This document shows, one piece after another, positions 1 through 64,000 of a stretch of DNA of 64,000 nt (position 1 is its first letter; the number at the start of each line of letters is the position of its first letter). Below the pieces are notes generated by a model. The model did no database searches. It saw nothing but the letters and a program-made list of their open reading frames with translations, and had not been told where the DNA came from. The position numbers and the translations under genes were made by a program. This DNA comes from Tabrizicola soli (lineage in GTDB: Bacteria > Pseudomonadota > Alphaproteobacteria > Rhodobacterales > Rhodobacteraceae). The stretch is from positions 62,001-126,000 of the forward strand of contig NZ_JAEACP010000009.1 in the NCBI RefSeq assembly GCF_015999335.1, read 5' to 3'.

Positions 1-662
1 CCGATGGCGATCTCCCAGACCGCGCCGAAATCCAGCACCTCGCGGTTCTTGAACAGGTCATAGGCCACCGCCGCGCCCATGGTCGGCAGCGAGAGCAGGA
101 AGGAAAACTCCGCCGCCGCCCGTTTCTCCACGCCCATCAGCAGCGCCCCCACGATGGTCGCACCCGAGCGCGAGACGCCCGGCACCATGGCAAGGCACTG
201 GCAGACGCCGATGGCCAGCGACTTGCCGAAGGGCAGCGCCAGCGCGTCACGATGAACGGGCGTGGGCGCGATCCGGTCGATCACCAGCAGTACCACGCCG
301 CCCAGAATCAGCATGACGGTGATCAGGGCCGGGGTTTCGAACAGGACCTCCTTGATGAAGTCATGCGCCAGCACGCCCACCACCACGGCCGGAAGGAAGG
401 CCAGGAGGACCGAGACGATCGACCGCCGCGCCGCGTCGTCATGTCGCGCGCGCAGGAACAGACGCAGCACCAGCGCGGCATAGACCGAGGTCAGGGCCAG
501 GATCGCGCCCAGCTGGATCACCACCTCGAAGGTCTTGCCCTTCGATTCGAAGCCCAGGAAATGCCCCGCCAGCAAGAGGTGCCCGGTCGAGGACACCGGC
601 AGGAATTCGGTCAGCCCTTCGAGAAGGCCCAGAAAGGCGGCGATAAGCGTCTGGTTTTCCAT
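1..662 (-). CDS. uppP: undecaprenyl-diphosphatase UppP/BacA (3' end outside window)
   Basis: Integral membrane phosphatase that dephosphorylates undecaprenyl diphosphate so that the lipid carrier for peptidoglycan precursors can be reused. About 220 N-terminal residues are visible; the last 45-50 of a usual ~268 lie beyond the window edge. The two family signatures are present: [14 protein letters not shown] at residues 15-28 and PGVSRSGAT at about 160-170, each beside hydrophobic helices. The ATG at 662 places the first signature at the usual distance from the N-terminus. The NDUFA9-like reductase lies 109 bases upstream on the same strand, so the two may be co-transcribed. Confidence 0.95.
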
Positions 663-743
663 GTCCTGCCCCACCGGCTCTCAGGCCGGGATCTGCCGCC
701 GATGACAAGGATCACGCGGCAGTCGGCGGGCAGCGCGTCAGGG

Positions 744-763
744 GTCCTGCGCGCCGGCAGGAC
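744..763. other. short stem-loop between uppP and the NDUFA9-like gene
   Basis: GTCCTGC at 744-750 and GCAGGAC at 757-763 form a perfect 7-bp stem with a 6-base loop. There is no T-run on either side, so it is not a standard intrinsic terminator. It could be an mRNA-processing or attenuation hairpin, or mean nothing. Confidence 0.3.
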
Positions 764-771
764 CGGATGCA

Positions 772-1758
772 TCAGGCTTTCTTCAGGTTCTTGGCCGAAG
801 CCTTGATCGCCGCATATTGCCCCGAACGCCGGAAGCGCCAGAGATATTCCGGCAGCACGGCCTCCATCGCGACAGGGGCGATCCCCAACTCGGCAAAGCC
901 CTTCGCGCCGGGCGAGACCACGTTGTCGCGCCGCAGGTTCCGCACCTGGTCGACGGTCAGCATCTTGTTCTCGACCAGGCCCAGCGTCACCGCCTGCACC
1001 GCGTCGAAGGCAAAACCGATGACGCTGGCGAGGAAGAAGGGGATGTTGACCACCGCCCGACGGCGCTGGATCACCTCGAGCATCCGGTCCATCAGGCCGC
1101 GGAACGTGTCGACCTCCGGCCCGCCAAGCTCATAGACGCCGGGAGCGGCCTCGCCCAGCACGCCCTTGACGGCCGCGCGGGCGACGTCATCGACATGGAC
1201 CGGCTGGAACCGCGTATCCGCGCCGACGACCGGCAGGATCGGACCCACCCGGGTCATTCCGGCGAAACGGTTGAAGAACTGGTCCTCGGTCCCGAATATC
1301 ACCGAGGGGCGCAGGATCACCGCATTGGGGAAAGCCGCCAGCACGGCCGCCTCGCCCTCGCCCTTGGTGCGGGCATAGGTGCTATCCGACCCCTTGTCGG
1401 CCCCGATGGCCGAGACATGGACCAGATCCCCCACCCCTTCCGCCGCGGCGATCCGGGCGATCCGGCCCGCGCCTTCGGTCTGCACCGCGGCAAAGGTGTT
1501 CTTGCCCGAGCGGACCATGACGCCGACGCAGTTCACCACCGCATCAGCGCCGCGCAGCGCCGCGCGGACGCTGGCATCGTCGCGGATGTTGCAGGCGATC
1601 GGCTCGACCTGGCCGACGACGCCGTAGGGGCGGACGAACAGGGCCTCGTTCGGCCGCCGCACCGCCACCCGCACCCGCCAGCCCTCTTTCGCCATGCGGC
1701 GCGCGATGTAGCGGCCGACAAAGCCCGAACCGCCGAAGATGGTGACAAGCTTGCTCAT
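772..1758 (-). CDS. NDUFA9-like NAD(P)-binding reductase (atypical SDR, complex I NDUFA9 family)
   Basis: A 328-residue Rossmann-fold protein of the extended/atypical SDR class. The N-terminus has the nucleotide-binding motif [14 protein letters not shown] at about residues 8-21. Later motifs ([25 protein letters not shown] and [10 protein letters not shown]) match alphaproteobacterial relatives of NDUFA9. The mitochondrial relative is a complex I accessory subunit; in free-living bacteria the substrate is unknown. The open frame extends 30 codons further, but the ATG at 1758 puts the glycine motif at the normal distance. It lies upstream of uppP on the same strand. Confidence 0.85.
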
Positions 1759-1872
1759 GTGCGCACCCCTGCGAAAGCGCCGAAAAGACACCGGAACCTT
1801 CCGGATCAATACCCCCGGCACCGGGGGCGGGCAAGGCGAAAGCGGCATTGCATTTTTTCCATTCGGGGGCCG

Positions 1873-1901
1873 TTGACTCTGCCGGAAGGGGCCGCTACAT
1901 C
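1873..1901 (+). promoter_or_regulatory. predicted sigma70-type promoter for tRNA-Leu
   Basis: TTGACT (1873-1878) is separated by exactly 17 bases from TACATC (1896-1901), and the tRNA starts 14 bases later. The -35 matches 5 of 6 consensus bases and the -10 matches 4 of 6. Spacing and position are right for a stable-RNA promoter. Confidence 0.55.
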
Positions 1902-1915
1902 GCCCTCACGACATC

Positions 1916-2000
1916 GCCCAGATGGCGGAATTGGTAGACGCGCTGGTTTCAGGTACCAGTGCCGCAAGGCGTGGAGGTTCGAGTCCTCTTCTGGGCACCA
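1916..2000 (+). tRNA. tRNA-Leu(CAG)
   Basis: The acceptor stem pairs GCCCAGA (1916-1922) with TCTGGGC, followed by an encoded ACCA end. The anticodon stem CTGGT/ACCAG encloses the loop TTCAGGT, giving anticodon CAG at 1950-1952. A short variable arm (TGCCGCAAGGCGT) marks the class II tRNA structure expected for leucine. The T-arm GGAGGTTCGAGTCCTC is canonical. It decodes CUG, the commonest Leu codon in a GC-rich genome. Confidence 0.97.
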
Positions 2001-2007
2001 CTACCCC

Positions 2008-2046
2008 AAGGCCGCGTTCCCGCAAGGGGCGCGGCCTTCGGTTTTC
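2008..2046 (+). terminator. intrinsic terminator after tRNA-Leu
   Basis: AAGGCCGCG (2008-2016) pairs with CGCGGCCTT (2030-2038), followed by CGGTTTTCC. It lies 8 bases after the tRNA 3' end. The rest of the gap to 2191 holds no recognised feature beyond the leader of the helicase gene. Confidence 0.75.
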
Positions 2047-2191
2047 CGGGCCTATACAGCACCGCCGCTTTCGGATAGGTGCCCCGGACGGTCGAGATTC
2101 CACGACTGTGGGCGAGGAGGCCCACACCAGGGGGACAGGGGCCGTTTGGCTTATTCGGGCGCTGGCTTCGCCCCCCTTTGGAAAGACATCC

Positions 2192-4558
2192 ATGACGATC
2201 GAGAACGTGGCCTCGCCGCTGGCGCAGGCTTTGGCAGACAAGGGCTATGAGACGCTGACCTCGGTGCAGGAGGCGGTGCTGGCGGACGGCGTCGCGGGCC
2301 GCGATGCGCTGGTCTCGGCGCAGACCGGCTCGGGCAAGACGGTGGCCTTCGGCCTGGCGATTGCGCCCGAGATCCTGGGCGGGCAGGACGTGCTGCTGTT
2401 CGCCGACAAGCCCATCGCGCTGGCCATCGCGCCGACGCGGGAATTGGCGCTGCAGGTCGCGCGCGAACTGGAATGGCTTTACGCTGGCGCCCAGGCCAGG
2501 CTGGCCACCTGCGTCGGCGGGATGGACTACCGGACCGAACGCCGCGCGCTGGAGCGCGGGGCGCATATCGTTGTCGGCACTCCCGGCCGGTTGCGCGACC
2601 ATATCGAGCGCGGCAGCCTCGACCTGTCGGGTATTCGCGCCGTGGTTCTGGACGAGGCGGACGAGATGCTGGACCTGGGCTTTGCCGAGGACCTGGAGTT
2701 CATCCTGGCCGCCGCACCCGAGGACCGGCGGACGCTGATGTTCTCGGCCACTGTGCCGAAAGAAATCGAGAGGCTCGCCGGCGAGTTCCAGAAGGACGCG
2801 CTGCGGATCGTGGCGCAGGGCGAGGCGAAGCAGCATGTCGACATCGAATACCGCGCCTTCTCGGTCGCGGTGCGGGACCGGGAACATGCGATCTTCAACG
2901 TGCTGCGCTTCCATGAGGCGCGGACGGCAATCGTCTTCTGCAAGACGCGGGCAAACGTGAATCACCTTCTGGCGCGGATGGGCAACCGGGGCTTTCAGGT
3001 CGTGGCGCTCTCGGGCGAACTCAGCCAGCAGGAACGCACCCACGCCCTGCAGGCCCTGCGCGACGGTCGCGCACGGGTCTGCATCGCCACCGACGTGGCC
3101 GCGCGGGGCATCGACCTGCCGGGGCTGGAGCTGGTGATCCATGCCGACCTGCCCTCCAACTCGGAAACGCTGCTGCACCGTTCCGGCCGCACCGGGCGGG
3201 CGGGCAAGAAGGGCGTCTCGGCGCTGATCGTGACCCCGGCCGAGTTCAAGAAGGCCCAGCGCCTGCTGTCGGGCGCGAAGGTCGTGGCGGAATGGGGCGC
3301 GGCCCCCGGCGCGGACGACGTGCAGGCCAAGGATGACCTGCGGATTCTGGAGCATCCCGCCCTGACCGCCCCCATCGGCGACGAGGCCGGGATCGCGGGC
3401 GATCTCTTGCAGCAGTTCGGCGCCGAGGCCCTGGCCGCCGCCTTCGTCCGGCTGTGGCGCGAGGGTCGCTCGGCCCCCGAGGTCCTGTCCACCGACCTGC
3501 CGGTCCCGCCGCCCTCGGCCCCGCGCGAACGCGGCGAATTCGGGCCTTCGGTCTGGTTCCGGATCTCGGTCGGCCGCGCGGGCCGAGCCGAGGCGCGCTG
3601 GCTGCTGCCCAAGATCTGCGACGCGGGCAGCATCGCCAAGGACGGCATCGGCGCGATCCGGGTGCGCGAGGACGAGACCTTCGTGCAGATCGCCGAGGCG
3701 CTGGCCTCGCGCTTTGGCGGCGAGGTCGAGCTGGACAAGGGCCTGACGATGCAGCGGGTCGAGGGCGAGCCGGAATTCGACAAGCCCCGTTTCCCGCGCG
3801 CCGAGAAGCCCCGGTTCGAGCGTCCCGAACGGCGCGAGCGGGCCGAGAAACCCGCCTATACTCCGAAACCGCCGCGCGTGGTCGAGGAGGGGGACGAGGC
3901 CCCGTCCGAGTACCGGCCGAAGCCGAAGGCGAAATACGACGACCGTCCCCGCCCGTCCGAAGCGCGGCCCGAGTGGAAGGACCGCCCGGCGCGCGACGAC
4001 GACCGCCCGGCGCGCAAGCCCTATGCCCCGCGTCCCGAGGGCGAGACCGAGGACCGCCCGCGCAAGCCGCGCTGGTCGCCGGACCAGAAATCCGCTCCGC
4101 GCGCGGCCGGCTACAAGAGCCATGGCGGCGCGTCCGACAGGCCCGCCCGCGCCGGCGGCTACAAGAGCCATGCCGCCGAAGGCACCGGCTTCAAGCGCCG
4201 CGACGAGGGCTACAAGCCGCGCGAGGAGGGCGACCGCCCGGCCCGCAAGCCCTATGCGCCGAAGCCCGAGGGATTCCGGCGTGACGAAGGCGACCGTCCG
4301 GCGCGGAAACCCTATGCCCCCAAGGGCGAGGGCTACCGCCCGCGTGAGGAGGGCGACCGGCCGAAAAAGACCTATGCGCCCAAGGGCGACGAGGCGCGGC
4401 CCTTCGTGAAACGTGAGGGTCCGGGCAAGCCCGGCGGGTTCAAGAGCCATGCGGCCGGGGGCAAGAAGCCGTTCGACAAACCCCGGGCCGAAAAGCCCCG
4501 GACCGATGCGCGCGATACCTCCAAGCGGTTCGTGCCGCCGAAGGGGCCGAAACGCTGA
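2192..4558 (+). CDS. DEAD-box ATP-dependent RNA helicase with DbpA-type RNA-binding domain and basic repeat tail
   Basis: ATP-dependent RNA helicase, probably acting in ribosome assembly or cold-shock mRNA remodelling like DeaD/CsdA. The 788 residues contain, in order: Walker A AQTGSGKT (43-50), PTRELA (81-86), DEAD (154-157), SAT (185-187) and HRSGRTGR (329-336). A DbpA-like RNA-binding fold follows at about 450-515. After it comes a tail of some 260 residues rich in Arg, Pro, Lys and Glu with recurring units such as RPARKPYAPK and GYKSH. The frame runs open upstream through the tRNA gene, which cannot be coding; the ATG at 2192 begins the normal N-terminal helix just before the Q-motif region. 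The DbpA-like domain and overall order favour the DeaD/CsdA group over RhlE. Confidence 0.93.
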   Translation: MTIENVASPLAQALADKGYETLTSVQEAVLADGVAGRDALVSAQTGSGKTVAFGLAIAPEILGGQDVLLFADKPIALAIAPTRELALQVARELEWLYAGAQARLATCVGGMDYRTERRALERGAHIVVGTPGRLRDHIERGSLDLSGIRAVVLDEADEMLDLGFAEDLEFILAAAPEDRRTLMFSATVPKEIERLAGEFQKDALRIVAQGEAKQHVDIEYRAFSVAVRDREHAIFNVLRFHEARTAIVFCKTRANVNHLLARMGNRGFQVVALSGELSQQERTHALQALRDGRARVCIATDVAARGIDLPGLELVIHADLPSNSETLLHRSGRTGRAGKKGVSALIVTPAEFKKAQRLLSGAKVVAEWGAAPGADDVQAKDDLRILEHPALTAPIGDEAGIAGDLLQQFGAEALAAAFVRLWREGRSAPEVLSTDLPVPPPSAPRERGEFGPSVWFRISVGRAGRAEARWLLPKICDAGSIAKDGIGAIRVREDETFVQIAEALASRFGGEVELDKGLTMQRVEGEPEFDKPRFPRAEKPRFERPERRERAEKPAYTPKPPRVVEEGDEAPSEYRPKPKAKYDDRPRPSEARPEWKDRPARDDDRPARKPYAPRPEGETEDRPRKPRWSPDQKSAPRAAGYKSHGGASDRPARAGGYKSHAAEGTGFKRRDEGYKPREEGDRPARKPYAPKPEGFRRDEGDRPARKPYAPKGEGYRPREEGDRPKKTYAPKGDEARPFVKREGPGKPGGFKSHAAGGKKPFDKPRAEKPRTDARDTSKRFVPPKGPKR

Positions 4559-4565
4559 TGCAGAG

Positions 4566-4589
4566 GGGCCGGGACTTCCCGGCCCTTTT
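4566..4589 (+). terminator. intrinsic terminator after the RNA helicase gene
   Basis: GGGCCGGG and CCCGGCCC form a perfect 8-bp stem around ACTT, followed directly by TTTTC. It starts 8 bases after the helicase stop codon and lies between two convergent genes. Confidence 0.85.
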
Positions 4590-4596
4590 CACATGG

Positions 4597-5373
4597 TCAG
4601 CCCAGCAACCGGCGCACCGCCTCGGCATGGGCGGCGGGCGGCAGGGCCAGCACCCCCTCGGCCATCGCGCCCGGCGTGTTGAAGTGCAGCGCCTCTCCCT
4701 TGCGATCCGAGACCACCGCCCCCGCCTTGGCCGCGATCAGGCTGCCCGCCGCGATGTCCCATTCCCAGGCATCGCGCAGGGTCAGCATCCCATCGAACCG
4801 CCCCTCGGCCGCAAGGCACAGCCGCCAGGCCAGCGAGGCGCGGAAATGCCGCTTCAGGTCGGGCACCCCGCCGGGCCATTTCTCGGGCAGCAGATTGGCC
4901 TTGGTCGTCAGCACATCCGAGCCCTCCAGCCGATCGCTACGACTGACAGAGATCGGCTGGCCGTCGCGCAAGGCGGGCGAGCTTTCCGAGGCGACGTAGA
5001 TCCGGTCCATCGCGGGCAGGAAGACCACCCCGGCCGTCACCCGCCCCTGATGCGCCACGGCCAGCGAGTGCGAGAAGGATTCCTCTCCGGCGATGAAGGC
5101 GCGGGTGCCGTCGATCGGATCGATGATGAAGACCGTATCGCGCGACAGGCGGGCGGAATCGTCCGGCGTCTCCTCGCTGAGCCAGCCGTAGTCGGGCCGG
5201 GCGGCCAGCAGCCGGGCCTTCAGCATCTCGTTCACGGCAAGGTCGGCCTCGCTGACCGGGCCATGCTCGCCGCCCTTGTCCCAATGTTTCACGTCGCGCC
5301 GCCAGTGGCGCATGGCGATCCGCCCCGCCTCGCGCGCGGCGTCGGTCAGAAGCGCGAGGTCACGCGCCGGCAA
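4597..5373 (-). CDS. cysQ: 3'(2'),5'-bisphosphate nucleotidase CysQ (inositol monophosphatase superfamily)
   Basis: Predicted to hydrolyse 3'-phosphoadenosine 5'-phosphate to AMP and phosphate, removing the inhibitory by-product of sulfate assimilation. At 258 residues it has the family length. The Mg-binding signatures are SEET (66-69), DPIDGTRAF (85-93) and WEWDIAAG (203-210). The start overlaps the end of pmbA by 14 bases, so translation is probably coupled. Within the superfamily an inositol monophosphatase or a histidinol-phosphatase-like activity cannot be excluded, but the DPIDGTRAF form and sequence around it fit CysQ best. Confidence 0.88.
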   Translation of the reverse strand: MPARDLALLTDAAREAGRIAMRHWRRDVKHWDKGGEHGPVSEADLAVNEMLKARLLAARPDYGWLSEETPDDSARLSRDTVFIIDPIDGTRAFIAGEESFSHSLAVAHQGRVTAGVVFLPAMDRIYVASESSPALRDGQPISVSRSDRLEGSDVLTTKANLLPEKWPGGVPDLKRHFRASLAWRLCLAAEGRFDGMLTLRDAWEWDIAAGSLIAAKAGAVVSDRKGEALHFNTPGAMAEGVLALPPAAHAEAVRRLLG

Positions 5374-6703
5374 GGGTCATTCCGTCGATCAGGATCGAGG
5401 GCACCCGCGTCGACAGATGCGCCCGCGCGTCATTGGCCGGAACCAGCCGCAGAAGCATGTCGCGCAGGTTGCCGGCGATGGTGCATTCGTGGACCGGATA
5501 GGCCAGCTGGCCATTCTCGACCCAGAACCCGGCCGCCCCGCGCGAATAATCGCCGGTCGTCGGGTTGATGGTCGAACCGATCATCGAGGTCACCAGGAGG
5601 CCCGTCCCCATCTCGCGGATCAGGTCGGCGCGGCTGCGCGCGCCCTGGGTCAGGTCGATGTTGGTGGTCGAGGGCGAGGGCGGCGCGCTGGTCCCCCGGA
5701 AGGCATTGGCGGTCGAGGGCATCCCCAGCTTGCGCCCGGTCGCAAGGTCCAGGACCCAGCCGGTCAGCACGCCATCGGCCACGATCTCGCGCCGGCGGGT
5801 CGCCAGCCCCTCGCCGTCGAAGGGGCGCGAGCTGCCGATGCGGGGACGGTGCGGGTCCTCGATCAGCGAGAGGCCAGCGGGCAGCACCGGCTTGCCCAGC
5901 AGATCGCGCGCCCAACTGGAGCCGCGCGCAATGGAGGTGCCGTTGATCGCCGACAGCAGATGCCCGACCAGCGAGGCCGCCACCCGTTCGTCATAGACCA
6001 CCGGAAAGGTCCCGGTCCGGGGCTTCACCGAGCCGACGCGCTGCAGGGCCCGTTCCGCCGCCAGTCGCCCGATCTCCTCGGCCCCCGGCATGTCGGAGGC
6101 GTAGACCCGCCCCTCGCCCGCGTAATCGCGCTGCATTTCGTTGCCCTGGCCGGTGAAGGCCACCGCCGAGAGCGAAGTGGAACTGCGCCCGTAGCCGCCG
6201 GAAAAGCCGTTCGTCGCGGCCATGTGCAGGGAGCGGCGGCCATAGGCGGCGGCGGCCTCGACCTGGGTGATGCCCGGCGCCGCAAGCGCCGCGGTCTCGA
6301 CGGCGCGGGCCTGCGCCTCCAGCGTGGCGGCGCCCGGCTCTCCGGCGGGATCGGCAAGCTCCAGCGCCGCAAGGTCCCAGCCCTGCGCCAGTTGATCCGG
6401 GTCGGCAAGGCCCGAGGTCGGATCCTCGGGCGCCTCGCGCGCCATCGCCACGGCGCGTTCCGCCAGCGCCCGGATCGTCGCCGCCGATGTGTCCGAGGCC
6501 GAGACGCAGGCCTGCCGCCGCCCGACCAGCACGCGCAGCCCGATCTCCACCCCTTCCGAGCGTTCGGCCTGTTCCAGCGCGCCCTTGCGGATCTCGATCG
6601 AGAGCGCGGCGCCCGCGACGGCCAGCGCATCGGCGCTCTCGGCGCCCGCCTTGCGCGCGGCGTCCAGAAGCGAATGGCTGAGGTCGGCAAGGCTGGGGGT
6701 CAT
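5360..6703 (-). CDS. pmbA: metalloprotease-family protein PmbA/TldE
   Basis: Member of the TldD/PmbA (TldE) family, 447 residues. TldD and TldE form a heterodimeric zinc protease known for microcin B17 maturation and CcdA degradation; TldE is the partner that lacks the metal site. The C-terminal half contains GTGLLVTSMIG, TGDYSRGAAGFWVENG and HECTIAGNLRDM, the closest match being PmbA rather than TldD. The frame is open 39 codons further upstream, but the ATG at 6703 gives the normal N-terminus. No tldD is visible in the window. The 3' end overlaps cysQ; DUF2125 lies 79 bases upstream on the same strand. Confidence 0.92.
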   Translation of the reverse strand: MTPSLADLSHSLLDAARKAGAESADALAVAGAALSIEIRKGALEQAERSEGVEIGLRVLVGRRQACVSASDTSAATIRALAERAVAMAREAPEDPTSGLADPDQLAQGWDLAALELADPAGEPGAATLEAQARAVETAALAAPGITQVEAAAAYGRRSLHMAATNGFSGGYGRSSTSLSAVAFTGQGNEMQRDYAGEGRVYASDMPGAEEIGRLAAERALQRVGSVKPRTGTFPVVYDERVAASLVGHLLSAINGTSIARGSSWARDLLGKPVLPAGLSLIEDPHRPRIGSSRPFDGEGLATRRREIVADGVLTGWVLDLATGRKLGMPSTANAFRGTSAPPSPSTTNIDLTQGARSRADLIREMGTGLLVTSMIGSTINPTTGDYSRGAAGFWVENGQLAYPVHECTIAGNLRDMLLRLVPANDARAHLSTRVPSILIDGMTLAGA

Positions 6704-6782
6704 GGTCGGCTTCCGTTGGGTCTCCCGCCATGAGGTAGCCCTGCCCGCCCCCCGCTGCAAGGCCGGGCTATCCGCGCAGGGG

Positions 6783-8285
6783 TCAGAGAAGCTGCATCCC
6801 GTTGGCGAAGACGCCGCCATCGCGGAATTCGATCTCGGAAACCAGCTCGTCCGGCCCGGCGGGACGGGCGAACATCGCCAGCCCCATGCGGAAGCCCGTC
6901 GCCTCGTCCTCGCCCAGCAACCCCAGGGCGATCAGATTCTCGACCAGCTTGTGCACGCCCCTGATCTTCACGTTGAACTTGCCATCCGGGCGCGGCACGC
7001 CGTCGAAGGTCACAAGGTCGGTGTTGTCGAAGGTGACCCCGCCGGTGGCCGAAACCTCGGCCCCCGCGCCCTTGGTCAGAAGCTCTGTCAGCTCCAGAGA
7101 ATGCAGCTCGCCCGGTGGGGTCGGCGCGTCCAGATCGACCGCGGGATCCATGATGTCCCTGGTCCAGAGGCCGGTGCCCTTCGTGTCCAGCACGAAACTG
7201 GCCGGTTCGCGCGAGAGACGGGCGCCGGGGTCGAACAGGTCCCAGAGCTCCTCCGAGATGGTGAAATCGACCAGGCGGGTGAGGAAGGCGAAGTCCTGCG
7301 GCCTGTCGGACTTGCTGACCGGCATCACGAGATTGAACCCGCTTTCGGCAAAGGCCATCTCGACCTGCGGGAAGGGAAGGTCGTGCGACGACAGCGTGAA
7401 CCTGGCCCCGGAGAGCGAGGTGCCGTAGTTCATCCGGCTCTTGTCCAACGCCAGGACAAGACTGCCGCCGGCGGCACGGGCGGCCATCTTCGTCGGGCCG
7501 GCCGCCTCGGTCAGGTCGAAGTCCAGGCTGGCCGCGCCGAAGGACAGGCTGGTGTCGACGCTGAAGCCGCCGTTCAGCGCCACGGCGAGGTTCGCCATCA
7601 GATCGGCGTTCAGCAGATTGCCCTTCGTCGCGCCGCCGATATCGGCCAGCGTGACCGCGACCCTGCCGTCCGAGCCGGTTTCGGGGTCCTTGCCCGCGAT
7701 GTCCAGCGCCAGGTCTCTGGCGGCAAAGCTGGCGTCCAGCGCGGTCCGGTCGCCGTCCCGGGTCACCAGATAATGCCCCGTCGCCTCGGTCACGACCATC
7801 TCGGCCGTCGTGTCCAGGACCTTGCCGGTCTCGTCCGTCACCTCGTCCAGCGTCACCGTGACCTTCGGCGCGGTGAAGTCATAGCTGGTCTCGCTCGCGC
7901 TGCCGCCCGCGATGATCGCCATGCCCGGCTGGCTGATCGTCAGCTTCAGCGAGCCCGGCCCGTCCACCCGCTCGGGGAAGGCCATGGCCAGCGGATAGCT
8001 GTCCGGCAGAGTCACCGTCACCGTGCCGTCGCCATTGCCCGTGAACACCAGCCTGTCGAAGGTGGCCGAGGCGGTTCCGGCCAGCGGGTCCTTGTGGGTC
8101 AGGACGAGATCGGTCACCTCCAGCCGGTCGCCCTCCTGCGCCGTGCCGCCGACCGTCAGCTCTTGCCCGGCCGCGGTCGCCATCGCCTGCCAGCTTTCCC
8201 AGACCTCGGCCGGCGTCACGTCGGCCAGTGCGGCGGCGGGGGCCAGCACGAATGCCAGGGCCGTGGAACGGACAGCGCGGGACAT
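6783..8285 (-). CDS. DUF2125 domain-containing secreted protein
   Basis: A 500-residue protein with a clear N-terminal signal peptide (MSRAV, then a hydrophobic stretch ending around AALA, residue 22), so it should reach the periplasm or outer membrane. The rest is beta-rich with many short alternating segments, as in the DUF2125 family found in alphaproteobacteria. The family has no established function; some members resemble AsmA-like envelope proteins, but that is inference. The ATG at 8285 is preferred to an ATG 12 codons upstream because it leaves a normal-length signal peptide. First gene of a probable unit with pmbA and cysQ. Confidence 0.8.
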   Translation of the reverse strand: MSRAVRSTALAFVLAPAAALADVTPAEVWESWQAMATAAGQELTVGGTAQEGDRLEVTDLVLTHKDPLAGTASATFDRLVFTGNGDGTVTVTLPDSYPLAMAFPERVDGPGSLKLTISQPGMAIIAGGSASETSYDFTAPKVTVTLDEVTDETGKVLDTTAEMVVTEATGHYLVTRDGDRTALDASFAARDLALDIAGKDPETGSDGRVAVTLADIGGATKGNLLNADLMANLAVALNGGFSVDTSLSFGAASLDFDLTEAAGPTKMAARAAGGSLVLALDKSRMNYGTSLSGARFTLSSHDLPFPQVEMAFAESGFNLVMPVSKSDRPQDFAFLTRLVDFTISEELWDLFDPGARLSREPASFVLDTKGTGLWTRDIMDPAVDLDAPTPPGELHSLELTELLTKGAGAEVSATGGVTFDNTDLVTFDGVPRPDGKFNVKIRGVHKLVENLIALGLLGEDEATGFRMGLAMFARPAGPDELVSEIEFRDGGVFANGMQLL

Positions 8286-8387
8286 GGAACCGGCCTTTCG
8301 GGTTGAAATCGCGTCGTTCAACCTTTCAATCTGATCCCCGAGGCGTCAAGGGATTCCGGGCGCGGGTCGGGAAAGCCGGAGGGATGG

Positions 8388-9011
8388 ATGATCAGGGTGG
8401 AACAGATGGGCGGCGCTTGCACGATCAGGCTTTGCCGGCCCGAGAAGGCCAATGCCCTGACCGGGGCGATGCTGCGCGACATAGCCCAAGCCGCAGCGGG
8501 GGCAGCGGAGACGGCGCGAGTCCTGATCCTGACCGGCGAGGGCAAGGTCTTTTCCGCCGGAGCGGACCTGGAGGAGATGCAGGCCGGCCTTGGCCTGTCG
8601 CCGGCATGGGAGGCGGCCTCGGGAGCCATCGCCCGCTTCCCCGGCCTGAGCATCGCCGCGCTGAACGGCACGCTGGCGGGCGGCGCGATGGGCGTGGCGC
8701 TGGCCTGCGACCTGCGGATCGCGGTCCCCCCGGCCCAGTTCTTCTACCCTGTCATGCGGCTTGGCTACCGGCCGCAGCCCTCGGACCCGATCCGGCTGGC
8801 GGCGCTGGTCGGCCCGGCCCGCGCCAAGATGATCCTTCTGGCCGGGCAGAGGATCGCGGCCGAGGAGGCGCTGGCCTGGGGGCTGATCGACCGCGTCGTC
8901 CCGCCCGAGTCCCTGACCGACATGGCAATGTCGCTGGCCGAGCATGCACTTGCGGCCGATCCGGGGCATGTTGCCGCCCTGAAACGCATGAGCAACGGGG
9001 AACCAGCATGA
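8388..9011 (+). CDS. short enoyl-CoA hydratase/isomerase family protein
   Basis: Crotonase-fold protein. LILTGEGKVFSAGADLEEM (about residues 46-64) and NGTLAGGAMGVALACDLRIA (about 92-111) are the two segments that form the CoA oxyanion hole. At 207 residues it is some 50 shorter than a standard enoyl-CoA hydratase (about 255-265), and the missing part is the C-terminal helical region that normally closes the active site and helps trimerise. The stop overlaps the agmatinase start as ATGA. A 13-bp direct repeat straddles this junction (see 8986-9018), which suggests that the 3' end was rearranged. It may be active on a different acyl-CoA or be a decaying paralogue. Confidence 0.82.
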   Translation: MIRVEQMGGACTIRLCRPEKANALTGAMLRDIAQAAAGAAETARVLILTGEGKVFSAGADLEEMQAGLGLSPAWEAASGAIARFPGLSIAALNGTLAGGAMGVALACDLRIAVPPAQFFYPVMRLGYRPQPSDPIRLAALVGPARAKMILLAGQRIAAEEALAWGLIDRVVPPESLTDMAMSLAEHALAADPGHVAALKRMSNGEPA

Positions 9012-9018
9012 GCAACGG
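8986..9018. repeat. 13-bp direct repeat at the hydratase/agmatinase junction
   Basis: GCATGAGCAACGG occurs at 8986-8998 and again at 9006-9018, a period of 20 bases. The second copy contains the agmatinase start codon and encodes MSNG; the first gives the same MSNG peptide at the end of the hydratase, in a different frame relative to agmatinase. This looks like a short tandem duplication or a deletion junction. Confidence 0.8.
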
Positions 9019-9952
9019 ATACGGAAGCGGCCGCCTGAACCTGCCCTTCGTGGGCATCTCGACCTTCGGCAAGAACCCCTACCAGCCCGACTGGTCGAAG
9101 ATCGACGCCGACTTCGCCATCCTCGGCGCGCCCTTCGACTTCGGCACCCAGTTCCGCGCGGGCGCACGCTTTGGCCCGCGCTCGATCCGTGAGGCCTCGA
9201 CCCTGTTCTCCTTCGGCCACGCCGGGGCCTATGACCACGAGGACGACGTGACCTATCTGGAGGGCGTCCGCATCCTGGATATCGGCGACGCCGACATCGT
9301 CCACACCGATACCGAAACCAGCCACGCCAACATCGAGACCGGCGTCCGCGCCATCCTCGCCGCCGGGGCCGTCCCCGTGGTCCTCGGCGGCGACCATTCC
9401 ATCAACATCCCCTGCATCCGCGCCTTCACCGGCCGCCCGCTGCATATCGTCCAGATCGACGCGCATCTCGACTTCGTCGACGTGCGGCACGGCGTCCGCC
9501 ACGGCCACGGCAACCCGATGCGCCGGGCCGCCGAACAGGACCACGTCAAGGGCATCACCGCGCTGGGCATTCGCAACGTCTCCTCCACCGCCAAGGACGG
9601 CTACGATGCCGCGCGCAGGATGGGCGACGACATCCTCTCCGTCCGCCAGATGCGCAAGCTGGGGGTCGAGGCGACGCTGGCCCGCATCCCCAAGGGCGTC
9701 GACTACTACCTGACGCTGGACATCGACGGCTTCGATCCCTCGATCGCGCCCGGCACCGGGACACCCTCGCATGGCGGTTTCCTGTATTACGAGGTGCTGG
9801 AGCTGATCGACGGGTTGACGAAACAGGGCAACATCATCGGCATCGACCTGGTGGAAGTGGCGCCCGACTACGACCACTCCGGCATGACCGCGATCCTTGC
9901 GGCGCAGATCCTGCTGAACACCATCGGGCGCATCGCCCATAACCGGAAGTAG
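9008..9952 (+). CDS. speB: agmatinase (ureohydrolase family)
   Basis: Mn-dependent ureohydrolase predicted to convert agmatine to putrescine and urea. The 314-residue protein has the metal-binding motifs GGDHS (127-131), DAHLD (151-155) and DIDGFDPS (about 238-245). The usual DAHTD reads DAHLD here, leaving the metal-binding Asp and His unchanged. It starts inside the ATGA overlap with the hydratase gene. Guanidinobutyrase or another ureohydrolase specificity is possible; the family is confident, the substrate less so. Confidence 0.88.
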   Translation: MSNGYGSGRLNLPFVGISTFGKNPYQPDWSKIDADFAILGAPFDFGTQFRAGARFGPRSIREASTLFSFGHAGAYDHEDDVTYLEGVRILDIGDADIVHTDTETSHANIETGVRAILAAGAVPVVLGGDHSINIPCIRAFTGRPLHIVQIDAHLDFVDVRHGVRHGHGNPMRRAAEQDHVKGITALGIRNVSSTAKDGYDAARRMGDDILSVRQMRKLGVEATLARIPKGVDYYLTLDIDGFDPSIAPGTGTPSHGGFLYYEVLELIDGLTKQGNIIGIDLVEVAPDYDHSGMTAILAAQILLNTIGRIAHNRK

Positions 9953-9961
9953 GTCGCGGCG

Positions 9962-11200
9962 ATGCCCGAGGTCCTGGTCATCGGCGCCGGTCCCGCCGGG
10001 TTGATGGCGGCCGAGGAACTGGCCCGTGCCGGGATCGGGGTCCTGGTCTGCGAGGCCAGGCCCTCGATCGGGCGCAAGTTCCTGATGGCCGGGAAGTCGG
10101 GGCTGAACGTCACCAAGGACGAGCCTTTCGCCAGCTTCGTCACCCGCTACGACGCCCCGGAACTCCGCCCGATCCTGGCCGGGTTCGGCCCCGGCGAAGT
10201 GCAGGACTGGTGCCGCGCCCTGGGGCAGGAGGTGTTCACCGGATCGTCGGGCCGGGTCTTTCCGGTGGCGATGAAGGCCTCTCCCCTGCTTCGCGCCTGG
10301 GTGCAGCGCCTTGCGGCGCAGGGCGTCGAGATCCGCACCCGCTGGCGCTGGACCGGGTTCGACGGCGGGGGCTACCGCTTCGACACCCCGGACGGGCCGC
10401 AGACGCTGCGCCCCGGCGTGACGGTCCTCGCCCTGGGCGGGGCAAGCTGGCAGCGCCTCGGCTCGGATGCCGCCTGGGTCCCCTGGCTGCGAGGAAAAGG
10501 GGTCGCCGTCGCGGAATGGAAGCCCGCGAACATGGGTTTCCGGGTGGACTGGTCGCCGAAGATGACGCCTTTCTTCGGCCATCCGGTGAAGGGCGTCACC
10601 CTGATGGCCTGCTCCTCGAGCACTTCGTGCACTCCTCGCGACGGCCGGCGACGAGTGCACGAAGTGCTCGAGGAGCATCGCGGAGAGTTCGTCCTGTCGG
10701 CGAGAGGCGTGGAAGGCGGCGGGATCTATGCGCTCAGCCGTCCGCTGCGCGAGGGCGCGACGCTGGCGCTCGACCTCTTGCCCGGCCTGTCGCAAACGGA
10801 GATCGACCGCCGCCTCGCAGGGATGCGGTCCGGCGAAAGCACGATGAACCGCCTGCGCAAGCTGGGCCTGGACCGCACGCAGGCCGCGCTGGTGATGGAA
10901 TTCTCCCGCGCCGAGCCCTTGGCCCATCTCAAGCACCTGCCGATCCCGCTGCAGGGCCCCCGGCCGCTGGACGAGGCGATCTCGGTCGCGGGGGGCGTGG
11001 AATGGGGGTCGGTGACGCAGGACCTGGAGCTGAAGGCCCTGCCCGGCTGCTTCGTCGCCGGCGAGATGCTGGACTGGGAGGCCCCGACGGGCGGGTATCT
11101 TCTCACCGCCTGCTGGGCGACGGGGCGCTGGGCCGGGCAGGCGGCCGCGGCGGCGCTCAGTCGTGCAGGCGGTCCAGCCAGGGCAGCGCCTCAAGGGTGA
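9962..11200 (+). CDS. HI0933-family FAD-dependent oxidoreductase with an in-frame palindromic insertion
   Basis: A 412-residue flavoprotein. The N-terminal dinucleotide-binding motif is VIGAGPAGLMAAEELARAG (about 6-24), followed by GRKFLMAGKSGLNVT, the signature of the HI0933/BaiN-like (TIGR03862-type) family. The C-terminal region has a second FAD-contacting segment, AGEMLDWEAPTGGYLL. No function is established for the group. Residues about 217-238 (CSSSTSCTPRDGRRR... to ...EVLEEH) are encoded by a 66-bp near-perfect palindrome and have no counterpart in the family as I know it; the reading frame is kept through it. The 3' end overlaps the convergent DUF4304-like gene by 44 bases. Confidence 0.88.
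   Translation: MPEVLVIGAGPAGLMAAEELARAGIGVLVCEARPSIGRKFLMAGKSGLNVTKDEPFASFVTRYDAPELRPILAGFGPGEVQDWCRALGQEVFTGSSGRVFPVAMKASPLLRAWVQRLAAQGVEIRTRWRWTGFDGGGYRFDTPDGPQTLRPGVTVLALGGASWQRLGSDAAWVPWLRGKGVAVAEWKPANMGFRVDWSPKMTPFFGHPVKGVTLMACSSSTSCTPRDGRRRVHEVLEEHRGEFVLSARGVEGGGIYALSRPLREGATLALDLLPGLSQTEIDRRLAGMRSGESTMNRLRKLGLDRTQAALVMEFSRAEPLAHLKHLPIPLQGPRPLDEAISVAGGVEWGSVTQDLELKALPGCFVAGEMLDWEAPTGGYLLTACWATGRWAGQAAAAALSRAGGPARAAPQG
10611..10676. repeat. 66-bp palindromic element inside the HI0933-family coding sequence
   Basis: Two 29-base arms, 10611-10639 and 10648-10676, are inverted copies with a single mismatch, around an 8-base centre (GACGGCCG). The arm contains GAGCACTTCGTGCACTC and is itself partly self-complementary (GCAC-TTC-GTGC). 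The length is exactly 22 codons and free of stops in the gene's frame, so the gene is not broken. This is the behaviour of REP-type or RPE-like (Rickettsia palindromic element) repeats. Confidence 0.9.
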
Positions 11201-11585
11201 GGATGTCGATCGTGCGCGACAGATACGCGGGCTTCTCCAGCACGTCCAGGAAGGCCAGCCGCCCCGGATCCTCGCCGCCGCCGCCGCCGAAACGCTCCAT
11301 CGTCATCTCGTCCTCGTCCCATTCCGCCGGCGGCTCTCCCTCGGGCGTGACGAAGCGCAGGAGGATCTGCACCTCCCAGCCATAGCGATTGCGTTGCAGA
11401 TGGACGGCGGACTTTCCGTGCGGGGAAGATCGGCTCCAGGTGCTGCCCCTCAGGACATAGCCAAAGGGCCGCAGCGCCCCGTCCAGCGCCGCGACGATGC
11501 GGGCATGGGCCTCTTCCCGCCGCGCCGGGAACGCCGGATCATGCGCGGCGTGGTGCTTGCGGGCGGAAAGATCCTCGTCCTCCAT
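11157..11585 (-). CDS. DUF4304-like hypothetical protein
   Basis: A 142-residue soluble protein with no signal peptide or membrane segment. The central part (GALRPFGYVLRGSTWSR, then VHLQRNRYGWEVQI) resembles DUF4304 proteins, which share a pattern of a GF.. motif followed by a strand with LQ. Function unknown. It follows pheS with stop and start codons directly abutting (TGAATG), so it is very probably translated from the pheS mRNA. Its 3' end lies within the last codons of the convergent flavoprotein gene. Confidence 0.6.
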   Translation of the reverse strand: MEDEDLSARKHHAAHDPAFPARREEAHARIVAALDGALRPFGYVLRGSTWSRSSPHGKSAVHLQRNRYGWEVQILLRFVTPEGEPPAEWDEDEMTMERFGGGGGEDPGRLAFLDVLEKPAYLSRTIDILTLEALPWLDRLHD

Positions 11586-12668
11586 TCAGGCCGAGAGCCC
11601 GCCCGCCAGATCCGGCACGTCCAGCGCGGAAAAGCCGTAGTGCCGCAGCCAGCGCAGGTCGGCCTCGAAGAAGGCGCGCAGGTCGGGGATGCCGTATTTC
11701 AGCATCGCGATCCGGTCGATCCCCATGCCGAAGGCGAAGCCCTGCCATTGGTCAGGATCGATCCCGCCCGCCGCCAGCACCTTGGGGTGCATCATCCCCG
11801 AGCCGAGGATCTCCATCCACTTGTCGCCCTCGCCGATCTTCAGCTGGCCGCCGACGTTGGAATAGCGGATGTCGACCTCGGCCGAGGGTTCGGTGAAGGG
11901 GAAATGGCTGGCGCGGAAGCGCAGTTCCACCTTGTCCACCTCGAAGAAGGCGCGGCAGAACTCTTCCAGGGTCCACTTCAGGTTCGCCATCGAGATGTTG
12001 CGGTCGATGGCCATGCCTTCGACCTGGTGGAACATCGGGGTATGGGTCTGGTCCATGTCCATCCGGTAGACCCGCCCCGGCGCGATCACCCTGATCGGCG
12101 CGCCCTGGTCCATCATCGCGCGGATCTGCACCGGCGAGGTATGGGTGCGCAGTACATGCGGCGGGCGGTTGTCGCCCTCAGCCCGGTGCATGAAGAAGGT
12201 GTCATGCTCCTGCCGCGCGGGGTGTTCCGGCGGGATGTTCAGCGCGTCGAAATTGTACCAGTCGCTCTCCACCTGCGGCCCCTCGGCGACCGAGAAGCCC
12301 ATGTCGGCGAAGATCGCCGTCAGCTCCTCCATGACCTGCGACACCGGATGGATCGTCCCGCGCGGGCGCGGCCGGCCCGGCAGGGTCACGTCCAGCCATT
12401 CCGTCTTCAGCCGCTCGTCCAGCGCGGCGTCGCCCAGCGCGACTTTGCGGGCGCGCAGCGCGGCGTCGATCTCGTCCTTCAGCGCGTTCAGGCTGGCCCC
12501 GGCGGCCTTGCGCGCCTCGGGCTCCATCTTGCCAAGACCGGCCATCAATCCGGAAATCTCGCCCTTCTTGCCCAGGGCGCCGACGCGGACCTCTTCCAAC
12601 CCGGCCTCGTCCGCCGCATTGGCCACGGCGGCAAGGTATCTGGCCTTGAGCGTGTCGATCCCGTCCAT
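11586..12668 (-). CDS. pheS: phenylalanyl-tRNA synthetase alpha subunit
   Basis: Catalytic alpha subunit of the alpha2beta2 PheRS that charges tRNA-Phe. 360 residues with an N-terminal coiled coil (about 1-90) and a class II synthetase core: motif 2 region around [12 protein letters not shown] and motif 3 [18 protein letters not shown] near the C-terminus. The frame extends 19 codons further but the ATG at 12668 gives the usual MDGID...LKARYL start. pheT is not in the downstream position it often holds; the next gene is a DUF4304-like protein. Confidence 0.97.
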
Positions 12669-12799
12669 CGTCCGTCTCCCGGTAAAACCGGCCTCTCTGC
12701 TAATGGCGAAGCCCCCGCGATGCAAGGCGATCCGCTTGTGTCCCCGGGTGCGGCGACTATGTATCGGTGCGACACGAAGGCTGGCAAGGAGGGGATCGG

Positions 12800-13306
12800 A
12801 TGATCACCCGGCGGTTCACCAAGGGCGACGCAGAGTCCGAAGCGGTCTATTCCGACTGCGAGAACTATCGCTTCCTGCTGACCCGCAGCTGGGGTCCGGG
12901 GCCGCGCGCGCTGTTCGTGATGCTGAACCCCTCGACCGCGACCGAGGTGCAGAACGACCCCACCGTCGAACGCTGCGAGCGGCGGGCGCGGACGCTGGGC
13001 TTTGGCGCCTTCCGGGTGACCAACATCTTCGCCTGGCGTGCCACCGACCCCAGGGCGATGCGCGCGGTCCCCGATCCGGTGGGCGCCGAGAACGACCGGG
13101 CGATCCTGAACAGCCTGGACTGGGCGGATACGGTGGTCTGCGCCTGGGGCAATCACGGGCTGCACCTGAACCGGGGCCCAAGGGTCGAGGCCATGCTGCG
13201 CGAGGCGGGGGCCGAGTTGCACCATCTGGGCCTTACCGGCCGGGGCCAGCCGACCCATCCGCTGTATATCGCCTACGACCGCCAGCCCCAAAGCTGGCCG
13301 CGTTAG
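12800..13306 (+). CDS. DUF1643 domain-containing protein
   Basis: A 168-residue cytosolic protein. The conserved DUF1643 segments are [21 protein letters not shown] (start), [11 protein letters not shown] and VCAWG(N)HG. The function of this family is not known; it occurs both as a lone core gene and in mobile regions. The ATG at 12800 is chosen over one 11 codons upstream because it is preceded at 6-14 bases by a strong AAGGAGGGG ribosome-binding site (12786-12794). Divergent from pheS; its stop overlaps that of the RTX gene by 4 bases. Confidence 0.85.
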
Positions 13307-14337
13307 GTCGGGAAGGCGACCAGGCGCACGTCATCGGCATCGAGGGCGCTGCCCCGGACCAGCGCGACCGCCTTGCCGTTCAGCAGGATCGTGCTTTGCG
13401 TGGCATCCGGCGAAGTCTTGATGCCAAGCACGGGATCCGGGTGCTGGGCGGCGTCATACATCACCACCAGCTGATCCTGCAGGGCGTTGTAATCCGCGAT
13501 TTCGGCCAGTTCGCCGTCCGGCCCGGTCCCGGCCAGCAGGAAGACATCCTCGCCCTCGCCCCCCGTGGCATGGTCGCCCGCGCCAAGGAAGATGCTGTCG
13601 TCCCCCGCGCCGCCGTTCAGGAAATCCTCGTCGAGGTCATCGGCATCGCCGTCAAACCCCGACAGCCAGTCATTGCCGCTGCCGCCGTCCAGGATGTCCA
13701 CGCCGTCGCCGCCGGCCAGCCGGTCGTCGCCATCGCCGCTGGCCAGCCAGTCGTCGCCGGCGCCGCCCGACTGCGTGTCATCGCCCGCCCCGCCCAGAAC
13801 AGTATCGTTCCCGGCATCCCCCGAGAGCGAATCCTCGCCCAGATCGCCCAGGATCGAATCGTCGCCGGCGCCGCCAAGGATCGTGTCATGGCCCGCCTGC
13901 CCGGTCAGGCTGTCATGCCCCTCGCCGCCCTGGAGCCGGTCGTCACCGCCGCCGCCCCAGCCCGCATCGTCGCCGGACCCCGCGTCGATCCAGTCGTCGC
14001 CGTCGCGCCCGTCGATCAGGTCGGCGCCATCCCCGGCCTCGATCCGGTCGTCGCCGGCGCCGCCGGAGAGCACCTCTCCGCGCGCGCTGCCGTGAAGCTG
14101 GCGCCCCGCCTCCGCCTCGCGGGGCAGGTCGTCGGAGTGGGGATCCATCTCCTCGAACAGGTCGAAGGCCGGCTCGTCCGGGTCTTCGGGAAGATCGGCG
14201 GGATCGCCGTCCTCCTCCGGCGGACGGCCGGACAAGGCTGCATCGGCGATCACCCCCGCCGCGAGGACACCCAGAACACCCAGTATCGTCAACACCACAC
14301 CACTCCGACACAGTGTCGCCGCGCCCGCGTTAACCAA
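13303..14337 (-). CDS. membrane-anchored RTX (calcium-binding nonapeptide repeat) protein
   Basis: 344 residues. One hydrophobic segment (about 13-33) could be a signal anchor or uncleaved signal. An acidic linker follows (about 38-75). Residues about 88-265 consist of roughly 18 repeats of the GGxGxDxL type, which in RTX proteins fold as a Ca-binding beta roll. A C-terminal domain of about 75 residues ([12 protein letters not shown]...) resembles the end domain of small hemolysin-type proteins. There is no catalytic domain, and no type I secretion genes are nearby. The acidic repeats imply an extracytoplasmic, calcium-loaded protein; its role is unknown. Confidence 0.82.
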
Positions 14338-14594
14338 TTTTCCGGCTAACTCTCTGGCGATACGACAAAAACCCGGGATCAGTCATATCACGAATCGCAG
14401 CCTGCCGATACGCACCGCCGCCCGGAATCTCCGCAGTCCCTTAACCGGGAGTTACCGCCACCCCCCGGCGATCGGGCTTTCCTTCCGCAGCGAATCCGCC
14501 TATACGCGCGCATCCGCCTGGTGGCGGAGCCTCCAAGGGCCCTGCTGGACGACATCCCGGCTTGCGCCATGACCTTCAGACACAGGAGACCACG

Positions 14595-14864
14595 ATGTCG
14601 ATCACCGTTGAAGAAAAAGCCCGCCTGATCAAGGAATACGCGACCAAGGAAGGCGACACCGGCTCGCCGGAAGTGCAGGTTGCGATCCTGTCCTCGCGGA
14701 TTGCCACCCTGACCGAGCATTTCAAGGGCCACAAGAACGACAACCACTCGCGTCGCGGCCTGCTGATGCTGGTCGCCCAGCGCCGCAAGCTGCTGGACTA
14801 CCTGAAGAAAAACGATGAGTCGCGGTATTCCACGCTCATCACCCGTCTGGGCCTGCGCCGCTGA
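14595..14864 (+). CDS. rpsO: 30S ribosomal protein S15
   Basis: Full-length 89-residue S15, which binds the central domain of 16S rRNA. The segment [25 protein letters not shown] is the 16S-binding core (it is quoted here in part as [17 protein letters not shown]). The ATG at 14595 follows CAGGAGAC at a normal distance and gives the standard N-terminus. The 257 bases upstream (14338-14594) hold no other gene and should contain its promoter and leader; I could not pick a convincing promoter there. S15 commonly represses its own translation through the leader. Confidence 0.98.
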
Positions 14865-14886
14865 GGCCAGGAACAAGGTTCCAGAA

Positions 14887-14916
14887 CGCCCGCGCCCGCC
14901 AAGGCGCGGGCGTTTT
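14887..14916 (+). terminator. intrinsic terminator after rpsO
   Basis: CGCCCGCGCC (14887-14896) pairs perfectly with GGCGCGGGCG (14903-14912), followed by TTTTGCTTT. It starts 23 bases after the rpsO stop. Confidence 0.9.
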
Positions 14917-14927
14917 GCTTTGCCTGA

Positions 14928-14956
14928 CTTGAGAAGACCCTCCGCCCCGGCCATAT
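14928..14956 (+). promoter_or_regulatory. candidate RpoH (sigma32) heat-shock promoter for hslV
   Basis: CTTGAG (14928-14933) and GGCCATAT (14949-14956) are separated by 15 bases and resemble the sigma32 elements CTTGAA and CCCCATNT (5/6 and 6/8). The hslV start lies 20 bases further on, with a GGAG ribosome-binding site between. hslVU is a classical heat-shock operon, which makes the match more believable. Confidence 0.5.
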
Positions 14957-14976
14957 AGGGCAAAACGGAGGCCCGG

Positions 14977-15534
14977 ATGGCAGACGACAGATTTCCCGGC
15001 TGGCACGGCACCACGATCCTTGCGGTCCGGCGCGGCGGCGAGGTGGTGGTGGCGGGGGACGGCCAGGTCTCGCTTGGCCAGACCGTGATCAAGGGCACCG
15101 CGCGCAAGGTGCGCCGCCTGAATCCCGGCGGCCATGCGGTCGTCTGCGGCTTTGCCGGATCAACCGCCGATGCGTTCACCCTGCTGGACCGGCTGGAAAA
15201 GAAGCTGGAGGCCGCGCCCGGCCAGCTGGCCCGCGCCTGCGTCGATCTGGCGAAGGATTGGCGGATGGACAAGTACCTGCGCAACCTGGAAGCCATGCTG
15301 ATCGTCACCGACGGGGCGGACCTGTTCGTGATCACCGGCGCCGGCGACGTGCTGGAGCCGGAGCATGACGTCGCCGCCATCGGCTCGGGCGGGAATTTCG
15401 CGCTGGCGGCCGCGCGGGGCCTGATGTCCACCGACCTGCCCGCCGAGGCCATTGCCCGCCAGGCCATGGCGATCGCGGCCGACATCTGCGTCTATACCAA
15501 CGGCAACCTGACCGTGGAGACGATCCGCAAATGA
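14977..15534 (+). CDS. hslV: HslV peptidase subunit of the HslUV (ClpYQ) protease
   Basis: Threonine protease subunit (185 residues) that forms a dodecamer capped by HslU and degrades unfolded or regulatory proteins in the cytosol. The catalytic N-terminal Thr of the family lies in HGTTILAVR (T12/T13), preceded here by an 11-residue leader that must be removed, as in other alphaproteobacterial HslV. Conserved segments include [13 protein letters not shown] and [16 protein letters not shown]. The stop overlaps the start of the following membrane-protein gene (ATGA), so the three-gene unit is translationally coupled. Confidence 0.96.
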
Positions 15535-16589
15535 CGCCAGAGGACCTCCGCGCCGCCGTCGCCGCCGGGATCCTGACCGAGGCGCAGGCGGCATCGCTCA
15601 CGGCCCTGGCCAACAACCGCCAGGGCCGCCGCGCCGCCCTGCCGGCCGAGGACGAGCCCTTCGAGTTCTTCCGGGGATTTTCGGAGATCTTCATCTCGAT
15701 CGGGCTGGTGATCCTGCTGTCCGGCGTGGCCGCCCTGCTGACCGTGTTCGGCGGCTTTGCCCTGCTGACGCTGGTGCCTTTGGCCACCGCCGGGATTGCC
15801 TGGTGGTGGGCCGGGTATTTCACCCTGAGGCGGCGGATGACCCTGCCTTCGATGGTGCTGGCGACGGCCTATGGCACCGGGATCGTGATCTTCGCCTTCA
15901 GCCTGCTGGCCCGCTCCGGCTTTGACGACCGGGCCATCGCCATCGCGGGATTCTCGCTTTCCGCTGCGGCGATGATCCTGTGGTACCGGCATTTCCGGCT
16001 GCCCTTCTCGGCCTTCCTGGCCGGCGGAGCGATCCTGGGCGCGGTCTATTCCCTGACCGCCTCGGCCTCGAACCTGGTCGGGCTGGTCGGCGCGGGTGGA
16101 TATCGCGCGCTGTTCGACCTTGGCGAAAGTCCGGCCTTCGCCACGGCGACGCTGGTCTTCGGGATCGGAGCCTTTCTGGTGGGCATGTGGTTCGACACCC
16201 GCGACCCGCACCGCCTCGGCCGCCATTCGGCGACGGCCTTCTGGTGCCACCTCCTCGCGGCCCCGGCGCTGGTGAACACGGTCGCCATGACCCTGCTGAA
16301 CGGCGGCGGGATCGGGTTTCTGGCGATCGCGCTGGCGCTGGTCACGCTGCTTGCGCTGGTGATCGACCGCCGCAGCTTCCTGACCGCCGCCATCGCCTAT
16401 ATCGCCATCGTGATCGGCTGGGTGATGGGCGAAGGCGGCGGGACCAGCTGGATCTTCGTCCTGCTCCTTCTGGGGGCGTTCATCACCGCCATCGGCACCT
16501 GGTGGGTGCAGTTGCGCGCCGTGGTGATGCGCGCCCTGCCCGACTTTCCCGGCAAGTCCAGCCTTCCCCCATATGGATCGACCGAATGA
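15531..16589 (+). CDS. multi-pass membrane protein encoded between hslV and hslU (DUF2157-like)
   Basis: 352 residues. A short soluble N-terminus (about 1-45; [10 protein letters not shown] recalls the start of DUF2157 proteins) is followed by some nine or ten hydrophobic segments. No catalytic motif or transporter signature is visible. It overlaps hslV by ATGA at its start and hslU by ATGA at its end, so it must be co-expressed with both protease subunits. HslV and HslU are normally adjacent; a membrane protein between them is unusual. It might localise or regulate the protease or be a heat-shock membrane protein carried in the operon. Function unknown. Confidence 0.75.
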
Positions 16590-17881
16590 CCGACCTGACC
16601 CCGCGCGAGATCGTCTCCGAGCTTGACCGCTTCATCATCGGCCAGCGCGACGCCAAGCGCGCCGTGGCCGTCGCCCTGCGCAACCGCTGGCGCCGCAAGC
16701 GGCTGGCCGACGACCTGCGGGACGAGGTCTATCCGAAGAACATCCTGATGATCGGCCCGACCGGCGTCGGCAAGACCGAGATCAGCCGCCGCCTTGCCAA
16801 GCTGGCGAAAGCGCCCTTCCTGAAGGTCGAGGCGACCAAGTTCACCGAGGTCGGCTATGTCGGCCGCGACGTCGATTCAATCGTCCGCGATCTTGTCGAC
16901 GTGGCGATCAACGACACCCGCGCCGCGATGCGCGAGGAGGTGAAGGCCCGTGCCCACAAGGCGGCCGAGGACCGGGTGATCGAGGCGCTGGCCGGCAAGG
17001 ACGCCCGCGAGCAGACGCGCGAGATGTTCCGGGCGAAGCTGAAGCGCGGCGAGCTGGACGGCACGATGATCGAGATCGACGTCGCCGACTCCGCGCCGAT
17101 GCCGATGGGCTTTGGCATGCCGGGGATGGAGCAGCAGATGCAGGGCTTGCAGGACCTGTTCAAGGCCTTCGGCGGCCGGACCTCGCGCAAGCGGATGACG
17201 GTGGCGCAAAGCTATGACGTGCTGATCGGACAGGAGGCCGACAAGCTTCTGGACGACGAAGCGGTGCGCACGGCGGCGCTGGAGGCGGTGCAGGAGAACG
17301 GGATCGTCTTTCTGGACGAGATCGACAAGATATGCGCCCGGTCGGACGCACGCGGGGCGGATGTTTCACGTGAAGGCGTGCAGCGCGACCTGCTGCCGCT
17401 GATCGAGGGGACGACGGTTTCCACCAAGCATGGGCCGGTGAAGACCGACCATATCCTGTTCATCGCCTCGGGCGCCTTCCATATCGCCAAACCCTCGGAC
17501 CTGCTGCCCGAGTTGCAGGGCCGGCTGCCGATCCGGGTGGAACTCGCACCTTTGACCGAGGAGGACTTCGTCCGCATCCTGACCGAGACCGACAATGCTC
17601 TGACCCGGCAATACACCGCGCTGATGGAGACCGAGGAGGTCACGGTGACCTTCACCCCCGACGGCATCGCCGCCCTGGCCCGGATCGCCGCCGAGGTGAA
17701 CCGCTCGGTCGAAAACATCGGCGCGCGGCGGCTTTACACGGTGATGGAGCGGGTGTTCGAGGAGCTGTCCTTTCACGCCCCCGACCGTTCCGGCCAGTCC
17801 GTCACCGTGGATGCCGGGTTTGTCGAGACCAACATCGGCGCGCTGGCGCGGTCGGCCGACATCTCGCGCTATGTGCTCTGA
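16586..17881 (+). CDS. hslU: HslU ATPase subunit of the HslUV protease
   Basis: AAA+ unfoldase that feeds substrates into HslV. 431 residues, usual length. Walker A is GPTGVGKT (57-64); Walker B is VFLDEIDKI (about 240-248); the GYVGRD pore motif lies at about 90-95; the sensor region follows, with the C-terminal DISRYVL tail that inserts into HslV. The start overlaps the membrane protein stop (ATGA). The gene carries a parS-like sequence at 17362-17377. Its last codons overlap the convergent mutS gene by 13 bases. Confidence 0.98.
17362..17377. other. degenerate parS-like site inside hslU
   Basis: TGTTTCACGTGAAGGC matches the parS palindrome TGTTTCACGTGAAACA at 13 of 16 positions, with the central TTTCACGTGAA intact. 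It is about 10 kb from the two strong sites. It may bind ParB weakly or be a codon coincidence (it encodes part of DVSREG). Confidence 0.35.
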
Positions 17882-20502
17882 TCGGCCAGCCGCTTGAGGT
17901 CGTAGACCAGCTTCAGCGCCTCGATGGGCGTCAACTCGTCGGGGTGGACCGCTTTCAGCCGGTCCTCCACTTCCGACGCCTTCACCACCCTGGGCGGTGG
18001 AGCAACCGGAGCGGCGCGGAACAGCGGCAGGTCGTCGATCAGGGTGGCCTGCTTGCCGCCCTCGCGGTCGCCCTTCTCCAGCGTGTCCAGCACGACCTTG
18101 GCCCGTTCGATCACGCTGTGCGGCAGGCCGGCCAGCCGGGCGACCTGCACGCCATAGCTGCGGTCGGCGGCACCTTCGCGGACCTCGTGCAGGAAGATCA
18201 CCTCGCCTTCCCATTCCTTCACCGTGACGGTGGCGTTCTTCACCCCCGGCAACTTGCCCGCCAGCGCCGTCATCTCGTGGTAATGCGTGGCGAAAAGCGC
18301 GCGGCAGCGGTTGACCTCGTGCAGATGCTCCAGGGTGGCCCAGGCGATGGAGAGGCCGTCATAGGTCGCGGTGCCGCGCCCGATTTCGTCCAGGATCACC
18401 AGCGCGCGGTCGTCGGCCTGGTTCAGGATTGCGGCGGTCTCGACCATCTCGACCATGAAGGTCGACCGGCCGCGCGCCAGATCGTCCGAGGCGCCGACCC
18501 GGCTGAAAAGCTGGCTGACCAGCCCGATCCGGGCTTCGGCCGCCGGGACATGGCTACCCGCCTGCGCCAGCAGGGCAATCAGCGCGTTCTGGCGCAGGAA
18601 GGTGGATTTCCCGGCCATATTCGGCCCGGTCAAGAGCCAGATCGCGGGCGTCCCCTGATCGGTCAGCGCGCAGTCGTTAGCGACGAAGGGCGTCCCGCCG
18701 TGCTTCAGCGCCCGCTCCACCACCGGATGCCGCCCGCCGGTGATCAGGAAGGCGCGGGAGTCGTCCACCACCGGCTCGCACCAGTTCTCCTCGGCCGAAA
18801 GGTCGGCGAAACCGGCGGCGAGGTCGATCTCGGCCAGCGCCCGCGCAGCCTGGGCGATGGCGGCCGAGGCATCCAGGATCCCGGCCTTCAGCGCCACGTA
18901 ATGCCGCTTTTCGATCTCGAGCGCGTGGTTCCCGGCGTTCAGGATGCGGGTTTCCAGCTCGGAAAGGGCCAGTGTGGTGAAGCGCACCTGCCCCGCCGTG
19001 GTCTGGCGGTGGATGAAGAGCTCGGGCATCGCGCGCATCCGGTCTTCGTGGGTCGTCGTCGTCTCGATGAAATAGCCCAGCACGTTGTTGTGCTTGATCT
19101 TCAGGCTGGCGACGCCGGTTCGCTCGACGTAATCCGCCTGCATCCGGCCGATCACGCCGCGCCCCTCGTCCCGCAGCGCGCGGGTCTCGTCCAGTTCCGC
19201 GTCGTAGCCGGGCGCGATATAGCCCCCGTCCCGCGTCAGAAGCGGCGGTTCGGCCACCAGCGCGCGCGTCAGGAGGTCCACCAGCGCGTCATGGCCGACC
19301 AGCGCCCGCGCCGCCTCGGCGAGCAGCGGCGGCGCATCGATAAGCATCCCGGCAATCACGCCAGCCTGCCCAAGCCCGGCGCGGATCGCGGCCATGTCGC
19401 GTGGGCCGTCGCGGTCCAGCGCCAGCCGGGACAGGGCGCGGTCCATGTCCGGCACGCGCCGCAGGCTTTCGCGCAGACGGTCGCGGAGGGCGGGCGCCTC
19501 CAGCAGGAAGCCCAAGGCCGCCTGCCGGGCGTGGATCACGCCGAGGTCCAGCGAGGGCGAGGAGAGCCGCCGCTCCAGCAGCCGCGCGCCGCCGGCGGTG
19601 ACCGTCCGGTCGATGGCGGACAGAAGCGAACCCTCACGCCCGCCCGACAGCGCCTGCGTCACCTCGAGATTGCGGCGGGTCGCGGCGTCGATCTGCATCG
19701 TGCCGCCCAAAGCCTCGCGCACCGGGGGGCGGAGGAGCGGCATCCGGCCGCGCTGGGTCAAGTGCAGGTAATCCACCAGCGCGCCCATGGCCGAAACCTC
19801 GGCCCGGTCGAAACTGCCGAAGGCGTCCAGCGAGGCGACGCCGAACATCTCGCACAACCGCTTGTCGGCATTGGTGGAATCGAAACTGCCGCGCGACAGC
19901 GGCGTGATGGCGACGCCGGAGTCAGCCACGACATCCGCCGTCTCGCGCTCGCGCGCTTCGTTCATGAGAAGCTCACGCGGGGCGATGCGCGCCAGATCGG
20001 GGCCAAGCCGCACGAGGCTGGAGGGCATCACCCGGAACTCGCCGGTGGAAATGTCGGCCCAGGCCAGCGCGCCGGTCTCGCGCACCTCGGCGAAGGCGGC
20101 AAGGAAGTTGTGCCGTCGCGCCTCGAGCAGCGAATCCTCGGTCAGCGTGCCGGGGGTGACGAGGCGCACCACATCGCGCTTGACCACCGATTTGGAGCCG
20201 CGCTTCTTCGCCTCGGCCGGGTCCTCCAGCTGTTCGGCGATGGCGACGCGAAAGCCCTTGCGGATCAGCGTCAGCAGATAGCCCTCGGCGGCATGGACCG
20301 GCACGCCGCACATGGCGATCGGTTCGCCCAGATGAAATCCGCGCTTGGTCAGGGCGATGTCCAGCGCGGCGGCCGCAGCCACCGCGTCGTCGAAGAACAT
20401 CTCGTAGAAATCGCCCATCCGGTAGAACAGGAGGGCGCCGGGATTCTGCGCCCTGATCTCCAGATATTGCGCCATCATCGGCGTGACGGTGTCGTCGCTC
20501 AC
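17869..20502 (-). CDS. mutS: DNA mismatch repair protein MutS
   Basis: Mismatch-recognition ATPase, 877 residues. The N-terminal mismatch-binding motif is GDFYEMF (residues 27-33, with the Phe-x-Glu that probes mispairs), the Walker A is GPNMAGKST (about 624-632) and the signature LDEIGRGT follows. The C-terminal 50 residues ([21 protein letters not shown]) fit the tetramerisation/MutL-contact region. It converges on hslU with a 13-base overlap. mutL is not in the window. Confidence 0.98.
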
Positions 20503-20563
20503 TTCGGTCCCCCAAGATCCGGCGGAGACTACAAGGGCACCGCCGGAGGGGAAAGCCCGCGCG

Positions 20564-21091
20564 TCAACCCGGAGTCGAGGAAACCCCCACCTGCGCCGGA
20601 CGCAGCAGCCGGTCGTGCAGCAGGAAGCCTTCGGTCAGGACCTGGATGATCTGGCCCGCCTTGGTGCCGGGCAGCGGCGCCTCGAACATCGCCTCGTGCA
20701 GCTGGGGATCGAACTGGTCGCCCGCCGCCGGAGAAACCTTGGTGATGCCGTGCTTGCCCATCACATTGGTCAGCTCGCGCAGGGTCAGCTCCACCCCCTC
20801 GATCAGCGCGCCCGAAGCCTGGCGGCTGTCGTCGGGGATCGCCTGCAGCGCCCGGTTCAGGTTGTCGTAGACCGGCAGCAGGTCGCGGGCCAGCCGCGTG
20901 CCGCCATACATCTCGGCTTCCTTCCGGTCACGCTCGGCCCGCTTGCGCGAATTCTCGGCATCCGCGAGGACGCGCATGAACTTGTCGCGCAGCTCGTCGC
21001 GCTCGGCCCGAAGGGCCTCCAGCTCACCGGCGTCCTGGGTTTCAAACTCTTCCAGCTCCACCTGCGACGAGGTGGTTTCTTCCTGCGACAT
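20564..21091 (-). CDS. grpE: nucleotide exchange factor GrpE
   Basis: Exchange factor for the DnaK chaperone, 175 residues. An acidic, low-complexity N-terminus precedes a long coiled coil (about 22-80, with [21 protein letters not shown]) and the C-terminal beta domain ([19 protein letters not shown]). It lies 16 bases downstream of hrcA on the same strand, the usual hrcA-grpE arrangement. The 61 bases before mutS show no feature. Confidence 0.97.
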
Positions 21092-21107
21092 CCGTCACAC
21101 CCTTCTG

Positions 21108-22178
21108 TCAGCCCTTGCCGCGGTCCGAAACCAGGCGGCCCACCAGCTGGGCGGTGTAATCGACGATCGGGACGATCCGGCCATAGTTCAGCCGGGTCGG
21201 ACCGATGACGCCCACCGCGCCGATGATCTTTCGATCAGCGTTCATATAGGGAGAAACAACCAGACTTGAACCGGAAAGTGAGAAAAGCTTGTTCTCCGAT
21301 CCGATAAAAATGCGCACACCTTCGCCCGCCTCGGTCAGGTTCAGGAATTCGGCGATGTCCCGCTTGCGCTCGAGGTCGTCGAACAGCACCCGGATGCGCT
21401 CGATCTCGGTCTGGTCCGAGACGCTGTCGATCAGGTTCGACCGGCCGCGCACGATCAGCCGCTCCGAGGCTTCGCCGGCGTTTTCCCAAAGCGCCAGCCC
21501 GCTTTCCACCAGATCGCGGGCCAGCGAGTCGATCTCTTGCCGCCGATGGGCGATCTCGCGCGTCATGTTGGCGCGCAGTTCCGAGAGCGTGCGCCCCTCG
21601 GCCAGCGCGTTCAGGAAATTCGCGGCCTCGCGCATCGAGGCGGGAGTCTGACCCGGCGGTGGCACGAAAACCCGGTTCTCGACCTGACCATCGGCGAAGA
21701 CCAGCACCACGAGCGCCCGGTCGGCGGCCAGGCTGACGAACTCGATGTGCCGGATCGCCGCCTCGCGCTTCGGGGCCAGCACCACGCTTGCGCCCCGGGT
21801 GATCACCGACAGGGCCGCCCCCACCTCGTCCAGCAGGCTGGCCACGTCCTGGTCGTTGGTTCCGAGCGTGGCGTCGATCCGCTCCTGATCCTCATGCGCG
21901 ACGGTTCCCACCTCCAAGAGGCTGTCGACGAACATCCGCAGCCCCATCTGCGTCGGGATCCGCCCGGCCGAGACATGCGGGCTGTCCAGAAGGCCCAGAT
22001 ATTCCAGATCCTGCATCACATTCCGCACCGTCGCGGCCGAGACCTTCTCGGACAGGCTGCGCGTCAGCGTGCGCGAACCCACCGGCTCGCCCGAGGTCAG
22101 ATAGCCCTCGACCACCCGGCGAAACACCTCGCGCGTGCGGTCGTTCATGTCGGAAAGCATGGCTTTCGGCGTGCTCAT
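21108..22178 (-). CDS. hrcA: heat-inducible transcription repressor HrcA
   Basis: Repressor that binds CIRCE operators upstream of chaperone genes and is stabilised by GroEL. 356 residues with an N-terminal winged helix (about 12-85: [41 protein letters not shown]) followed by the GAF-like HrcA domain. The ATG at 22178 gives [19 protein letters not shown]; the open frame continues 106 codons upstream but only because it passes antisense to rph. No CIRCE inverted repeat was seen in front of hrcA or grpE here. Divergent from rph, with 73 bases between. Confidence 0.95.
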
Positions 22179-22251
22179 CGTCCTGGCAATCGGGGTTGCA
22201 TCCCTGGCCTCTGGTTGCGTATGTGGCCGCATCCCAGTGAAAGGTCCGGCA

Positions 22252-22968
22252 ATGCGTCCGTCAGGCAGGAAATTAAGCGATCTTCGGGCGGTTTCAATCG
22301 AAACCGGCGTGATGAAACATGCCGAAGGCTCGTGCCTGATCAAGATGGGAGAGACGCATGTCCTGTGCTCGGCCACCATCGAGGACAAGGCGCCCCCCTT
22401 CCTGAAGAACACCGGACAGGGCTGGGTGACGGCGGAATACGGAATGCTGCCCCGCGCCACCAATTCGCGCACCCGGCGTGAGGCGGCGGCTGGCAAGCAA
22501 TCCGGAAGAACTCAAGAAATCCAAAGGCTTATCGGACGATCTCTGCGCGCCGGAGTCGACCGTCAGGCCCTGGGCGAGCGGCAGATCGTCGTGGACTGCG
22601 ACGTGATCCAGGCCGATGGCGGCACCCGCTGCGCCTCGATCACCGGCGGCTGGGTCGCGCTGCGGCTGGCGGTGAACAGGCTTCTCGCCTCGGGCGTGAT
22701 CAGCAGCGACCCGATCATGGATCACGTTTCCGCCGTGTCCTGCGGCATCTACGCCGGCCAGCCGGTGCTGGACCTCGACTATATCGAGGATTCGGCTGCC
22801 GGAACCGATGGCAACTTCGTGATGACCGGCGCAGGCAAGCTGATCGAGGTGCAGATGTCGGCCGAGGGGTCCGCCTTCAGCCAGGAGGAGCTTCTGGGCC
22901 TTCTCGACCTTGCCCGGCAGGGCAATGCCGCGCTGGTTGCGGCGCAACGGACGGCGCTGGGGGTCTGA
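22252..22968 (+). CDS. rph: ribonuclease PH
   Basis: Phosphorolytic 3'-5' exoribonuclease that trims tRNA 3' ends. 238 residues, the family length. Typical elements: MRPSGR start, [14 protein letters not shown] (active-site region), [15 protein letters not shown] and [19 protein letters not shown]. The ATG at 22252 starts the standard MRPSGR N-terminus; the frame is open 39 codons further upstream. The stop overlaps the rdgB start by one base (TGATG), starting an rph-rdgB-hemW operon. Confidence 0.97.
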
Positions 22969-23573
22969 TGCTGAAACGCGGGGATCGCCTGCTGGTCGCC
23001 ACGCACAATCGTGGCAAGCTGGAAGAGATCGCCGATCTTCTGGCCCCCTACGGCGTGACCGTCGTCGGTGCCGGAGAGCTTGGCCTGCCCGAGCCCGAGG
23101 AGACCGAGACCACATTCGTCGGCAATGCGCGCCTCAAGGCCCATGCGGCGGCGAAAGCCTCGGGCCTCGTGGCGCTGGCCGATGATTCGGGGCTTGCCGT
23201 GGATGCGCTAGGCGGCGCGCCGGGGGTCTTCACCGCCGACTGGGCCACCACATCGAAAGGCCGCGACTTCCGGGTCGGGATGGACCGTGTCTGGCGCGAG
23301 CTGGAGGCGATCCACGCCCCCGAACCGCGCAGGGCGCAGTTCTGCTGCACGCTGGTCCTTGCCTCTCCCGATGGTCAGGACCTTGTCTTTGAAGGAAAAT
23401 CCCCCGGCCGCCTGGTCTGGCCCGGCCGCGGCGAGCAGGGCCACGGCTTCGATCCGATCTTCCTGCCCGACGGCCATGCCCAGACCTTCGGCGAGATGGA
23501 CCGCTGGGAGAAGAACCGCCTCTCCCACCGCGCCGACGCCTTCGCCAGGCTGGTCGCGGCGCTGTTCCCCTGA
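22968..23573 (+). CDS. rdgB: RdgB/HAM1 non-canonical purine NTP pyrophosphatase
   Basis: Hydrolyses dITP, ITP and XTP so that deaminated purines are not built into nucleic acids. 201 residues; signature segments ATHNRGKLEEI (11-21), ETTFVGNARLKA and LADDSGLAVDALGGAPGV, with FDPIF and the basic WEKNRLSHRADA segment near the C-terminus. It overlaps rph by one base and its stop overlaps hemW (TGATG), so all three are coupled. Confidence 0.97.
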   Translation: MLKRGDRLLVATHNRGKLEEIADLLAPYGVTVVGAGELGLPEPEETETTFVGNARLKAHAAAKASGLVALADDSGLAVDALGGAPGVFTADWATTSKGRDFRVGMDRVWRELEAIHAPEPRRAQFCCTLVLASPDGQDLVFEGKSPGRLVWPGRGEQGHGFDPIFLPDGHAQTFGEMDRWEKNRLSHRADAFARLVAALFP

Positions 23574-24760
23574 TGGAGGCCCCGATTTACGAAGATTGGC
23601 GCCATGCCGGCTTCGGCCTCTATCTCCACTGGCCCTTCTGCCAGTCGAAATGCCCCTACTGCGACTTCAACAGCCATGTCGCGGCGCGGGTGGACCAATC
23701 GCGCTGGCTGACCGCGTTCGAGGCCGAGATCGACCGCATCGGCGCCCTCACCCAGGGCCGCATCCTGAACAGCGTCTTCTTCGGCGGCGGCACCCCATCC
23801 CTGATGGAGGCCGGCACCGTCCAGGGCATCCTTGACCGCGTCCGCGCCACCTGGACCCTGGCGAACGATGTCGAGATCACGCTGGAGGCGAACCCCGGCT
23901 CGGTCGAGGCCGCCCGATTCGAGGGTTACGCCAAGGCAGGAGTCAACCGGGTTTCCCTCGGGATTCAATCGCTTGACCCGGAGGATCTGCGACGCCTCGG
24001 CCGGATGCACTCGGTCGACGAGGCGAGGGCCGCCATCGCCATCGCGCAATCCACCTTCCAGCGCGTCTCGATCGACCTGATCTACGCCCGCCAGAACCAG
24101 TCCCTCGCCGCCTGGCGCGACGAGTTGAACCGCGCCCTCGACTTCGAGACCTCGCATCTCTCGCTTTACCAGCTGACCATCGAGGACGGCACCGTCTTCG
24201 GCCAGATGCAGGCCAAGAACCTGCTGCGCGGCCTGCCCGAAGAAGACCTGTCCGCCGACATGTTCGAACTGACGCAGGAAATCACCTCGCAGGCCGGGCG
24301 ACCGGCCTATGAGGTGTCGAATCATGCCCGGCCCGGCGACGAATCGCGGCACAACCTGATCTACTGGCGCATGGGCGACTATGCCGGCATCGGCCCCGGC
24401 GCGCATGGCCGGCTCACCCTTGAGTCGACCCGATTCGCGACCGAGGCCGAGCGGATGCCGACCGCATGGCTCGACCGGACCCTCGCCCGCCCCGGCTCTG
24501 CCGAAGCAAGCACGCGGTTGGCGCCCGAAGATCGCGCCACCGAATATCTGATGTTCGCCTTGCGGCTGAAGGAAGGCGCCTCCCTGGGCCGCTTCGCCGC
24601 GCTTTCGGGCAGGCCCTTGGCGGAGGCCCGGCTGACCGAGATGCTCGACCTCGGCCTGCTTCACCGCGAGGGCGACCTCATCCGCACGACCGAAACCGGG
24701 GTGATGATGCTGAACGGCATCCTGCGCGCCCTGCTGGCGGACCGGCAGAGCGCAGGCTGA
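23573..24760 (+). CDS. hemW: HemW-type radical SAM protein (haem chaperone; often named HemN-like coproporphyrinogen III oxidase)
   Basis: 395 residues. The radical-SAM cluster motif CxxxCxxC reads CQSKCPYC (C23, C27, C30), preceded by LYLHWPF. Later segments GGGTPSLM and SLGIQSL are typical of the HemN/HemW group. The short N-terminus and lack of the HemN extension favour HemW, which binds haem and delivers it to respiratory enzymes, over true HemN. The gene runs to within one base of parB, which ends in the opposite direction. Confidence 0.9.
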   Translation: MEAPIYEDWRHAGFGLYLHWPFCQSKCPYCDFNSHVAARVDQSRWLTAFEAEIDRIGALTQGRILNSVFFGGGTPSLMEAGTVQGILDRVRATWTLANDVEITLEANPGSVEAARFEGYAKAGVNRVSLGIQSLDPEDLRRLGRMHSVDEARAAIAIAQSTFQRVSIDLIYARQNQSLAAWRDELNRALDFETSHLSLYQLTIEDGTVFGQMQAKNLLRGLPEEDLSADMFELTQEITSQAGRPAYEVSNHARPGDESRHNLIYWRMGDYAGIGPGAHGRLTLESTRFATEAERMPTAWLDRTLARPGSAEASTRLAPEDRATEYLMFALRLKEGASLGRFAALSGRPLAEARLTEMLDLGLLHREGDLIRTTETGVMMLNGILRALLADRQSAG

Positions 24761-25651
<891 letters not shown>

Positions 25652-25653
25652 GG

Positions 25654-26469
25654 TCAGGCCTCTGCTGTTGCGGGAGTCTTGCGGCGATCGGCGATTTCCC
25701 TGGCCAGGGCCCTGTAGGCCTCGGCGCCCTTGGAGGCCGGGTCGTAGCTCAGCACGGGCAAGGCATGGGACGGCGCCTCGCTGATTCGCACGTTGCGCGG
25801 GATCGTGGTCCGCATGACCAGTTCCCCCATGTTCGCGCGCGCATCCGCTTCGACCTGCGCCGTCAACCTGTTGCGGCGGTCATGCATGGTCAACACTATA
25901 CCTTCGATCCGCAGGTCGGGATTCGCCGAGCGGCGCACGTCGCGAATCGTCAACATCAACTGGGATAGGCCTTCAAGCGCGAAGAACTCGCATTGCAGCG
26001 GGACAAGGACCGAATCGCTTGCGACCAGGGCATTGATGGTCAACAGGCTGAGGGCCGGGGGGCAATCGATCAGGATGTAGTCGAAGCCATAACCGTCGAT
26101 TTCCGGCCGATGCAGCGCGTCATGCAACAAGTAGCTGCGCCGTTCGTTGGACACGATTTCCAGATCGGCCGAGGAGAGATCCGCATTCGCCGGAATGATG
26201 GAGATCTGTTCCATCGATGTCGGCATCACCACATCTTGTATGCTTGCGCCATCGACGATCAAGTCGTAGCTCGTCCGCTTCCGGTCATCCGGGCGAATTC
26301 CCATGCCGGTGGAAGAGTTTCCTTGCGGATCTATGTCCACCAGAAGCACGCGCTTGCCAAGTTCCGCAAGGCCTGCGGCCAGATTGATCGCAGTTGTCGT
26401 CTTGCCGACTCCGCCCTTCTGATTGGCCAGGGCAAGGATATGCGGCTTTGCTTCAGGCTTGGGCAGCAC
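25654..26469 (-). CDS. parA: chromosome-partitioning ATPase ParA
   Basis: Walker-type ATPase that drives segregation of ParB-parS complexes. 271 residues with the deviant Walker A KGGVGKTT (18-25), DIDPQGNSSTG and DCPPALSLLT. Its start overlaps the end of rsmG by 17 bases, and it runs into parB, giving the classic rsmG-parA-parB order of origin regions. Confidence 0.97.
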   Translation of the reverse strand: MLPKPEAKPHILALANQKGGVGKTTTAINLAAGLAELGKRVLLVDIDPQGNSSTGMGIRPDDRKRTSYDLIVDGASIQDVVMPTSMEQISIIPANADLSSADLEIVSNERRSYLLHDALHRPEIDGYGFDYILIDCPPALSLLTINALVASDSVLVPLQCEFFALEGLSQLMLTIRDVRRSANPDLRIEGIVLTMHDRRNRLTAQVEADARANMGELVMRTTIPRNVRISEAPSHALPVLSYDPASKGAEAYRALAREIADRRKTPATAEA

Positions 26470-27079
26470 GATGTATATTCCTGATCACGAGAATCGCCGC
26501 ACCTGGATCGGAGCAGCTCGGCTTGATTTCGACATCGAAGTCCCAAGTGGACCGGGCCTCTGCCAATTCCTCATTGTAACGCGCACCCTTCGGAAAAATC
26601 GCGACGCCCGCGGGGTGGAGATGTGTGCTGGCATGAGACAGCAGGTCGGAGAGCGGCGATAGCGCGCGGGCTGACAGCACATCTGCCGCCTGCGGCGGAA
26701 TCGATTCGATTCGTTTATCGAGGACCACGACGTCCAATCCAAACTGTTGTGCGGCCTGCCGAAGAAATGTCGCTTTACGTCTATCGGATTCGACAAGCGT
26801 CACGCGCAGCCCAGGAGCCAGTTCACGCGCCAGAATCGAGACAACGATTCCCGGAAAACCGCCGCCCGACCCGAGGTCGAGCCAGTTTTTCGCCCCCGCT
26901 GGAAAATACTGGAAGATCTGCGCCGAATCGGAGATGTGTCTTTGCCAGATCTCGGAAACTGTCGACTTGCTCACGAGATTGATCGCTGTCGTCCATTTTC
27001 GGACGAGCATTTCGAAATCCAGAAGAGTCTGGACTGTTTCACGTGAAACATCGACGCCGGGAAGGCCCACAGCTGTCAT
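26453..27079 (-). CDS. rsmG: 16S rRNA (guanine527-N7)-methyltransferase RsmG (GidB)
   Basis: SAM-dependent methyltransferase for G527 of 16S rRNA; its loss gives low-level streptomycin resistance. 208 residues with the SAM motif [12 protein letters not shown] (67-78). The ATG at 27079 overlaps the last bases of mnmG by 4; the frame is open 53 codons further upstream but only inside mnmG. Residues 11-16 (VSRETV) are encoded by a perfect parS palindrome, so both protein and DNA function constrain this stretch. Confidence 0.95.
27035..27050. other. parS: parS centromere site (perfect palindrome)
   Basis: TGTTTCACGTGAAACA, a perfect 16-bp palindrome of the conserved parS type that binds ParB. 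It lies inside rsmG, 0.6 kb upstream of parA and about 5.3 kb from the candidate oriC. Confidence 0.93.
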
Positions 27080-28950
27080 GCCCGGACAGGCTCCGCCTTC
27101 GGTTTGCGAAGATGGGCGAGAATCAGGACGAGAGCCGCAGGTGTCACGCCTTCGATTCGCGACGCCTGCAGGATCGTTTCCGGGCGGTCGCGCATCAATT
27201 TCAGCCGAAGTTCCGTCGAAAGTCCCGAAATACCACAATAATCAAAAGACTCCGGGATCAGCTGCGTCTCCTGCCGACGCAAGTCGGAGACTTCCCGCGC
27301 CTGCCGATCCGCATATTGGTCATACATCGAATCAATCTGGAGCTGTTCCAGCAGCTCCGATGACACAGTCCCGAACACATCCACCACGCTGGCCAGCACG
27401 CCAAGATCCGCGCCAGGCAGAGCCAGTGCCGCATAAGCGCTCCGCTTGTTCCCGTCTCGGCTGATGTTCACACCTGCTTCCGCAAGCACCTTCGCGCCGA
27501 CCATCACGGCGGACAGAGCATCGCGACTGGTTTCAAGAGCCTCTCGCTTGGCCAGGAAAGCAGCCCGGCGGGCGTCGCTTACGCAGCCTGCCGCGATGCC
27601 AAGAGGAGTCAGCCGGCGGTCCGCATTGTCCGCCCGAACAGTCAGCCGGAATTCCGCGCGCGAGGTGAACATCCGATACGGCTCGGTAACGCCGCGGGAG
27701 ATGAGATCGTCCAGCATCACGCCGATGTAGCTGTCGGTCCGGCTGAATTCGATCGGGACCATACCCCTTGATGCTGCGGCGGCATTCAGGCCAGCCACAA
27801 GACCTTGCGCCCCCGCCTCCTCATAGCCCGTGGTCCCGTTGATCTGGCCGGCAAAATACAGGCCCTTCACCGCACGGGTTTCCAGGGTACGGTACAGCCC
27901 GCGCGGGTCGAAGTAGTCGTATTCGATCGCGTAACCCGGTTGCAGGATCTCGGTCCGCTCAAGGCCGGGGATCGTCCGGATATAGGCAGACTGCACTTCC
28001 TCTGGCAGCGAGGTCGAGAGCCCGTTAGGATAGACGGTGTGGTCATCCAGACCCTCGGGCTCCAGGAAGACCTGATGCGAGGTCTTCTCGGCAAAGCGTA
28101 CGACCTTGTCCTCGATCGAGGGGCAGTAGCGCGGACCCACGCCTTCGATATGCCCCCCATACATTGCGGATCGGGAGAGGTTGTCCCGCACGATCTGGTG
28201 TGTTGCCTCGGAAGTATGCGTGATGCCGCAGGAGATCTGCTGTGCTTCCGGCGCCCGGTTCAGGAAGGAAAACACAACCGGAACCTCATCTCCAGCCTGG
28301 TGCTCAAGCCGCGACCATTCGATCGTGCGACCGTCCAGCCGCGGCGGGGTGCCCGTCTTCAGCCGTCCAACGGGCAAGGCCAGTTCGGCCAGTTGCGCCG
28401 CCAGCAGGCGCGAGGGCGAATCCCCCATCCGCCCGCCCGACATCCGCCGGTCGCCGATATGGATCACCCCATTCAGGAAAGTCCCGGCCGTCAGCACGAT
28501 CCGGCCCGATGCAAGCTCCAGGCCGGACGCCAGCACGACTCCGGCGACAGCGCCGCCGGTCAGGCGGAAACCCGCCACTTCGCCCTCGATCACCTCCAGC
28601 CCCGGCGTCGCCAGGAGCTCGGCTCGCATCGCGTCCCGATAGAGGCGTCGGTCGATCTGGGCGCGCGGCCCCTGCACGGCAGGACCCTTCCGCCGGTTCA
28701 GCAAGCGGAACTGGATGCCTGCCCGGTCCGCCATCCGTCCCATCAAACCATCCAGCGCGTCGATCTCGCGCACCAGATGCCCCTTGCCCAGGCCTCCGAT
28801 CGCCGGATTGCACGACATCGCGCCCAAAGTCTCGATCCGCAGCGTCACCAGGGCCGTTGAGACGCCCATCCGGGCCGCTGCAGCAGCCGCTTCAGCGCCC
28901 GCATGGCCGCCGCCGATCACGATGACATCGTAGTGTTTCACGTGGAACAC
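27076..28950 (-). CDS. mnmG: tRNA U34 modification enzyme MnmG (GidA)
   Basis: FAD-dependent partner of MnmE that installs the carboxymethylaminomethyl group at wobble U34 of several tRNAs. 624 residues, usual length. The FAD motif [12 protein letters not shown] is at 11-22; the GidA signatures [17 protein letters not shown] and the C-terminal helical domain ([19 protein letters not shown]) are present. It starts with GTG: the first codons GTG TTC CAC GTG AAA CAC are a parS site (28934-28949), which explains the conserved MFHVKH N-terminus seen in many relatives. mnmE ends 3 bases upstream. Confidence 0.97.
28934..28949. other. parS: parS centromere site at the mnmG start codon
   Basis: On the minus strand the sequence is TGTTCCACGTGAAACA, exactly the classical Bacillus-type parS sequence and 15/16 symmetric. 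It begins at the second base of the mnmG GTG start codon. About 3.4 kb from the candidate oriC. Confidence 0.93.
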
Positions 28951-28953
28951 CCT

Positions 28954-30240
28954 TCACTTGCCGATGCAGAAGCTGGCGAAAATCTCGCCGAGGAGGTCGT
29001 CGACATCCACTCGCCCGACCAGCGCGTCCAGCGCGCGGACAGCCTGCCGCAGATGCTCCGCCGCCAATTCGACGCGCGAGTCATCTCTTACCACTTCCAC
29101 CCGTGACTCGGCCAGAGCGGCAATCGCGGTTGTAACAGCCACGCGATGCCGTTCGCGCACCAAAGCGCCGGCGGAACCGACGCGTTCGCCCAGGATTTCG
29201 CCGATCCGGGCCATCAGTTCTGGCACTCCGGCCCCCGTCTTTCCCGAGACCGACAGTTCAGCGCCACCTGATCTTGTGTCAGCCTTACCAAGAACCACAA
29301 GATCATTGCCAACAGGCTCCAACCCCGGCACGGCGGATCCATCCGTCAGGAACAGGCGCAAATCCGCCGCTTGCGCCCGGGCCAGGGCGCGGTCGATGCC
29401 TGCCTGCTCCAGCCGATCCTCGGTTTCCCGCAGGCCGGCGGTATCCAGGAAGGTAACCGGCAGCCCGGCGATCTCCATCCGCACCTCGATCACGTCGCGC
29501 GTCGTCCCGGCAATCTCGGAAGTAATCGCGGCCTCGCGCCCCGCGAGCTGGTTCAGCAGCGTCGACTTCCCGGCGTTCGGCGCCCCGACGATGGCGACCT
29601 CGAACCCATCCCGGATCCGCTCCGCCGCCGCCACCCCCGCCGCCTCGTGCCCGAGGTCGGCCATCAGCCCGTCGATCAGCGCCAGCACCTCGGGCGAGAC
29701 ATCCACCGGCACATCTTCATCGGCGAAGTCGATGGTCGCCTCCAGAAGCGCCCCGGCCCGGATCAGGTCGCGCCGCCAGCCCTCGACCTTGTGGCCCACC
29801 GAGCCGGACAGCACCCGCACCGCCTGCCGTCGCTGCGCCTCGGTCTCAGCGTCGATCAGGTCGGCCAGACCTTCGACCTGCGCCAGGTCCAGAACGCCGT
29901 TTTCCAGCGCGCGGCGGGTGAACTCCCCCGGCTCGGCCAACCGCAAGCCGGGTTGCCCTGCCAGCGCCCGCAGCACCGCGCCCACCACCGCCGGGCCGCC
30001 GTGGCAGTGCAGTTCCACCACCGCCTCGCCGGTAAAGCTCGCGCCCTCGGAAAAGGACAGAACCAAGGCCTCGTCCAGCAGCTCTCCACCCCAGATCAGC
30101 CGCCGCAGCCCCGCCACCCGCGCATCTGGAAGCGAGCCGCACAGCGCAAGACCGGCCGCAAAAGCCGCCGGTCCCGATACACGAACCACGGCGAGGCCCG
30201 ACCGACCCCGCGCCGTGGCGAGGGCATAGATCGTGTCCAT
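28954..30240 (-). CDS. mnmE: tRNA modification GTPase MnmE (TrmE)
   Basis: Potassium-activated GTPase acting with MnmG in wobble uridine modification. 428 residues, slightly short for the family (~450). N-terminal tetrahydrofolate-binding domain (1-115), helical domain, and an inserted G domain with Walker [10 protein letters not shown] (219-227). The C-terminal CIGK with its essential Cys is intact (425-428). Between rho (13 bases upstream) and mnmG (3 bases downstream). Confidence 0.97.
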
Positions 30241-30253
30241 CGCCAGCCGCCTG

Positions 30254-31525
30254 TCAGGTGTTCATCGACTCGAAGAATTCCGAGTTCGACTTCGTCTGCT
30301 TCAGCTTCGAGATCAGGAACTCGATCGCATCCGTAGTGCCCATCGGGTTCAGGATGCGGCGCAGGACGTAGGTCTTCTGCAGGTCGGTCTTGTCGACCAG
30401 CAGGTCCTCTTTCCGGGTGCCGGACTTGAGGATGTCCATCGCCGGGAAGACGCGCTTGTCGGCCACCTTGCGGTCCAGCACGATCTCGGAGTTGCCGGTG
30501 CCCTTGAATTCTTCGAAGATCACCTCGTCCATCCGGCTGCCGGTATCGATCAGCGCCGTCGCGATGATGGTCAGCGACCCGCCCTCCTCGATGTTCCGCG
30601 CCGCGCCGAAGAAGCGTTTCGGGCGTTGCAGCGCGTTGGCATCGACACCGCCGGTCAGCACCTTGCCCGAGGACGGAACCACGGTGTTGAAAGCCCGGCC
30701 CAGGCGGGTGATCGAGTCGAGCAGGATCACCACGTCGCGCTTGTGCTCGACCAGGCGCTTGGCCTTTTCGATCACCATTTCCGCCACCGCGACGTGCCGC
30801 GTCGCCGGTTCGTCGAAGGTCGAGGCCACGACCTCGCCCTTCACCGTGCGCTGCATGTCGGTGACTTCCTCGGGGCGTTCGTCGATCAGAAGGACGATCA
30901 GATAGCACTCCGGATGGTTGGTCGCGATGGAATGCGCGATGTTCTGCAGCAGCACCGTCTTGCCCGTCCGCGGCGGCGCCACGATCAGCCCGCGCTGGCC
31001 CTTGCCGATGGGCGAGACCAGGTCGATGATCCGGGCCGAGCGGTCCTTGATCATCGGATCCTCGACTTCCATCTTCAAACGCTCGTCGGGATACAGCGGC
31101 GTGAGGTTGTCGAAATGGACCTTGTGCTTGGCCTTCTCTGGGTCGTCGAAATTGATCTTGGTGGCCTTGGTCAGGCTGAAATAACGCTCGGTCTCGGACG
31201 GGGCCTTGATCACCCCTTCGATGGAATCCCCGGTCCGCAGCGAGAACTGGCGGATCATCTCGGGCGAGACGTAGATGTCATCCGGCCCCGGCAGGTAGTT
31301 GGCCTCGGGCGAGCGCAGGAAGCCGAACCCGTCCTGCAAGACCTCCAGCACGCCGTCGCCGCCGATTTCCCAGCCTTCCTCGGCATGTTCCTTCAGAAGC
31401 GAGAACATCATCTCGCCCTTGCGCATCGAGGGCGCGTTCTCGATCTCCCATTCCTCGGCCATGGCCAGAAGGTCGGCCGGGGTCTTGGCCTTGAGTTGTG
31501 CGAGATTCAAGCGTTCGACGGACAT
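30254..31525 (-). CDS. rho: transcription termination factor Rho
   Basis: Hexameric RNA helicase for factor-dependent termination. 423 residues; the RNA-binding cold-shock-like domain lies at about 50-130 ([17 protein letters not shown]), the Walker A PPRTGKT at 184-190. The ATG at 31525 gives the standard N-terminus [14 protein letters not shown]; the frame is open 38 codons further. First gene of a probable rho-mnmE-mnmG-rsmG-parA-parB operon. The leader (31526-31663) is a plausible place for the autoregulation known for rho. Confidence 0.98.
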
Positions 31526-31618
31526 GGACAGACCTTTGGCGGATCGGCCCGGAAAGGGGCGGATCGTCACAAGTGGAGGACGGGAGATGCCTTGGGCCGG
31601 ACAGCCCTGCGAAGCCGC

Positions 31619-31646
31619 ACCTAATGCGCGGGGCCGCAAAAGTCAA
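31619..31646 (-). promoter_or_regulatory. weak sigma70-like promoter candidate for rho
   Basis: On the minus strand TTGACT (31646-31641) is followed after 16 bases by TTAGGT (31624-31619), about 95 bases before the rho start. The -35 is good, the -10 poor and the spacing one base short. Confidence 0.3.
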
Positions 31647-31663
31647 TCAATCAGAATGGGCAA

Positions 31664-32122
31664 TCAGAACCGGGTGATCACCGAAAAGACGATGATGACC
31701 ATCAGGACGGTCGGCACCTCGTTCATCATCCGGTAGGTCCGCCCGCTGCGGGTGTTGGTCCCCTTGGCAAACTCCCTGCGCCTGGCGGACAGCCAGCCGT
31801 GGAACCAGCTCATCGCCAGCACCGCGCCTGCCTTCACCCAGGGCCAGGTGAAGGACCAGTCCACCACACCGGGGGTAAACACCAGCGCCAGCCCGAAGGT
31901 CCAGGTCGCCGCCATCGCCGGGTTGATGATCGCGCGCAGCAACCGCCGCTCCATGGTCTGGAACATCCTGTCGGTCGCCGAACCCGGCTCCACCTGCTCC
32001 ACATGATAAACGTAGAGCCGGGGCAGGTAGAACATCCCCGCCATCCAGGCGATCACCGAGATGACGTGCAGCGACTTCGTGACCAGGTACCAGTCGGCCA
32101 GAAGATCCGTGATCCAGTCCAT
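31664..32122 (-). CDS. hemJ: protoporphyrinogen IX oxidase HemJ
   Basis: Small inner-membrane haem-synthesis enzyme that oxidises protoporphyrinogen IX. 152 residues with four hydrophobic segments. The conserved His of the first helix lies in KSLHVISVIAWMAGMFYLPRLYVYH (positions ~17-41; only the part LHVISVIAWMAGMFYLPR need be matched), a hallmark of HemJ. The ATG at 32122 is chosen from the open frame because it opens the usual short N-terminus MDWI...WYLVTKSLHV. hemE, often beside hemJ near alphaproteobacterial origins, is not here. It borders the candidate oriC. Confidence 0.93.
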   Translation of the reverse strand: MDWITDLLADWYLVTKSLHVISVIAWMAGMFYLPRLYVYHVEQVEPGSATDRMFQTMERRLLRAIINPAMAATWTFGLALVFTPGVVDWSFTWPWVKAGAVLAMSWFHGWLSARRREFAKGTNTRSGRTYRMMNEVPTVLMVIIVFSVITRF

Positions 32123-32539
32123 CGTCACCTTCCCGTTTCCTGCGGTCCTCCTTCTATAAAGAAAAGAATGAAGAAGGAATGTTGATGATGCAGGGCCTGT
32201 GAAGAACGGGATTAGCGGGTTGATCCCCGGCTTCTTCCACAGGGGCCAGGCTGGGGACAAGATCGGTAAAAGCCGGGACCGTCGGGCATGTCCTGGATGA
32301 AAATAATTTGATTTCAACGCATTGCGGAATTTCATGGCGCCAGGTCATCCACAGGCACACGGCGCGGGGGCCACAGGCACAACCTGTTTTCCGCAAGTGC
32401 GTGGCAATCCCCTGCACAGCGGGATATCTCTGGCCCGGGCGGCCCGGACTGCGACAGAAGCCCACAGGCGGCCCGCCGGCATCACTTTCACCCCCGCAGA
32501 GGGCCCAGGAACAAACCGCGGATATCCACAGGATCCTCC
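32123..32539. other. oriC: candidate chromosomal replication origin (oriC)
   Basis: A 417-base gene-free stretch, the longest in the window. All genes to its left back to 24761 run leftward and the next four to its right run rightward, as at an origin. DnaA-box-like 9-mers: TCATCCACA (32345-32353) and ATATCCACA (32522-32530), each 8/9 to TTATCCACA; TCTTCCACA (32233-32241) and, on the minus strand, TTCTTCACA (32198-32206), each 7/9. The tract around 32298-32318 (AAAATAATTTGATTT) is AT-rich in a GC-rich genome and could be the unwinding element. parAB and two parS sites lie 3-8 kb away, and maf is the adjacent gene as at the Caulobacter origin. No perfect DnaA box was found. Confidence 0.65.
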
Positions 32540-33133
32540 ATGCATCTCATCCTCGCTTCCACCTCGCCCACCCGGCTGCAGATGCTTCGCGCCGCCGGTC
32601 TTGCGGTCGAAGCCGTCGCCCCCCGCGTCGATGAGGCGGCGGTCCGCGACGCGCTGGTCGCCGAGGGCGCGCATCCCCGCGACATTGCTGATGCGCTGGC
32701 CGAGATGAAGGCGCGCAAGGTGGCCGAGAAACGGCCCGAGGCCATCGTCCTTGGCTGCGACCAGGTCCTGGCGCTGGACCGCGAGACCTTCGCCAAGCCC
32801 GAAACGCCGCAGGATGCCCGCAACCAGCTGCTGCGCCTGCGCGCAAGGTCGCACAAGCTCCTCTCCGCCATCGTGGCCTATGAGAAGGGCGAGCCCGTCT
32901 GGCGCCATGTCGCCGAGGCGCGGCTGACCATGCACGCCTTCAGCGACGCCTATCTGGACGATTATCTGGCCCGGAACTGGGACAGCATCCGCCACTCGGT
33001 CGGCTGCTACAGGATCGAGGAGGAGGGCGTCCGGCTGTTTTCCGCCATTTCCGGCGACCATTTCACCATTCTCGGCCTGCCGCTGCTGCCCCTGTTGGCT
33101 TGGGCGGGAACAAAGGGCATGATCGCCAGATGA
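32540..33133 (+). CDS. maf: Maf-family nucleotide pyrophosphatase
   Basis: House-cleaning nucleotide pyrophosphatase (YceF/YhdE type; acts on modified nucleotides such as m7GTP or dTTP/UTP). 197 residues. N-terminal signature [12 protein letters not shown] (4-15), catalytic GCDQVLALD (about 72-80) and [12 protein letters not shown]. The Q of GCDQV and W-rich [11 protein letters not shown] segment suggest the YceF-like group. First rightward gene after the candidate origin; its stop overlaps aroE as ATGA. Confidence 0.93.
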
Positions 33134-33969
33134 CCGACCATCCCCGCATCCCGCTTGCCGCCGTCATCGGCCATCCCATCGCCCACAGCCGCAGCCCCGC
33201 CCTGCACAGCTACTGGCTGAAGCGGTACGGCCTGCCGGGGCATTACATCCCGATCGACATCGCCCCCACCGACCTGGCCGAGTTGATCCGCACCCTGCCG
33301 CGCCTCGGCTTCGTCGGGGCGAACATCACGATTCCGCACAAGGAGGCGATCCTGCATATCGCCGACATCGTGACCGACCGCGCCGCGCTGATCGGGGCGG
33401 CGAATACGCTGATCTTCCGCAAGGACGGCAAGATCCAGGCCGACAACACCGACGGCTCCGGCTTCATCGCCAACCTGCGGCAGAACGCGCCGAACTGGGC
33501 CCCCGCCGCCGGTCCCGCCATGGTGCTGGGCGCGGGCGGCGCCGCGCGCGCCGTGGTCGCCGCGCTGATCGAGGTCGGCGTGCCGGAAATCCGCATCTGC
33601 AACCGCACCCGCCCCCGCGCCGATGCGCTGCGCTCGGACTTCGGGGCCAAGGTGCAGGTGCATGAATGGGTGCAGGCCGGGAACCTCCTGGGTGACGTGG
33701 CGACGCTGGTCAACACCACCTCGCTGGGCATGACCGGCAAGCCGGATTTCCGGGTGTCGCTGGACGGGCTGAACCCCCGCGCGCTGGTCACCGATCTGGT
33801 CTATACGCCCCTGCAGACCCAGCTGCTGATCGAGGCCGAGGCGCGCGGCTGCACCGTTGTCGACGGGCTGGGGATGCTTCTGCACCAGGCGGTCCCCGCC
33901 TTCGAACGATGGTTCGGCGTCCGGCCCGAGGTCGACGAGGCCACCCGCAAGGCCGTGCTGGCCGCATGA
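33130..33969 (+). CDS. aroE: shikimate dehydrogenase
   Basis: NADP-dependent reduction of 3-dehydroshikimate to shikimate in aromatic amino-acid synthesis. 279 residues. Substrate motif [11 protein letters not shown] (about 19-29), catalytic Lys in NITIPHKEA and Asp in ADNTDGSGF, and the nucleotide motif [12 protein letters not shown]. Start within the ATGA overlap with maf; stop overlaps coaE as ATGA. Confidence 0.96.
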
Positions 33970-34556
33970 GCTTCAAGCTGGGCCTCACCGGCGGGATCGG
34001 CATGGGCAAGTCCACCACCGCGCAGATGTTCGCAGCCGAGGGGATTCCGGTCTGGGATGCCGACGCCGCCGTCCATCGTCTTTACGGCGCCGGGCAGCCG
34101 GCCGCGCTGGCCATCGCCGCGCTGTTCCCGCAGGCGATCGAGGGTGGCGCCGTCAGCCGTCCCCGCCTGCGTCAAATCATTCAGCACGACCCTTCTGCGC
34201 TGGACCGGATCAACGCCGCCGTACATCCGCTGGTGGCCCAGGATCGCGCGCAGTTCCTTGCCGACCACCACGATGCCCCCATCGTGCTCCTCGACGTGCC
34301 GCTTCTCTACGAGACCGGCCTCGACTCTGCCTGCGACGCCGTGGCGGTGGTCTCGGTCCCCCCCGAGGTGCAGCGCGAGCGTGTGCTGGCGCGCGGCACC
34401 TCCGAGGCGGATTTCCAGCTGATCCTCTCGCGCCAGATGCCCGATGCCGAAAAACGCGTGCGGGCGGATTACATCATCCCCACCACCAGCCTTGCATCCG
34501 CCGAGACGGCGGTGAAAGAGGTGTTGGAAACCATCCGGCGGACCCTTGATGCGTGA
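33966..34556 (+). CDS. coaE: dephospho-CoA kinase
   Basis: Last step of coenzyme A synthesis, phosphorylating the ribose 3'-OH of dephospho-CoA. 196 residues with P-loop GGIGMGKST (9-17), VWDADAAVHRLY, and LLDVPLLYETG. Overlaps aroE by ATGA and dnaQ by 8 bases, all in the plus-strand unit maf-aroE-coaE-dnaQ. Confidence 0.96.
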   Translation: MSFKLGLTGGIGMGKSTTAQMFAAEGIPVWDADAAVHRLYGAGQPAALAIAALFPQAIEGGAVSRPRLRQIIQHDPSALDRINAAVHPLVAQDRAQFLADHHDAPIVLLDVPLLYETGLDSACDAVAVVSVPPEVQRERVLARGTSEADFQLILSRQMPDAEKRVRADYIIPTTSLASAETAVKEVLETIRRTLDA

Positions 34557-35283
34557 GATCGTCCTCGACACCGAAACCACCGGCTTCGAACCCTCGGAAG
34601 GCCACCGCATCGTCGAAATCGGCGCGGTGGAACTGTTCAACCACCTGCCCACCGGCCGGACCTACCACCAGTACATCAACCCCGAGCGCGGGATGCCGCG
34701 CGAGGCGTTCGAGGTGCATGGCATCGGCCACGACATCCTTGAAACCCCCGGCCAGCCCGTCCCCGGCAGCGTGACCCTGCGCGACAAGCCGGTCTTTGCC
34801 CGCATCGGCCGCGCCTTCCTGGATTTCGTCGGCGAGGCGCAGCTGGTGATCCACAACGCCGCCTTCGACATGAAATTCCTGAACTTCGAGCTGGAACGGT
34901 GCGGCCTGCCGGGCCTGCCCTTCGCGCGCGCGACCGACACGCTGATGATGGCGCGGACCAAGTTCCCCGGTTCTCCCGCCTCGCTGGATGCCTTGTGCCG
35001 CCGCTTCGGGGTGGACAACACCATGCGCGAAAAGCACGGCGCGCTGCTCGACAGCGAGATCCTGGCCGAGGTCTATCTCGAGCTGATCGGCGGCCGTCAG
35101 CCCGATCTGGTGCTGGGCAGCGCGACGCCGGCCGCCAACCGGGGCCAGGGCGGCGAGACCGGCTGGCGCCCCCGTCCCCGGCCGGTGCCCCTGCCCCCCC
35201 TGATCACGCCCGAGGAGATCGCGGCGCATGAGGCGATGGTCGCAAAGCTGGGCGATGCGGCCATCTGGAAGAAACCGGCCTGA
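34549..35283 (+). CDS. dnaQ: DNA polymerase III epsilon subunit (3'-5' proofreading exonuclease)
   Basis: Proofreading subunit of the replicative polymerase. 244 residues. DEDDh exonuclease motifs: LDTETTGFE (ExoI, 6-14), HNAAFDMKFL (ExoII, about 100-109) and HGALLDSEILAE (ExoIII, about 163-174, with the general-base His). A C-terminal tail beyond residue 185 would hold the alpha-subunit contact. The ATG at 34549 is preferred to the TTG just before it. The gene overlaps coaE by 8 bases and ends 4 bases from convergent secB. Confidence 0.95.
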   Translation: MREIVLDTETTGFEPSEGHRIVEIGAVELFNHLPTGRTYHQYINPERGMPREAFEVHGIGHDILETPGQPVPGSVTLRDKPVFARIGRAFLDFVGEAQLVIHNAAFDMKFLNFELERCGLPGLPFARATDTLMMARTKFPGSPASLDALCRRFGVDNTMREKHGALLDSEILAEVYLELIGGRQPDLVLGSATPAANRGQGGETGWRPRPRPVPLPPLITPEEIAAHEAMVAKLGDAAIWKKPA

Positions 35284-35287
35284 AGCC

Positions 35288-35803
35288 TCAGTTCACCTTT
35301 TCCGGTGCCTGGGCCTGCGCACGCCGCGCCAGTTCCTGACGATACAGCGACAGGAAATCCACCTGATCCACGTTCAACGCCGGGAAGCCGCCGTCGCGCG
35401 TCACGTCCGAGATGATCCGACGCACGAAGGGGAACAGCATGCGCGGGCATTCGATCAGCAGGAAGGGATGCAGCTGCTCGTCCGCGACGCCCTCGATCAG
35501 GAAGGTGCCGCCGTATTCCAGTTCAAGCAGGAACAGCGTGTCGCCGTTGGCCTTGTTCTTCGAGGTCACCTTGAACTTGGTGATCACTTCGAACTGGTTC
35601 GCTGCCGGCCGCTTGCGCGCGTCCAGGCTGACGGCGACCTGAATGTCGGGCTGGACCTCGCCCGCGCTCAGGCCCTTCTGGACGACGACATTCTCGAACG
35701 ACAGGTCGCGCACATATTGCGCCAGCACCTGCATGCGGACCTGTTGCGGCTGGGCCGGCGCGGCGGCGCCGTTGCCGTTTTCTGCCGGGGTTTCTTCGGC
35801 CAT
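35288..35803 (-). CDS. secB: protein-export chaperone SecB
   Basis: Tetrameric chaperone that keeps precursors unfolded and hands them to SecA. 171 residues with an Ala/Gln-rich N-terminal extension and the family core from VLAQYVRDLSFENV to CPRMLFPFVRRIISDVTRDGGFP. The usual neighbour dnaQ converges on it. Confidence 0.96.
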   Translation of the reverse strand: MAEETPAENGNGAAAPAQPQQVRMQVLAQYVRDLSFENVVVQKGLSAGEVQPDIQVAVSLDARKRPAANQFEVITKFKVTSKNKANGDTLFLLELEYGGTFLIEGVADEQLHPFLLIECPRMLFPFVRRIISDVTRDGGFPALNVDQVDFLSLYRQELARRAQAQAPEKVN

Positions 35804-35857
35804 TCCTGATACTCCTTCGCGGGACTGCCGCGTTCCTATCAGGTCAGGCCCGCGCCC

Positions 35858-36313
35858 TCAATGCCGCGTCCATTGCGAGGGCGGCGCCGAGGAATTGCCC
35901 TGACCGGGGGGCGGAACCTCATGCCATTCGCCCTCGATCACCGTGGACTGCACCACCACCCCGCGCTTGGCCAGCCTGCGCCCGACCAGCCGGATCACCA
36001 GTGTCCGCAGCGGCGGGATCAGAAGCAGGATGCCCAGCGCATCGGTGAAGAAGCCCGGCAGCAGCAGAAGGCCCCCGGCCATCACCACCATCACCCGATG
36101 CGCGATCGGCGACAGCGGATCGGCCAGCTCGTGCATGTCGCGGCCCAGCGTGACCGAGCCCGTGGTCGCGATCCCCTTCAGCACCACCAGCCCCAGCGCG
36201 GCCGAGATCAGCACCCAGGCCAGCGTCGCCCACAGTCCGATCGCCCCGCCGAGGGTCACGAAAAGCCCGATCTCGATCAGCGGAACGGCAAGAATTGCCA
36301 GCAGAATCCACAT
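35858..36313 (-). CDS. fxsA: FxsA family membrane protein
   Basis: Small inner-membrane protein (151 residues) with about three hydrophobic segments in the first 105 residues and a hydrophilic Pro/Gly-rich C-terminus. The stretch LIEIGLFVTLGGAIGLW and LLLLPGFFTDALGILLLIPP are FxsA signatures. E. coli FxsA, when overproduced, relieves F-plasmid exclusion of phage T7; its normal role is unknown. The ATG at 36313 places the first helix at the N-terminus. Divergent from the Tim44-like gene and upstream of secB. Confidence 0.9.
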   Translation of the reverse strand: MWILLAILAVPLIEIGLFVTLGGAIGLWATLAWVLISAALGLVVLKGIATTGSVTLGRDMHELADPLSPIAHRVMVVMAGGLLLLPGFFTDALGILLLIPPLRTLVIRLVGRRLAKRGVVVQSTVIEGEWHEVPPPGQGNSSAPPSQWTRH

Positions 36314-36434
36314 CTCACTCACCCTCTTGCCACTCTGGCCGGTCGCCTGTGGTAGACTTCGCCCATGCCCGCCCCTACATAGGGTCAAGCAGTGCAAAAT
36401 CCAAACGGAACTACAAGCCTTCAGAGGTCAACGC

Positions 36435-37094
36435 ATGAACGGGTCCCTGATCCAACTCCTGGTCCTTGCCGGGATCGCGATCTTTCTCATCCTCAAGCTG
36501 CGCTCGGTCCTGGGCACCCGTGACGGTTTCGAGAAACCCCCCGTCCCGCTGGAAGACGTGAAACCCCGTGTGCGCCGCGACTTCGAGGTGATCGAGGGCG
36601 GCCCTGACCGCGACATCACCGACCATGTGCCCGAAGGCTCGGACAGCGCCCGCGCCCTGGCCGAGATGAAGCGGGCCGAACCCTCCTTCGTCGTGCGCCC
36701 CTTCCTGGAAGGTGCGCGCGGGGCCTACGAGATGATCCTGATGGCCTTCGAGAAGGGCGAGCTCGACCGTATCCGCCCCTTCCTGTCGGATGACGTCGAG
36801 GCCAGCTTCGCCGAAGCCATCGCCCAGCGCGAGGCCGAGGGCCTTACGGTCGAGGCCAGTTTCGTCGGCATGAAGGAGCTGGAACTGCAGGACGCGACCT
36901 TCAACAAGGACAGCGGATTCGCGGAAATCTCGGTCCGCTTCGTCGGCGAACAGACCTATGTCGTGCGCAACAAGGCCGGCGAGATCGTCGAGGGCTCCCC
37001 GCGCGAGATCAAGAAGTCGCGCGACATCTGGACCTTCGCCCGCCAGATGGGTTCGGCCGATCCGAACTGGCAGCTGGTCGCGACCGGCGACTGA
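36435..37094 (+). CDS. Tim44-domain protein (TimA-like)
   Basis: 219 residues: an N-terminal transmembrane helix (about 5-22), a charged linker, and a C-terminal Tim44-like domain (about 85-215; GAYEMILMAFEKGELDRIRPFLSDDV in part) related to mitochondrial Tim44. In alphaproteobacteria such proteins are inner-membrane anchored and have been linked to membrane-protein complexes, but not to import. The ATG at 36435 is preferred to earlier in-frame starts because it begins directly before the hydrophobic helix. It is followed by mltA after 4 bases. Confidence 0.9.
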   Translation: MNGSLIQLLVLAGIAIFLILKLRSVLGTRDGFEKPPVPLEDVKPRVRRDFEVIEGGPDRDITDHVPEGSDSARALAEMKRAEPSFVVRPFLEGARGAYEMILMAFEKGELDRIRPFLSDDVEASFAEAIAQREAEGLTVEASFVGMKELELQDATFNKDSGFAEISVRFVGEQTYVVRNKAGEIVEGSPREIKKSRDIWTFARQMGSADPNWQLVATGD

Positions 37095-37098
37095 TGCG

Positions 37099-38115
37099 AT
37101 GCGGGCGCGCCTTGGCATCCTTGCGGCGGCCCTGATGGCCGCCCAGCCCGCCCCGGCCGAGATGCTGGATTTCGACGCGCTGGACGGCTGGTATGACGAC
37201 AACCATGTCGAGGCGCTGGCCAGTTTCCTGCGCACTTGCGACCTGATCGACGATTCCGACTGGAAGCCGGTCTGCGCCCTTGCCGCCGACGTGCCGCAGG
37301 ACGACGCCTCGGCCCGCAGCTTCTTCGAGCTGTTCTTCAAGCCGGTCGTCGTCGGCGATCCCCCCGCCCTCTTCACCGGCTATTTCGAGCCCGAGCTCGA
37401 CGGCTCGCCGGTGCCGACCGGGCGCTTCCGCTTTCCGCTCTATCGCCGCCCGCCCGAATTGCAGGAGGGGATGGCCTACCACACCCGCGCCGCGATCGAG
37501 GGCGGGGCCATCGCCGGGCGCGGGCTGGAGCTTGCCTGGCTGGACGACGCGGTGGACGTCTATTTCCTGCAGGTCCAGGGCTCGGGCCGGATCCGCATGA
37601 CCGACGGCACGGTGGTGCGCGTGGGCTATGCCGGGTCGAACGGCCATTCCTACCGCTCGGTCGGGCAGGAAATGATCCGGCGCGGCACGCATACGCTGGA
37701 CCAGGTCTCGGCGCAGGAGATCGCGGCCCATGTCCGCGCCGAACCGACCGCGGGGCGGGAATTGCTGGACACCAACCCGTCCTACGTCTTCTTCCGCAAG
37801 ATCGGCACGCTCGACCCGAAAGACGGCCCGATCGGCGCGATGGGCCGGTCGATCACCACCCTGCGCTCCATCGCCATCGACCCGCGCTACACCCCGCTCG
37901 GCGCCCCGGTCTGGATCGAGAAGGATGGCCGCGCGCCGATCCGCAGCCTGATGGTCGCGCAGGACACCGGCGGCGCGATCAAGGGGATGCAGCGCGCCGA
38001 CATCTTCTACGGCACCGGCTCCGGGGCGGGAAATGCCGCCGGGACGGTCCGGGGCGGCGGGCGGATGGTCCTCCTCCTTCCCATCGACCGCGCCTTCGCC
38101 ATGCTGGACCAGTGA
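37099..38115 (+). CDS. mltA: membrane-bound lytic murein transglycosylase A
   Basis: Peptidoglycan lytic transglycosylase (338 residues) acting in the periplasm or at the outer membrane. Signal peptide MRARLGILAAALMAAQPAPA (no lipobox Cys is visible, unlike E. coli MltA). The MltA core holds FTGYFEPELDGS and VYFLQVQGSGRI, and the C-terminal 3D domain has VAQDTGGAIKGMQRADIFYG with the three Asp. The start 4 bases after the Tim44-like stop indicates co-transcription; Smr follows 1 base later. Confidence 0.93.
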   Translation: MRARLGILAAALMAAQPAPAEMLDFDALDGWYDDNHVEALASFLRTCDLIDDSDWKPVCALAADVPQDDASARSFFELFFKPVVVGDPPALFTGYFEPELDGSPVPTGRFRFPLYRRPPELQEGMAYHTRAAIEGGAIAGRGLELAWLDDAVDVYFLQVQGSGRIRMTDGTVVRVGYAGSNGHSYRSVGQEMIRRGTHTLDQVSAQEIAAHVRAEPTAGRELLDTNPSYVFFRKIGTLDPKDGPIGAMGRSITTLRSIAIDPRYTPLGAPVWIEKDGRAPIRSLMVAQDTGGAIKGMQRADIFYGTGSGAGNAAGTVRGGGRMVLLLPIDRAFAMLDQ

Positions 38116-38116
38116 C

Positions 38117-38701
38117 ATGGCCCGCCGCCGCCATCTGACGCCCGAGGAGGCCGACCTCTGGCGCAGCGTCGCCAGCACCGCGCGCCCGATGCATGCCGCC
38201 CCCCGGCTTTTGCCCGAACCCGCCGAGCTGCCGCCTGCGCCCGAACCCCTGCCGCCTGCGCGGCCCCGCCTCTCGCCCTTCGCGCTGGGCGAAAAGACCC
38301 GCCTGCCCGAGCGCCGCGACCTTGCGCCCACGCTGCCCCAGATTCTCGCGCCGCTGCAGATGGATGCCCGCACCCACGGCAAGATGACCCGCGGCAAGCT
38401 TGCCCCCGAGGCGCGGATCGACCTGCATGGCCTGACGCTCTCCGAGGCGCATCCCGAGCTGATCCGCTTCATCCTGAACGCCCAGTCGCAGGGGATGCGG
38501 CTGGTCCTCGTCATCACCGGCAAGGGCAAGCAGCGCGAGGATCTGGGCCCGATCCCGCAGCGCATGGGCGCGTTGCGCCATCAGGTCCCGCACTGGCTGC
38601 GACTGCCGCCCCTCGGCCCGGCGGTGCTTCAGGTCAGCGAGGCGCATCTGAAACACGGCGGCTCGGGCGCCTATTATGTCTACCTCCGCCGCCGGGGCTG
38701 A
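38117..38701 (+). CDS. Smr-domain protein
   Basis: 194 residues. A Pro/Leu-rich disordered N-terminal half (about 1-85) and a C-terminal Smr domain with DLHGLTLSEA (about 102-111) and ITGKGKQR, which in MutS2 and small MutS-related proteins confers endonuclease activity. Stand-alone Smr proteins act on RNA or branched DNA; which applies here is unknown. Immediately downstream of mltA. Confidence 0.9.
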   Translation: MARRRHLTPEEADLWRSVASTARPMHAAPRLLPEPAELPPAPEPLPPARPRLSPFALGEKTRLPERRDLAPTLPQILAPLQMDARTHGKMTRGKLAPEARIDLHGLTLSEAHPELIRFILNAQSQGMRLVLVITGKGKQREDLGPIPQRMGALRHQVPHWLRLPPLGPAVLQVSEAHLKHGGSGAYYVYLRRRG

Positions 38702-38773
38702 TCGCTGAAGGATTGGCCTCGGGGCTGTTCAACCCTCGCATCTGGCCTATTCTGCATGCAAAGGGGCAAGCCC

Positions 38774-39685
38774 ATGACCTACCAGATCGACGACCCCCGC
38801 TTTCGCGACCTGATCATCGGCTCGGCCCGGCTGGACCACCTCGCCACCGGCTGCCGCTGGGCCGAGGGGCCGGTCTGGTTCGCAGACCAGTCCTGCCTGC
38901 TGTTCTCGGACATCCCGAACCAGCGCATCCTGCGCTGGTCGCAGGACGCCGCCGGGGGGCCGGGCGCCATCACCACCTTCCGCCAGCCCTCCGGCTTTGC
39001 CAACGGCCAGACCCGCGACCGGCAGGGCCGGCTTGTCACCTGCCAGCACGGAAGCCGCAGCGTGACCCGGACCGAGATCGACGGCAGCATCACCACCCTT
39101 GCCGACAGCTACCAGGGCCGCCGCCTCAACTCGCCCAATGACGTGATCGTGGATTCGCACGGCGCGATCTGGTTCACCGACCCGACCTATGGCATCCGCT
39201 CGGATTACGAGGGCTACCACGCCGAGCCGGAACAGCCCGTGCGCGGCGTCTACCGCCTTGGCCCCACCGGCCAGCTCGACTGCGTGGCCGGGGATTTCCT
39301 GCAACCGAACGGCCTTTGTCTCTCCCCGGACGAGCGTATTCTCTACGTTGCCGACAGCGGCACCAGCCCGCAGCATGAGACGCCGCGCCATATCCTCGCC
39401 TTCGACCTGGCCGAGGGGAAGCTCTCCAACCAGCGCGTCTTTGCCCGGATCGACGCCGGGGTCCCGGACGGGATCCGGGTCGATGTCCAGGGCAATCTCT
39501 GGTCCTCGGCCGCCGACGGAGTGCATTGCTTCGCCCCCGACGGCACCCGCCTCGGCAAGATCCTGGTGCCCGAGACGGTGGCCAACCTTGCCTTCGGCGG
39601 CGCGCGGCGGAACCGGCTGTTCCTCACCGCCACCACCTCGCTCTACGCCGTCTACCTGGCCACCAACGGCGCCCAGCGGCCATAG
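38774..39685 (+). CDS. SMP-30/gluconolactonase family protein
   Basis: Six-bladed beta-propeller lactonase family, 303 residues. The segments GCRWAEGPVWF, NSPNDVIVDSHGAIWFTDP and LYVADSG carry the metal-binding Glu, Asn and Asp of SMP-30 lactonases. Predicted to open a sugar-acid lactone in the cytosol (no signal peptide seen). The ATG at 38774 leaves a normal start (MTYQID). With the SDR and FAH genes downstream it could form a non-phosphorylative sugar-acid module, although a minus-strand gene lies between. Confidence 0.88.
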   Translation: MTYQIDDPRFRDLIIGSARLDHLATGCRWAEGPVWFADQSCLLFSDIPNQRILRWSQDAAGGPGAITTFRQPSGFANGQTRDRQGRLVTCQHGSRSVTRTEIDGSITTLADSYQGRRLNSPNDVIVDSHGAIWFTDPTYGIRSDYEGYHAEPEQPVRGVYRLGPTGQLDCVAGDFLQPNGLCLSPDERILYVADSGTSPQHETPRHILAFDLAEGKLSNQRVFARIDAGVPDGIRVDVQGNLWSSAADGVHCFAPDGTRLGKILVPETVANLAFGGARRNRLFLTATTSLYAVYLATNGAQRP

Positions 39686-39687
39686 AC

Positions 39688-40797
39688 CTAGCGACCCGCC
39701 CGTACCTCGCCCAATTCGCCGATCGGGGACAGGATCACCTCGGTCGCGTTGCGCACCGTCAGGACCAGCCCCGGAAGCAGGCCGACCCGCGCCCTGGCAT
39801 CGGCCCGGAACGCCTCGTCTATTCCCACCAGCCCCGCGAACAGGCTGAGAAGCGCGGCATTCTCGCCCAGGTTCAGATGCCCGTCCCCGGTATTGTAGGC
39901 CGCCGTGTCGAGGTAGATGATCTTCTGGTCCGCAATTGCCGAGACATCCTCCAGATTGCCCAGGCGCTCGCCCGTGCCGGACAGCGTCGCGGACAGGCCC
40001 AGCACGCGGTCGCGCGAGTTGCCGAAGACCAGGAAGGGCTCGGGCAACTTGCCGATGTCCTTGGCCTGGCTGCGGAACACGTCCAGGTCCAGGTCGGGCG
40101 AGATCAGGATCACCCCCGCCACCCGGTCCAGCGCATTGGAGCGGTGGCGCAGGGCCATCTGCCGCAGCGTCTCCATTGTCAGGGCCGCGCCCATCGAATG
40201 CGCGACGACGATGATGTCCTTTGCCCCGGCGCCGGCCACCTCGTTCAGCAGGTCTTCGAACCCGCTGCGGGAATACAGCATCGAGTCGCGGTCGTAGACA
40301 TAGCCCAGCGCCGACCCGCGCGAGGGCCAGGCGTAATGCACCGCCACGCCCGGCACCTTCAGGTCATGGTGCATCTGCGCCACCCGGTAGACGCCCTCGG
40401 CCATCCGGGTGTTGAACCCGTGCACATAGACCACGGCGCTGGTCTGCTTGCGGATGCGCATCGCCTCGCGCAGGCTGTTGCGAAAGGAATCCGATCCGTC
40501 GAACAGCAGCGCGTTCTGGGTCAGGAAGTGTTTCGCCACGTCGGGCTTGCCTACCGTGGGCGGCCAGGTCAGTTCTCCCGGATCGCGGTCCACCGGGATC
40601 GCGATGTCATAACGCAGGAAATGCGCATCGTCCGAGCGTTCGCGGCCAAAGCCGCCTGCATCGCCCGCTTTGCGTGTGGTGCCGACGAAGATCGCCTCGG
40701 TCGCCTCGACCTTTGCCCCTTGGGGGACCGAGGCGAAATTGCCCCTCGGCGCACAGGCCGCGAGCGCCATGACCACCACCACGATAATGCGCCGCAC
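39688..40797 (-). CDS. DUF900-family alpha/beta hydrolase, predicted lipoprotein
   Basis: 369 residues. The N-terminus MRRIIVVVVMALAACAP has a lipoprotein signal with Cys at about residue 15, so the protein is probably membrane-attached in the periplasm. The hydrolase core shows VVYVHGFNTRMAEGV (oxyanion region) and VVAHSMGAAL with the nucleophilic Ser in the G/A-H-S-M-G form. DUF900 members are esterase-like; the substrate is unknown. It is transcribed against its neighbours. Confidence 0.85.
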   Translation of the reverse strand: MRRIIVVVVMALAACAPRGNFASVPQGAKVEATEAIFVGTTRKAGDAGGFGRERSDDAHFLRYDIAIPVDRDPGELTWPPTVGKPDVAKHFLTQNALLFDGSDSFRNSLREAMRIRKQTSAVVYVHGFNTRMAEGVYRVAQMHHDLKVPGVAVHYAWPSRGSALGYVYDRDSMLYSRSGFEDLLNEVAGAGAKDIIVVAHSMGAALTMETLRQMALRHRSNALDRVAGVILISPDLDLDVFRSQAKDIGKLPEPFLVFGNSRDRVLGLSATLSGTGERLGNLEDVSAIADQKIIYLDTAAYNTGDGHLNLGENAALLSLFAGLVGIDEAFRADARARVGLLPGLVLTVRNATEVILSPIGELGEVRAGR

Positions 40798-40937
40798 GCC
40801 ATGCCCCCCGCCGCTTCCCGGAAACGATCCTCGCCCCCGGACGCCAAGGCTTCAACCCCCGATCGCGCCGGTCGGTTCCGACTTGCCCTTGTCGCGGCGG
40901 GCGTCCACCCTTGGCCGCACAGCAAGCGGAGGACTCC

Positions 40938-41681
40938 ATGACCCTTTCCGGCAAGACCGCCCTCGTCACCGGCGGCAATCGCGGCATCGGCCTCGCCACC
41001 GTCCGCGCTTTGGCCGAGGCCGGGGCGACCGTCCATTTCACCACCCGCAGCGCCGCCAACCTCGCCGCCGCCCGGCGCGAGCTTGGCCCCGTCGCCGCCA
41101 CCGGCCATGTCGCCAACATGACCGACCGGCTTGCGATGACCACGCTTTTCGAGCAGCCGTTCGATATCCTGGTCAACAACGCCGCCGTGATCGGCCCCAT
41201 CGGCCGCATCCTGGACGTCCAGGTCGAGGATTGGGCGACGAACATCGACACCAACCTCACCGGAGCCTTCCATGTCGTGCAACTGGCGCTGCGCCACATG
41301 GTCGCGCAGGGCGCAGGCACCATCGTCAACCTCTCCTCCGGCGCCGCACACCGCCCCCAGGAGGGGTGGAGCGCCTATTGCGCCGGCAAGGCGGGCCTCG
41401 CCATGCTGACCCGCTCGGTCCATCTGGAATATGGCGCAGAGGGCATCCGCATCTTCGGCTTCGCGCCCGGCGTGGTGGATACCAACATGCAGGGCACGAT
41501 CCGGGCCTCGGGGATCAACCCGGTCTCGAAACTGCCGCGCGCCAGCCTTGCCCCGGCGGAAGAACCGGCCCGCGCCATCGCCTGGCTCTGCACCCCGGCC
41601 GCCGATGCGCTGGCCGGGCAAGAGCTTGACGTCCGCTCGCCCGAGCTTCGCGCCGCCGCCGGGCTTCCACCCTTGGCGTAA
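40938..41681 (+). CDS. SDR-family oxidoreductase
   Basis: Classical short-chain dehydrogenase (247 residues) with TGGNRGIG (11-18), NNAAV (80-84), catalytic Ser (133/134), Tyr147 and Lys151 in YCAGK. A GCGGAGGA ribosome-binding site stands before the ATG at 40938. Basic residues after the TxxxGxG and TTRS at the second strand suggest NADP rather than NAD. Substrate unknown; its position before an FAH hydrolase allows a sugar-acid dehydrogenase role. Confidence 0.88.
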   Translation: MTLSGKTALVTGGNRGIGLATVRALAEAGATVHFTTRSAANLAAARRELGPVAATGHVANMTDRLAMTTLFEQPFDILVNNAAVIGPIGRILDVQVEDWATNIDTNLTGAFHVVQLALRHMVAQGAGTIVNLSSGAAHRPQEGWSAYCAGKAGLAMLTRSVHLEYGAEGIRIFGFAPGVVDTNMQGTIRASGINPVSKLPRASLAPAEEPARAIAWLCTPAADALAGQELDVRSPELRAAAGLPPLA

Positions 41682-41720
41682 GGCGGCTAGCATGTCGGCA
41701 AAACCAACAGGGATCATCAG

Positions 41721-42557
41721 ATGAAACTTCTTCGCTACGGGCCGCAGGGCCAGGAAAAACCCGGTCTCCTCGACGCCGAAGGCGCGATCCGTGACCTCTC
41801 GGCCCATGTGCCCGACCTTGCCGGCTCCGTGCTGGGCGACCTTGGCCGCCTTGCCGGCATCGACCCCGAGAGCCTGCCCCTCGTCCCCGGCGCCCCGCGC
41901 ATCGGCCCCTGTGTCGCGGGCACCGGCAAGTTCATCTGCATCGGCCTGAACTATGCCGACCACGCCGCCGAAAGCGGCCTCAAGGTCCCGCCCGAGCCGG
42001 TGGTCTTCCTGAAGGCCACCTCGGCCATCTGCGGCCCGGACGACCCTATCCTGATTCCCCGGGGATCGGAAAAGACCGACTGGGAGGTCGAGCTTGGCAT
42101 CGTCATCGGCAAACCGGGCAAATACCTGACCGAGGCGCAGGCGCTGGACCATGTCGCCGGTTACTGCGTGGTCAACGACGTCTCCGAGCGCGCCTTCCAG
42201 ACCGAACGCTCGGGCCAGTGGACCAAGGGCAAAAGCTGCGACAACTTCGGCCAGACCGGCCCCTGGCTCGTCACCCCCGACGAGGTGCCGGACCCGCAGG
42301 ACCTGGACATGTGGCTGAAGGTCAACGGCGAGACGATGCAGAGCGGCTCGACCCGGACCATGGTCTACGGGGTGGCCTTTCTCGTTTCCTATCTCTCGCA
42401 GTTCTTCACCCTGCAGCCCGGCGACATCATCTCGACCGGCACCCCGCCCGGCGTCGGCATGGGAAAGAAGCCGCCCCAATACCTCAAGGCCGGGGATGTG
42501 GTGGAACTCGGGGTCGAGGGGCTGGGCACCCAGCGCCAGACCTGCCTGCAGGACTGA
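41721..42557 (+). CDS. fumarylacetoacetate hydrolase family protein
   Basis: 278 residues of the FAH fold. The C-terminal catalytic domain begins at about residue 70 with KFICIGLNYADHAAESG; metal ligands lie in TDWEVELGIVIGKPGK (Glu, Glu), and NDVSERAFQ follows. Close relatives hydrolyse 2,4-diketo-3-deoxy sugar acids such as those from L-fuconate or L-rhamnonate; such proteins are often mislabelled ureidoglycolate lyase. The SDR 40 bases upstream would supply the matching dehydrogenase step, which is inference. Confidence 0.88.
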   Translation: MKLLRYGPQGQEKPGLLDAEGAIRDLSAHVPDLAGSVLGDLGRLAGIDPESLPLVPGAPRIGPCVAGTGKFICIGLNYADHAAESGLKVPPEPVVFLKATSAICGPDDPILIPRGSEKTDWEVELGIVIGKPGKYLTEAQALDHVAGYCVVNDVSERAFQTERSGQWTKGKSCDNFGQTGPWLVTPDEVPDPQDLDMWLKVNGETMQSGSTRTMVYGVAFLVSYLSQFFTLQPGDIISTGTPPGVGMGKKPPQYLKAGDVVELGVEGLGTQRQTCLQD

Positions 42558-42690
42558 CATGGCCCGCTGGGGTTGCCTGGACCCCGGCGCCGCTACGGCC
42601 GGCCGCCTAACGTCCCGATCGGAAGCACATGACACCGCAGATGGTCCCCGCCGCCATGTCCCGCGACCGCCGCGCGGGGCTTGCCCGGTG

Positions 42691-44592
42691 ATGCGCGCGC
42701 TGGCCCTTGCCCTCGGCCTTGCCGCCCCCGCCGGGGCGCAATCGCTGTACGAGGCGAGTTCGGCCCTCGACCTGCACCCTTGCGAGCTTTCCGCCCTCTC
42801 CTGCACCACGCTCACACTGCCGCTCGACCATCGCGCCAACGATCCGTCGCGCACCATCGACATCACCTTCGCCCTTTCCTTCGCCAATGTCGAAAGCCGG
42901 GGCATCCTGTTCTACGTCGTCGGCGGGCCGGGGGCCTCGGGCCTCGCCTCGGCGGAAGGCTACCTGTCTTCCTTCGACCGGGAGCTGACCGACTACATGG
43001 ACATCGTCTTTGTCGACCAGCGCGGCACCGGCCCCGACCATGGCCTCGCCTGTCCCGCAGCGCAGGGCCGCTTCGACGCCGCCGACTTCTCGATCCGCGA
43101 TCCGCAGGCCGCCAAGGCCGCCGCCCACGCCTATGTCGCCGATTGCACCGCCGAGATGGACCGGCCCGGCCTTCTGCCCTTCGTCGCCTCGGACCAGGCG
43201 ATCCGCGATACCGAGGCTTTCCGCCAGAAGATCGGCGCACCGAAGGTCTGGCTTTACGGCGAAAGCTACGGCACCCAGTTCGTCCAGGCCTATGCCACCG
43301 CCTTCCCCCAGGCGGTCAGGGGCGTGATCCTGGACGGTGTGGTGGACCTTTCGCTGGACGCGCCCGGCTTCTACGCCGGCTTCACCACCGCGGCCGAGGG
43401 CATCCTGGCCCGCACCCTTGCCGCCTGCGCCGAGATCGCGTCCTGTGCCCGCGACACCGGCGGCGATCCCGCCGCGCTGTACGACCGCCTCGCCGCGCGC
43501 CTCGACCGCGAAGCGATCCCGGTGGCCCTCACCCTTTCCGACGGCAGGACCGAGAAGCGCCGGTTGACCCGCGGCCTGTTCGAGGCCAGCGCCTTCTTCG
43601 CCCTCTACGCGCCCGAGGGCAGGGCCGAGTTCCTGCGTGCCCTCGCCGCCGCCGGCCGCGACAATTTCGTGCCGCTCTTGCAGCTGGGCTATGCCAACAT
43701 GTTCATCGACCCGGAAACCGGTCTGGGGATGGAGGATCCCGGCTGGTTCGGCGCCGCCTTCTACGCGATCACCTGCACCGATTACGACAGCGGCCCCGGC
43801 ACGCCCGACGAACGCGCCGACCGGATCCTGTCCCGCGCGACCGCCCTTGCCCCAGAGGCACCGCGCCTTCTGCGGGCCTATTTCCCGGAACAGCTCGCCT
43901 GCGCTTACTGGCCGCACCAGGGTCCGCCGACCCGGCCCGCACCCTATGCCGGGGGCGACTGGCCGACGCTGGTCCTGAACGGCGACGCCGATCCGATCAC
44001 TCCGGTCGCCATGGCCCAGGACGTGCTGGACCGCGCCGCCAATGCCTTCGGCATCTTCATGCAGGGCGGCCCGCATGTGATCTGGGGCCGGGGCCATGCC
44101 TGCCCCGACGGCATCGTCCGGGCCGCGCTGATGGACGGCATCCTGCCCTCGGCGCGCGAACAGCACTGCCGCGAGGATCTGGTGCAGGACTACACGCCGC
44201 TTACCCTTACCGATCCGGCCCAGCTTGGCGACCCGCTCGCCATCGCCCAGGCCGTGGATACCGAGCTCTACCAGAGCATCGCGTTTTCGGTCTGGGACGG
44301 GGTGCATCCGGTGAGCATCGGCTGCGACCATGGCGGACTTTTCACTGCCCTGCCCACCGACCGGGGCACCGACTACGATTTCCGGGCCTGCAGCTTCTGG
44401 CCCGGACTCGCCGTCACCGGCACCGGGGTCGAGAGCAACCTGGGCGAGGCTGACGACCGCATCACCCTGGCCTTGACCATCGCCGGCGACGGACGTGGCG
44501 AAATTCGTTACACTTACCGCCTCGCAGATGAGGCCTGGTCGATCTCGGGCAGCTGGAACGGCCAGCCCGTGCACCTGCCGCGCCTGCCCTGA
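42691..44592 (+). CDS. secreted alpha/beta hydrolase of the S33 peptidase (tripeptidyl aminopeptidase) family
   Basis: 633 residues. Signal peptide MRALALALGLAAPAGA. The hydrolase core has the oxyanion segment VVGGPGASG (76-84), the nucleophile elbow YGESYG (Ser192), a C-terminal NGDADPITP (Asp) and GRGHACP (His). The overall arrangement matches S33 peptidases of the tripeptidyl-aminopeptidase type, which release N-terminal residues from peptides outside the cytoplasm. An extra beta-rich C-terminal section (about 500-633) is unassigned. The ATG at 42691 starts the signal peptide directly; the frame is open 65 codons upstream. Confidence 0.82.
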   Translation: MRALALALGLAAPAGAQSLYEASSALDLHPCELSALSCTTLTLPLDHRANDPSRTIDITFALSFANVESRGILFYVVGGPGASGLASAEGYLSSFDRELTDYMDIVFVDQRGTGPDHGLACPAAQGRFDAADFSIRDPQAAKAAAHAYVADCTAEMDRPGLLPFVASDQAIRDTEAFRQKIGAPKVWLYGESYGTQFVQAYATAFPQAVRGVILDGVVDLSLDAPGFYAGFTTAAEGILARTLAACAEIASCARDTGGDPAALYDRLAARLDREAIPVALTLSDGRTEKRRLTRGLFEASAFFALYAPEGRAEFLRALAAAGRDNFVPLLQLGYANMFIDPETGLGMEDPGWFGAAFYAITCTDYDSGPGTPDERADRILSRATALAPEAPRLLRAYFPEQLACAYWPHQGPPTRPAPYAGGDWPTLVLNGDADPITPVAMAQDVLDRAANAFGIFMQGGPHVIWGRGHACPDGIVRAALMDGILPSAREQHCREDLVQDYTPLTLTDPAQLGDPLAIAQAVDTELYQSIAFSVWDGVHPVSIGCDHGGLFTALPTDRGTDYDFRACSFWPGLAVTGTGVESNLGEADDRITLALTIAGDGRGEIRYTYRLADEAWSISGSWNGQPVHLPRLP

Positions 44593-44610
44593 CCGCAACG
44601 GGTTCCCCAA

Positions 44611-45567
44611 ATGGTCGACCTTGCCGCACTCCCGGACGACCCCGACGCGGTGGCGCGGGCCGTGCGGGCGCTGATGCCCGCCTTTCGGCGCCAGGCCCGG
44701 CTTGCCCTTGCCGTCATGGCCCTGTCGGCCGCCTTCGCGGCGACCGCCGTCCTGGTGGCGCTGGGGTCGGGGCTGGAGACCAGGGCCCTCCTGAAGGTGG
44801 TGATGGTCGGCGTGATCGGCCTCGGCCTCGTCGTCGTCGCCGCCCGGCGATGGGCCGTCCGCCGGCAAGAGGTGGCGGTGATGTCCATCCTTGCCCGATC
44901 CATCGGCCTGACCCATGCCAAGGACGCCAGCGCCTTCGTCCGGTCCCTGCCGAAACGCCTCCTGCCCGAGCGCTCCTTGCGGAAGGGAGAGGACCACATC
45001 CACGGCACACTGGGCGCACATGCGATCGAGATGGCCGAGGTCACGGCCGAAACCGGCGGCAAAAGCTCCCGCATCCTCTTCCGGGGCATTGTCGCCCGGT
45101 TCCCGAACCGGACGGCGATGCCCGCCTTCTTCATCGCGCTGGCGGATGACACCCGCTCGGGCCTGTTCTCCGGCGCAAATCTCTCGACCGAGGGCCTGCA
45201 TCACCGGCGCGACGTTGCTGTCGGCCAGCGGAGCTATGGCATCTGGACCTCATCGAAGGACGGCCCCGAGCCGCCAGCCCTGTCGGCGGTGATCGGGATT
45301 CTGACGGGGTTGGAGACCGTCGTGCCGGGCGCGCAACTCTACGCCGCCACCTCGAACGGAGAGGTCATCCATGTCGCCCTGACCCACGGCCGCAACCTGT
45401 TCCGGGTCGGGGGGCTTTTCCCTGGCGAGGACCGCATCTTCGCCGATGTGCAGGCCGCGCTGCGCGACCTGGCGGCGCCCCTGTCGCTGGCGAACGCCTT
45501 GATCCAGGCCGAAGCGGCCGCCGCGCAAAAGTTAAGGGGGCGTGAATCGCCCCCTGCAACCCCTTGA
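44611..45567 (+). CDS. DUF3137-like membrane protein
   Basis: 318 residues. Two hydrophobic helices (about 28-50 and 58-78) follow a short cytosolic N-terminus; the rest is soluble and contains RILFRGIVARFPN, which recalls DUF3137 proteins where a similar segment follows paired helices. Function unknown. It starts 18 bases after the S33 peptidase gene and ends 36 bases before convergent argG. Confidence 0.6.
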   Translation: MVDLAALPDDPDAVARAVRALMPAFRRQARLALAVMALSAAFAATAVLVALGSGLETRALLKVVMVGVIGLGLVVVAARRWAVRRQEVAVMSILARSIGLTHAKDASAFVRSLPKRLLPERSLRKGEDHIHGTLGAHAIEMAEVTAETGGKSSRILFRGIVARFPNRTAMPAFFIALADDTRSGLFSGANLSTEGLHHRRDVAVGQRSYGIWTSSKDGPEPPALSAVIGILTGLETVVPGAQLYAATSNGEVIHVALTHGRNLFRVGGLFPGEDRIFADVQAALRDLAAPLSLANALIQAEAAAAQKLRGRESPPATP

Positions 45568-45603
45568 TGTTCCTGGTGGACGAGACCTGCCCACGCTGGA
45601 CGG

Positions 45604-46833
45604 CTATTTCTTCGCCACCCGCGCGTTCCGGCTCGCGATCAGCCGCAGCCGCAGCCCGTTCAGCCGGATGAAGCCTTCCGCATCCTTCTGGTCGTAGGCC
45701 CCCGCGTCCTCCTCGAAGGTCACGTGCTTCTCGCTGTACAGCGAATGCTCCGACCAGCGCGCCACGGTCGCCGCCCGACCCTTGTAGAGCTTGACCCGCA
45801 CCGTGCCCGAGACATGCTCCTGCGTCTTGTCGATCAGCGCCTGCAGCGCCTCGCGCTCGGGCGAGAACCAGAAGCCGTTGTAGATCAGTTCCGCATAACG
45901 CGGCATGATGCTGTCCTTCAGGTGGCCGGCGCCGGCATCCAGCGTGATCTGCTCGATCCCGCGATGCGCTTCCAGAAGGATCGTGCCGCCGGGGGTCTCG
46001 TAGATCCCGCGCGACTTCATGCCGACGAAACGGTTCTCGACCAGGTCCAGCACGCCGACGCCATGCTTGCCGCCCAGTTCGTTCAGCTTGGTCAGGATCG
46101 TGGCCGGGCTCATCGCCTCGCCGTTGATCGCCACTGCGTCGCCCTTCTCGAAGGTGATCTCCACCATCTCGGCCTGGTCGGGGGCCTCTTCCACCGGCAC
46201 GACGCGCTGGAGCACATAGTTCGGGAATTCCTCGGCCGGGTTCTCCAGCACGCGGCCCTCGGACGAGGTGTGCAAGAGGTTCGCATCGACCGAGAACGGT
46301 GCCTCGCCGCGCTTGTCCTTGGCGATCGGGATCTGGTTCGCCTCGGCGAATTCCAGCAGCTTCGTCCGGCTGGTCAGGTCCCACAGCCGCCAGGGCGCGA
46401 TCACCTTGATCGCCGGGTCCAGCGCGGCGGCCGAAAGCTCGAACCGGACCTGGTCGTTGCCCTTGCCGGTCGCGCCATGCGCCACCGCATCTGCGCCCGT
46501 CTCATGCGCGATCCGCACCAGATGCTGGCTGATCAGCGGCCGCGCGATCGAGGTGCCGAGGAGATACAGCCCCTCATACAACGCATTGGCCCGGAACATC
46601 GGGAAGACGAAATCGCGCACGAATTCCTCGCGCACGTCGACGATATGGATGTTCTCGGGCTTGATCCCCAAGAGGATCGCCTTCTGCCGCGCCGGTTCCA
46701 GCTCCTCGCCCTGGCCCAGGTCGGCGGTGAAGGTCACCACCTCGCAGCCGTATTCGGTCTGCAGCCACTTCAGGATGATCGAGGTATCGAGACCGCCCGA
46801 ATAGGCAAGGACGACTTTCTTGGGCTTCAGCAT
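45604..46833 (-). CDS. argG: argininosuccinate synthase
   Basis: ATP-dependent condensation of citrulline and aspartate in arginine synthesis. 409 residues. The ATP-pyrophosphatase P-loop is AYSGGLDTS (10-18); [10 protein letters not shown] is the citrulline/aspartate-binding segment. The ATG at 46833 gives the standard [16 protein letters not shown] start; the frame is open 14 codons more. No ARG-box or leader peptide was recognised in front. Confidence 0.98.
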
Positions 46834-46912
46834 CGGGAAGGCTCCATCGCGGGTTTTGCTGGCGATTAAAGCCAAACCGCCGCCTTAGCAAGGTCACCGG
46901 CGGCCCGGACAT

Positions 46913-46943
46913 GGAACGGCCCGCCACCTGGGCGGGCCGTTCC
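46913..46943. other. 13-bp perfect hairpin between argG and the Gly-rich protein gene
   Basis: GGAACGGCCCGCC (46913-46925) pairs perfectly with GGCGGGCCGTTCC (46931-46943) around ACCTG. It lies 22 bases after the end of the minus-strand gene at 46965. There is no T-run on either side, so it may act as an mRNA 3'-end stabiliser or a hairpin-only terminator. Confidence 0.6.
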
Positions 46944-46964
46944 GGATCGCGCGTGCCGGATCGG

Positions 46965-47849
46965 TCACTCGACCACGACGACGACTTCACCTTCCGGGAC
47001 GACCTCTTCCTCGGGGACCACCGCCGCCATATCGTCCTCGGCCTGGGTTTCTTCGATCGCGGCGTCGATGGCCTCCTGGTCGGTCGCCAGCCGCTCCCGC
47101 AGCTGACCCAGCAGCGTGTCGAGGTCGCCGTCCTTGTTCCAGGCGTCGCCGATCGCGGTTTCCGCATCGGTCACGCCCTGCTCGGCTTCCAGCGCGGCCG
47201 CTTCGGCGGCGGCGATCTCCTCTTCGGTCGGGCGGGTCTTGCCGTCGACGGCCGCGATCAGACCGTCGAGATCCTGGTTGGCAAGCGTGGGATCCAAGTC
47301 CTTCGCCGCGACGTAATCCTCGACCGTGGCATAGCCGCTTTCCGCAAGCGCGGCGTCAAGCGCGTCGAACTCTGCTTCGATCTCGGCCATCTCGGTGGCG
47401 GCGCCGGCAGCCTCGGCCGCGGCGGAATCGGCGATGGCGAGGCCCGCCAGCAGGCCGACCGGGCCGTTGGTGGTCTGGCCGTTGCGGATATGCGCCAGGA
47501 CCGCGTTGATGTTGGCGTGCAGCGCGCCGTTCATCTTGCCCAGTTCGTTCGGGGCAAGTTCACCCTCGACCGTGGTCTTCGTCTTGGCCTTGGAGGCCTT
47601 CACCTTGGTCGCGGCGGGGTTCGCCTTCTCGGTCTTGGCGGCCTTGCCCTTTGCTTCCGCCTTGCCCTTTCCTTCGGACTTGCCGTTGCCACCGCCGTTG
47701 CCGCCACCATTACCACCGCCTTTACCGCCGCCGTTGCCGCCCTTTTCGGCATAGGCGGCACCGCCGTCGCCCAGATCGAAGACCGGCAGGACCGGAGTGA
47801 AGGTCAGGGCGGACACCGCCAGGGTGAGAGCCAAAGGTTTCAGGTTCAT
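46965..47849 (-). CDS. secreted Gly/Lys-rich low-complexity protein of unknown function
   Basis: 294 residues. A signal peptide (1-34, cut probably after AAYA) leads into a Gly/Asn run (EKGGNGGGKGGGNGGGNGGG, 35-54), a Lys/Ala-rich stretch (55-95) and a conserved-looking block GKMNGALHANINAVLAHIRNG (about 104-124). The rest is Ala/Glu-rich, predicted helical, and the tail ends with a run of Glu and Val. Similar Gly-rich exported proteins are common in Rhodobacterales, but no function is known to me. The ATG at 47849 follows AAGGAAAC at a normal distance. Divergent from ilvA. Confidence 0.75.
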   Translation of the reverse strand: MNLKPLALTLAVSALTFTPVLPVFDLGDGGAAYAEKGGNGGGKGGGNGGGNGGGNGKSEGKGKAEAKGKAAKTEKANPAATKVKASKAKTKTTVEGELAPNELGKMNGALHANINAVLAHIRNGQTTNGPVGLLAGLAIADSAAAEAAGAATEMAEIEAEFDALDAALAESGYATVEDYVAAKDLDPTLANQDLDGLIAAVDGKTRPTEEEIAAAEAAALEAEQGVTDAETAIGDAWNKDGDLDTLLGQLRERLATDQEAIDAAIEETQAEDDMAAVVPEEEVVPEGEVVVVVE

Positions 47850-47962
47850 AGTTTTGTTTCCTTCGCATATGGCTGGGAATGTCATGGATGGACCACAGGG
47901 TCACTCGATGGCAAAAATATGACGAGGCCAATAAACCGGGCATAAACCGAGGGTATAGAGCT

Positions 47963-49213
47963 TTGAAAACCGGCAAGATTCTGCCAGCGCGTGTGACGAG
48001 CGAGGCCCTGCGCGAACTTTTTCCCGCAACGCCCCTGCAGCGCAACGATCATCTCTCGGCGCGGTATGGCGCCGAAATCCTGCTGAAACGCGAGGATCTC
48101 ACCCCCGTCCGCAGCTACAAGATTCGCGGCGCCTTCAACGCGATGCGCAAGATGCGGCTGCGCGATCCCGGTCAGCGGCAGTTCGTCTGCGCCAGCGCGG
48201 GCAATCATGCCCAGGGGGTCGCCTTCGCCTGCCGCCACTTCGGGGTCGAGGGCGTGATCTTCATGCCCGTGACCACGCCGCAGCAGAAGATCGACAAGAC
48301 CCGGATCTTCGGCGGCGACCAGGTGCAGATCCGGCTGACCGGCGACTATTTCGACCAGACCCTCGCCGCGGCGCAGGCCTTCTGCGCCGAGCGCGGGGCG
48401 CATTTCCTTTCCCCCTTCGACGATCCCGACGTGATCGAGGGCCAGGCCTCGGTCGCGGTCGAGATTCTGGACCAGCTGGGGCGCGCGCCGGATATGGTGG
48501 TCCTGCCGGTGGGCGGCGGCGGTCTGGCTTCGGGGGTGACCAGCTATCTGCGCGAGGTCGCGCCCGAGGTGGAGTTCCGTTTCGTCGAGCCGCTTGGCGG
48601 GGCCAGCCTGACCGCCGCGCTGCGCGAGGGCGGGCCGGTGAAGCTCCCGCGCGTGAACAGCTTCGTCGACGGTGCGGCCGTGGCGCGGATGGGCGACCGG
48701 ACCTTTGCCATGCTCGACTGGGTCAGGCGCGAGCATGTCCATCTCGCGCCCGAGGACCGGATCTGCGTCACCATGCTGGAGATGCTGAACGTCGAGGGCA
48801 TCGTGCTGGAACCCGCCGGGGCCTTGGCCGTGGACGTGCTGCCGGAGCTGGCCGGGGAGATCGCGGGCAAGACCGTGGTCTGTGTCACCTCGGGCGGCAA
48901 CTTCGACTTCGAGCGCCTGCCCGAGGTCAAGGAACGTGCCCAAAGGTTCTCGGGGCTGAAGAAATATTTCATCCTGCGGATGCCGCAGCGGCCCGGTGCG
49001 CTGCGCGAGTTCCTGAACATGCTGGGTCCCGACGACGACATCACGCGCTTTGAGTATCTGAAGAAATCCGCCCGCAACTTCGGCTCGGTCCTGATCGGGA
49101 TCGAGACGAAGGACGCCGGGCATTTCCGCCAGTTCACCGACCGGATGGACGCCGCGGGCCTGGCGTTCCGCGATATCACCAGCGACGAGGCCCTGTCGGA
49201 ATTCCTCATCTAG
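47963..49213 (+). CDS. ilvA: threonine ammonia-lyase IlvA
   Basis: PLP-dependent deamination of threonine to 2-oxobutanoate, the first step of isoleucine synthesis. About 416 residues: the catalytic domain has the PLP Lys in SYKIRGAFNAMRK and the glycine-rich VGGGGLASG; a single ACT-like regulatory domain (YFILRMPQRPGALREFL...) occupies the C-terminus, as in the short form. The start is uncertain: the frame is open to an ATG at 47879, but that stretch looks non-coding. A TTG at 47963 with GAGGG nine bases upstream gives a typical N-terminus; a GTG at 47993 is the alternative. The stop overlaps convergent hpt by 4 bases. Confidence 0.93.
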   Translation: MKTGKILPARVTSEALRELFPATPLQRNDHLSARYGAEILLKREDLTPVRSYKIRGAFNAMRKMRLRDPGQRQFVCASAGNHAQGVAFACRHFGVEGVIFMPVTTPQQKIDKTRIFGGDQVQIRLTGDYFDQTLAAAQAFCAERGAHFLSPFDDPDVIEGQASVAVEILDQLGRAPDMVVLPVGGGGLASGVTSYLREVAPEVEFRFVEPLGGASLTAALREGGPVKLPRVNSFVDGAAVARMGDRTFAMLDWVRREHVHLAPEDRICVTMLEMLNVEGIVLEPAGALAVDVLPELAGEIAGKTVVCVTSGGNFDFERLPEVKERAQRFSGLKKYFILRMPQRPGALREFLNMLGPDDDITRFEYLKKSARNFGSVLIGIETKDAGHFRQFTDRMDAAGLAFRDITSDEALSEFLI

Positions 49214-49542
49214 GCTGCCGAATCGGTGGCGAGACGCCGCACCAGCTGGCTACGCGAGTCGCGGTAGACCGCCGCCACCTGACCGATGTCGATCGCCCCG
49301 CCCTCGCCCGTGGCGGCCTTGCGCTCGCCCTCCTGGCAGATCGCGGCCAGGTCCGAGAGCCCGAGGTTCAGCGCGCTGCCCTTCAGGAAATGCAGCTGCG
49401 CCGCGATGTCGCCTGCGGCCAGGCCGGACTGCAACGCCCGCACGGCCTGTTCCGCCTCGTCCAGGAACATGTCGGCGACCTCGGAAAATCCGTCGGCGCC
49501 AATCTCTTCCCGCAATTCCTCAACCCTGCGCCAGTCGATCAT
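49210..49542 (-). CDS. histidine phosphotransfer (Hpt) domain protein
   Basis: 110 residues forming a single Hpt four-helix bundle. The phosphorylatable His is H51 in QLHFLKGSALNLGLS, matching the HxLKGxA signature. It would shuttle phosphate between a hybrid kinase and a response regulator. The receiver-PP2C gene starts 153 bases away in the opposite direction and is its likely partner. The ATG at 49542 (MIDWRRVEEL) is chosen over one 4 codons upstream as it matches the domain start. Confidence 0.85.
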   Translation of the reverse strand: MIDWRRVEELREEIGADGFSEVADMFLDEAEQAVRALQSGLAAGDIAAQLHFLKGSALNLGLSDLAAICQEGERKAATGEGGAIDIGQVAAVYRDSRSQLVRRLATDSAA

Positions 49543-49695
49543 GGCCCGCCTCATCCGTACTCACCGTCCCAGCCTGGCGGGTCCGGCCTTAACAATTCGT
49601 GGCCCCGAGCCCGCGAAACAGGCACAATTTTAGCTTTCACCGCACGTTAAGGGGGCGGGCGGCAGGCTGGTGCCGATGGATTCGGAGAGGACGAC

Positions 49696-50958
49696 GTGTC
49701 AGCCAGCCCCAGCCTTGCCGAAACGCCCGGCCTCCAGACCGGCCCGCGCCATGTCCTGGTGGTCGATGACAGCCGGGCGCAGCGCCATGTCGTCTCGATG
49801 CAGCTGCGCCGCTGGGGCTATCTCGTGACCGAGGCCGGGTCGGCCGAAGCCGGGCTGGAGATCTGCGCCCGCGAGGATGTCGATATCATCATCAGCGACT
49901 GGATGATGCCCGGCATGTCCGGTCTCGATTTCTGCCACCGCTTCCGCCGCCTCGGGCGCGAGAACTACGGTTATTTCGTGCTGCTCACCGCGAAATCCGA
50001 GACGGCCGAGATTGCCGACGGGCTGGAAGCCGGGGCCGACGACTTCCTGACCAAGCCCGTCGCCAGCAACGAGTTGCGGGCCCGGCTCCGGGCGGGGGAG
50101 CGGATGCTGGCCACCCAAGCCGAGCTTCTGGCCAAGAACCGGGTCATCGCCAGCACGCTCTCGGAGCTGCAGAAGCTCTACGATTCGCTCGACCGCGACC
50201 TGATCGAGGCGCGGAAGCTGCAGCAAACCCTGATCCGCGACCGGGTGCGCGACTACGGCTGGTCGCGCGCCTCGCTGCTTCTGCGCAATTCGGGCCGGGT
50301 GGGCGGTGACCTGGTCGGCAGTTTCCGCGTGGATGACGACCGGGTGGCGGTCTATTCGATCGACGTCTCGGGCCATGGCGTCGCCTCGGCGATGATGACG
50401 GCGCGGCTGGCGGGCTTCCTGACCGGATCCTCGCCGGAACAGAACCTCGCCTTCCGGAAGGGGCCGGGCGGCATCCATGTCCTCCTGCCGCCCGAGGCGG
50501 TGGCGGAACGCTTCAACCAGCTCATGCTGGACGAGATCCAGGCGGAACAATATTTCACCATGGCCTTCGCGGTGATCCACCGGGTGACGGGCCGGCTCAG
50601 CCTGGTGCAGGCCGGCCATCCCCATCCCCTGATCCTGCGCCGCGATGGCCGGGTGGAGCGTCTGGGGGCTGGCGGGCTGCCCATCGGCCTGATCCCCGAG
50701 GCGCGCTACGACCCGTTGCACGGCCATCTCGTTCCGGGCGACCGGCTGGTCCTGGTCTCGGACGGCTTCACCGAATGTCCCCTGCCCGACGGCCGCGATT
50801 TCGGCGAGGAGGGGCTGGTCGAAAGCCTCCGCCGCTCGGCCCATCTGTCCGGGTCGGACCTGCTGGAATCGCTCGTCTGGGACCTGAGCCACCAGTCCGG
50901 GGGCGGCGGCTTCCCCGACGATGTCTCGGGCATCATCCTGGATCTAGCCGAGGAGTGA
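49696..50958 (+). CDS. response regulator with C-terminal PP2C/RsbU-type serine phosphatase
   Basis: 420 residues starting with GTG behind a GGAGAGG site. An N-terminal receiver domain (about 18-135) has the acidic pair D24/D25, phosphoacceptor D68 in SDWMMPG, T98 and K120 in TKPV. A coiled linker (about 136-185) leads to a SpoIIE/PP2C phosphatase domain with GGDLVGSF, YSIDVSGHGVASAM and DDVSGIILDL carrying the metal-binding Asp residues. The design matches regulators that dephosphorylate anti-sigma antagonists (general stress response, HsbR). The neighbouring Hpt is the probable phosphodonor. No antagonist is encoded beside it. Confidence 0.9.
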   Translation: MSASPSLAETPGLQTGPRHVLVVDDSRAQRHVVSMQLRRWGYLVTEAGSAEAGLEICAREDVDIIISDWMMPGMSGLDFCHRFRRLGRENYGYFVLLTAKSETAEIADGLEAGADDFLTKPVASNELRARLRAGERMLATQAELLAKNRVIASTLSELQKLYDSLDRDLIEARKLQQTLIRDRVRDYGWSRASLLLRNSGRVGGDLVGSFRVDDDRVAVYSIDVSGHGVASAMMTARLAGFLTGSSPEQNLAFRKGPGGIHVLLPPEAVAERFNQLMLDEIQAEQYFTMAFAVIHRVTGRLSLVQAGHPHPLILRRDGRVERLGAGGLPIGLIPEARYDPLHGHLVPGDRLVLVSDGFTECPLPDGRDFGEEGLVESLRRSAHLSGSDLLESLVWDLSHQSGGGGFPDDVSGIILDLAEE

Positions 50959-51381
50959 GGCCAGCATCGCCCGATCCCCCGGATTGCCCAGCTGCCACAG
51001 CGCCTGCCCTACCGGCAGCCAGACCGCGGCATACCCAGCCTCGCCGGGCGGACCCAGGCGTCGCACGGGCCGCGCCAGGTAGACCGTGCACAGCTTCTCG
51101 GCCCAGAGGTCGTATTCCGGCATGTAGGTGAAGCGCCGGAACGCCCCCAGACGTCGCGTCACCGCGATCTTCCAGCCGGTCTCCTCGAACACCTCGCGGT
51201 GCAGCGCGGCGATCGGCTGCTCGCCCCTGTCGATCCCGCCGCCGGGTAGCTGGAACTCGGGCACCGGCTCGGCCTGATACGTGGCTAGGATGTGGTCGCC
51301 CCGCAACAGCACGGCATAGATCCCCGGCCGCCGGATGTACCGCTGGCCCGCCCGAACCGGCTCGCCATAGCGTCGGATCAT
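50944..51381 (-). CDS. Nudix hydrolase
   Basis: 145-residue Nudix enzyme. The Nudix box begins with GGGIDRGEQPIAALHREVFEE (about residues 48-68; shown only in part), with the REVFEETGW metal-binding core intact. The substrate is a nucleoside diphosphate linked to something, not predictable here. The ATG at 51381 is preceded by GGGGGAAGGA and gives a normal N-terminus. The last 15 bases overlap the convergent PP2C gene. Divergent from hslO. Confidence 0.87.
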   Translation of the reverse strand: MIRRYGEPVRAGQRYIRRPGIYAVLLRGDHILATYQAEPVPEFQLPGGGIDRGEQPIAALHREVFEETGWKIAVTRRLGAFRRFTYMPEYDLWAEKLCTVYLARPVRRLGPPGEAGYAAVWLPVGQALWQLGNPGDRAMLASLLG

Positions 51382-51461
51382 GTCCTTCCCCCTTGGACCA
51401 GGCGTTGCCCTGCCTATATAGGCGCGATATGCCAGCACTGGTACCATCAGGAAATCCCCGA

Positions 51462-52448
51462 ATGACCACCGGACCGCAGATCGCCTGGGACGATACCGTC
51501 CTCCCATTCCAGCTGGACGCCTCGGGCATCCGTGGCCGCGTCGCGCGGCTGGACGGGGTGCTGGACCAGGTGTTGAAGCAGCACGCCTATCCGTCGGTGA
51601 TCGAGGCGCTGGTCGCCGAGACCGCGCTTCTCACCGCGCTGATCGGCCAGACCATCAAGCTGCGCTGGAAGCTCTCGCTCCAGGTGCGCGGCAAGGGTCC
51701 GGCCCGACTGATCGCCACCGACTACTATGGCCCGACCGAGGACGGCCAGCCCGCCCGCATCCGCGCCTATGCCAGCTATGACGCAGAGCGGCTGGACCCC
51801 GGCGCCGACCCGTTCTCGCAGATCGGCGAGGGCTATTTCGCCGTCATGCTCGACCAGGGCGAGGGGATGCTGCCCTACCAGGGCTTCACCCCGATTGCCG
51901 GCGGCAGCCTCGCCGCCTGCGCCGAGACCTATTTTGCCCAGTCCGAACAGATCCCCACCCGCTTCCAGCTTGCCTATGGCGAAAGCGCCGAGCCGGGGCG
52001 TCCGCTGCACTGGCGCGCCGGGGGGATCATGCTGCAGCACATGCCCGCGACGGGCGGCGTCGCGGCCGAGCAGGGCAGTGGCGAGGGCGGCCTTCTGACC
52101 CATGCCGACATCCTTGGCGGTGCGGAATCCGACGACTGGAACCGCGCCAACGTGCTGCTCGACACCGTCGAGGAGCTGGAGATGATCGGCCCCTCGGTCG
52201 CGCCCACCGACCTTCTGGTCCGCCTGTTCCACGAGGAAAGCCCCCGCATCTTCGACGCCCAGCCGGTGCGCTTCGGTTGCTCGTGCAGCGAGGACAAGGT
52301 CCGCAGCACCATGTCGATCTACAGCCAGAAGGACATCGCGAAGATGACGACCGAGGCTGGCGTCGTCACCGCCGACTGCCAGTTCTGCGGCGCGCATTAC
52401 GAGCTGGATCCGGCGACTCTCGGCTTCGAAGGGAAGCCGGCGGAATGA
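51462..52448 (+). CDS. hslO: redox-regulated chaperone Hsp33
   Basis: Cytosolic holdase switched on by oxidative unfolding. 328 residues. The C-terminal zinc/disulfide switch has the expected CxC...CxxC: FGCSCSED and CQFCG, about 30 residues apart. Start at the ATG 51462. It heads an operon hslO-nudL-cca with ATGA overlaps at each junction. Confidence 0.95.
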   Translation: MTTGPQIAWDDTVLPFQLDASGIRGRVARLDGVLDQVLKQHAYPSVIEALVAETALLTALIGQTIKLRWKLSLQVRGKGPARLIATDYYGPTEDGQPARIRAYASYDAERLDPGADPFSQIGEGYFAVMLDQGEGMLPYQGFTPIAGGSLAACAETYFAQSEQIPTRFQLAYGESAEPGRPLHWRAGGIMLQHMPATGGVAAEQGSGEGGLLTHADILGGAESDDWNRANVLLDTVEELEMIGPSVAPTDLLVRLFHEESPRIFDAQPVRFGCSCSEDKVRSTMSIYSQKDIAKMTTEAGVVTADCQFCGAHYELDPATLGFEGKPAE

Positions 52449-53041
52449 TCGAGGTCGAGGCAGGCTTGCGCGCTGCGCTGGCCCGCCCGGCCGGGCCGTC
52501 CTCGGACTTCGACCTGAACCCCGGTATCCGCCCCGCCGCCGGCACGCCGCTGCGCCCGGCGGCGGTGCTGGTGCCGATCTGGCTGCGCCCTGAGGGTGCA
52601 GGGGTGATCCTGACCAAGCGGTCCTCGCATCTCAAGCACCACCCCGGCCAGATCGCCTTTCCCGGCGGCAAGGTCGATGCCTCCGACGCCGGTCCCGAGG
52701 CCGCCGCGCTCCGCGAAACGCAGGAGGAGATCGGGCTCCCCCCTTCCCGCGTGCAGATCCTCGGCACCCTGCCGGTCCATGAAACCGTCACCGGCTTTGC
52801 CGTCACCCCCTTCGTCGGCCTGATCCAAGGCCCCTTCGCCCCCGTCCCCGAGGCGGGCGAGGTCGAGGAGGTCTTTACCGTCCCCCTCTCGCATGTGCTG
52901 GATCCCGCGCGGTTTTCCATCGAGCGGCGGCAGTGGATGGGCGTCTGGCGCCGCTACTATGCCGTCCCGCATGGTCCCTATTACATCTGGGGCGCGACCG
53001 CCCGCATCCTGCGCGGTCTTGCGGAACGGATGCAATCATGA
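52445..53041 (+). CDS. CoA pyrophosphatase, Nudix family (NudL-like)
   Basis: 198 residues. Between PIWLRPEGAGVILTKRS and the Nudix box lies HHPGQIAFPGGKVD, the UPF0035/CoA-diphosphatase signature (LKHHPGQIAFPGG), and the box itself contains ALRETQEEIGL. Predicted to hydrolyse CoA and derivatives to 3',5'-ADP and phosphopantetheine. Coupled to hslO and cca by ATGA overlaps. Confidence 0.92.
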   Translation: MIEVEAGLRAALARPAGPSSDFDLNPGIRPAAGTPLRPAAVLVPIWLRPEGAGVILTKRSSHLKHHPGQIAFPGGKVDASDAGPEAAALRETQEEIGLPPSRVQILGTLPVHETVTGFAVTPFVGLIQGPFAPVPEAGEVEEVFTVPLSHVLDPARFSIERRQWMGVWRRYYAVPHGPYYIWGATARILRGLAERMQS

Positions 53042-54216
53042 AAGTCGTGGGCGAGAAAGTCGCGAGCGACTGGCTGGATCACCCCGGCACCCAATCGCTT
53101 TGTGCCGCGATCGAGGCTGCGGGCCACCGCGCCCTTTTCGTCGGCGGCTGCGTGCGCAATTCCCTGCTCGGCGTGCCGGTCGGGGACGTGGACCTTGCCA
53201 CCGACGCCACGCCCGAGAGCGTGGTCCGCATCGCCGGGGATGCGGGCTTCAAGACCGTCCCCACCGGCATCGACCACGGCACCGTGACCGTGATCGCCGG
53301 CGGCGAGCCGCACGAGATCACCACCTTCCGCCGCGACGTCGAAACCGACGGCCGCCGCGCCGTGGTCGCCTTCTCCGACCGGATCGAGGAAGACGCCGCC
53401 CGCCGCGACTTCACCATGAACGCGCTTTACGCCGACCGGCGCGGCATCGTGCTCGATCCTCTCGGCGGTCTGCCCGATCTCAAGGCCCGCCGTGTCCGCT
53501 TCGTCGGCGACCCGGAAACCCGCATCCGTGAGGATTACCTCCGCATCCTGCGCTTCTTCCGCTTCCACGCCGCCTATGGCGACCCCGAGGGCGGTCTGGA
53601 TGCCGAAGGTCTCGCTGCCTGCGCTGCGCTGGCCGGGGGGCTGGACGTGATCTCCCGCGAACGCATCCGGGCCGAGTTGAAGAAGCTCCTCTCCGCCCGC
53701 GACCCCGCCCCCTCCGTCGCCGCCATGGCGCAAGCCGGCATCCTGGCCCGCGTCCTGCCCGGCGCCGACCCGCGCGCGCTCGCGCCCCTCGCCCACCTCG
53801 ACGCCGTCCAGCCGCCGCGTTGGCTCCGCCGCCTTGCCGTGCTGGGGGGCGAGACCGCCGACCTGCGGCTGTCGAAGGCCGAGACGCGCGACCTGTCCGC
53901 CCTCCGCGCCGCCCTCGGTTCCATGGAGACCCCCGCCGCGCTGGGCTGGCGGCTCGGCAGGGCGCTTGCCGCCGACGCCCTCCTCGCTCGTGCCGCGCTT
54001 CTGGAAACGCCGCTTCCGCCCGCCTGGCAGGCCGAGGTCGAACGTGGCGTGGCGGCCCGCTTCCCCGTCACCGCCGCCGACCTCATGCCCGAGCACACCG
54101 GCGAGGCTCTGGGCGCGCGGATGAAGCAGCTGCAGGCCCGCTGGCTCGCCTCGGACCTGACCGCCAGCCGCGAGGCGCTGCTGAAAGGGCGTGACAAACT
54201 GCCGCGCCTGCGCTAG
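53038..54216 (+). CDS. cca: CCA tRNA nucleotidyltransferase
   Basis: Adds or repairs the 3'-CCA of tRNAs, or a poly(A) polymerase of the same class. 392 residues. Class II nucleotidyltransferase head: FVGGCVRNSLLG (about 34-45) and DVDLATDATPE (about 50-60) with the catalytic Asp pair, then FTMNAL and the RILRFFRFHAAY body segment. Third gene of hslO-nudL-cca (ATGA overlap). A 139-base gap follows before the ABC transporter; it contains only a 14-codon ORF (54233-54277). Confidence 0.93.
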   Translation: MKVVGEKVASDWLDHPGTQSLCAAIEAAGHRALFVGGCVRNSLLGVPVGDVDLATDATPESVVRIAGDAGFKTVPTGIDHGTVTVIAGGEPHEITTFRRDVETDGRRAVVAFSDRIEEDAARRDFTMNALYADRRGIVLDPLGGLPDLKARRVRFVGDPETRIREDYLRILRFFRFHAAYGDPEGGLDAEGLAACAALAGGLDVISRERIRAELKKLLSARDPAPSVAAMAQAGILARVLPGADPRALAPLAHLDAVQPPRWLRRLAVLGGETADLRLSKAETRDLSALRAALGSMETPAALGWRLGRALAADALLARAALLETPLPPAWQAEVERGVAARFPVTAADLMPEHTGEALGARMKQLQARWLASDLTASREALLKGRDKLPRLR

Positions 54217-54355
54217 GGAATCGGCACCCAGGATGGAGACCAGCATGGAAAACGGGATTTCGATCACACTCGCCTGAGTTGACCGTTCCCGTCGTGGCGG
54301 TCGCCCACAGGCACCGCTTCACCCCGATGCTGCCACCTTTCCCGGGTCTCCCCAG

Positions 54356-56203
54356 ATGTTCCGTTTCTTCGAAAACCTCGTCGATCCCTATCAGACCTAT
54401 GTCCAGACCGATGCGCCCCCGCGCCGGCTCTGGCCCTTCCTGCGCGACTATGTCCGCCCCTTCCGCGCGGTCTTTGCCGTCACCGCGCTGTTCTCGGTCG
54501 GCAATGCGGTGCTGGACGTCGGCCTGATCTGGTATCTCGGCCGCCTCGTCGACCTGATGTCCGGGCAAAGCCCGCAGGCCTTCCTGGCCAGCCACGGGGC
54601 CGAGATCCTGGTCGCCGCGCTGGTCATCCTGATCCTGCGGCCGCTGGTCGCCGGCGGCTCGGTCGGGCTGCTGCACAACACGATCCTCACCAACTTCGGC
54701 ACGATGATGCGCTGGCGCGCGCACCGCCATGTCCTGCGCCAGCCCGTCGGCTGGTTCGAGAGCGATTTCGCCGGCCGCATCGCCAACCGGATCATGCAGG
54801 CCCCCCCGGCGGCGGGCGAGGCGGTGTTCCAGGTCTTCGACATGGCCGCCTTCGCCGCCGCCACCTTCATCGGCGCGCTCCTGATGCTGGCCGAGGCCGA
54901 CCCCCGGCTGATGCTGCCGCTACTGGCCTGGGTGATCGGCTATCTCTGGCTGATGCGCTGGACCATCCGCCGCGCCGGCCCGGCGTCGAAAGCCTCCAGC
55001 GATGCGCGGTCGGCGGTGACGGGACGGGTGGTGGACAGCTACACCAACATCCATTCCGTCAAGCTCTTCGCCCATCAGGACGCCGAACTGGACTATGCCC
55101 GCGAGGCCATCGAGACCTCGCGCAGGACCTTCCAGACGGAAATGCGCATCGTCACCAAGATGGACGTGGCGCTGACCTTCCTCAACGGGCTGATGATCCT
55201 GGGCGTCGGCGGCCTGGCGCTGTGGTTCTGGGTCCAGGGCACGGCCACCGTCGGCGTGGTCGCTGCGGCCCTGGCGCTGGTCCTGCGCATCAACTCGATG
55301 ACCTACTGGATCATGTGGGCCTCGACCAACCTCGTCCAGAACCTCGGCACGCTCGCCGAGGGGATGGAGACCATCGCCCAGCCCGTCACCCTCACCGACC
55401 ACCCCGGCGCCCGCCCGCTGGAGTTCAGGCAGGGCCTGATCCAGATCCAGGGCGTCTCGCACCACTACGGCCGGGGCTTCGGCGGCCTGCGCGACGTGAC
55501 GCTGACCCTCCGCCCCGGCGAGAAGATCGGCGTCGTCGGCCGCTCGGGCGCGGGGAAGTCCACGCTGGTCAAGCTGATGCTGCGTTTCTACGACAGCGAA
55601 TCCGGCGCGATCCTGATCGACGGGCAGAACGTCGCCGAGGTCACGCAGGAAAGCCTGCGCCAGAACATCGGCATGGTGCAGCAGGACAGCAGCCTCCTCC
55701 ACCGCTCGGTGCGCGAGAACATCCTTTACGGCCGCCCCGACGCGACCGAGGCCGAGATGATCGCCGCCGCGCAGAAGGCCGAGGCGCATGACTTCATCCT
55801 CACGCTCGAGGACCCGCAGGGCCGCCGGGGCTATGACGCCCATGTCGGCGAAAGGGGCGTCAAGCTCTCCGGCGGCCAGCGCCAGCGCGTCGCCATTGCC
55901 CGCGTCCTCCTGAAGGACGCGCCGATCCTGATCCTGGACGAAGCCACCTCCGCGCTGGACAGCGAGGCCGAGGCCGCGATCCAGGCCGCGCTCTACGGCG
56001 TGATGCAGGGCAAGACGGTGATCGCCATCGCCCACCGCCTGTCGACCATCGCCGCGATGGACCGGATCGTCGTCCTGGAGGACGGCCAGGTGGTCGAGGA
56101 CGGAACCCATGCCGAACTTCTGCGCCGGAACGGCCTTTATGCCCGCTTCTGGGCCCGGCAATCCGGCGGCTTCATCGGGCTGGAGGAGGACGCGGCGGAA
56201 TAG
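54356..56203 (+). CDS. ABC exporter, fused permease-ATPase (first of a paralogous pair)
   Basis: 615 residues. N-terminal half with about six membrane helices (to ~330), C-terminal nucleotide-binding domain with Walker A GRSGAGKST (about 395-403), signature LSGGQRQR (about 505-512) and ILDEATSALDSE. Family: multidrug/lipid exporters (MsbA/LmrA-like). The product is closely related to the next gene, including the tail LYARFWARQSGGFIG, so they may form a heterodimer or be a recent duplication. Substrate unknown. Confidence 0.92.
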   Translation: MFRFFENLVDPYQTYVQTDAPPRRLWPFLRDYVRPFRAVFAVTALFSVGNAVLDVGLIWYLGRLVDLMSGQSPQAFLASHGAEILVAALVILILRPLVAGGSVGLLHNTILTNFGTMMRWRAHRHVLRQPVGWFESDFAGRIANRIMQAPPAAGEAVFQVFDMAAFAAATFIGALLMLAEADPRLMLPLLAWVIGYLWLMRWTIRRAGPASKASSDARSAVTGRVVDSYTNIHSVKLFAHQDAELDYAREAIETSRRTFQTEMRIVTKMDVALTFLNGLMILGVGGLALWFWVQGTATVGVVAAALALVLRINSMTYWIMWASTNLVQNLGTLAEGMETIAQPVTLTDHPGARPLEFRQGLIQIQGVSHHYGRGFGGLRDVTLTLRPGEKIGVVGRSGAGKSTLVKLMLRFYDSESGAILIDGQNVAEVTQESLRQNIGMVQQDSSLLHRSVRENILYGRPDATEAEMIAAAQKAEAHDFILTLEDPQGRRGYDAHVGERGVKLSGGQRQRVAIARVLLKDAPILILDEATSALDSEAEAAIQAALYGVMQGKTVIAIAHRLSTIAAMDRIVVLEDGQVVEDGTHAELLRRNGLYARFWARQSGGFIGLEEDAAE

Positions 56204-56212
56204 GCAGGCCCG

Positions 56213-56263
56213 TCGATGGCTTCGTCACTCCTCGCAGGTCCCCCGAGGAGGAGACGAAGTCGA
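56213..56263. repeat. imperfect palindromic element between the two ABC exporter genes
   Basis: CTTCGTC (56220-56226) pairs with GACGAAG (56253-56259), and CTCCTCG (56228-56234) pairs with CGAGGAG (56244-56250), with a small internal loop and a 9-base centre; TCGA at both ends can also pair. It shares the core CTTCGT(G)CACTCCTCGC with the palindrome at 10611-10676. The remaining gap up to 56325 shows nothing else. Confidence 0.65.
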
Positions 56264-56325
56264 ACGGGGAGGGGTCGCGTCCATTCGCCCTTGCTTCACC
56301 GCGCCCCCCGGCCTACCTCTCCCCC

Positions 56326-58179
56326 ATGAGCGCGCTTCAAAGCCTCGGCTCCCTCATCGACGCCTTCCGCCCCGCCGACGGCCCGCCGCCGACGCGGCTG
56401 GGCGCCTTCATGCGCTGGGCGCTGGCGGGAAGCTGGCCGATGCTGGTCGCGGCCGGCCTCCTCTCCTCGCTCGCCGGGGTGACCGAAGTCGTCTCGGCCC
56501 TGATCCTCGGCTGGGTGATCGACGCCGCCGTCTCCTCCGGCCCCGCCGATTTCTTCGGGCAGCACGGCAGCCTGATCCTCTGGTTCCTGGTCTTCTACCT
56601 GGTCCTGCGCCCGCTGGCCTTTGCCGTCTCCTCTGCCTCGAACAGCATCATCATCGGGCCGAACGTCCTGCCGCTGGTGCTGTCGCGCCTGCACCGCTGG
56701 ACGCTGGGCCAGGCCGTCACCTTCTTCGACAACGATTTCGCCGGGCGCATCGCGCAAAAGCAGATGCAGGCCGCCCGGGCCGTCACCGATGTCGCGACCG
56801 AGGTGATCAACACCGTCTGCTTCGCGCTCGCCTCCGTCATCGGCTCGGTCGCCTTCCTTGTCGCCGTCGATGCCAAGGTGGCCGTGGCGCTGATGGTCTG
56901 GCTCGTTGCCTACCTGTTCCTGATCCGCTTCTTCCTGCCGGTGGTCCGCAAGAATTCCGCCGCCCGCGCCTCGTCCCGCGCCATGGTTTCGGGTCAGGTG
57001 GTCGACACGATCACCAACATCAAGACCGTCAAGCTTTTTGCCCATGCCGCCTTCGAGGACCGCGTGGCTCTCGACGCGATGGAGGTCTTCCGCGAACGCT
57101 CCCTCGAGTTCGGCGTCATCTCCACCTGGTTCCGCTTTGCGCTGATGCTTCTGGCCGGGGTGCTGCCGGTCCTCCTGATCGGCGGCACCGTCATGCTCTG
57201 GCAGGCGGGCAGCGCCACCGCCGGCGACATCGCCGCCGCCGGGGCCATCGCGCTGCGGATCGCGCAGATGTCGGGCTGGGTCAGCTTCACCCTCATGTCG
57301 ATCTACACCTCGGTGGGCGAGGTCGAGGACGGGATGCGCACCCTTTCCGTCCCGCACACCCTGACCGACGCGCCCGAGGCCCTGTCCCTGCCCCGCGTCC
57401 GGGGCGAGATCCGCTTCGACCACGTCACCTTCGCCTATGGCCGGCAGCGCGGTGGCGTCCAGGACATCGACCTGACCATCCGCGCCGGGGAAAAGCTGGC
57501 CATCGTCGGCGCTTCCGGGGCGGGGAAATCCTCGCTCGTCTCGCTCCTCCTGCGGCTTTACGACCCCGAACAGGGCCGCATCACCCTGGACGGCCACGAC
57601 CTGCGACAGGTGACGCAGGAAAGCCTGCGCCGCCAGATCGGCATGGTCACGCAGGAAACCGCGATGTTCAATCGCAGCGCGCGCGACAATATCGCCTACG
57701 GCCGACCCGAGGCGTCCGAGGCCGAGATCATCGCCGCCGCCAAGGCCGCCGAGGCGGATGAGTTCATCCTGAACATGCTCGACCACCAGAACCGCAAGGG
57801 CTACGACGCCTTCCTGGGCGAACGCGGGGTCAAGCTCTCCGGGGGTCAGCGCCAGCGCATCGCGCTCGCCCGCGCCTTCCTGAAGGACGCGCCGATCCTA
57901 GTGCTGGACGAGGCGACCTCGGCGCTGGACTCCGAGGTCGAGGCAAGCATTCAAGAGGCGCTGGGCCGGGTGATGCAGGGCAAGACCGTGCTGGCCATCG
58001 CGCACCGCCTCTCGACCATCGCCGCGATGGACCGGATCATCGTGATGGATCAGGGCCGGATCGTCGAACAGGGCAGCCATGCCGAGTTGCTGGAGCGCAG
58101 CGGCCTTTACGCCCGCTACTGGAACCGGCAATCTGGCGGCTTCATCGGCACCGAAGACGAAGCGGAAGCAGCAGAGTGA
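56326..58179 (+). CDS. ABC exporter, fused permease-ATPase (second of a paralogous pair)
   Basis: 617 residues with the same architecture as the previous gene: transmembrane half (about 40-330), Walker A GASGAGKSS (about 395-403), LSGGQRQR (about 505-512), LDEATSALDSE and the Walker-B-following H-loop AHRLSTIA. Intact in all motifs. The similarity over the whole length suggests tandem duplication; a heterodimeric exporter is plausible. Its stop codon overlaps the GTG start of the RNA methyltransferase gene. Confidence 0.92.
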   Translation: MSALQSLGSLIDAFRPADGPPPTRLGAFMRWALAGSWPMLVAAGLLSSLAGVTEVVSALILGWVIDAAVSSGPADFFGQHGSLILWFLVFYLVLRPLAFAVSSASNSIIIGPNVLPLVLSRLHRWTLGQAVTFFDNDFAGRIAQKQMQAARAVTDVATEVINTVCFALASVIGSVAFLVAVDAKVAVALMVWLVAYLFLIRFFLPVVRKNSAARASSRAMVSGQVVDTITNIKTVKLFAHAAFEDRVALDAMEVFRERSLEFGVISTWFRFALMLLAGVLPVLLIGGTVMLWQAGSATAGDIAAAGAIALRIAQMSGWVSFTLMSIYTSVGEVEDGMRTLSVPHTLTDAPEALSLPRVRGEIRFDHVTFAYGRQRGGVQDIDLTIRAGEKLAIVGASGAGKSSLVSLLLRLYDPEQGRITLDGHDLRQVTQESLRRQIGMVTQETAMFNRSARDNIAYGRPEASEAEIIAAAKAAEADEFILNMLDHQNRKGYDAFLGERGVKLSGGQRQRIALARAFLKDAPILVLDEATSALDSEVEASIQEALGRVMQGKTVLAIAHRLSTIAAMDRIIVMDQGRIVEQGSHAELLERSGLYARYWNRQSGGFIGTEDEAEAAE

Positions 58180-59387
58180 TCGTCACCATCGACCGGCTGG
58201 GCCATCTGGGCGACGGGATCGCCCCCGGCCCGATCTTCGTCTCCGGCGTCCTTCCGGGTGAGGTGGTCGAGGGCACGCCCGACGGCGACCATCTGCTGAA
58301 CCCCAAGATCATCACCCCCTCGCCCGACCGGGTGAAACCGCCCTGCCGCCACGCCCGTGCCTGCGGCGGCTGCCAGCTGCAACACGCCTCCGATGCCTTC
58401 GTCGCCGGATGGAAGCAGGAGGTCGTGGCCAATGCGCTTGCCGGCCAGGGCCTGACCGCCGAATTCCTGCCCCTCGTCACCTCGCCCGCCAGGTCCCGCC
58501 GCCGCGCGACGCTCTCTGCCCGCCGCACCAGGTCCGGCGTGCTGATCGGCTTCCACGCCCGCGCTTCGGACACCCTGGCCGAGATCCCCGATTGCCGGCT
58601 CCTCCATCCCGGCATCCTCGCCGCCTTCCCCGGCCTGCAGGCGCTGGTCCAGGCCGGCGGCTCGCGTACGACCGAGCTGTCGCTGCAAGTCACCCTCACC
58701 CGTGGCGGCCCCGATGTCAGCGTTACTGGCGGCAAGCCCCTCGACTCCACCCTCCGCCTCGACCTCGCCCGCCTGGTCGAGGCGCATGGCTTCTCCCGCC
58801 TGACCTGGGATGGCGAGACCGTCGCGCTGCGCGACCGCCCCGCGCTGACCATGGGCCAGGCCACCGTCATCCCCCCCGCCGGCGCCTTCCTGCAAGCCAC
58901 GGCCGAGGGCGAAGCCGCCCTCCTGTCCGCTGTCCGCCAGGCGCTTGGTCCGCAGAAGCGCGTCGTCGACCTCTTCTCCGGCATCGGCACCTTCGCCCTT
59001 CCCCTCGCCGAAACCATGGAGGTCCATGCCGTCGAGGGCGATGCCGCGATGACCCGCGCCCTCGACCTCGCCGCCCGCGGCACCCCCGGCCTCCACCGCG
59101 TCACGACCGAAACCCGCGACCTCTTCCGCCGCCCGCTGGAGCCGGACGAACTGAAACCCTTCTCCGCAGCCGTCATCGACCCGCCCCGCGCCGGGGCCGA
59201 GGCGCAGACCGACCGCCTTGCCGCCAGCGCCATCCCGGTGATCGCCGCCGTCTCCTGCAACCCGGTCACCTTCGCCCGCGACGCCCGCAGCCTGACCGAT
59301 GCCGGATACCGCCTCGACTGGGTGCAGGTCGTCGACCAGTTCCGCTGGTCCACCCATGTCGAACTGGTGGCCCGCCTGTCACGCTGA
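58176..59387 (+). CDS. class I SAM-dependent RNA methyltransferase (RlmD/TrmA family)
   Basis: 403 residues, probably making a 5-methyluridine in 23S rRNA or tRNA. A TRAM-like N-terminus (short) is followed by a four-Cys cluster region (CRHARACGGCQLQH, about 57-70), typical of RumA/RlmD-type iron-sulfur methyltransferases. The SAM motif is VVDLFSGIGTFALPLA (about 270-285) and the catalytic Cys sits in SCNPVTFARD. Translation starts at GTG within the GTGA overlap with the ABC gene. Confidence 0.9.
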   Translation: MIVTIDRLGHLGDGIAPGPIFVSGVLPGEVVEGTPDGDHLLNPKIITPSPDRVKPPCRHARACGGCQLQHASDAFVAGWKQEVVANALAGQGLTAEFLPLVTSPARSRRRATLSARRTRSGVLIGFHARASDTLAEIPDCRLLHPGILAAFPGLQALVQAGGSRTTELSLQVTLTRGGPDVSVTGGKPLDSTLRLDLARLVEAHGFSRLTWDGETVALRDRPALTMGQATVIPPAGAFLQATAEGEAALLSAVRQALGPQKRVVDLFSGIGTFALPLAETMEVHAVEGDAAMTRALDLAARGTPGLHRVTTETRDLFRRPLEPDELKPFSAAVIDPPRAGAEAQTDRLAASAIPVIAAVSCNPVTFARDARSLTDAGYRLDWVQVVDQFRWSTHVELVARLSR

Positions 59388-59480
59388 CGTTTCCGTGAAC
59401 CCTGCGACAGCCTGACCGTCTTTGCAGACGGGCCAGAATCCTGTATCCATGGGACAAAAAAGGGGCAGACGGTCACAGGC

Positions 59481-59975
59481 ATGCGCGGCTTCGGTATTCT
59501 GGTTCTCCTGGTGGTCATGCTGGGTCTTGCCGGTTGCGGCAACAGCAAGTTCCGCCGCTACAACGGGCCCGAGGTCACTCAGGTCCAGGTCCACAAGACC
59601 GAGCGGAAGATGTATCTCTTCCACCATGACCGCGTGCTGAAATCCTACGACATCGCGCTCGGCTTCGCGCCCCAGGGCCACAAGCAGTTCGAAGGCGACG
59701 GCAAGACGCCCGAGGGCACCTATTACATCAGCCACAAGAACCCGAACTCGAACTACCACCTGTCGCTCGGCATCTCCTACCCGAACCCGAACGACATCGC
59801 CTTCGCTGAAGCGCAGGGCAAGTCGCCGGGCGGAGAGATCTTCATCCATGGCGGGCCCAGGGGCCGGATCAGCCAGCGCGACTGGACCTTTGGCTGCGTC
59901 GCGCTGACCGACAAGCAGATGGAAGTGGTCTATTCCATGGTCAGGCCGGGCACGCCGATCGTTATCCTGCCCTGA
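59481..59975 (+). CDS. L,D-transpeptidase (YkuD domain) lipoprotein
   Basis: 164 residues. A lipoprotein signal ends in LAGC (Cys19). The YkuD domain has the conserved His123 in IHGGPRG and the catalytic Cys139 in DWTFGCVAL; the usual SxGC reads TFGC here. It should cross-link peptidoglycan 3-3 or attach a lipoprotein to it. The 93 bases before it show no clear signal. It lies among other cell-wall genes: a CAP-domain lipoprotein and a second L,D-transpeptidase. Confidence 0.9.
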   Translation: MRGFGILVLLVVMLGLAGCGNSKFRRYNGPEVTQVQVHKTERKMYLFHHDRVLKSYDIALGFAPQGHKQFEGDGKTPEGTYYISHKNPNSNYHLSLGISYPNPNDIAFAEAQGKSPGGEIFIHGGPRGRISQRDWTFGCVALTDKQMEVVYSMVRPGTPIVILP

Positions 59976-59978
59976 ACG

Positions 59979-60001
59979 GAAAAGGGCGCCCTCAGGCGCC
60001 C
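59979..60001 (-). terminator. intrinsic terminator overlapping the CAP-protein stop codon
   Basis: On the minus strand GGGCGCC and GGCGCCC form a 7-bp stem (60001-59995 and 59990-59984) around TGAG, followed by TTTTCC. The loop contains the stop codon TGA (59994-59992) of the CAP-domain gene, so termination and the end of translation coincide. On the plus strand it could serve the L,D-transpeptidase gene, but lacks a T-run there. Confidence 0.7.
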
Positions 60002-60504
60002 GTCACCATCGTCCACCAGATCTTGCCGCCCGGTTCCTGATACCAGGCAAAGCCGATCTGCCGCGCCGAGGGATCCATGATCACCGCGCGGGTGTCCGGC
60101 TGCGCCATCCAGGTGGACAGCGTGACCAGTTCCGTCTCGTAGGTCTCCGAGATCAGCTCGCCCACCAGGCGCCCGGTATAGCCGGCCCGCTGCACCCGGA
60201 CCAGCGGCGACGACCCGTCCGAGCCGAAGTGCCAGGGCCGGTTCTGCACCGACATGTCGCGCGAATGCGTCGCGGCGGCGGCGTTCAGCCGCGAATCGAA
60301 GGTCAGCGGCGTCAGCGACTTGGCCGAGCGCAGCGTGTTCACCGCATCCAGGAGGCGGAAGGACACCAGCTGCTCGTCCTGGGGCTTGATCCGATAGACC
60401 TGCGGCAGCGGCTTGCCGTCCGCGCCCAGCGTCGGCCCCCGCACCGGAGTGCAGGCAGCAAGCGCCAGGCCCGCGCCTGACAGCAGAAACATGCGTCTTT
60501 CCAT
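59992..60504 (-). CDS. CAP-domain (SCP/PR1-like) lipoprotein
   Basis: 170 residues with the lipoprotein/Tat-like N-terminus MERRMFLLSGAGLALAAC (Cys 18). The CAP fold shows LLDAVNTLRSAKSLTPLTFDSRLNAAAATHSRDM in its first half (only part quoted: LTFDSRLNAAAATHSRDM) and GELISETYETE and IGFAWY later. Bacterial CAP proteins are extracytoplasmic and their activities are mostly unknown. The ATG at 60504 is preferred to an upstream ATG at 60633 because it starts the signal sequence. Confidence 0.83.
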   Translation of the reverse strand: MERRMFLLSGAGLALAACTPVRGPTLGADGKPLPQVYRIKPQDEQLVSFRLLDAVNTLRSAKSLTPLTFDSRLNAAAATHSRDMSVQNRPWHFGSDGSSPLVRVQRAGYTGRLVGELISETYETELVTLSTWMAQPDTRAVIMDPSARQIGFAWYQEPGGKIWWTMVTGA

Positions 60505-60556
60505 TGCATCCACCAGATCTCGCCGCGCTGGGGCGGCCTTCCGCCCCTCTCTAGCG

Positions 60557-60585
60557 AAAGCCCGTGCAAGGATCAAACGGGCTTT
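60557..60585. other. 9-bp stem-loop between the CAP and L,D-transpeptidase genes
   Basis: AAAGCCCGT (60557-60565) pairs with ACGGGCTTT (60577-60585) around an 11-base loop. It lies in the divergent intergenic region (60505-60685) and could be an operator or just a transcript hairpin. Confidence 0.4.
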
Positions 60586-60685
60586 CTGCCGATCGGCGAA
60601 AGCTAACGGGTCTTTGAATTGCGAGGCGGTCACAAAGCGGTTATAGGACGCGAAAACACCCTATGAGAGCAGGAGAGACACCAGA

Positions 60686-61279
60686 ATGACGAAGGGCATC
60701 ATCACCCGTCGTTCTCTGCTTGGCGGCGCTGCGGGCATGGCCGGGCTGGCCGCGCTCCCGTCGCTGGCGCAGGACGCCACCACCGAATTCACCGCGCCGG
60801 CCTCCAGCACGGTGCGCAACAACGTCTCCAGCTTCCGCATGTTGCAGTGGCAGGACTATTTCGACAACACGCGCAACGGGGCGATCCTCGTCGACATCAC
60901 CTCGCGCGCGCTGCACTACTGGTCGGATGACCAGTCGATCTACCGCCTCTACCCGACCTCTGTCCCCCTGTCCGAGGATCTGACCCGCCGCGGCCGGACC
61001 GAGGTGGTGCAGAAGGTGATGAACCCGACCTGGCGCCCGACCCCCGCCATGCTGGAGCGCAACCCCGAATGGCCGACCGTGGTCGAGGGCGGCGCCAAGG
61101 ACAACCCGCTGGGCACCCGCGCGCTCTATCTCTCCTGGACCTACTACCGGATCCACGGCACCCACGACACCCGCAAGATCGGACGGAAGTCCTCGAACGG
61201 CTGTATCGGCCTGTACAACGAGCACATCGAGGAACTGTTCGCGATGGCGAATGTCGGGACGCAGGTGCTGCTGATCTGA
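60686..61279 (+). CDS. L,D-transpeptidase (YkuD domain), exported by Tat
   Basis: 197 residues with a Tat-type signal (RRSLLGG, residues 8-14, then a hydrophobic run ending in SLAQ). The YkuD core has His157 in HGTHD and Cys173 in KSSNGCIGL, the classical SxGC. Periplasmic, forms 3-3 cross-links or anchors outer-membrane proteins. A Tat signal for an L,D-transpeptidase is found in Rhodobacterales but is not general. Starts with GGAG before the ATG; ends at a strong terminator. Confidence 0.92.
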   Translation: MTKGIITRRSLLGGAAGMAGLAALPSLAQDATTEFTAPASSTVRNNVSSFRMLQWQDYFDNTRNGAILVDITSRALHYWSDDQSIYRLYPTSVPLSEDLTRRGRTEVVQKVMNPTWRPTPAMLERNPEWPTVVEGGAKDNPLGTRALYLSWTYYRIHGTHDTRKIGRKSSNGCIGLYNEHIEELFAMANVGTQVLLI

Positions 61280-61301
61280 CCCGGCCAAACTTCGGCTTCA
61301 T

Positions 61302-61337
61302 GGGACCGCAGGCACCCGCCTGCGGTCCCTTGCTTTT
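61302..61337 (+). terminator. intrinsic terminator after the second L,D-transpeptidase gene
   Basis: GGGACCGCAGGC (61302-61313) pairs perfectly with GCCTGCGGTCCC (61318-61329) around ACCC, followed by TTGCTTTT. It is placed between convergent genes and could also serve the M20 gene. Confidence 0.85.
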
Positions 61338-61343
61338 CCGGGC

Positions 61344-62492
61344 TTACCCCAGCAGGTCGCGCATCACGCGGTCGAAGATCGCCACGCCCTGCGGGATCAG
61401 GCCGTCGGGGAAGTCGAAATCCGGGTTGTGCAGCGCCGGCGACGCCTCGCCCGAGCCCAGCAGGAACATCGCCGCTTTCGCCTGCCCGCCGAACAGCCCG
61501 AAATCCTCGGATGCGCGCATCGGCAGGCCGGTTTCAGAGTGCTTCATTCCCAACGCCTCCAGCGCGCGAAGGATCGCCCTGGCGCTGTCGGCATGGTTCA
61601 CACAGGCGGCAAAGCGGTCGTGGTGGCTGAACTCCAGCCCCAGCCCGTGCCGCTCGGCCAGATCGCGCGCCAGGGTCGTCACCTCTTCGCGCAGCGCCGC
61701 CATGTCGGCATCCGCAAGGGTGCGCAGGGTCAGCCACAGTTCGCCCTCGCCCGGAGTGATGCCGAAAGCCGGCTCTCCCATCCGGGCATGGCAGATGCTG
61801 ACCAGCCGGAAACCGGGTTCCAGCCGGCCACCCGGACCGGCGGCAAGCGCCGCGGGCATCAACGCCGCCAGCGCCAGCGCGGGCGAAACACCCGTCTCCG
61901 GCTGCGAGGCATGCGCCGTCCGCCCGCGGAACAGCACCCGCAGCCCTTCCGAGGCGCAGTTCGCCGGGCCGGGCGCGATGATGACTTGTCCCACCGGATG
62001 GCCCGGCATGTTGTGCAGCGCAAAGGCCCAGTCCGGCCGGATCGCGGCAAAGCGAGGATCGACCAGCACCGCCGCCGCGCCGGAACCGTCCTCCTCCGCC
62101 GGCTGGAACAACAGGATCACCCGTCCCCGCGCCGGCCCCTCGCGCGAAAGCAGTCGCGCAAGCCCCAGAAGGATCGTCGAATGGCCGTCATGTCCGCAGA
62201 GATGCCCCTTGCCCGGAATGGCGGAGCGGTGGCTGACCTCCGACTGTTCCTCGATCGGCAGGGCATCCAGTTCCGACCGGAACATCACGGTCGGCCCCGG
62301 CTCGGCAGCCTGCCAGACCGCCGCGACGCCATGGCCGCCAAGGCCCGTCAGGATCTGGTCAGGGGCAAGCGCCTGCAGCGCAGCCACGACCTCGGCCGCG
62401 GTCCATTCTTCCTGCCCCGACACTTCCGGGTGGCGATGCAGGTGGTGGCGGAATTCGGTCAGCTCGGCGATGTCGCTGTTCGTCAGGCGCAT
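61344..62492 (-). CDS. M20-family amidohydrolase (hippurate hydrolase-like)
   Basis: 382 residues. Zinc-binding motifs LCGHDGHSTILLG (about 98-110) and QPAEEDGSGAAAV (about 131-143), with the HHLHRHPEVSGQE N-terminus and HASQPETG dimerisation-lid region typical of the AmhX/HipO group. Hydrolyses an N-acyl amino acid or similar amide; the actual substrate is not predictable. The ATG at 62492 is taken because it opens with the usual leader; the frame is open 13 codons more. Confidence 0.9.
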   Translation of the reverse strand: MRLTNSDIAELTEFRHHLHRHPEVSGQEEWTAAEVVAALQALAPDQILTGLGGHGVAAVWQAAEPGPTVMFRSELDALPIEEQSEVSHRSAIPGKGHLCGHDGHSTILLGLARLLSREGPARGRVILLFQPAEEDGSGAAAVLVDPRFAAIRPDWAFALHNMPGHPVGQVIIAPGPANCASEGLRVLFRGRTAHASQPETGVSPALALAALMPAALAAGPGGRLEPGFRLVSICHARMGEPAFGITPGEGELWLTLRTLADADMAALREEVTTLARDLAERHGLGLEFSHHDRFAACVNHADSARAILRALEALGMKHSETGLPMRASEDFGLFGGQAKAAMFLLGSGEASPALHNPDFDFPDGLIPQGVAIFDRVMRDLLG

Positions 62493-62642
62493 GGAATCCT
62501 CCGTCGGATCAAAGCATCGCCCCTGCCGCACGGGGCGGCAAGCCGCAAAGCGCCCGGCCGGAGCCTGCTTTCCTTTGCGGAAGGAAGGTTAAGACTTCCC
62601 TAACGCGCCTCCGCAACCCCTTGAAATCGTTTCGCCTGCCCC

Positions 62643-62662
62643 GCTGTCCATGCGTGGACAGC
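62643..62662. other. 8-bp hairpin directly after the hemH stop codon
   Basis: GCTGTCCA (62643-62650) and TGGACAGC (62655-62662) pair perfectly around TGCG, and the last base abuts the hemH stop codon. No T-run follows on the minus strand. It could terminate hemH in a U-tract-independent way or stabilise its mRNA. Confidence 0.5.
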
Positions 62663-63751
62663 TTAGACCTTCGGCAGCCAGCCGCCCAGGTTCTCCTCGA
62701 TCACCGCGACGAGGGCCTCGATATGGGCGGGTTCGTCGTTCAGGCAGGGGATGTAGGTGAACTCCTCGCCCCCCGCATGCAGGAAGGCCTCCCGGATCTC
62801 GCCGTTGATCTCTTCCAGCGTCTCGATGCAGTCGGCCGAGAAAGCCGGCGCCATCACCGCGATCCGCTTCTTCCCCGCCTTCGCCAGCTCGGCCACATGC
62901 TCGACCGTATAGGGCCGCAGCCATTCCTCCGGGCCGAAGACCGACTGGAAGGTCGTGTCGATCGACCCCTTCTCCCACCCCAGCCTCTCGCGCAGCAGGC
63001 GCGAGGTCTTCTGGCACTGGCAGTGATAGGGGTCGCCCTCCATCAGGTAGCGTTTCGGCATGCCGTGGTAGCTGGCGACCAGCACGTCCGGCCGGGTTTC
63101 CAGCTTGCCATAGGCCGCCTCGACCGAGCGGGCGAGGGCCTCGATATACAGGGGATGCTCGAAATACTCCGCCACGGTCCGCACCGCCGGCTGCCGCTTC
63201 TCCTGCATCAGGGCGCGGAAGAACTGGTCGTTCGCCGTGGCCGAGGTCGCGCCGGCGTAATGGGGGTAGAGGGGGAAGAACAGGATCTTCTCGCAGCCTG
63301 CCTCGACCATGGCCCGGACCTTCGCCTCGGTCGAGGGATTGCCGTAGCGCATGCAGAAATCGACCATGACCTCGCCCCCGTGCCGGGCGGCAAGCGCCTC
63401 GGCCAGCGCGGCAGTCTGCGCCTTGGTGATCGTCAGCAGCGGGCTTTCGTTCAACTCGTGGTTCCAGATCAGCTTGTAGTTCGCGCCCGAGGAAAACGGC
63501 CGCTTCGACAGGATGATCAGCTGGAGAAGCGGCTGCCACTTCCAGCTGGCGTAATCGACCACCCTTTTGTCAGAAAGGAACTCGCTCAGATAGCGGCGCA
63601 TCGACCAGTAGTCGTAGTTGTCCGGCGTCCCGAGATTCGCGACCAGCACGCCGATCCTAGCCTTGCGGACGGGCGGGTGGTCGGCGGGGGCATGGGCCAG
63701 CCGGCCCTCGCCGGGGCGCAGGGGAGAAGTGTCGGATTTGGCGTCACGCAT
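62663..63751 (-). CDS. hemH: ferrochelatase
   Basis: Inserts ferrous iron into protoporphyrin IX to form haem. 362 residues. The N-terminal IGVLVANLGTPDNYDYWSM, the catalytic His of SYHGMPKRY and CYHCQCQKTSRLL (here DPYHCQCQKTSRLL) and the QSVFGPEEWLRPYT segment are diagnostic. A 30-residue hydrophilic extension precedes the core. Another haem-pathway gene, hemJ, lies about 31 kb away beside the origin. A partial methyltransferase gene lies 51 bases upstream on the same strand. Confidence 0.95.
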   Translation of the reverse strand: MRDAKSDTSPLRPGEGRLAHAPADHPPVRKARIGVLVANLGTPDNYDYWSMRRYLSEFLSDKRVVDYASWKWQPLLQLIILSKRPFSSGANYKLIWNHELNESPLLTITKAQTAALAEALAARHGGEVMVDFCMRYGNPSTEAKVRAMVEAGCEKILFFPLYPHYAGATSATANDQFFRALMQEKRQPAVRTVAEYFEHPLYIEALARSVEAAYGKLETRPDVLVASYHGMPKRYLMEGDPYHCQCQKTSRLLRERLGWEKGSIDTTFQSVFGPEEWLRPYTVEHVAELAKAGKKRIAVMAPAFSADCIETLEEINGEIREAFLHAGGEEFTYIPCLNDEPAHIEALVAVIEENLGGWLPKV

Positions 63752-63802
63752 CGCGAGGATCCTGCTTGTTCCCTGCGGGAGATAAAGGCTTCCCGCGCGG
63801 GG

Positions 63803-64000
63803 TCAACCGTCCAGCGGCTTCTCGGGCACCCCCAGCGCATCCGCCAGCCTTGCCTTGGCCGAACCGGGGCGGAGCGGTTTCTGCTGGCTCTCGTGCGGGG
63901 CCCAGCCGGTGAGGAACACCAGCTCGAAGGTGGCGGGCAGGTGGCCCTCTGGCGTCGCGAGGCCCTGGTAGACCGCCGCCGCCGCGCCGATGACCGAACG
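63803..64000 (-). CDS. SAM-dependent methyltransferase, C-terminal end only
   Basis: 65 residues plus stop are visible; the 5' end lies beyond the window. The segment LPATFELVFLTGWAPHESQQ, followed by KPLRPGSAKARLADALG, matches the C-terminus of NDUFAF5-like/BioC-like methyltransferases of alphaproteobacteria. No catalytic motif is visible in this part. It may be co-transcribed with hemH. Confidence 0.65.
   Translation of the reverse strand, partial: RSVIGAAAAVYQGLATPEGHLPATFELVFLTGWAPHESQQKPLRPGSAKARLADALGVPEKPLDG

Follow-up and report, generated by a model that had tools for sequence, protein, structure and literature searches.

A REP-like palindromic repeat family in Tabrizicola, with one copy in frame inside a flavoprotein gene and a small asd-linked gene as candidate partner

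Results

The locus and its palindromic element

The window analyzed here is a stretch of 64,000 nucleotides from the genome of Tabrizicola soli (G000). It contains a flavoprotein gene that carries a palindromic element in frame, and a second copy of the same repeat family located between two ABC transporter genes (Table 1). The nearest named homologues of the flavoprotein belonged to Gemmobacter, Actibacterium, and Tabrizicola (Paracoccaceae), and its AlphaFold model (mean pLDDT 88) was similar in fold to 2i0z, 4cnj, 2gqf, and 3v76. Repeats of other kinds were seen elsewhere in the window: 27-base periodic repeats of the GGAGDD type in a protein encoded at 13303-14337 (RTX-like by inspection), and degenerate repeats of the RPYAPKPEG and GGYKSHA types at 3995-4463, in the C-terminal part of a DEAD-box RNA helicase gene (2192-4558).

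Table 1 Location of the element, its host gene, and related features. Coordinates without a locus prefix are those of the window.
Feature	Location	Strand	Description
Flavoprotein gene (TIGR03862, HI0933-like)	9962..11200	+	Carries element in frame; TIGR03862 E=1e-135; PF03486 E=4e-60
Palindromic element	10610..10677	.	Inverted arms of 30 nt with a single mismatch; centre of 8 nt
Left arm, one REP-like unit	10610..10639	+	Mini-hairpin GCAC-TTC-GTGC at 10620-10630; family-wide core pairing
Centre (spacer)	10640..10647	.	Sequence and length vary among copies (alignment A1)
Right arm, second, inverted REP-like unit	10648..10677	-	Mini-hairpin GCAC-GAA-GTGC at 10657-10667
ABC transporter permease/ATP-binding gene	54356..56203	+	Stop precedes second copy; from gene finder; TIGR02204 E=3e-105, below model cut-off
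Second family copy, variant core	56208..56271	+	About 5 nt past stop codon, the usual placement; G000 C57:118206-118273
Downstream ABC transporter permease/ATP-binding gene	56326..58179	+	TIGR02204 E=3e-112, below cut-off; anchored the gap reading in 26 genus genomes
Loci with other palindromes upstream of the ABC transporter gene	L275, L288, L290 and L277, L279, L281, L286, L293		
Orthologous copies in the pbpC gap	L018:4047-4116, L154, L225, L305, L315, L325		
Small asd-linked gene	L020:7594-8034 (G000 C16:54393-54833); relatives L331-L346, L353-L370		Behind asd

The element is a near-perfect palindrome of 68 bases whose arms are 97% complementary. On base composition alone, about 1e-8 inverted repeats with 29-nt arms, at least 28 pairs, and a loop of 0–20 nt would be expected per 64 kb. 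The palindrome of 66 bp described in the original prediction, with 29-base arms, one mismatch, and an 8-base centre, is real and lacks just the outer T/A pair. Codons 217-239 of the ORF span the element and one base beyond it (TGC TCC TCG AGC ACT TCG TGC ... GAG GAG CAT). All six frames of this copy were free of stop codons, as they were in 12 of the 25 copies of alignment A1 (the window copy included), compared with 2.6% of 5000 letter shuffles of the window element. An Rfam scan of window positions 9500-11700 returned seven matches (microRNA, snoRNA, and U1), every one below the gathering score, and DNA searches of plasmid and phage collections yielded no match.

An insert at the same codons in six species

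The segment had been expected to be missing from homologues, and outside the genus the spacing between PVK and EFVIS was 21 residues in 72 of the 78 homologues extracted from 80 loci, 22 residues in three, and mis-extracted in the remaining three rows; distant genera thus lack the segment at this site. Within the genus, 23 of the 29 orthologues whose codons were read had the same empty form (21 residues), and six carried an insert at the same codons, with a palindrome in G000, G024, and G021 and without one in G043, G008, and G045. The net gain over the empty form was 18 codons in G000, 19 in G024, 20 in G021, 15 in G043, 13 in G008, and 17 in G045. The claim of an in-frame addition of 22 codons therefore held for the frame and the lack of stop codons but not for a clean gain, since 23 codons of G000 stand where empty orthologues have five. 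Likeness of the inserts to the element, tested with insert ends that were set by hand and may include host codons, was equalled by none of 1000 shuffles for G024, G021, and G008, by one for G045, and by 421 for G043, whose insert has decayed and bears no likeness to the element. The orthologue of G006 (L149), which has the empty form, contains a frameshift just behind the insert site.

In the predicted model, the insert lies in a beta-hairpin turn that joins strand 208-217 to strand 235-246, and pLDDT falls under 50 across residues 221-229. The flavoprotein copy occupies this turn in frame, and the inserts of relatives differ from it by whole codons. Peptide and length of the insert vary from species to species.

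The history of this site was investigated with gene trees. A single clade of all six carriers was rejected on the flavoprotein DNA tree (p-AU 2e-8; 9e-5 on codons 100-330), as were two five-carrier sets (5e-4 and 1e-3), {G000,G024,G021} (4e-4), and {G000,G021} (0.012), while {G024,G008,G045,G021} (0.35), {G000,G043} (0.15), and {G024,G021} (0.14) were compatible with it. The scatter of carriers on the MutS tree equalled that of shuffled labels, and a local-recombination test of the insert gave no sign, the flanks in G000 being no closer to those of the other carriers. Taken together, the rejected clade, the scatter, and the flanks point to two or more acquisitions at a single site, or to transfers old enough for their flanks to have disappeared. 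The ends of the inserts count against independent acquisitions because they are shared: all six inserts start and end at the same codons, five begin with TGC, five end with CAN before CGC, and four have Lys two residues ahead. These ends would be explained by a single ancestral insertion with loss in the empty relatives, or by an inserted allele passed among species. We regard such an origin as possible, if doubtful, in view of the rejection of the six-carrier clade and of both five-carrier sets tested, the flanks of G000, and the retention of RERGEF in nine of the 11 empty relatives from the carriers' part of the tree, as excision could not restore a lost RERGEF.

Copies and range of the repeat family

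A first search of the T. soli genome returned 58 matching rows at E up to 10. A covariance model built from 25 copies (alignment A1), all from G000, gave 135 rows in that genome (both strands, best 150 candidates scored), and at least 78 distinct copies were located within 69 sequences around matching rows. This lower bound represents 80 matches minus one duplicate and one joined piece. All 32 genomes of the genus contained matches, with 2 to 135 rows each among the best 150 candidates per genome; outside the genus, matches under stricter filters were found in four of 196 genomes of the family. The expectation of further copies elsewhere was thus borne out in the genome itself and throughout the genus. 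The element is probably an inverted pair of REP-like units belonging to one genus's non-autonomous palindromic repeat family.

Placement of the copies relative to genes

Copies were placed with a codon-usage gene finder retrained on three window genes. A stop codon was located within 25 nt of 64 of the 78 copies in G000. For copies outside genes, the value was 64 of 75, compared with 15% of 15,177 possible positions (p 6e-41, although positions are not independent), in a test using random positions in element-free gaps and leaving out the three copies called inside genes. The median stop distance was 6 nt in a different set of 64 copies, comprising those facing a stop and free of contact with predicted genes. 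Nearest genes were convergent for 35 copies, tandem for 39, and divergent for four. In five copies, the predicted gene end falls inside the element, which supplies the stop codon there.

The three copies called inside genes in this census were the window copy, L216 (start codon uncertain; 5 nt past a stop), and L020 (the units of the small gene described below), leaving the window copy as the sole clear mid-gene insertion among the 78. A set of 58 matches, mainly from other genomes of the genus (one locus, L151, is from G000, and several sites were fetched twice), comprised 45 within 25 nt of a stop, seven at 26-100 nt, three inside genes, and three elsewhere; the intragenic ones were two flavoprotein orthologues and one C-terminal extension. 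The original prediction had likened the element to the palindromes that invade coding sequences in Rickettsia. An RPE-like element specialized in this way would suit the window copy, which is in frame, stop-free, palindromic, and tolerated in a protein loop, but the placement counts in both sets largely refute it, and we consider it very improbable. In L162 (1502-1569) and L168 (1502-1567), copies were read as C-terminal extensions of predicted genes, with the L162 element also giving the stop.

Long hairpins directly past stop codons, many of them between convergent genes, could also be ordinary intrinsic transcription terminators that are alike through function. However, none of 85 downstream flanks contained a run of four T or had six T among ten bases, the likeness of arm sequences across the genome and across species exceeds what a terminator needs, and one copy is intragenic; terminators are therefore an improbable explanation.

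Turnover at orthologous gaps

The gap ahead of the downstream ABC transporter gene was read by eye in 26 of the 32 genomes, leaving out six (one lacking a match, four having nothing closer than a 58-59% relative, and one partial). It contained the family in nine genomes, other palindromes in nine, none recognized in four, and overlapping genes in four. The other palindromes, behind the stop codon, included A/T-rich cores such as AATTTTTCGCGAAAAATT, and CCCCGGACTTGATCCGGGG. In the gap ahead of a pbpC-like gene, read by eye in 28 of the 32 genomes, the family was present whole, partially, or as a variant in nine, and across six species the arms had identities of 0.89 and 0.95 and the spacer 0.45. 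The orthologous copy in this gap follows a large upstream gene, with differing flanks and centre, and lies some 9 nt upstream of the likely start in G000. One and the same gap may thus hold the family, another palindrome, or nothing in different species, as read by eye.

A dispersed, palindromic family that is present or absent at orthologous gaps might be a MITE or the relic of another transposon, mobilized by a conventional DDE transposase and marked by terminal repeats and a duplicated target. Against this, flanking repeats of at least 4 nt were found in five of the 78 copies, compared with 7.9 expected from swapped flanks, and the flavoprotein site misses five codons instead of duplicating any. 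The arms also reach the centre with no core flanked by them, and the search for insertion sequences, which covered Y1 transposases, gave none in the genome (below). We give this origin little chance. Since no target duplication was detected, the case for mobility rests on presence and absence between species and not on a transposition footprint.

Anatomy of the units

Each arm forms a unit of about 27 nt in which two boxes, the first being CTCGTCG or CTCCTCG, enclose a short self-complementary core built around GAA/TTC. The boxes that flank a unit are paired or unpaired depending on the fold. Among 125 C-GAA-G cores from the 78 copies (arms without such a core were excluded), the inner three pairs were kept in 122, with pair 3 being G-C in 88 and C-G in 35. 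The units of about 27 nt preserve their own small hairpin via paired changes, and a pair of units folds into one long hairpin.

Hallmarks of known REPs were searched for. The GTAG motif was not in the consensus of alignment A1, and Y1 (RAYT) transposases (PF01797) gave no match in G000, while the same search was positive in five of 14 control genomes. The self-complementary core of 3-4 bp, the GAA/TTC loop, and the CTC or GTC ends fall outside the dimensions of CGTC REPs.

A small asd-linked gene containing both units

One weak copy called inside a gene drew attention to asd (NF011456 E=3e-156), which is followed directly by a conserved gene of some 147 codons. This small gene was matched in 20 of the 32 genus genomes, and 13 were read as intact; in G022, which was counted as intact, the first ~20 residues appear out of frame. 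Its ORF holds both units inside out, as right unit, CGG, and left unit, with the consensus peptide ARSDEVIDERLLVRLRLLV. Third codon positions at identical residues agreed at 0.83 in the unit segment and at 0.53 elsewhere in the gene (13 genomes), and the units within this reading frame are under nucleotide-level conservation.

Within-unit hairpins had every cell paired in 14 segments of the small gene (13 distinct), compared with 10-47% for slid controls. The values for cells paired, cells with both sides changed, and covariation score were reached by none of 500 shuffles; pairs with both sides changed numbered four of seven, which was equalled in 39 of 500. Pairing between the units was weaker (91.5%; 6 of 500 shuffles). 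A synonymous-codon test of the in-gene hairpin scored 22 of 37 loci, with z from +0.7 to -2.8, negative in 20 of the 22 and weak singly.

Outside the genus, the small gene was present in 42 of 246 genomes (E up to 1e-4), and a search of viral contigs for a relative found none. Nine of 17 small-gene loci from other genera also hold asd, as judged from N-terminal letters. Among the 17, seven fold at the same codons into a hairpin under -45 kcal/mol that has different core letters, the remaining foldable segments being weaker.

Of 26 small-protein sequences, 24 matched TraI_middle (E no higher than 0.1; best, 4e-7) and 25 matched a TraI/MobP relaxase model (E no higher than 0.01; best, 4e-11); the first member is below both curated cut-offs. 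In five longer ORFs, four of which are extensions of small-protein rows, one passed TraI_middle (28.8 vs 27.6), and RHH_1 was found in two at scores below its cut-off (20.2 and 17.7 vs 20.5). By these profile matches, the protein would combine a relaxase-like "TraI middle" region with, more weakly indicated, a ribbon-helix-helix N-terminus. A profile search against solved structures gave designed proteins as best matches (E 1e-5), taken as chance, and CopG at only E 0.28 and 0.29.

The small gene and repeat number

Repeat rows per genome, counted among the best 150 candidates scored with a model from one genome's copies and in some cases on incomplete assemblies, numbered 35-135 (median 103) in the 13 genomes with an intact small gene, 2-61 (median 30) in seven with a broken or partial gene, and 2-56 (median 7.5) in 12 without it. 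A regression on the MutS tree with 23-27 genomes (10 intact in the full set) put the effect at 1.7-2.0 log units. Across 18 settings, which variously included or left out identity to G000, incomplete genomes, and G000 itself, p ranged from 4e-6 to 1.5e-4. Recounting G022 as not intact changed p to 2.5e-5 to 8e-4. Independent pairs on supported branches numbered four, none opposite, which is too few to reach 0.05. The four non-genus genomes with repeats all have the small gene (about 7e-4 by arithmetic if the samples are comparable). These relationships suggest that the small gene may be the partner of the repeat family.

The idea that the repeats of each genome mirror the palindrome of its own small gene was examined in samples of G112 (395,753 bases) and G082 (400,000 bases), both with the gene. 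They were nearly empty: the G112 sample contained the small gene itself and one 26-nt half unit, that of G082 contained none, and the control G050, which is without the gene, contained none. Matches of 14 nt were at chance level in all three samples. The mirror hypothesis is thus unsupported beyond the genus and a few neighbours, and a single dispersed half unit in samples of about 400 kb from two small-gene genera also counts, like the scattered carriers and the G043 insert, against the family-level explanation given above. This half unit (L384:7256-7281) is a lone dispersed half of G112's in-gene palindrome; the predicted gene whose stop lies 3 nt before it ends at 7252.

The small gene may merely have been invaded like any other site, with the link to repeat number arising secondarily from relatedness or from the search model. 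This is a real possibility, to which we give rather less than an even chance. The few supported pairs, the scoring of best candidates with a model from G000 copies, the weaker regression when G022 is moved, and the near absence of dispersed copies in two other genera with the gene speak for it. The regression, which holds with identity to G000 as a covariate, and the long palindromes with other core letters at the same codons in several other-genus homologues speak against it.

Discussion

Our preferred reading remains that of an inverted pair of REP-like units in a dispersed family. The hairpin behind genes may act on the mRNA 3' end, through protection from 3' exonucleases or ribosome release, and the flavoprotein copy would be a stray insertion that the protein tolerates and from which new protein sequence could arise. 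More tentatively, the family could spread as folded single-stranded DNA recognized by a protein, for which the small asd-linked protein, with both units in its own gene, would be the best candidate. A stronger version has the small gene as cradle and working partner of the family: the protein would bind the GAA/TTC mini-hairpins, and the dispersed and flavoprotein copies would have been released from the gene and kept or spread by the protein. We offer this version as a speculative one.

According to the available part of PMC3733652, REP/BIME elements in the broad sense are palindromic units of 20-40 nt in many copies, often in inverted pairs, located within ~20 bp of gene 3' ends between convergent and tandem ORFs, with some supplying stops and some intragenic. 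The Tabrizicola family shares these traits, with its unit of about 27 nt, at least 78 copies, and position mostly downstream of tandem or convergent genes, but it has no GTAG tag, its core of 3-4 bp carries a three-base GAA/TTC loop, and its genome is without RAYT. The CGTC-tagged REPs of the same source, mostly alphaproteobacterial and apparently without a dedicated transposase, also resemble it in host class, in the lack of a known dedicated transposase, in inverted pairs, and in CGTC and CCTC strings at unit ends; they differ in having stems of 8-9 bp rather than a core of 3-4, loops of 4-5 rather than 3, and a CCA tail that is absent here. RPE-1, -4, and -6 likewise are in-frame palindromes in protein genes (PMC3733652, available part), while intragenic copies are exceptional in the Tabrizicola family, which is set apart from them by placement. 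Since defining features of GTAG and CGTC REPs, RPEs, MITEs, and terminators were looked for and not found, we describe the family as working like BIMEs without filing it under any of these classes.

The available part of PMC3733652 also places CGTC REPs in all alphaproteobacterial orders and describes intragenic REPs outside Rickettsia, including dimers encoding 20-30 residues and a same-site case in recB of two Xanthomonas, so a REP-like family in this group is unsurprising in itself. Six Rhodobacterales genus names gave no match in that part of the text, and a literature search covering few subscription journals returned, in the material available, no description of the repeat family or the small gene. 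REPs within 15 nt of a stop have been reported, in the accessible part of PMC12306157, to affect translation, and such an effect would fit the placement of the Tabrizicola family.

The small gene, with its putative partner role, is the most novel part. Ribbon-helix-helix relaxosome accessory proteins such as PcfF (PMC6514445, available part) resemble its product in size, a ribbon-helix-helix-like N-terminus, and a tie to relaxases. The small gene differs in being chromosomal beside asd, in the TraI-middle-like C-terminal part of its product, and in the palindrome inside its own ORF.

The family described here is a REP-like one of unusual build, in which the site of one in-gene insertion occurs in empty, filled, and decayed forms side by side, so that the conversion of a DNA repeat to protein sequence can be followed. 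The small gene provides a concrete candidate partner for a repeat family without RAYT. If that partnership is true, it would represent a REP-like system without RAYT in which the repeat lies within the coding sequence of its own partner protein and is translated along with it.
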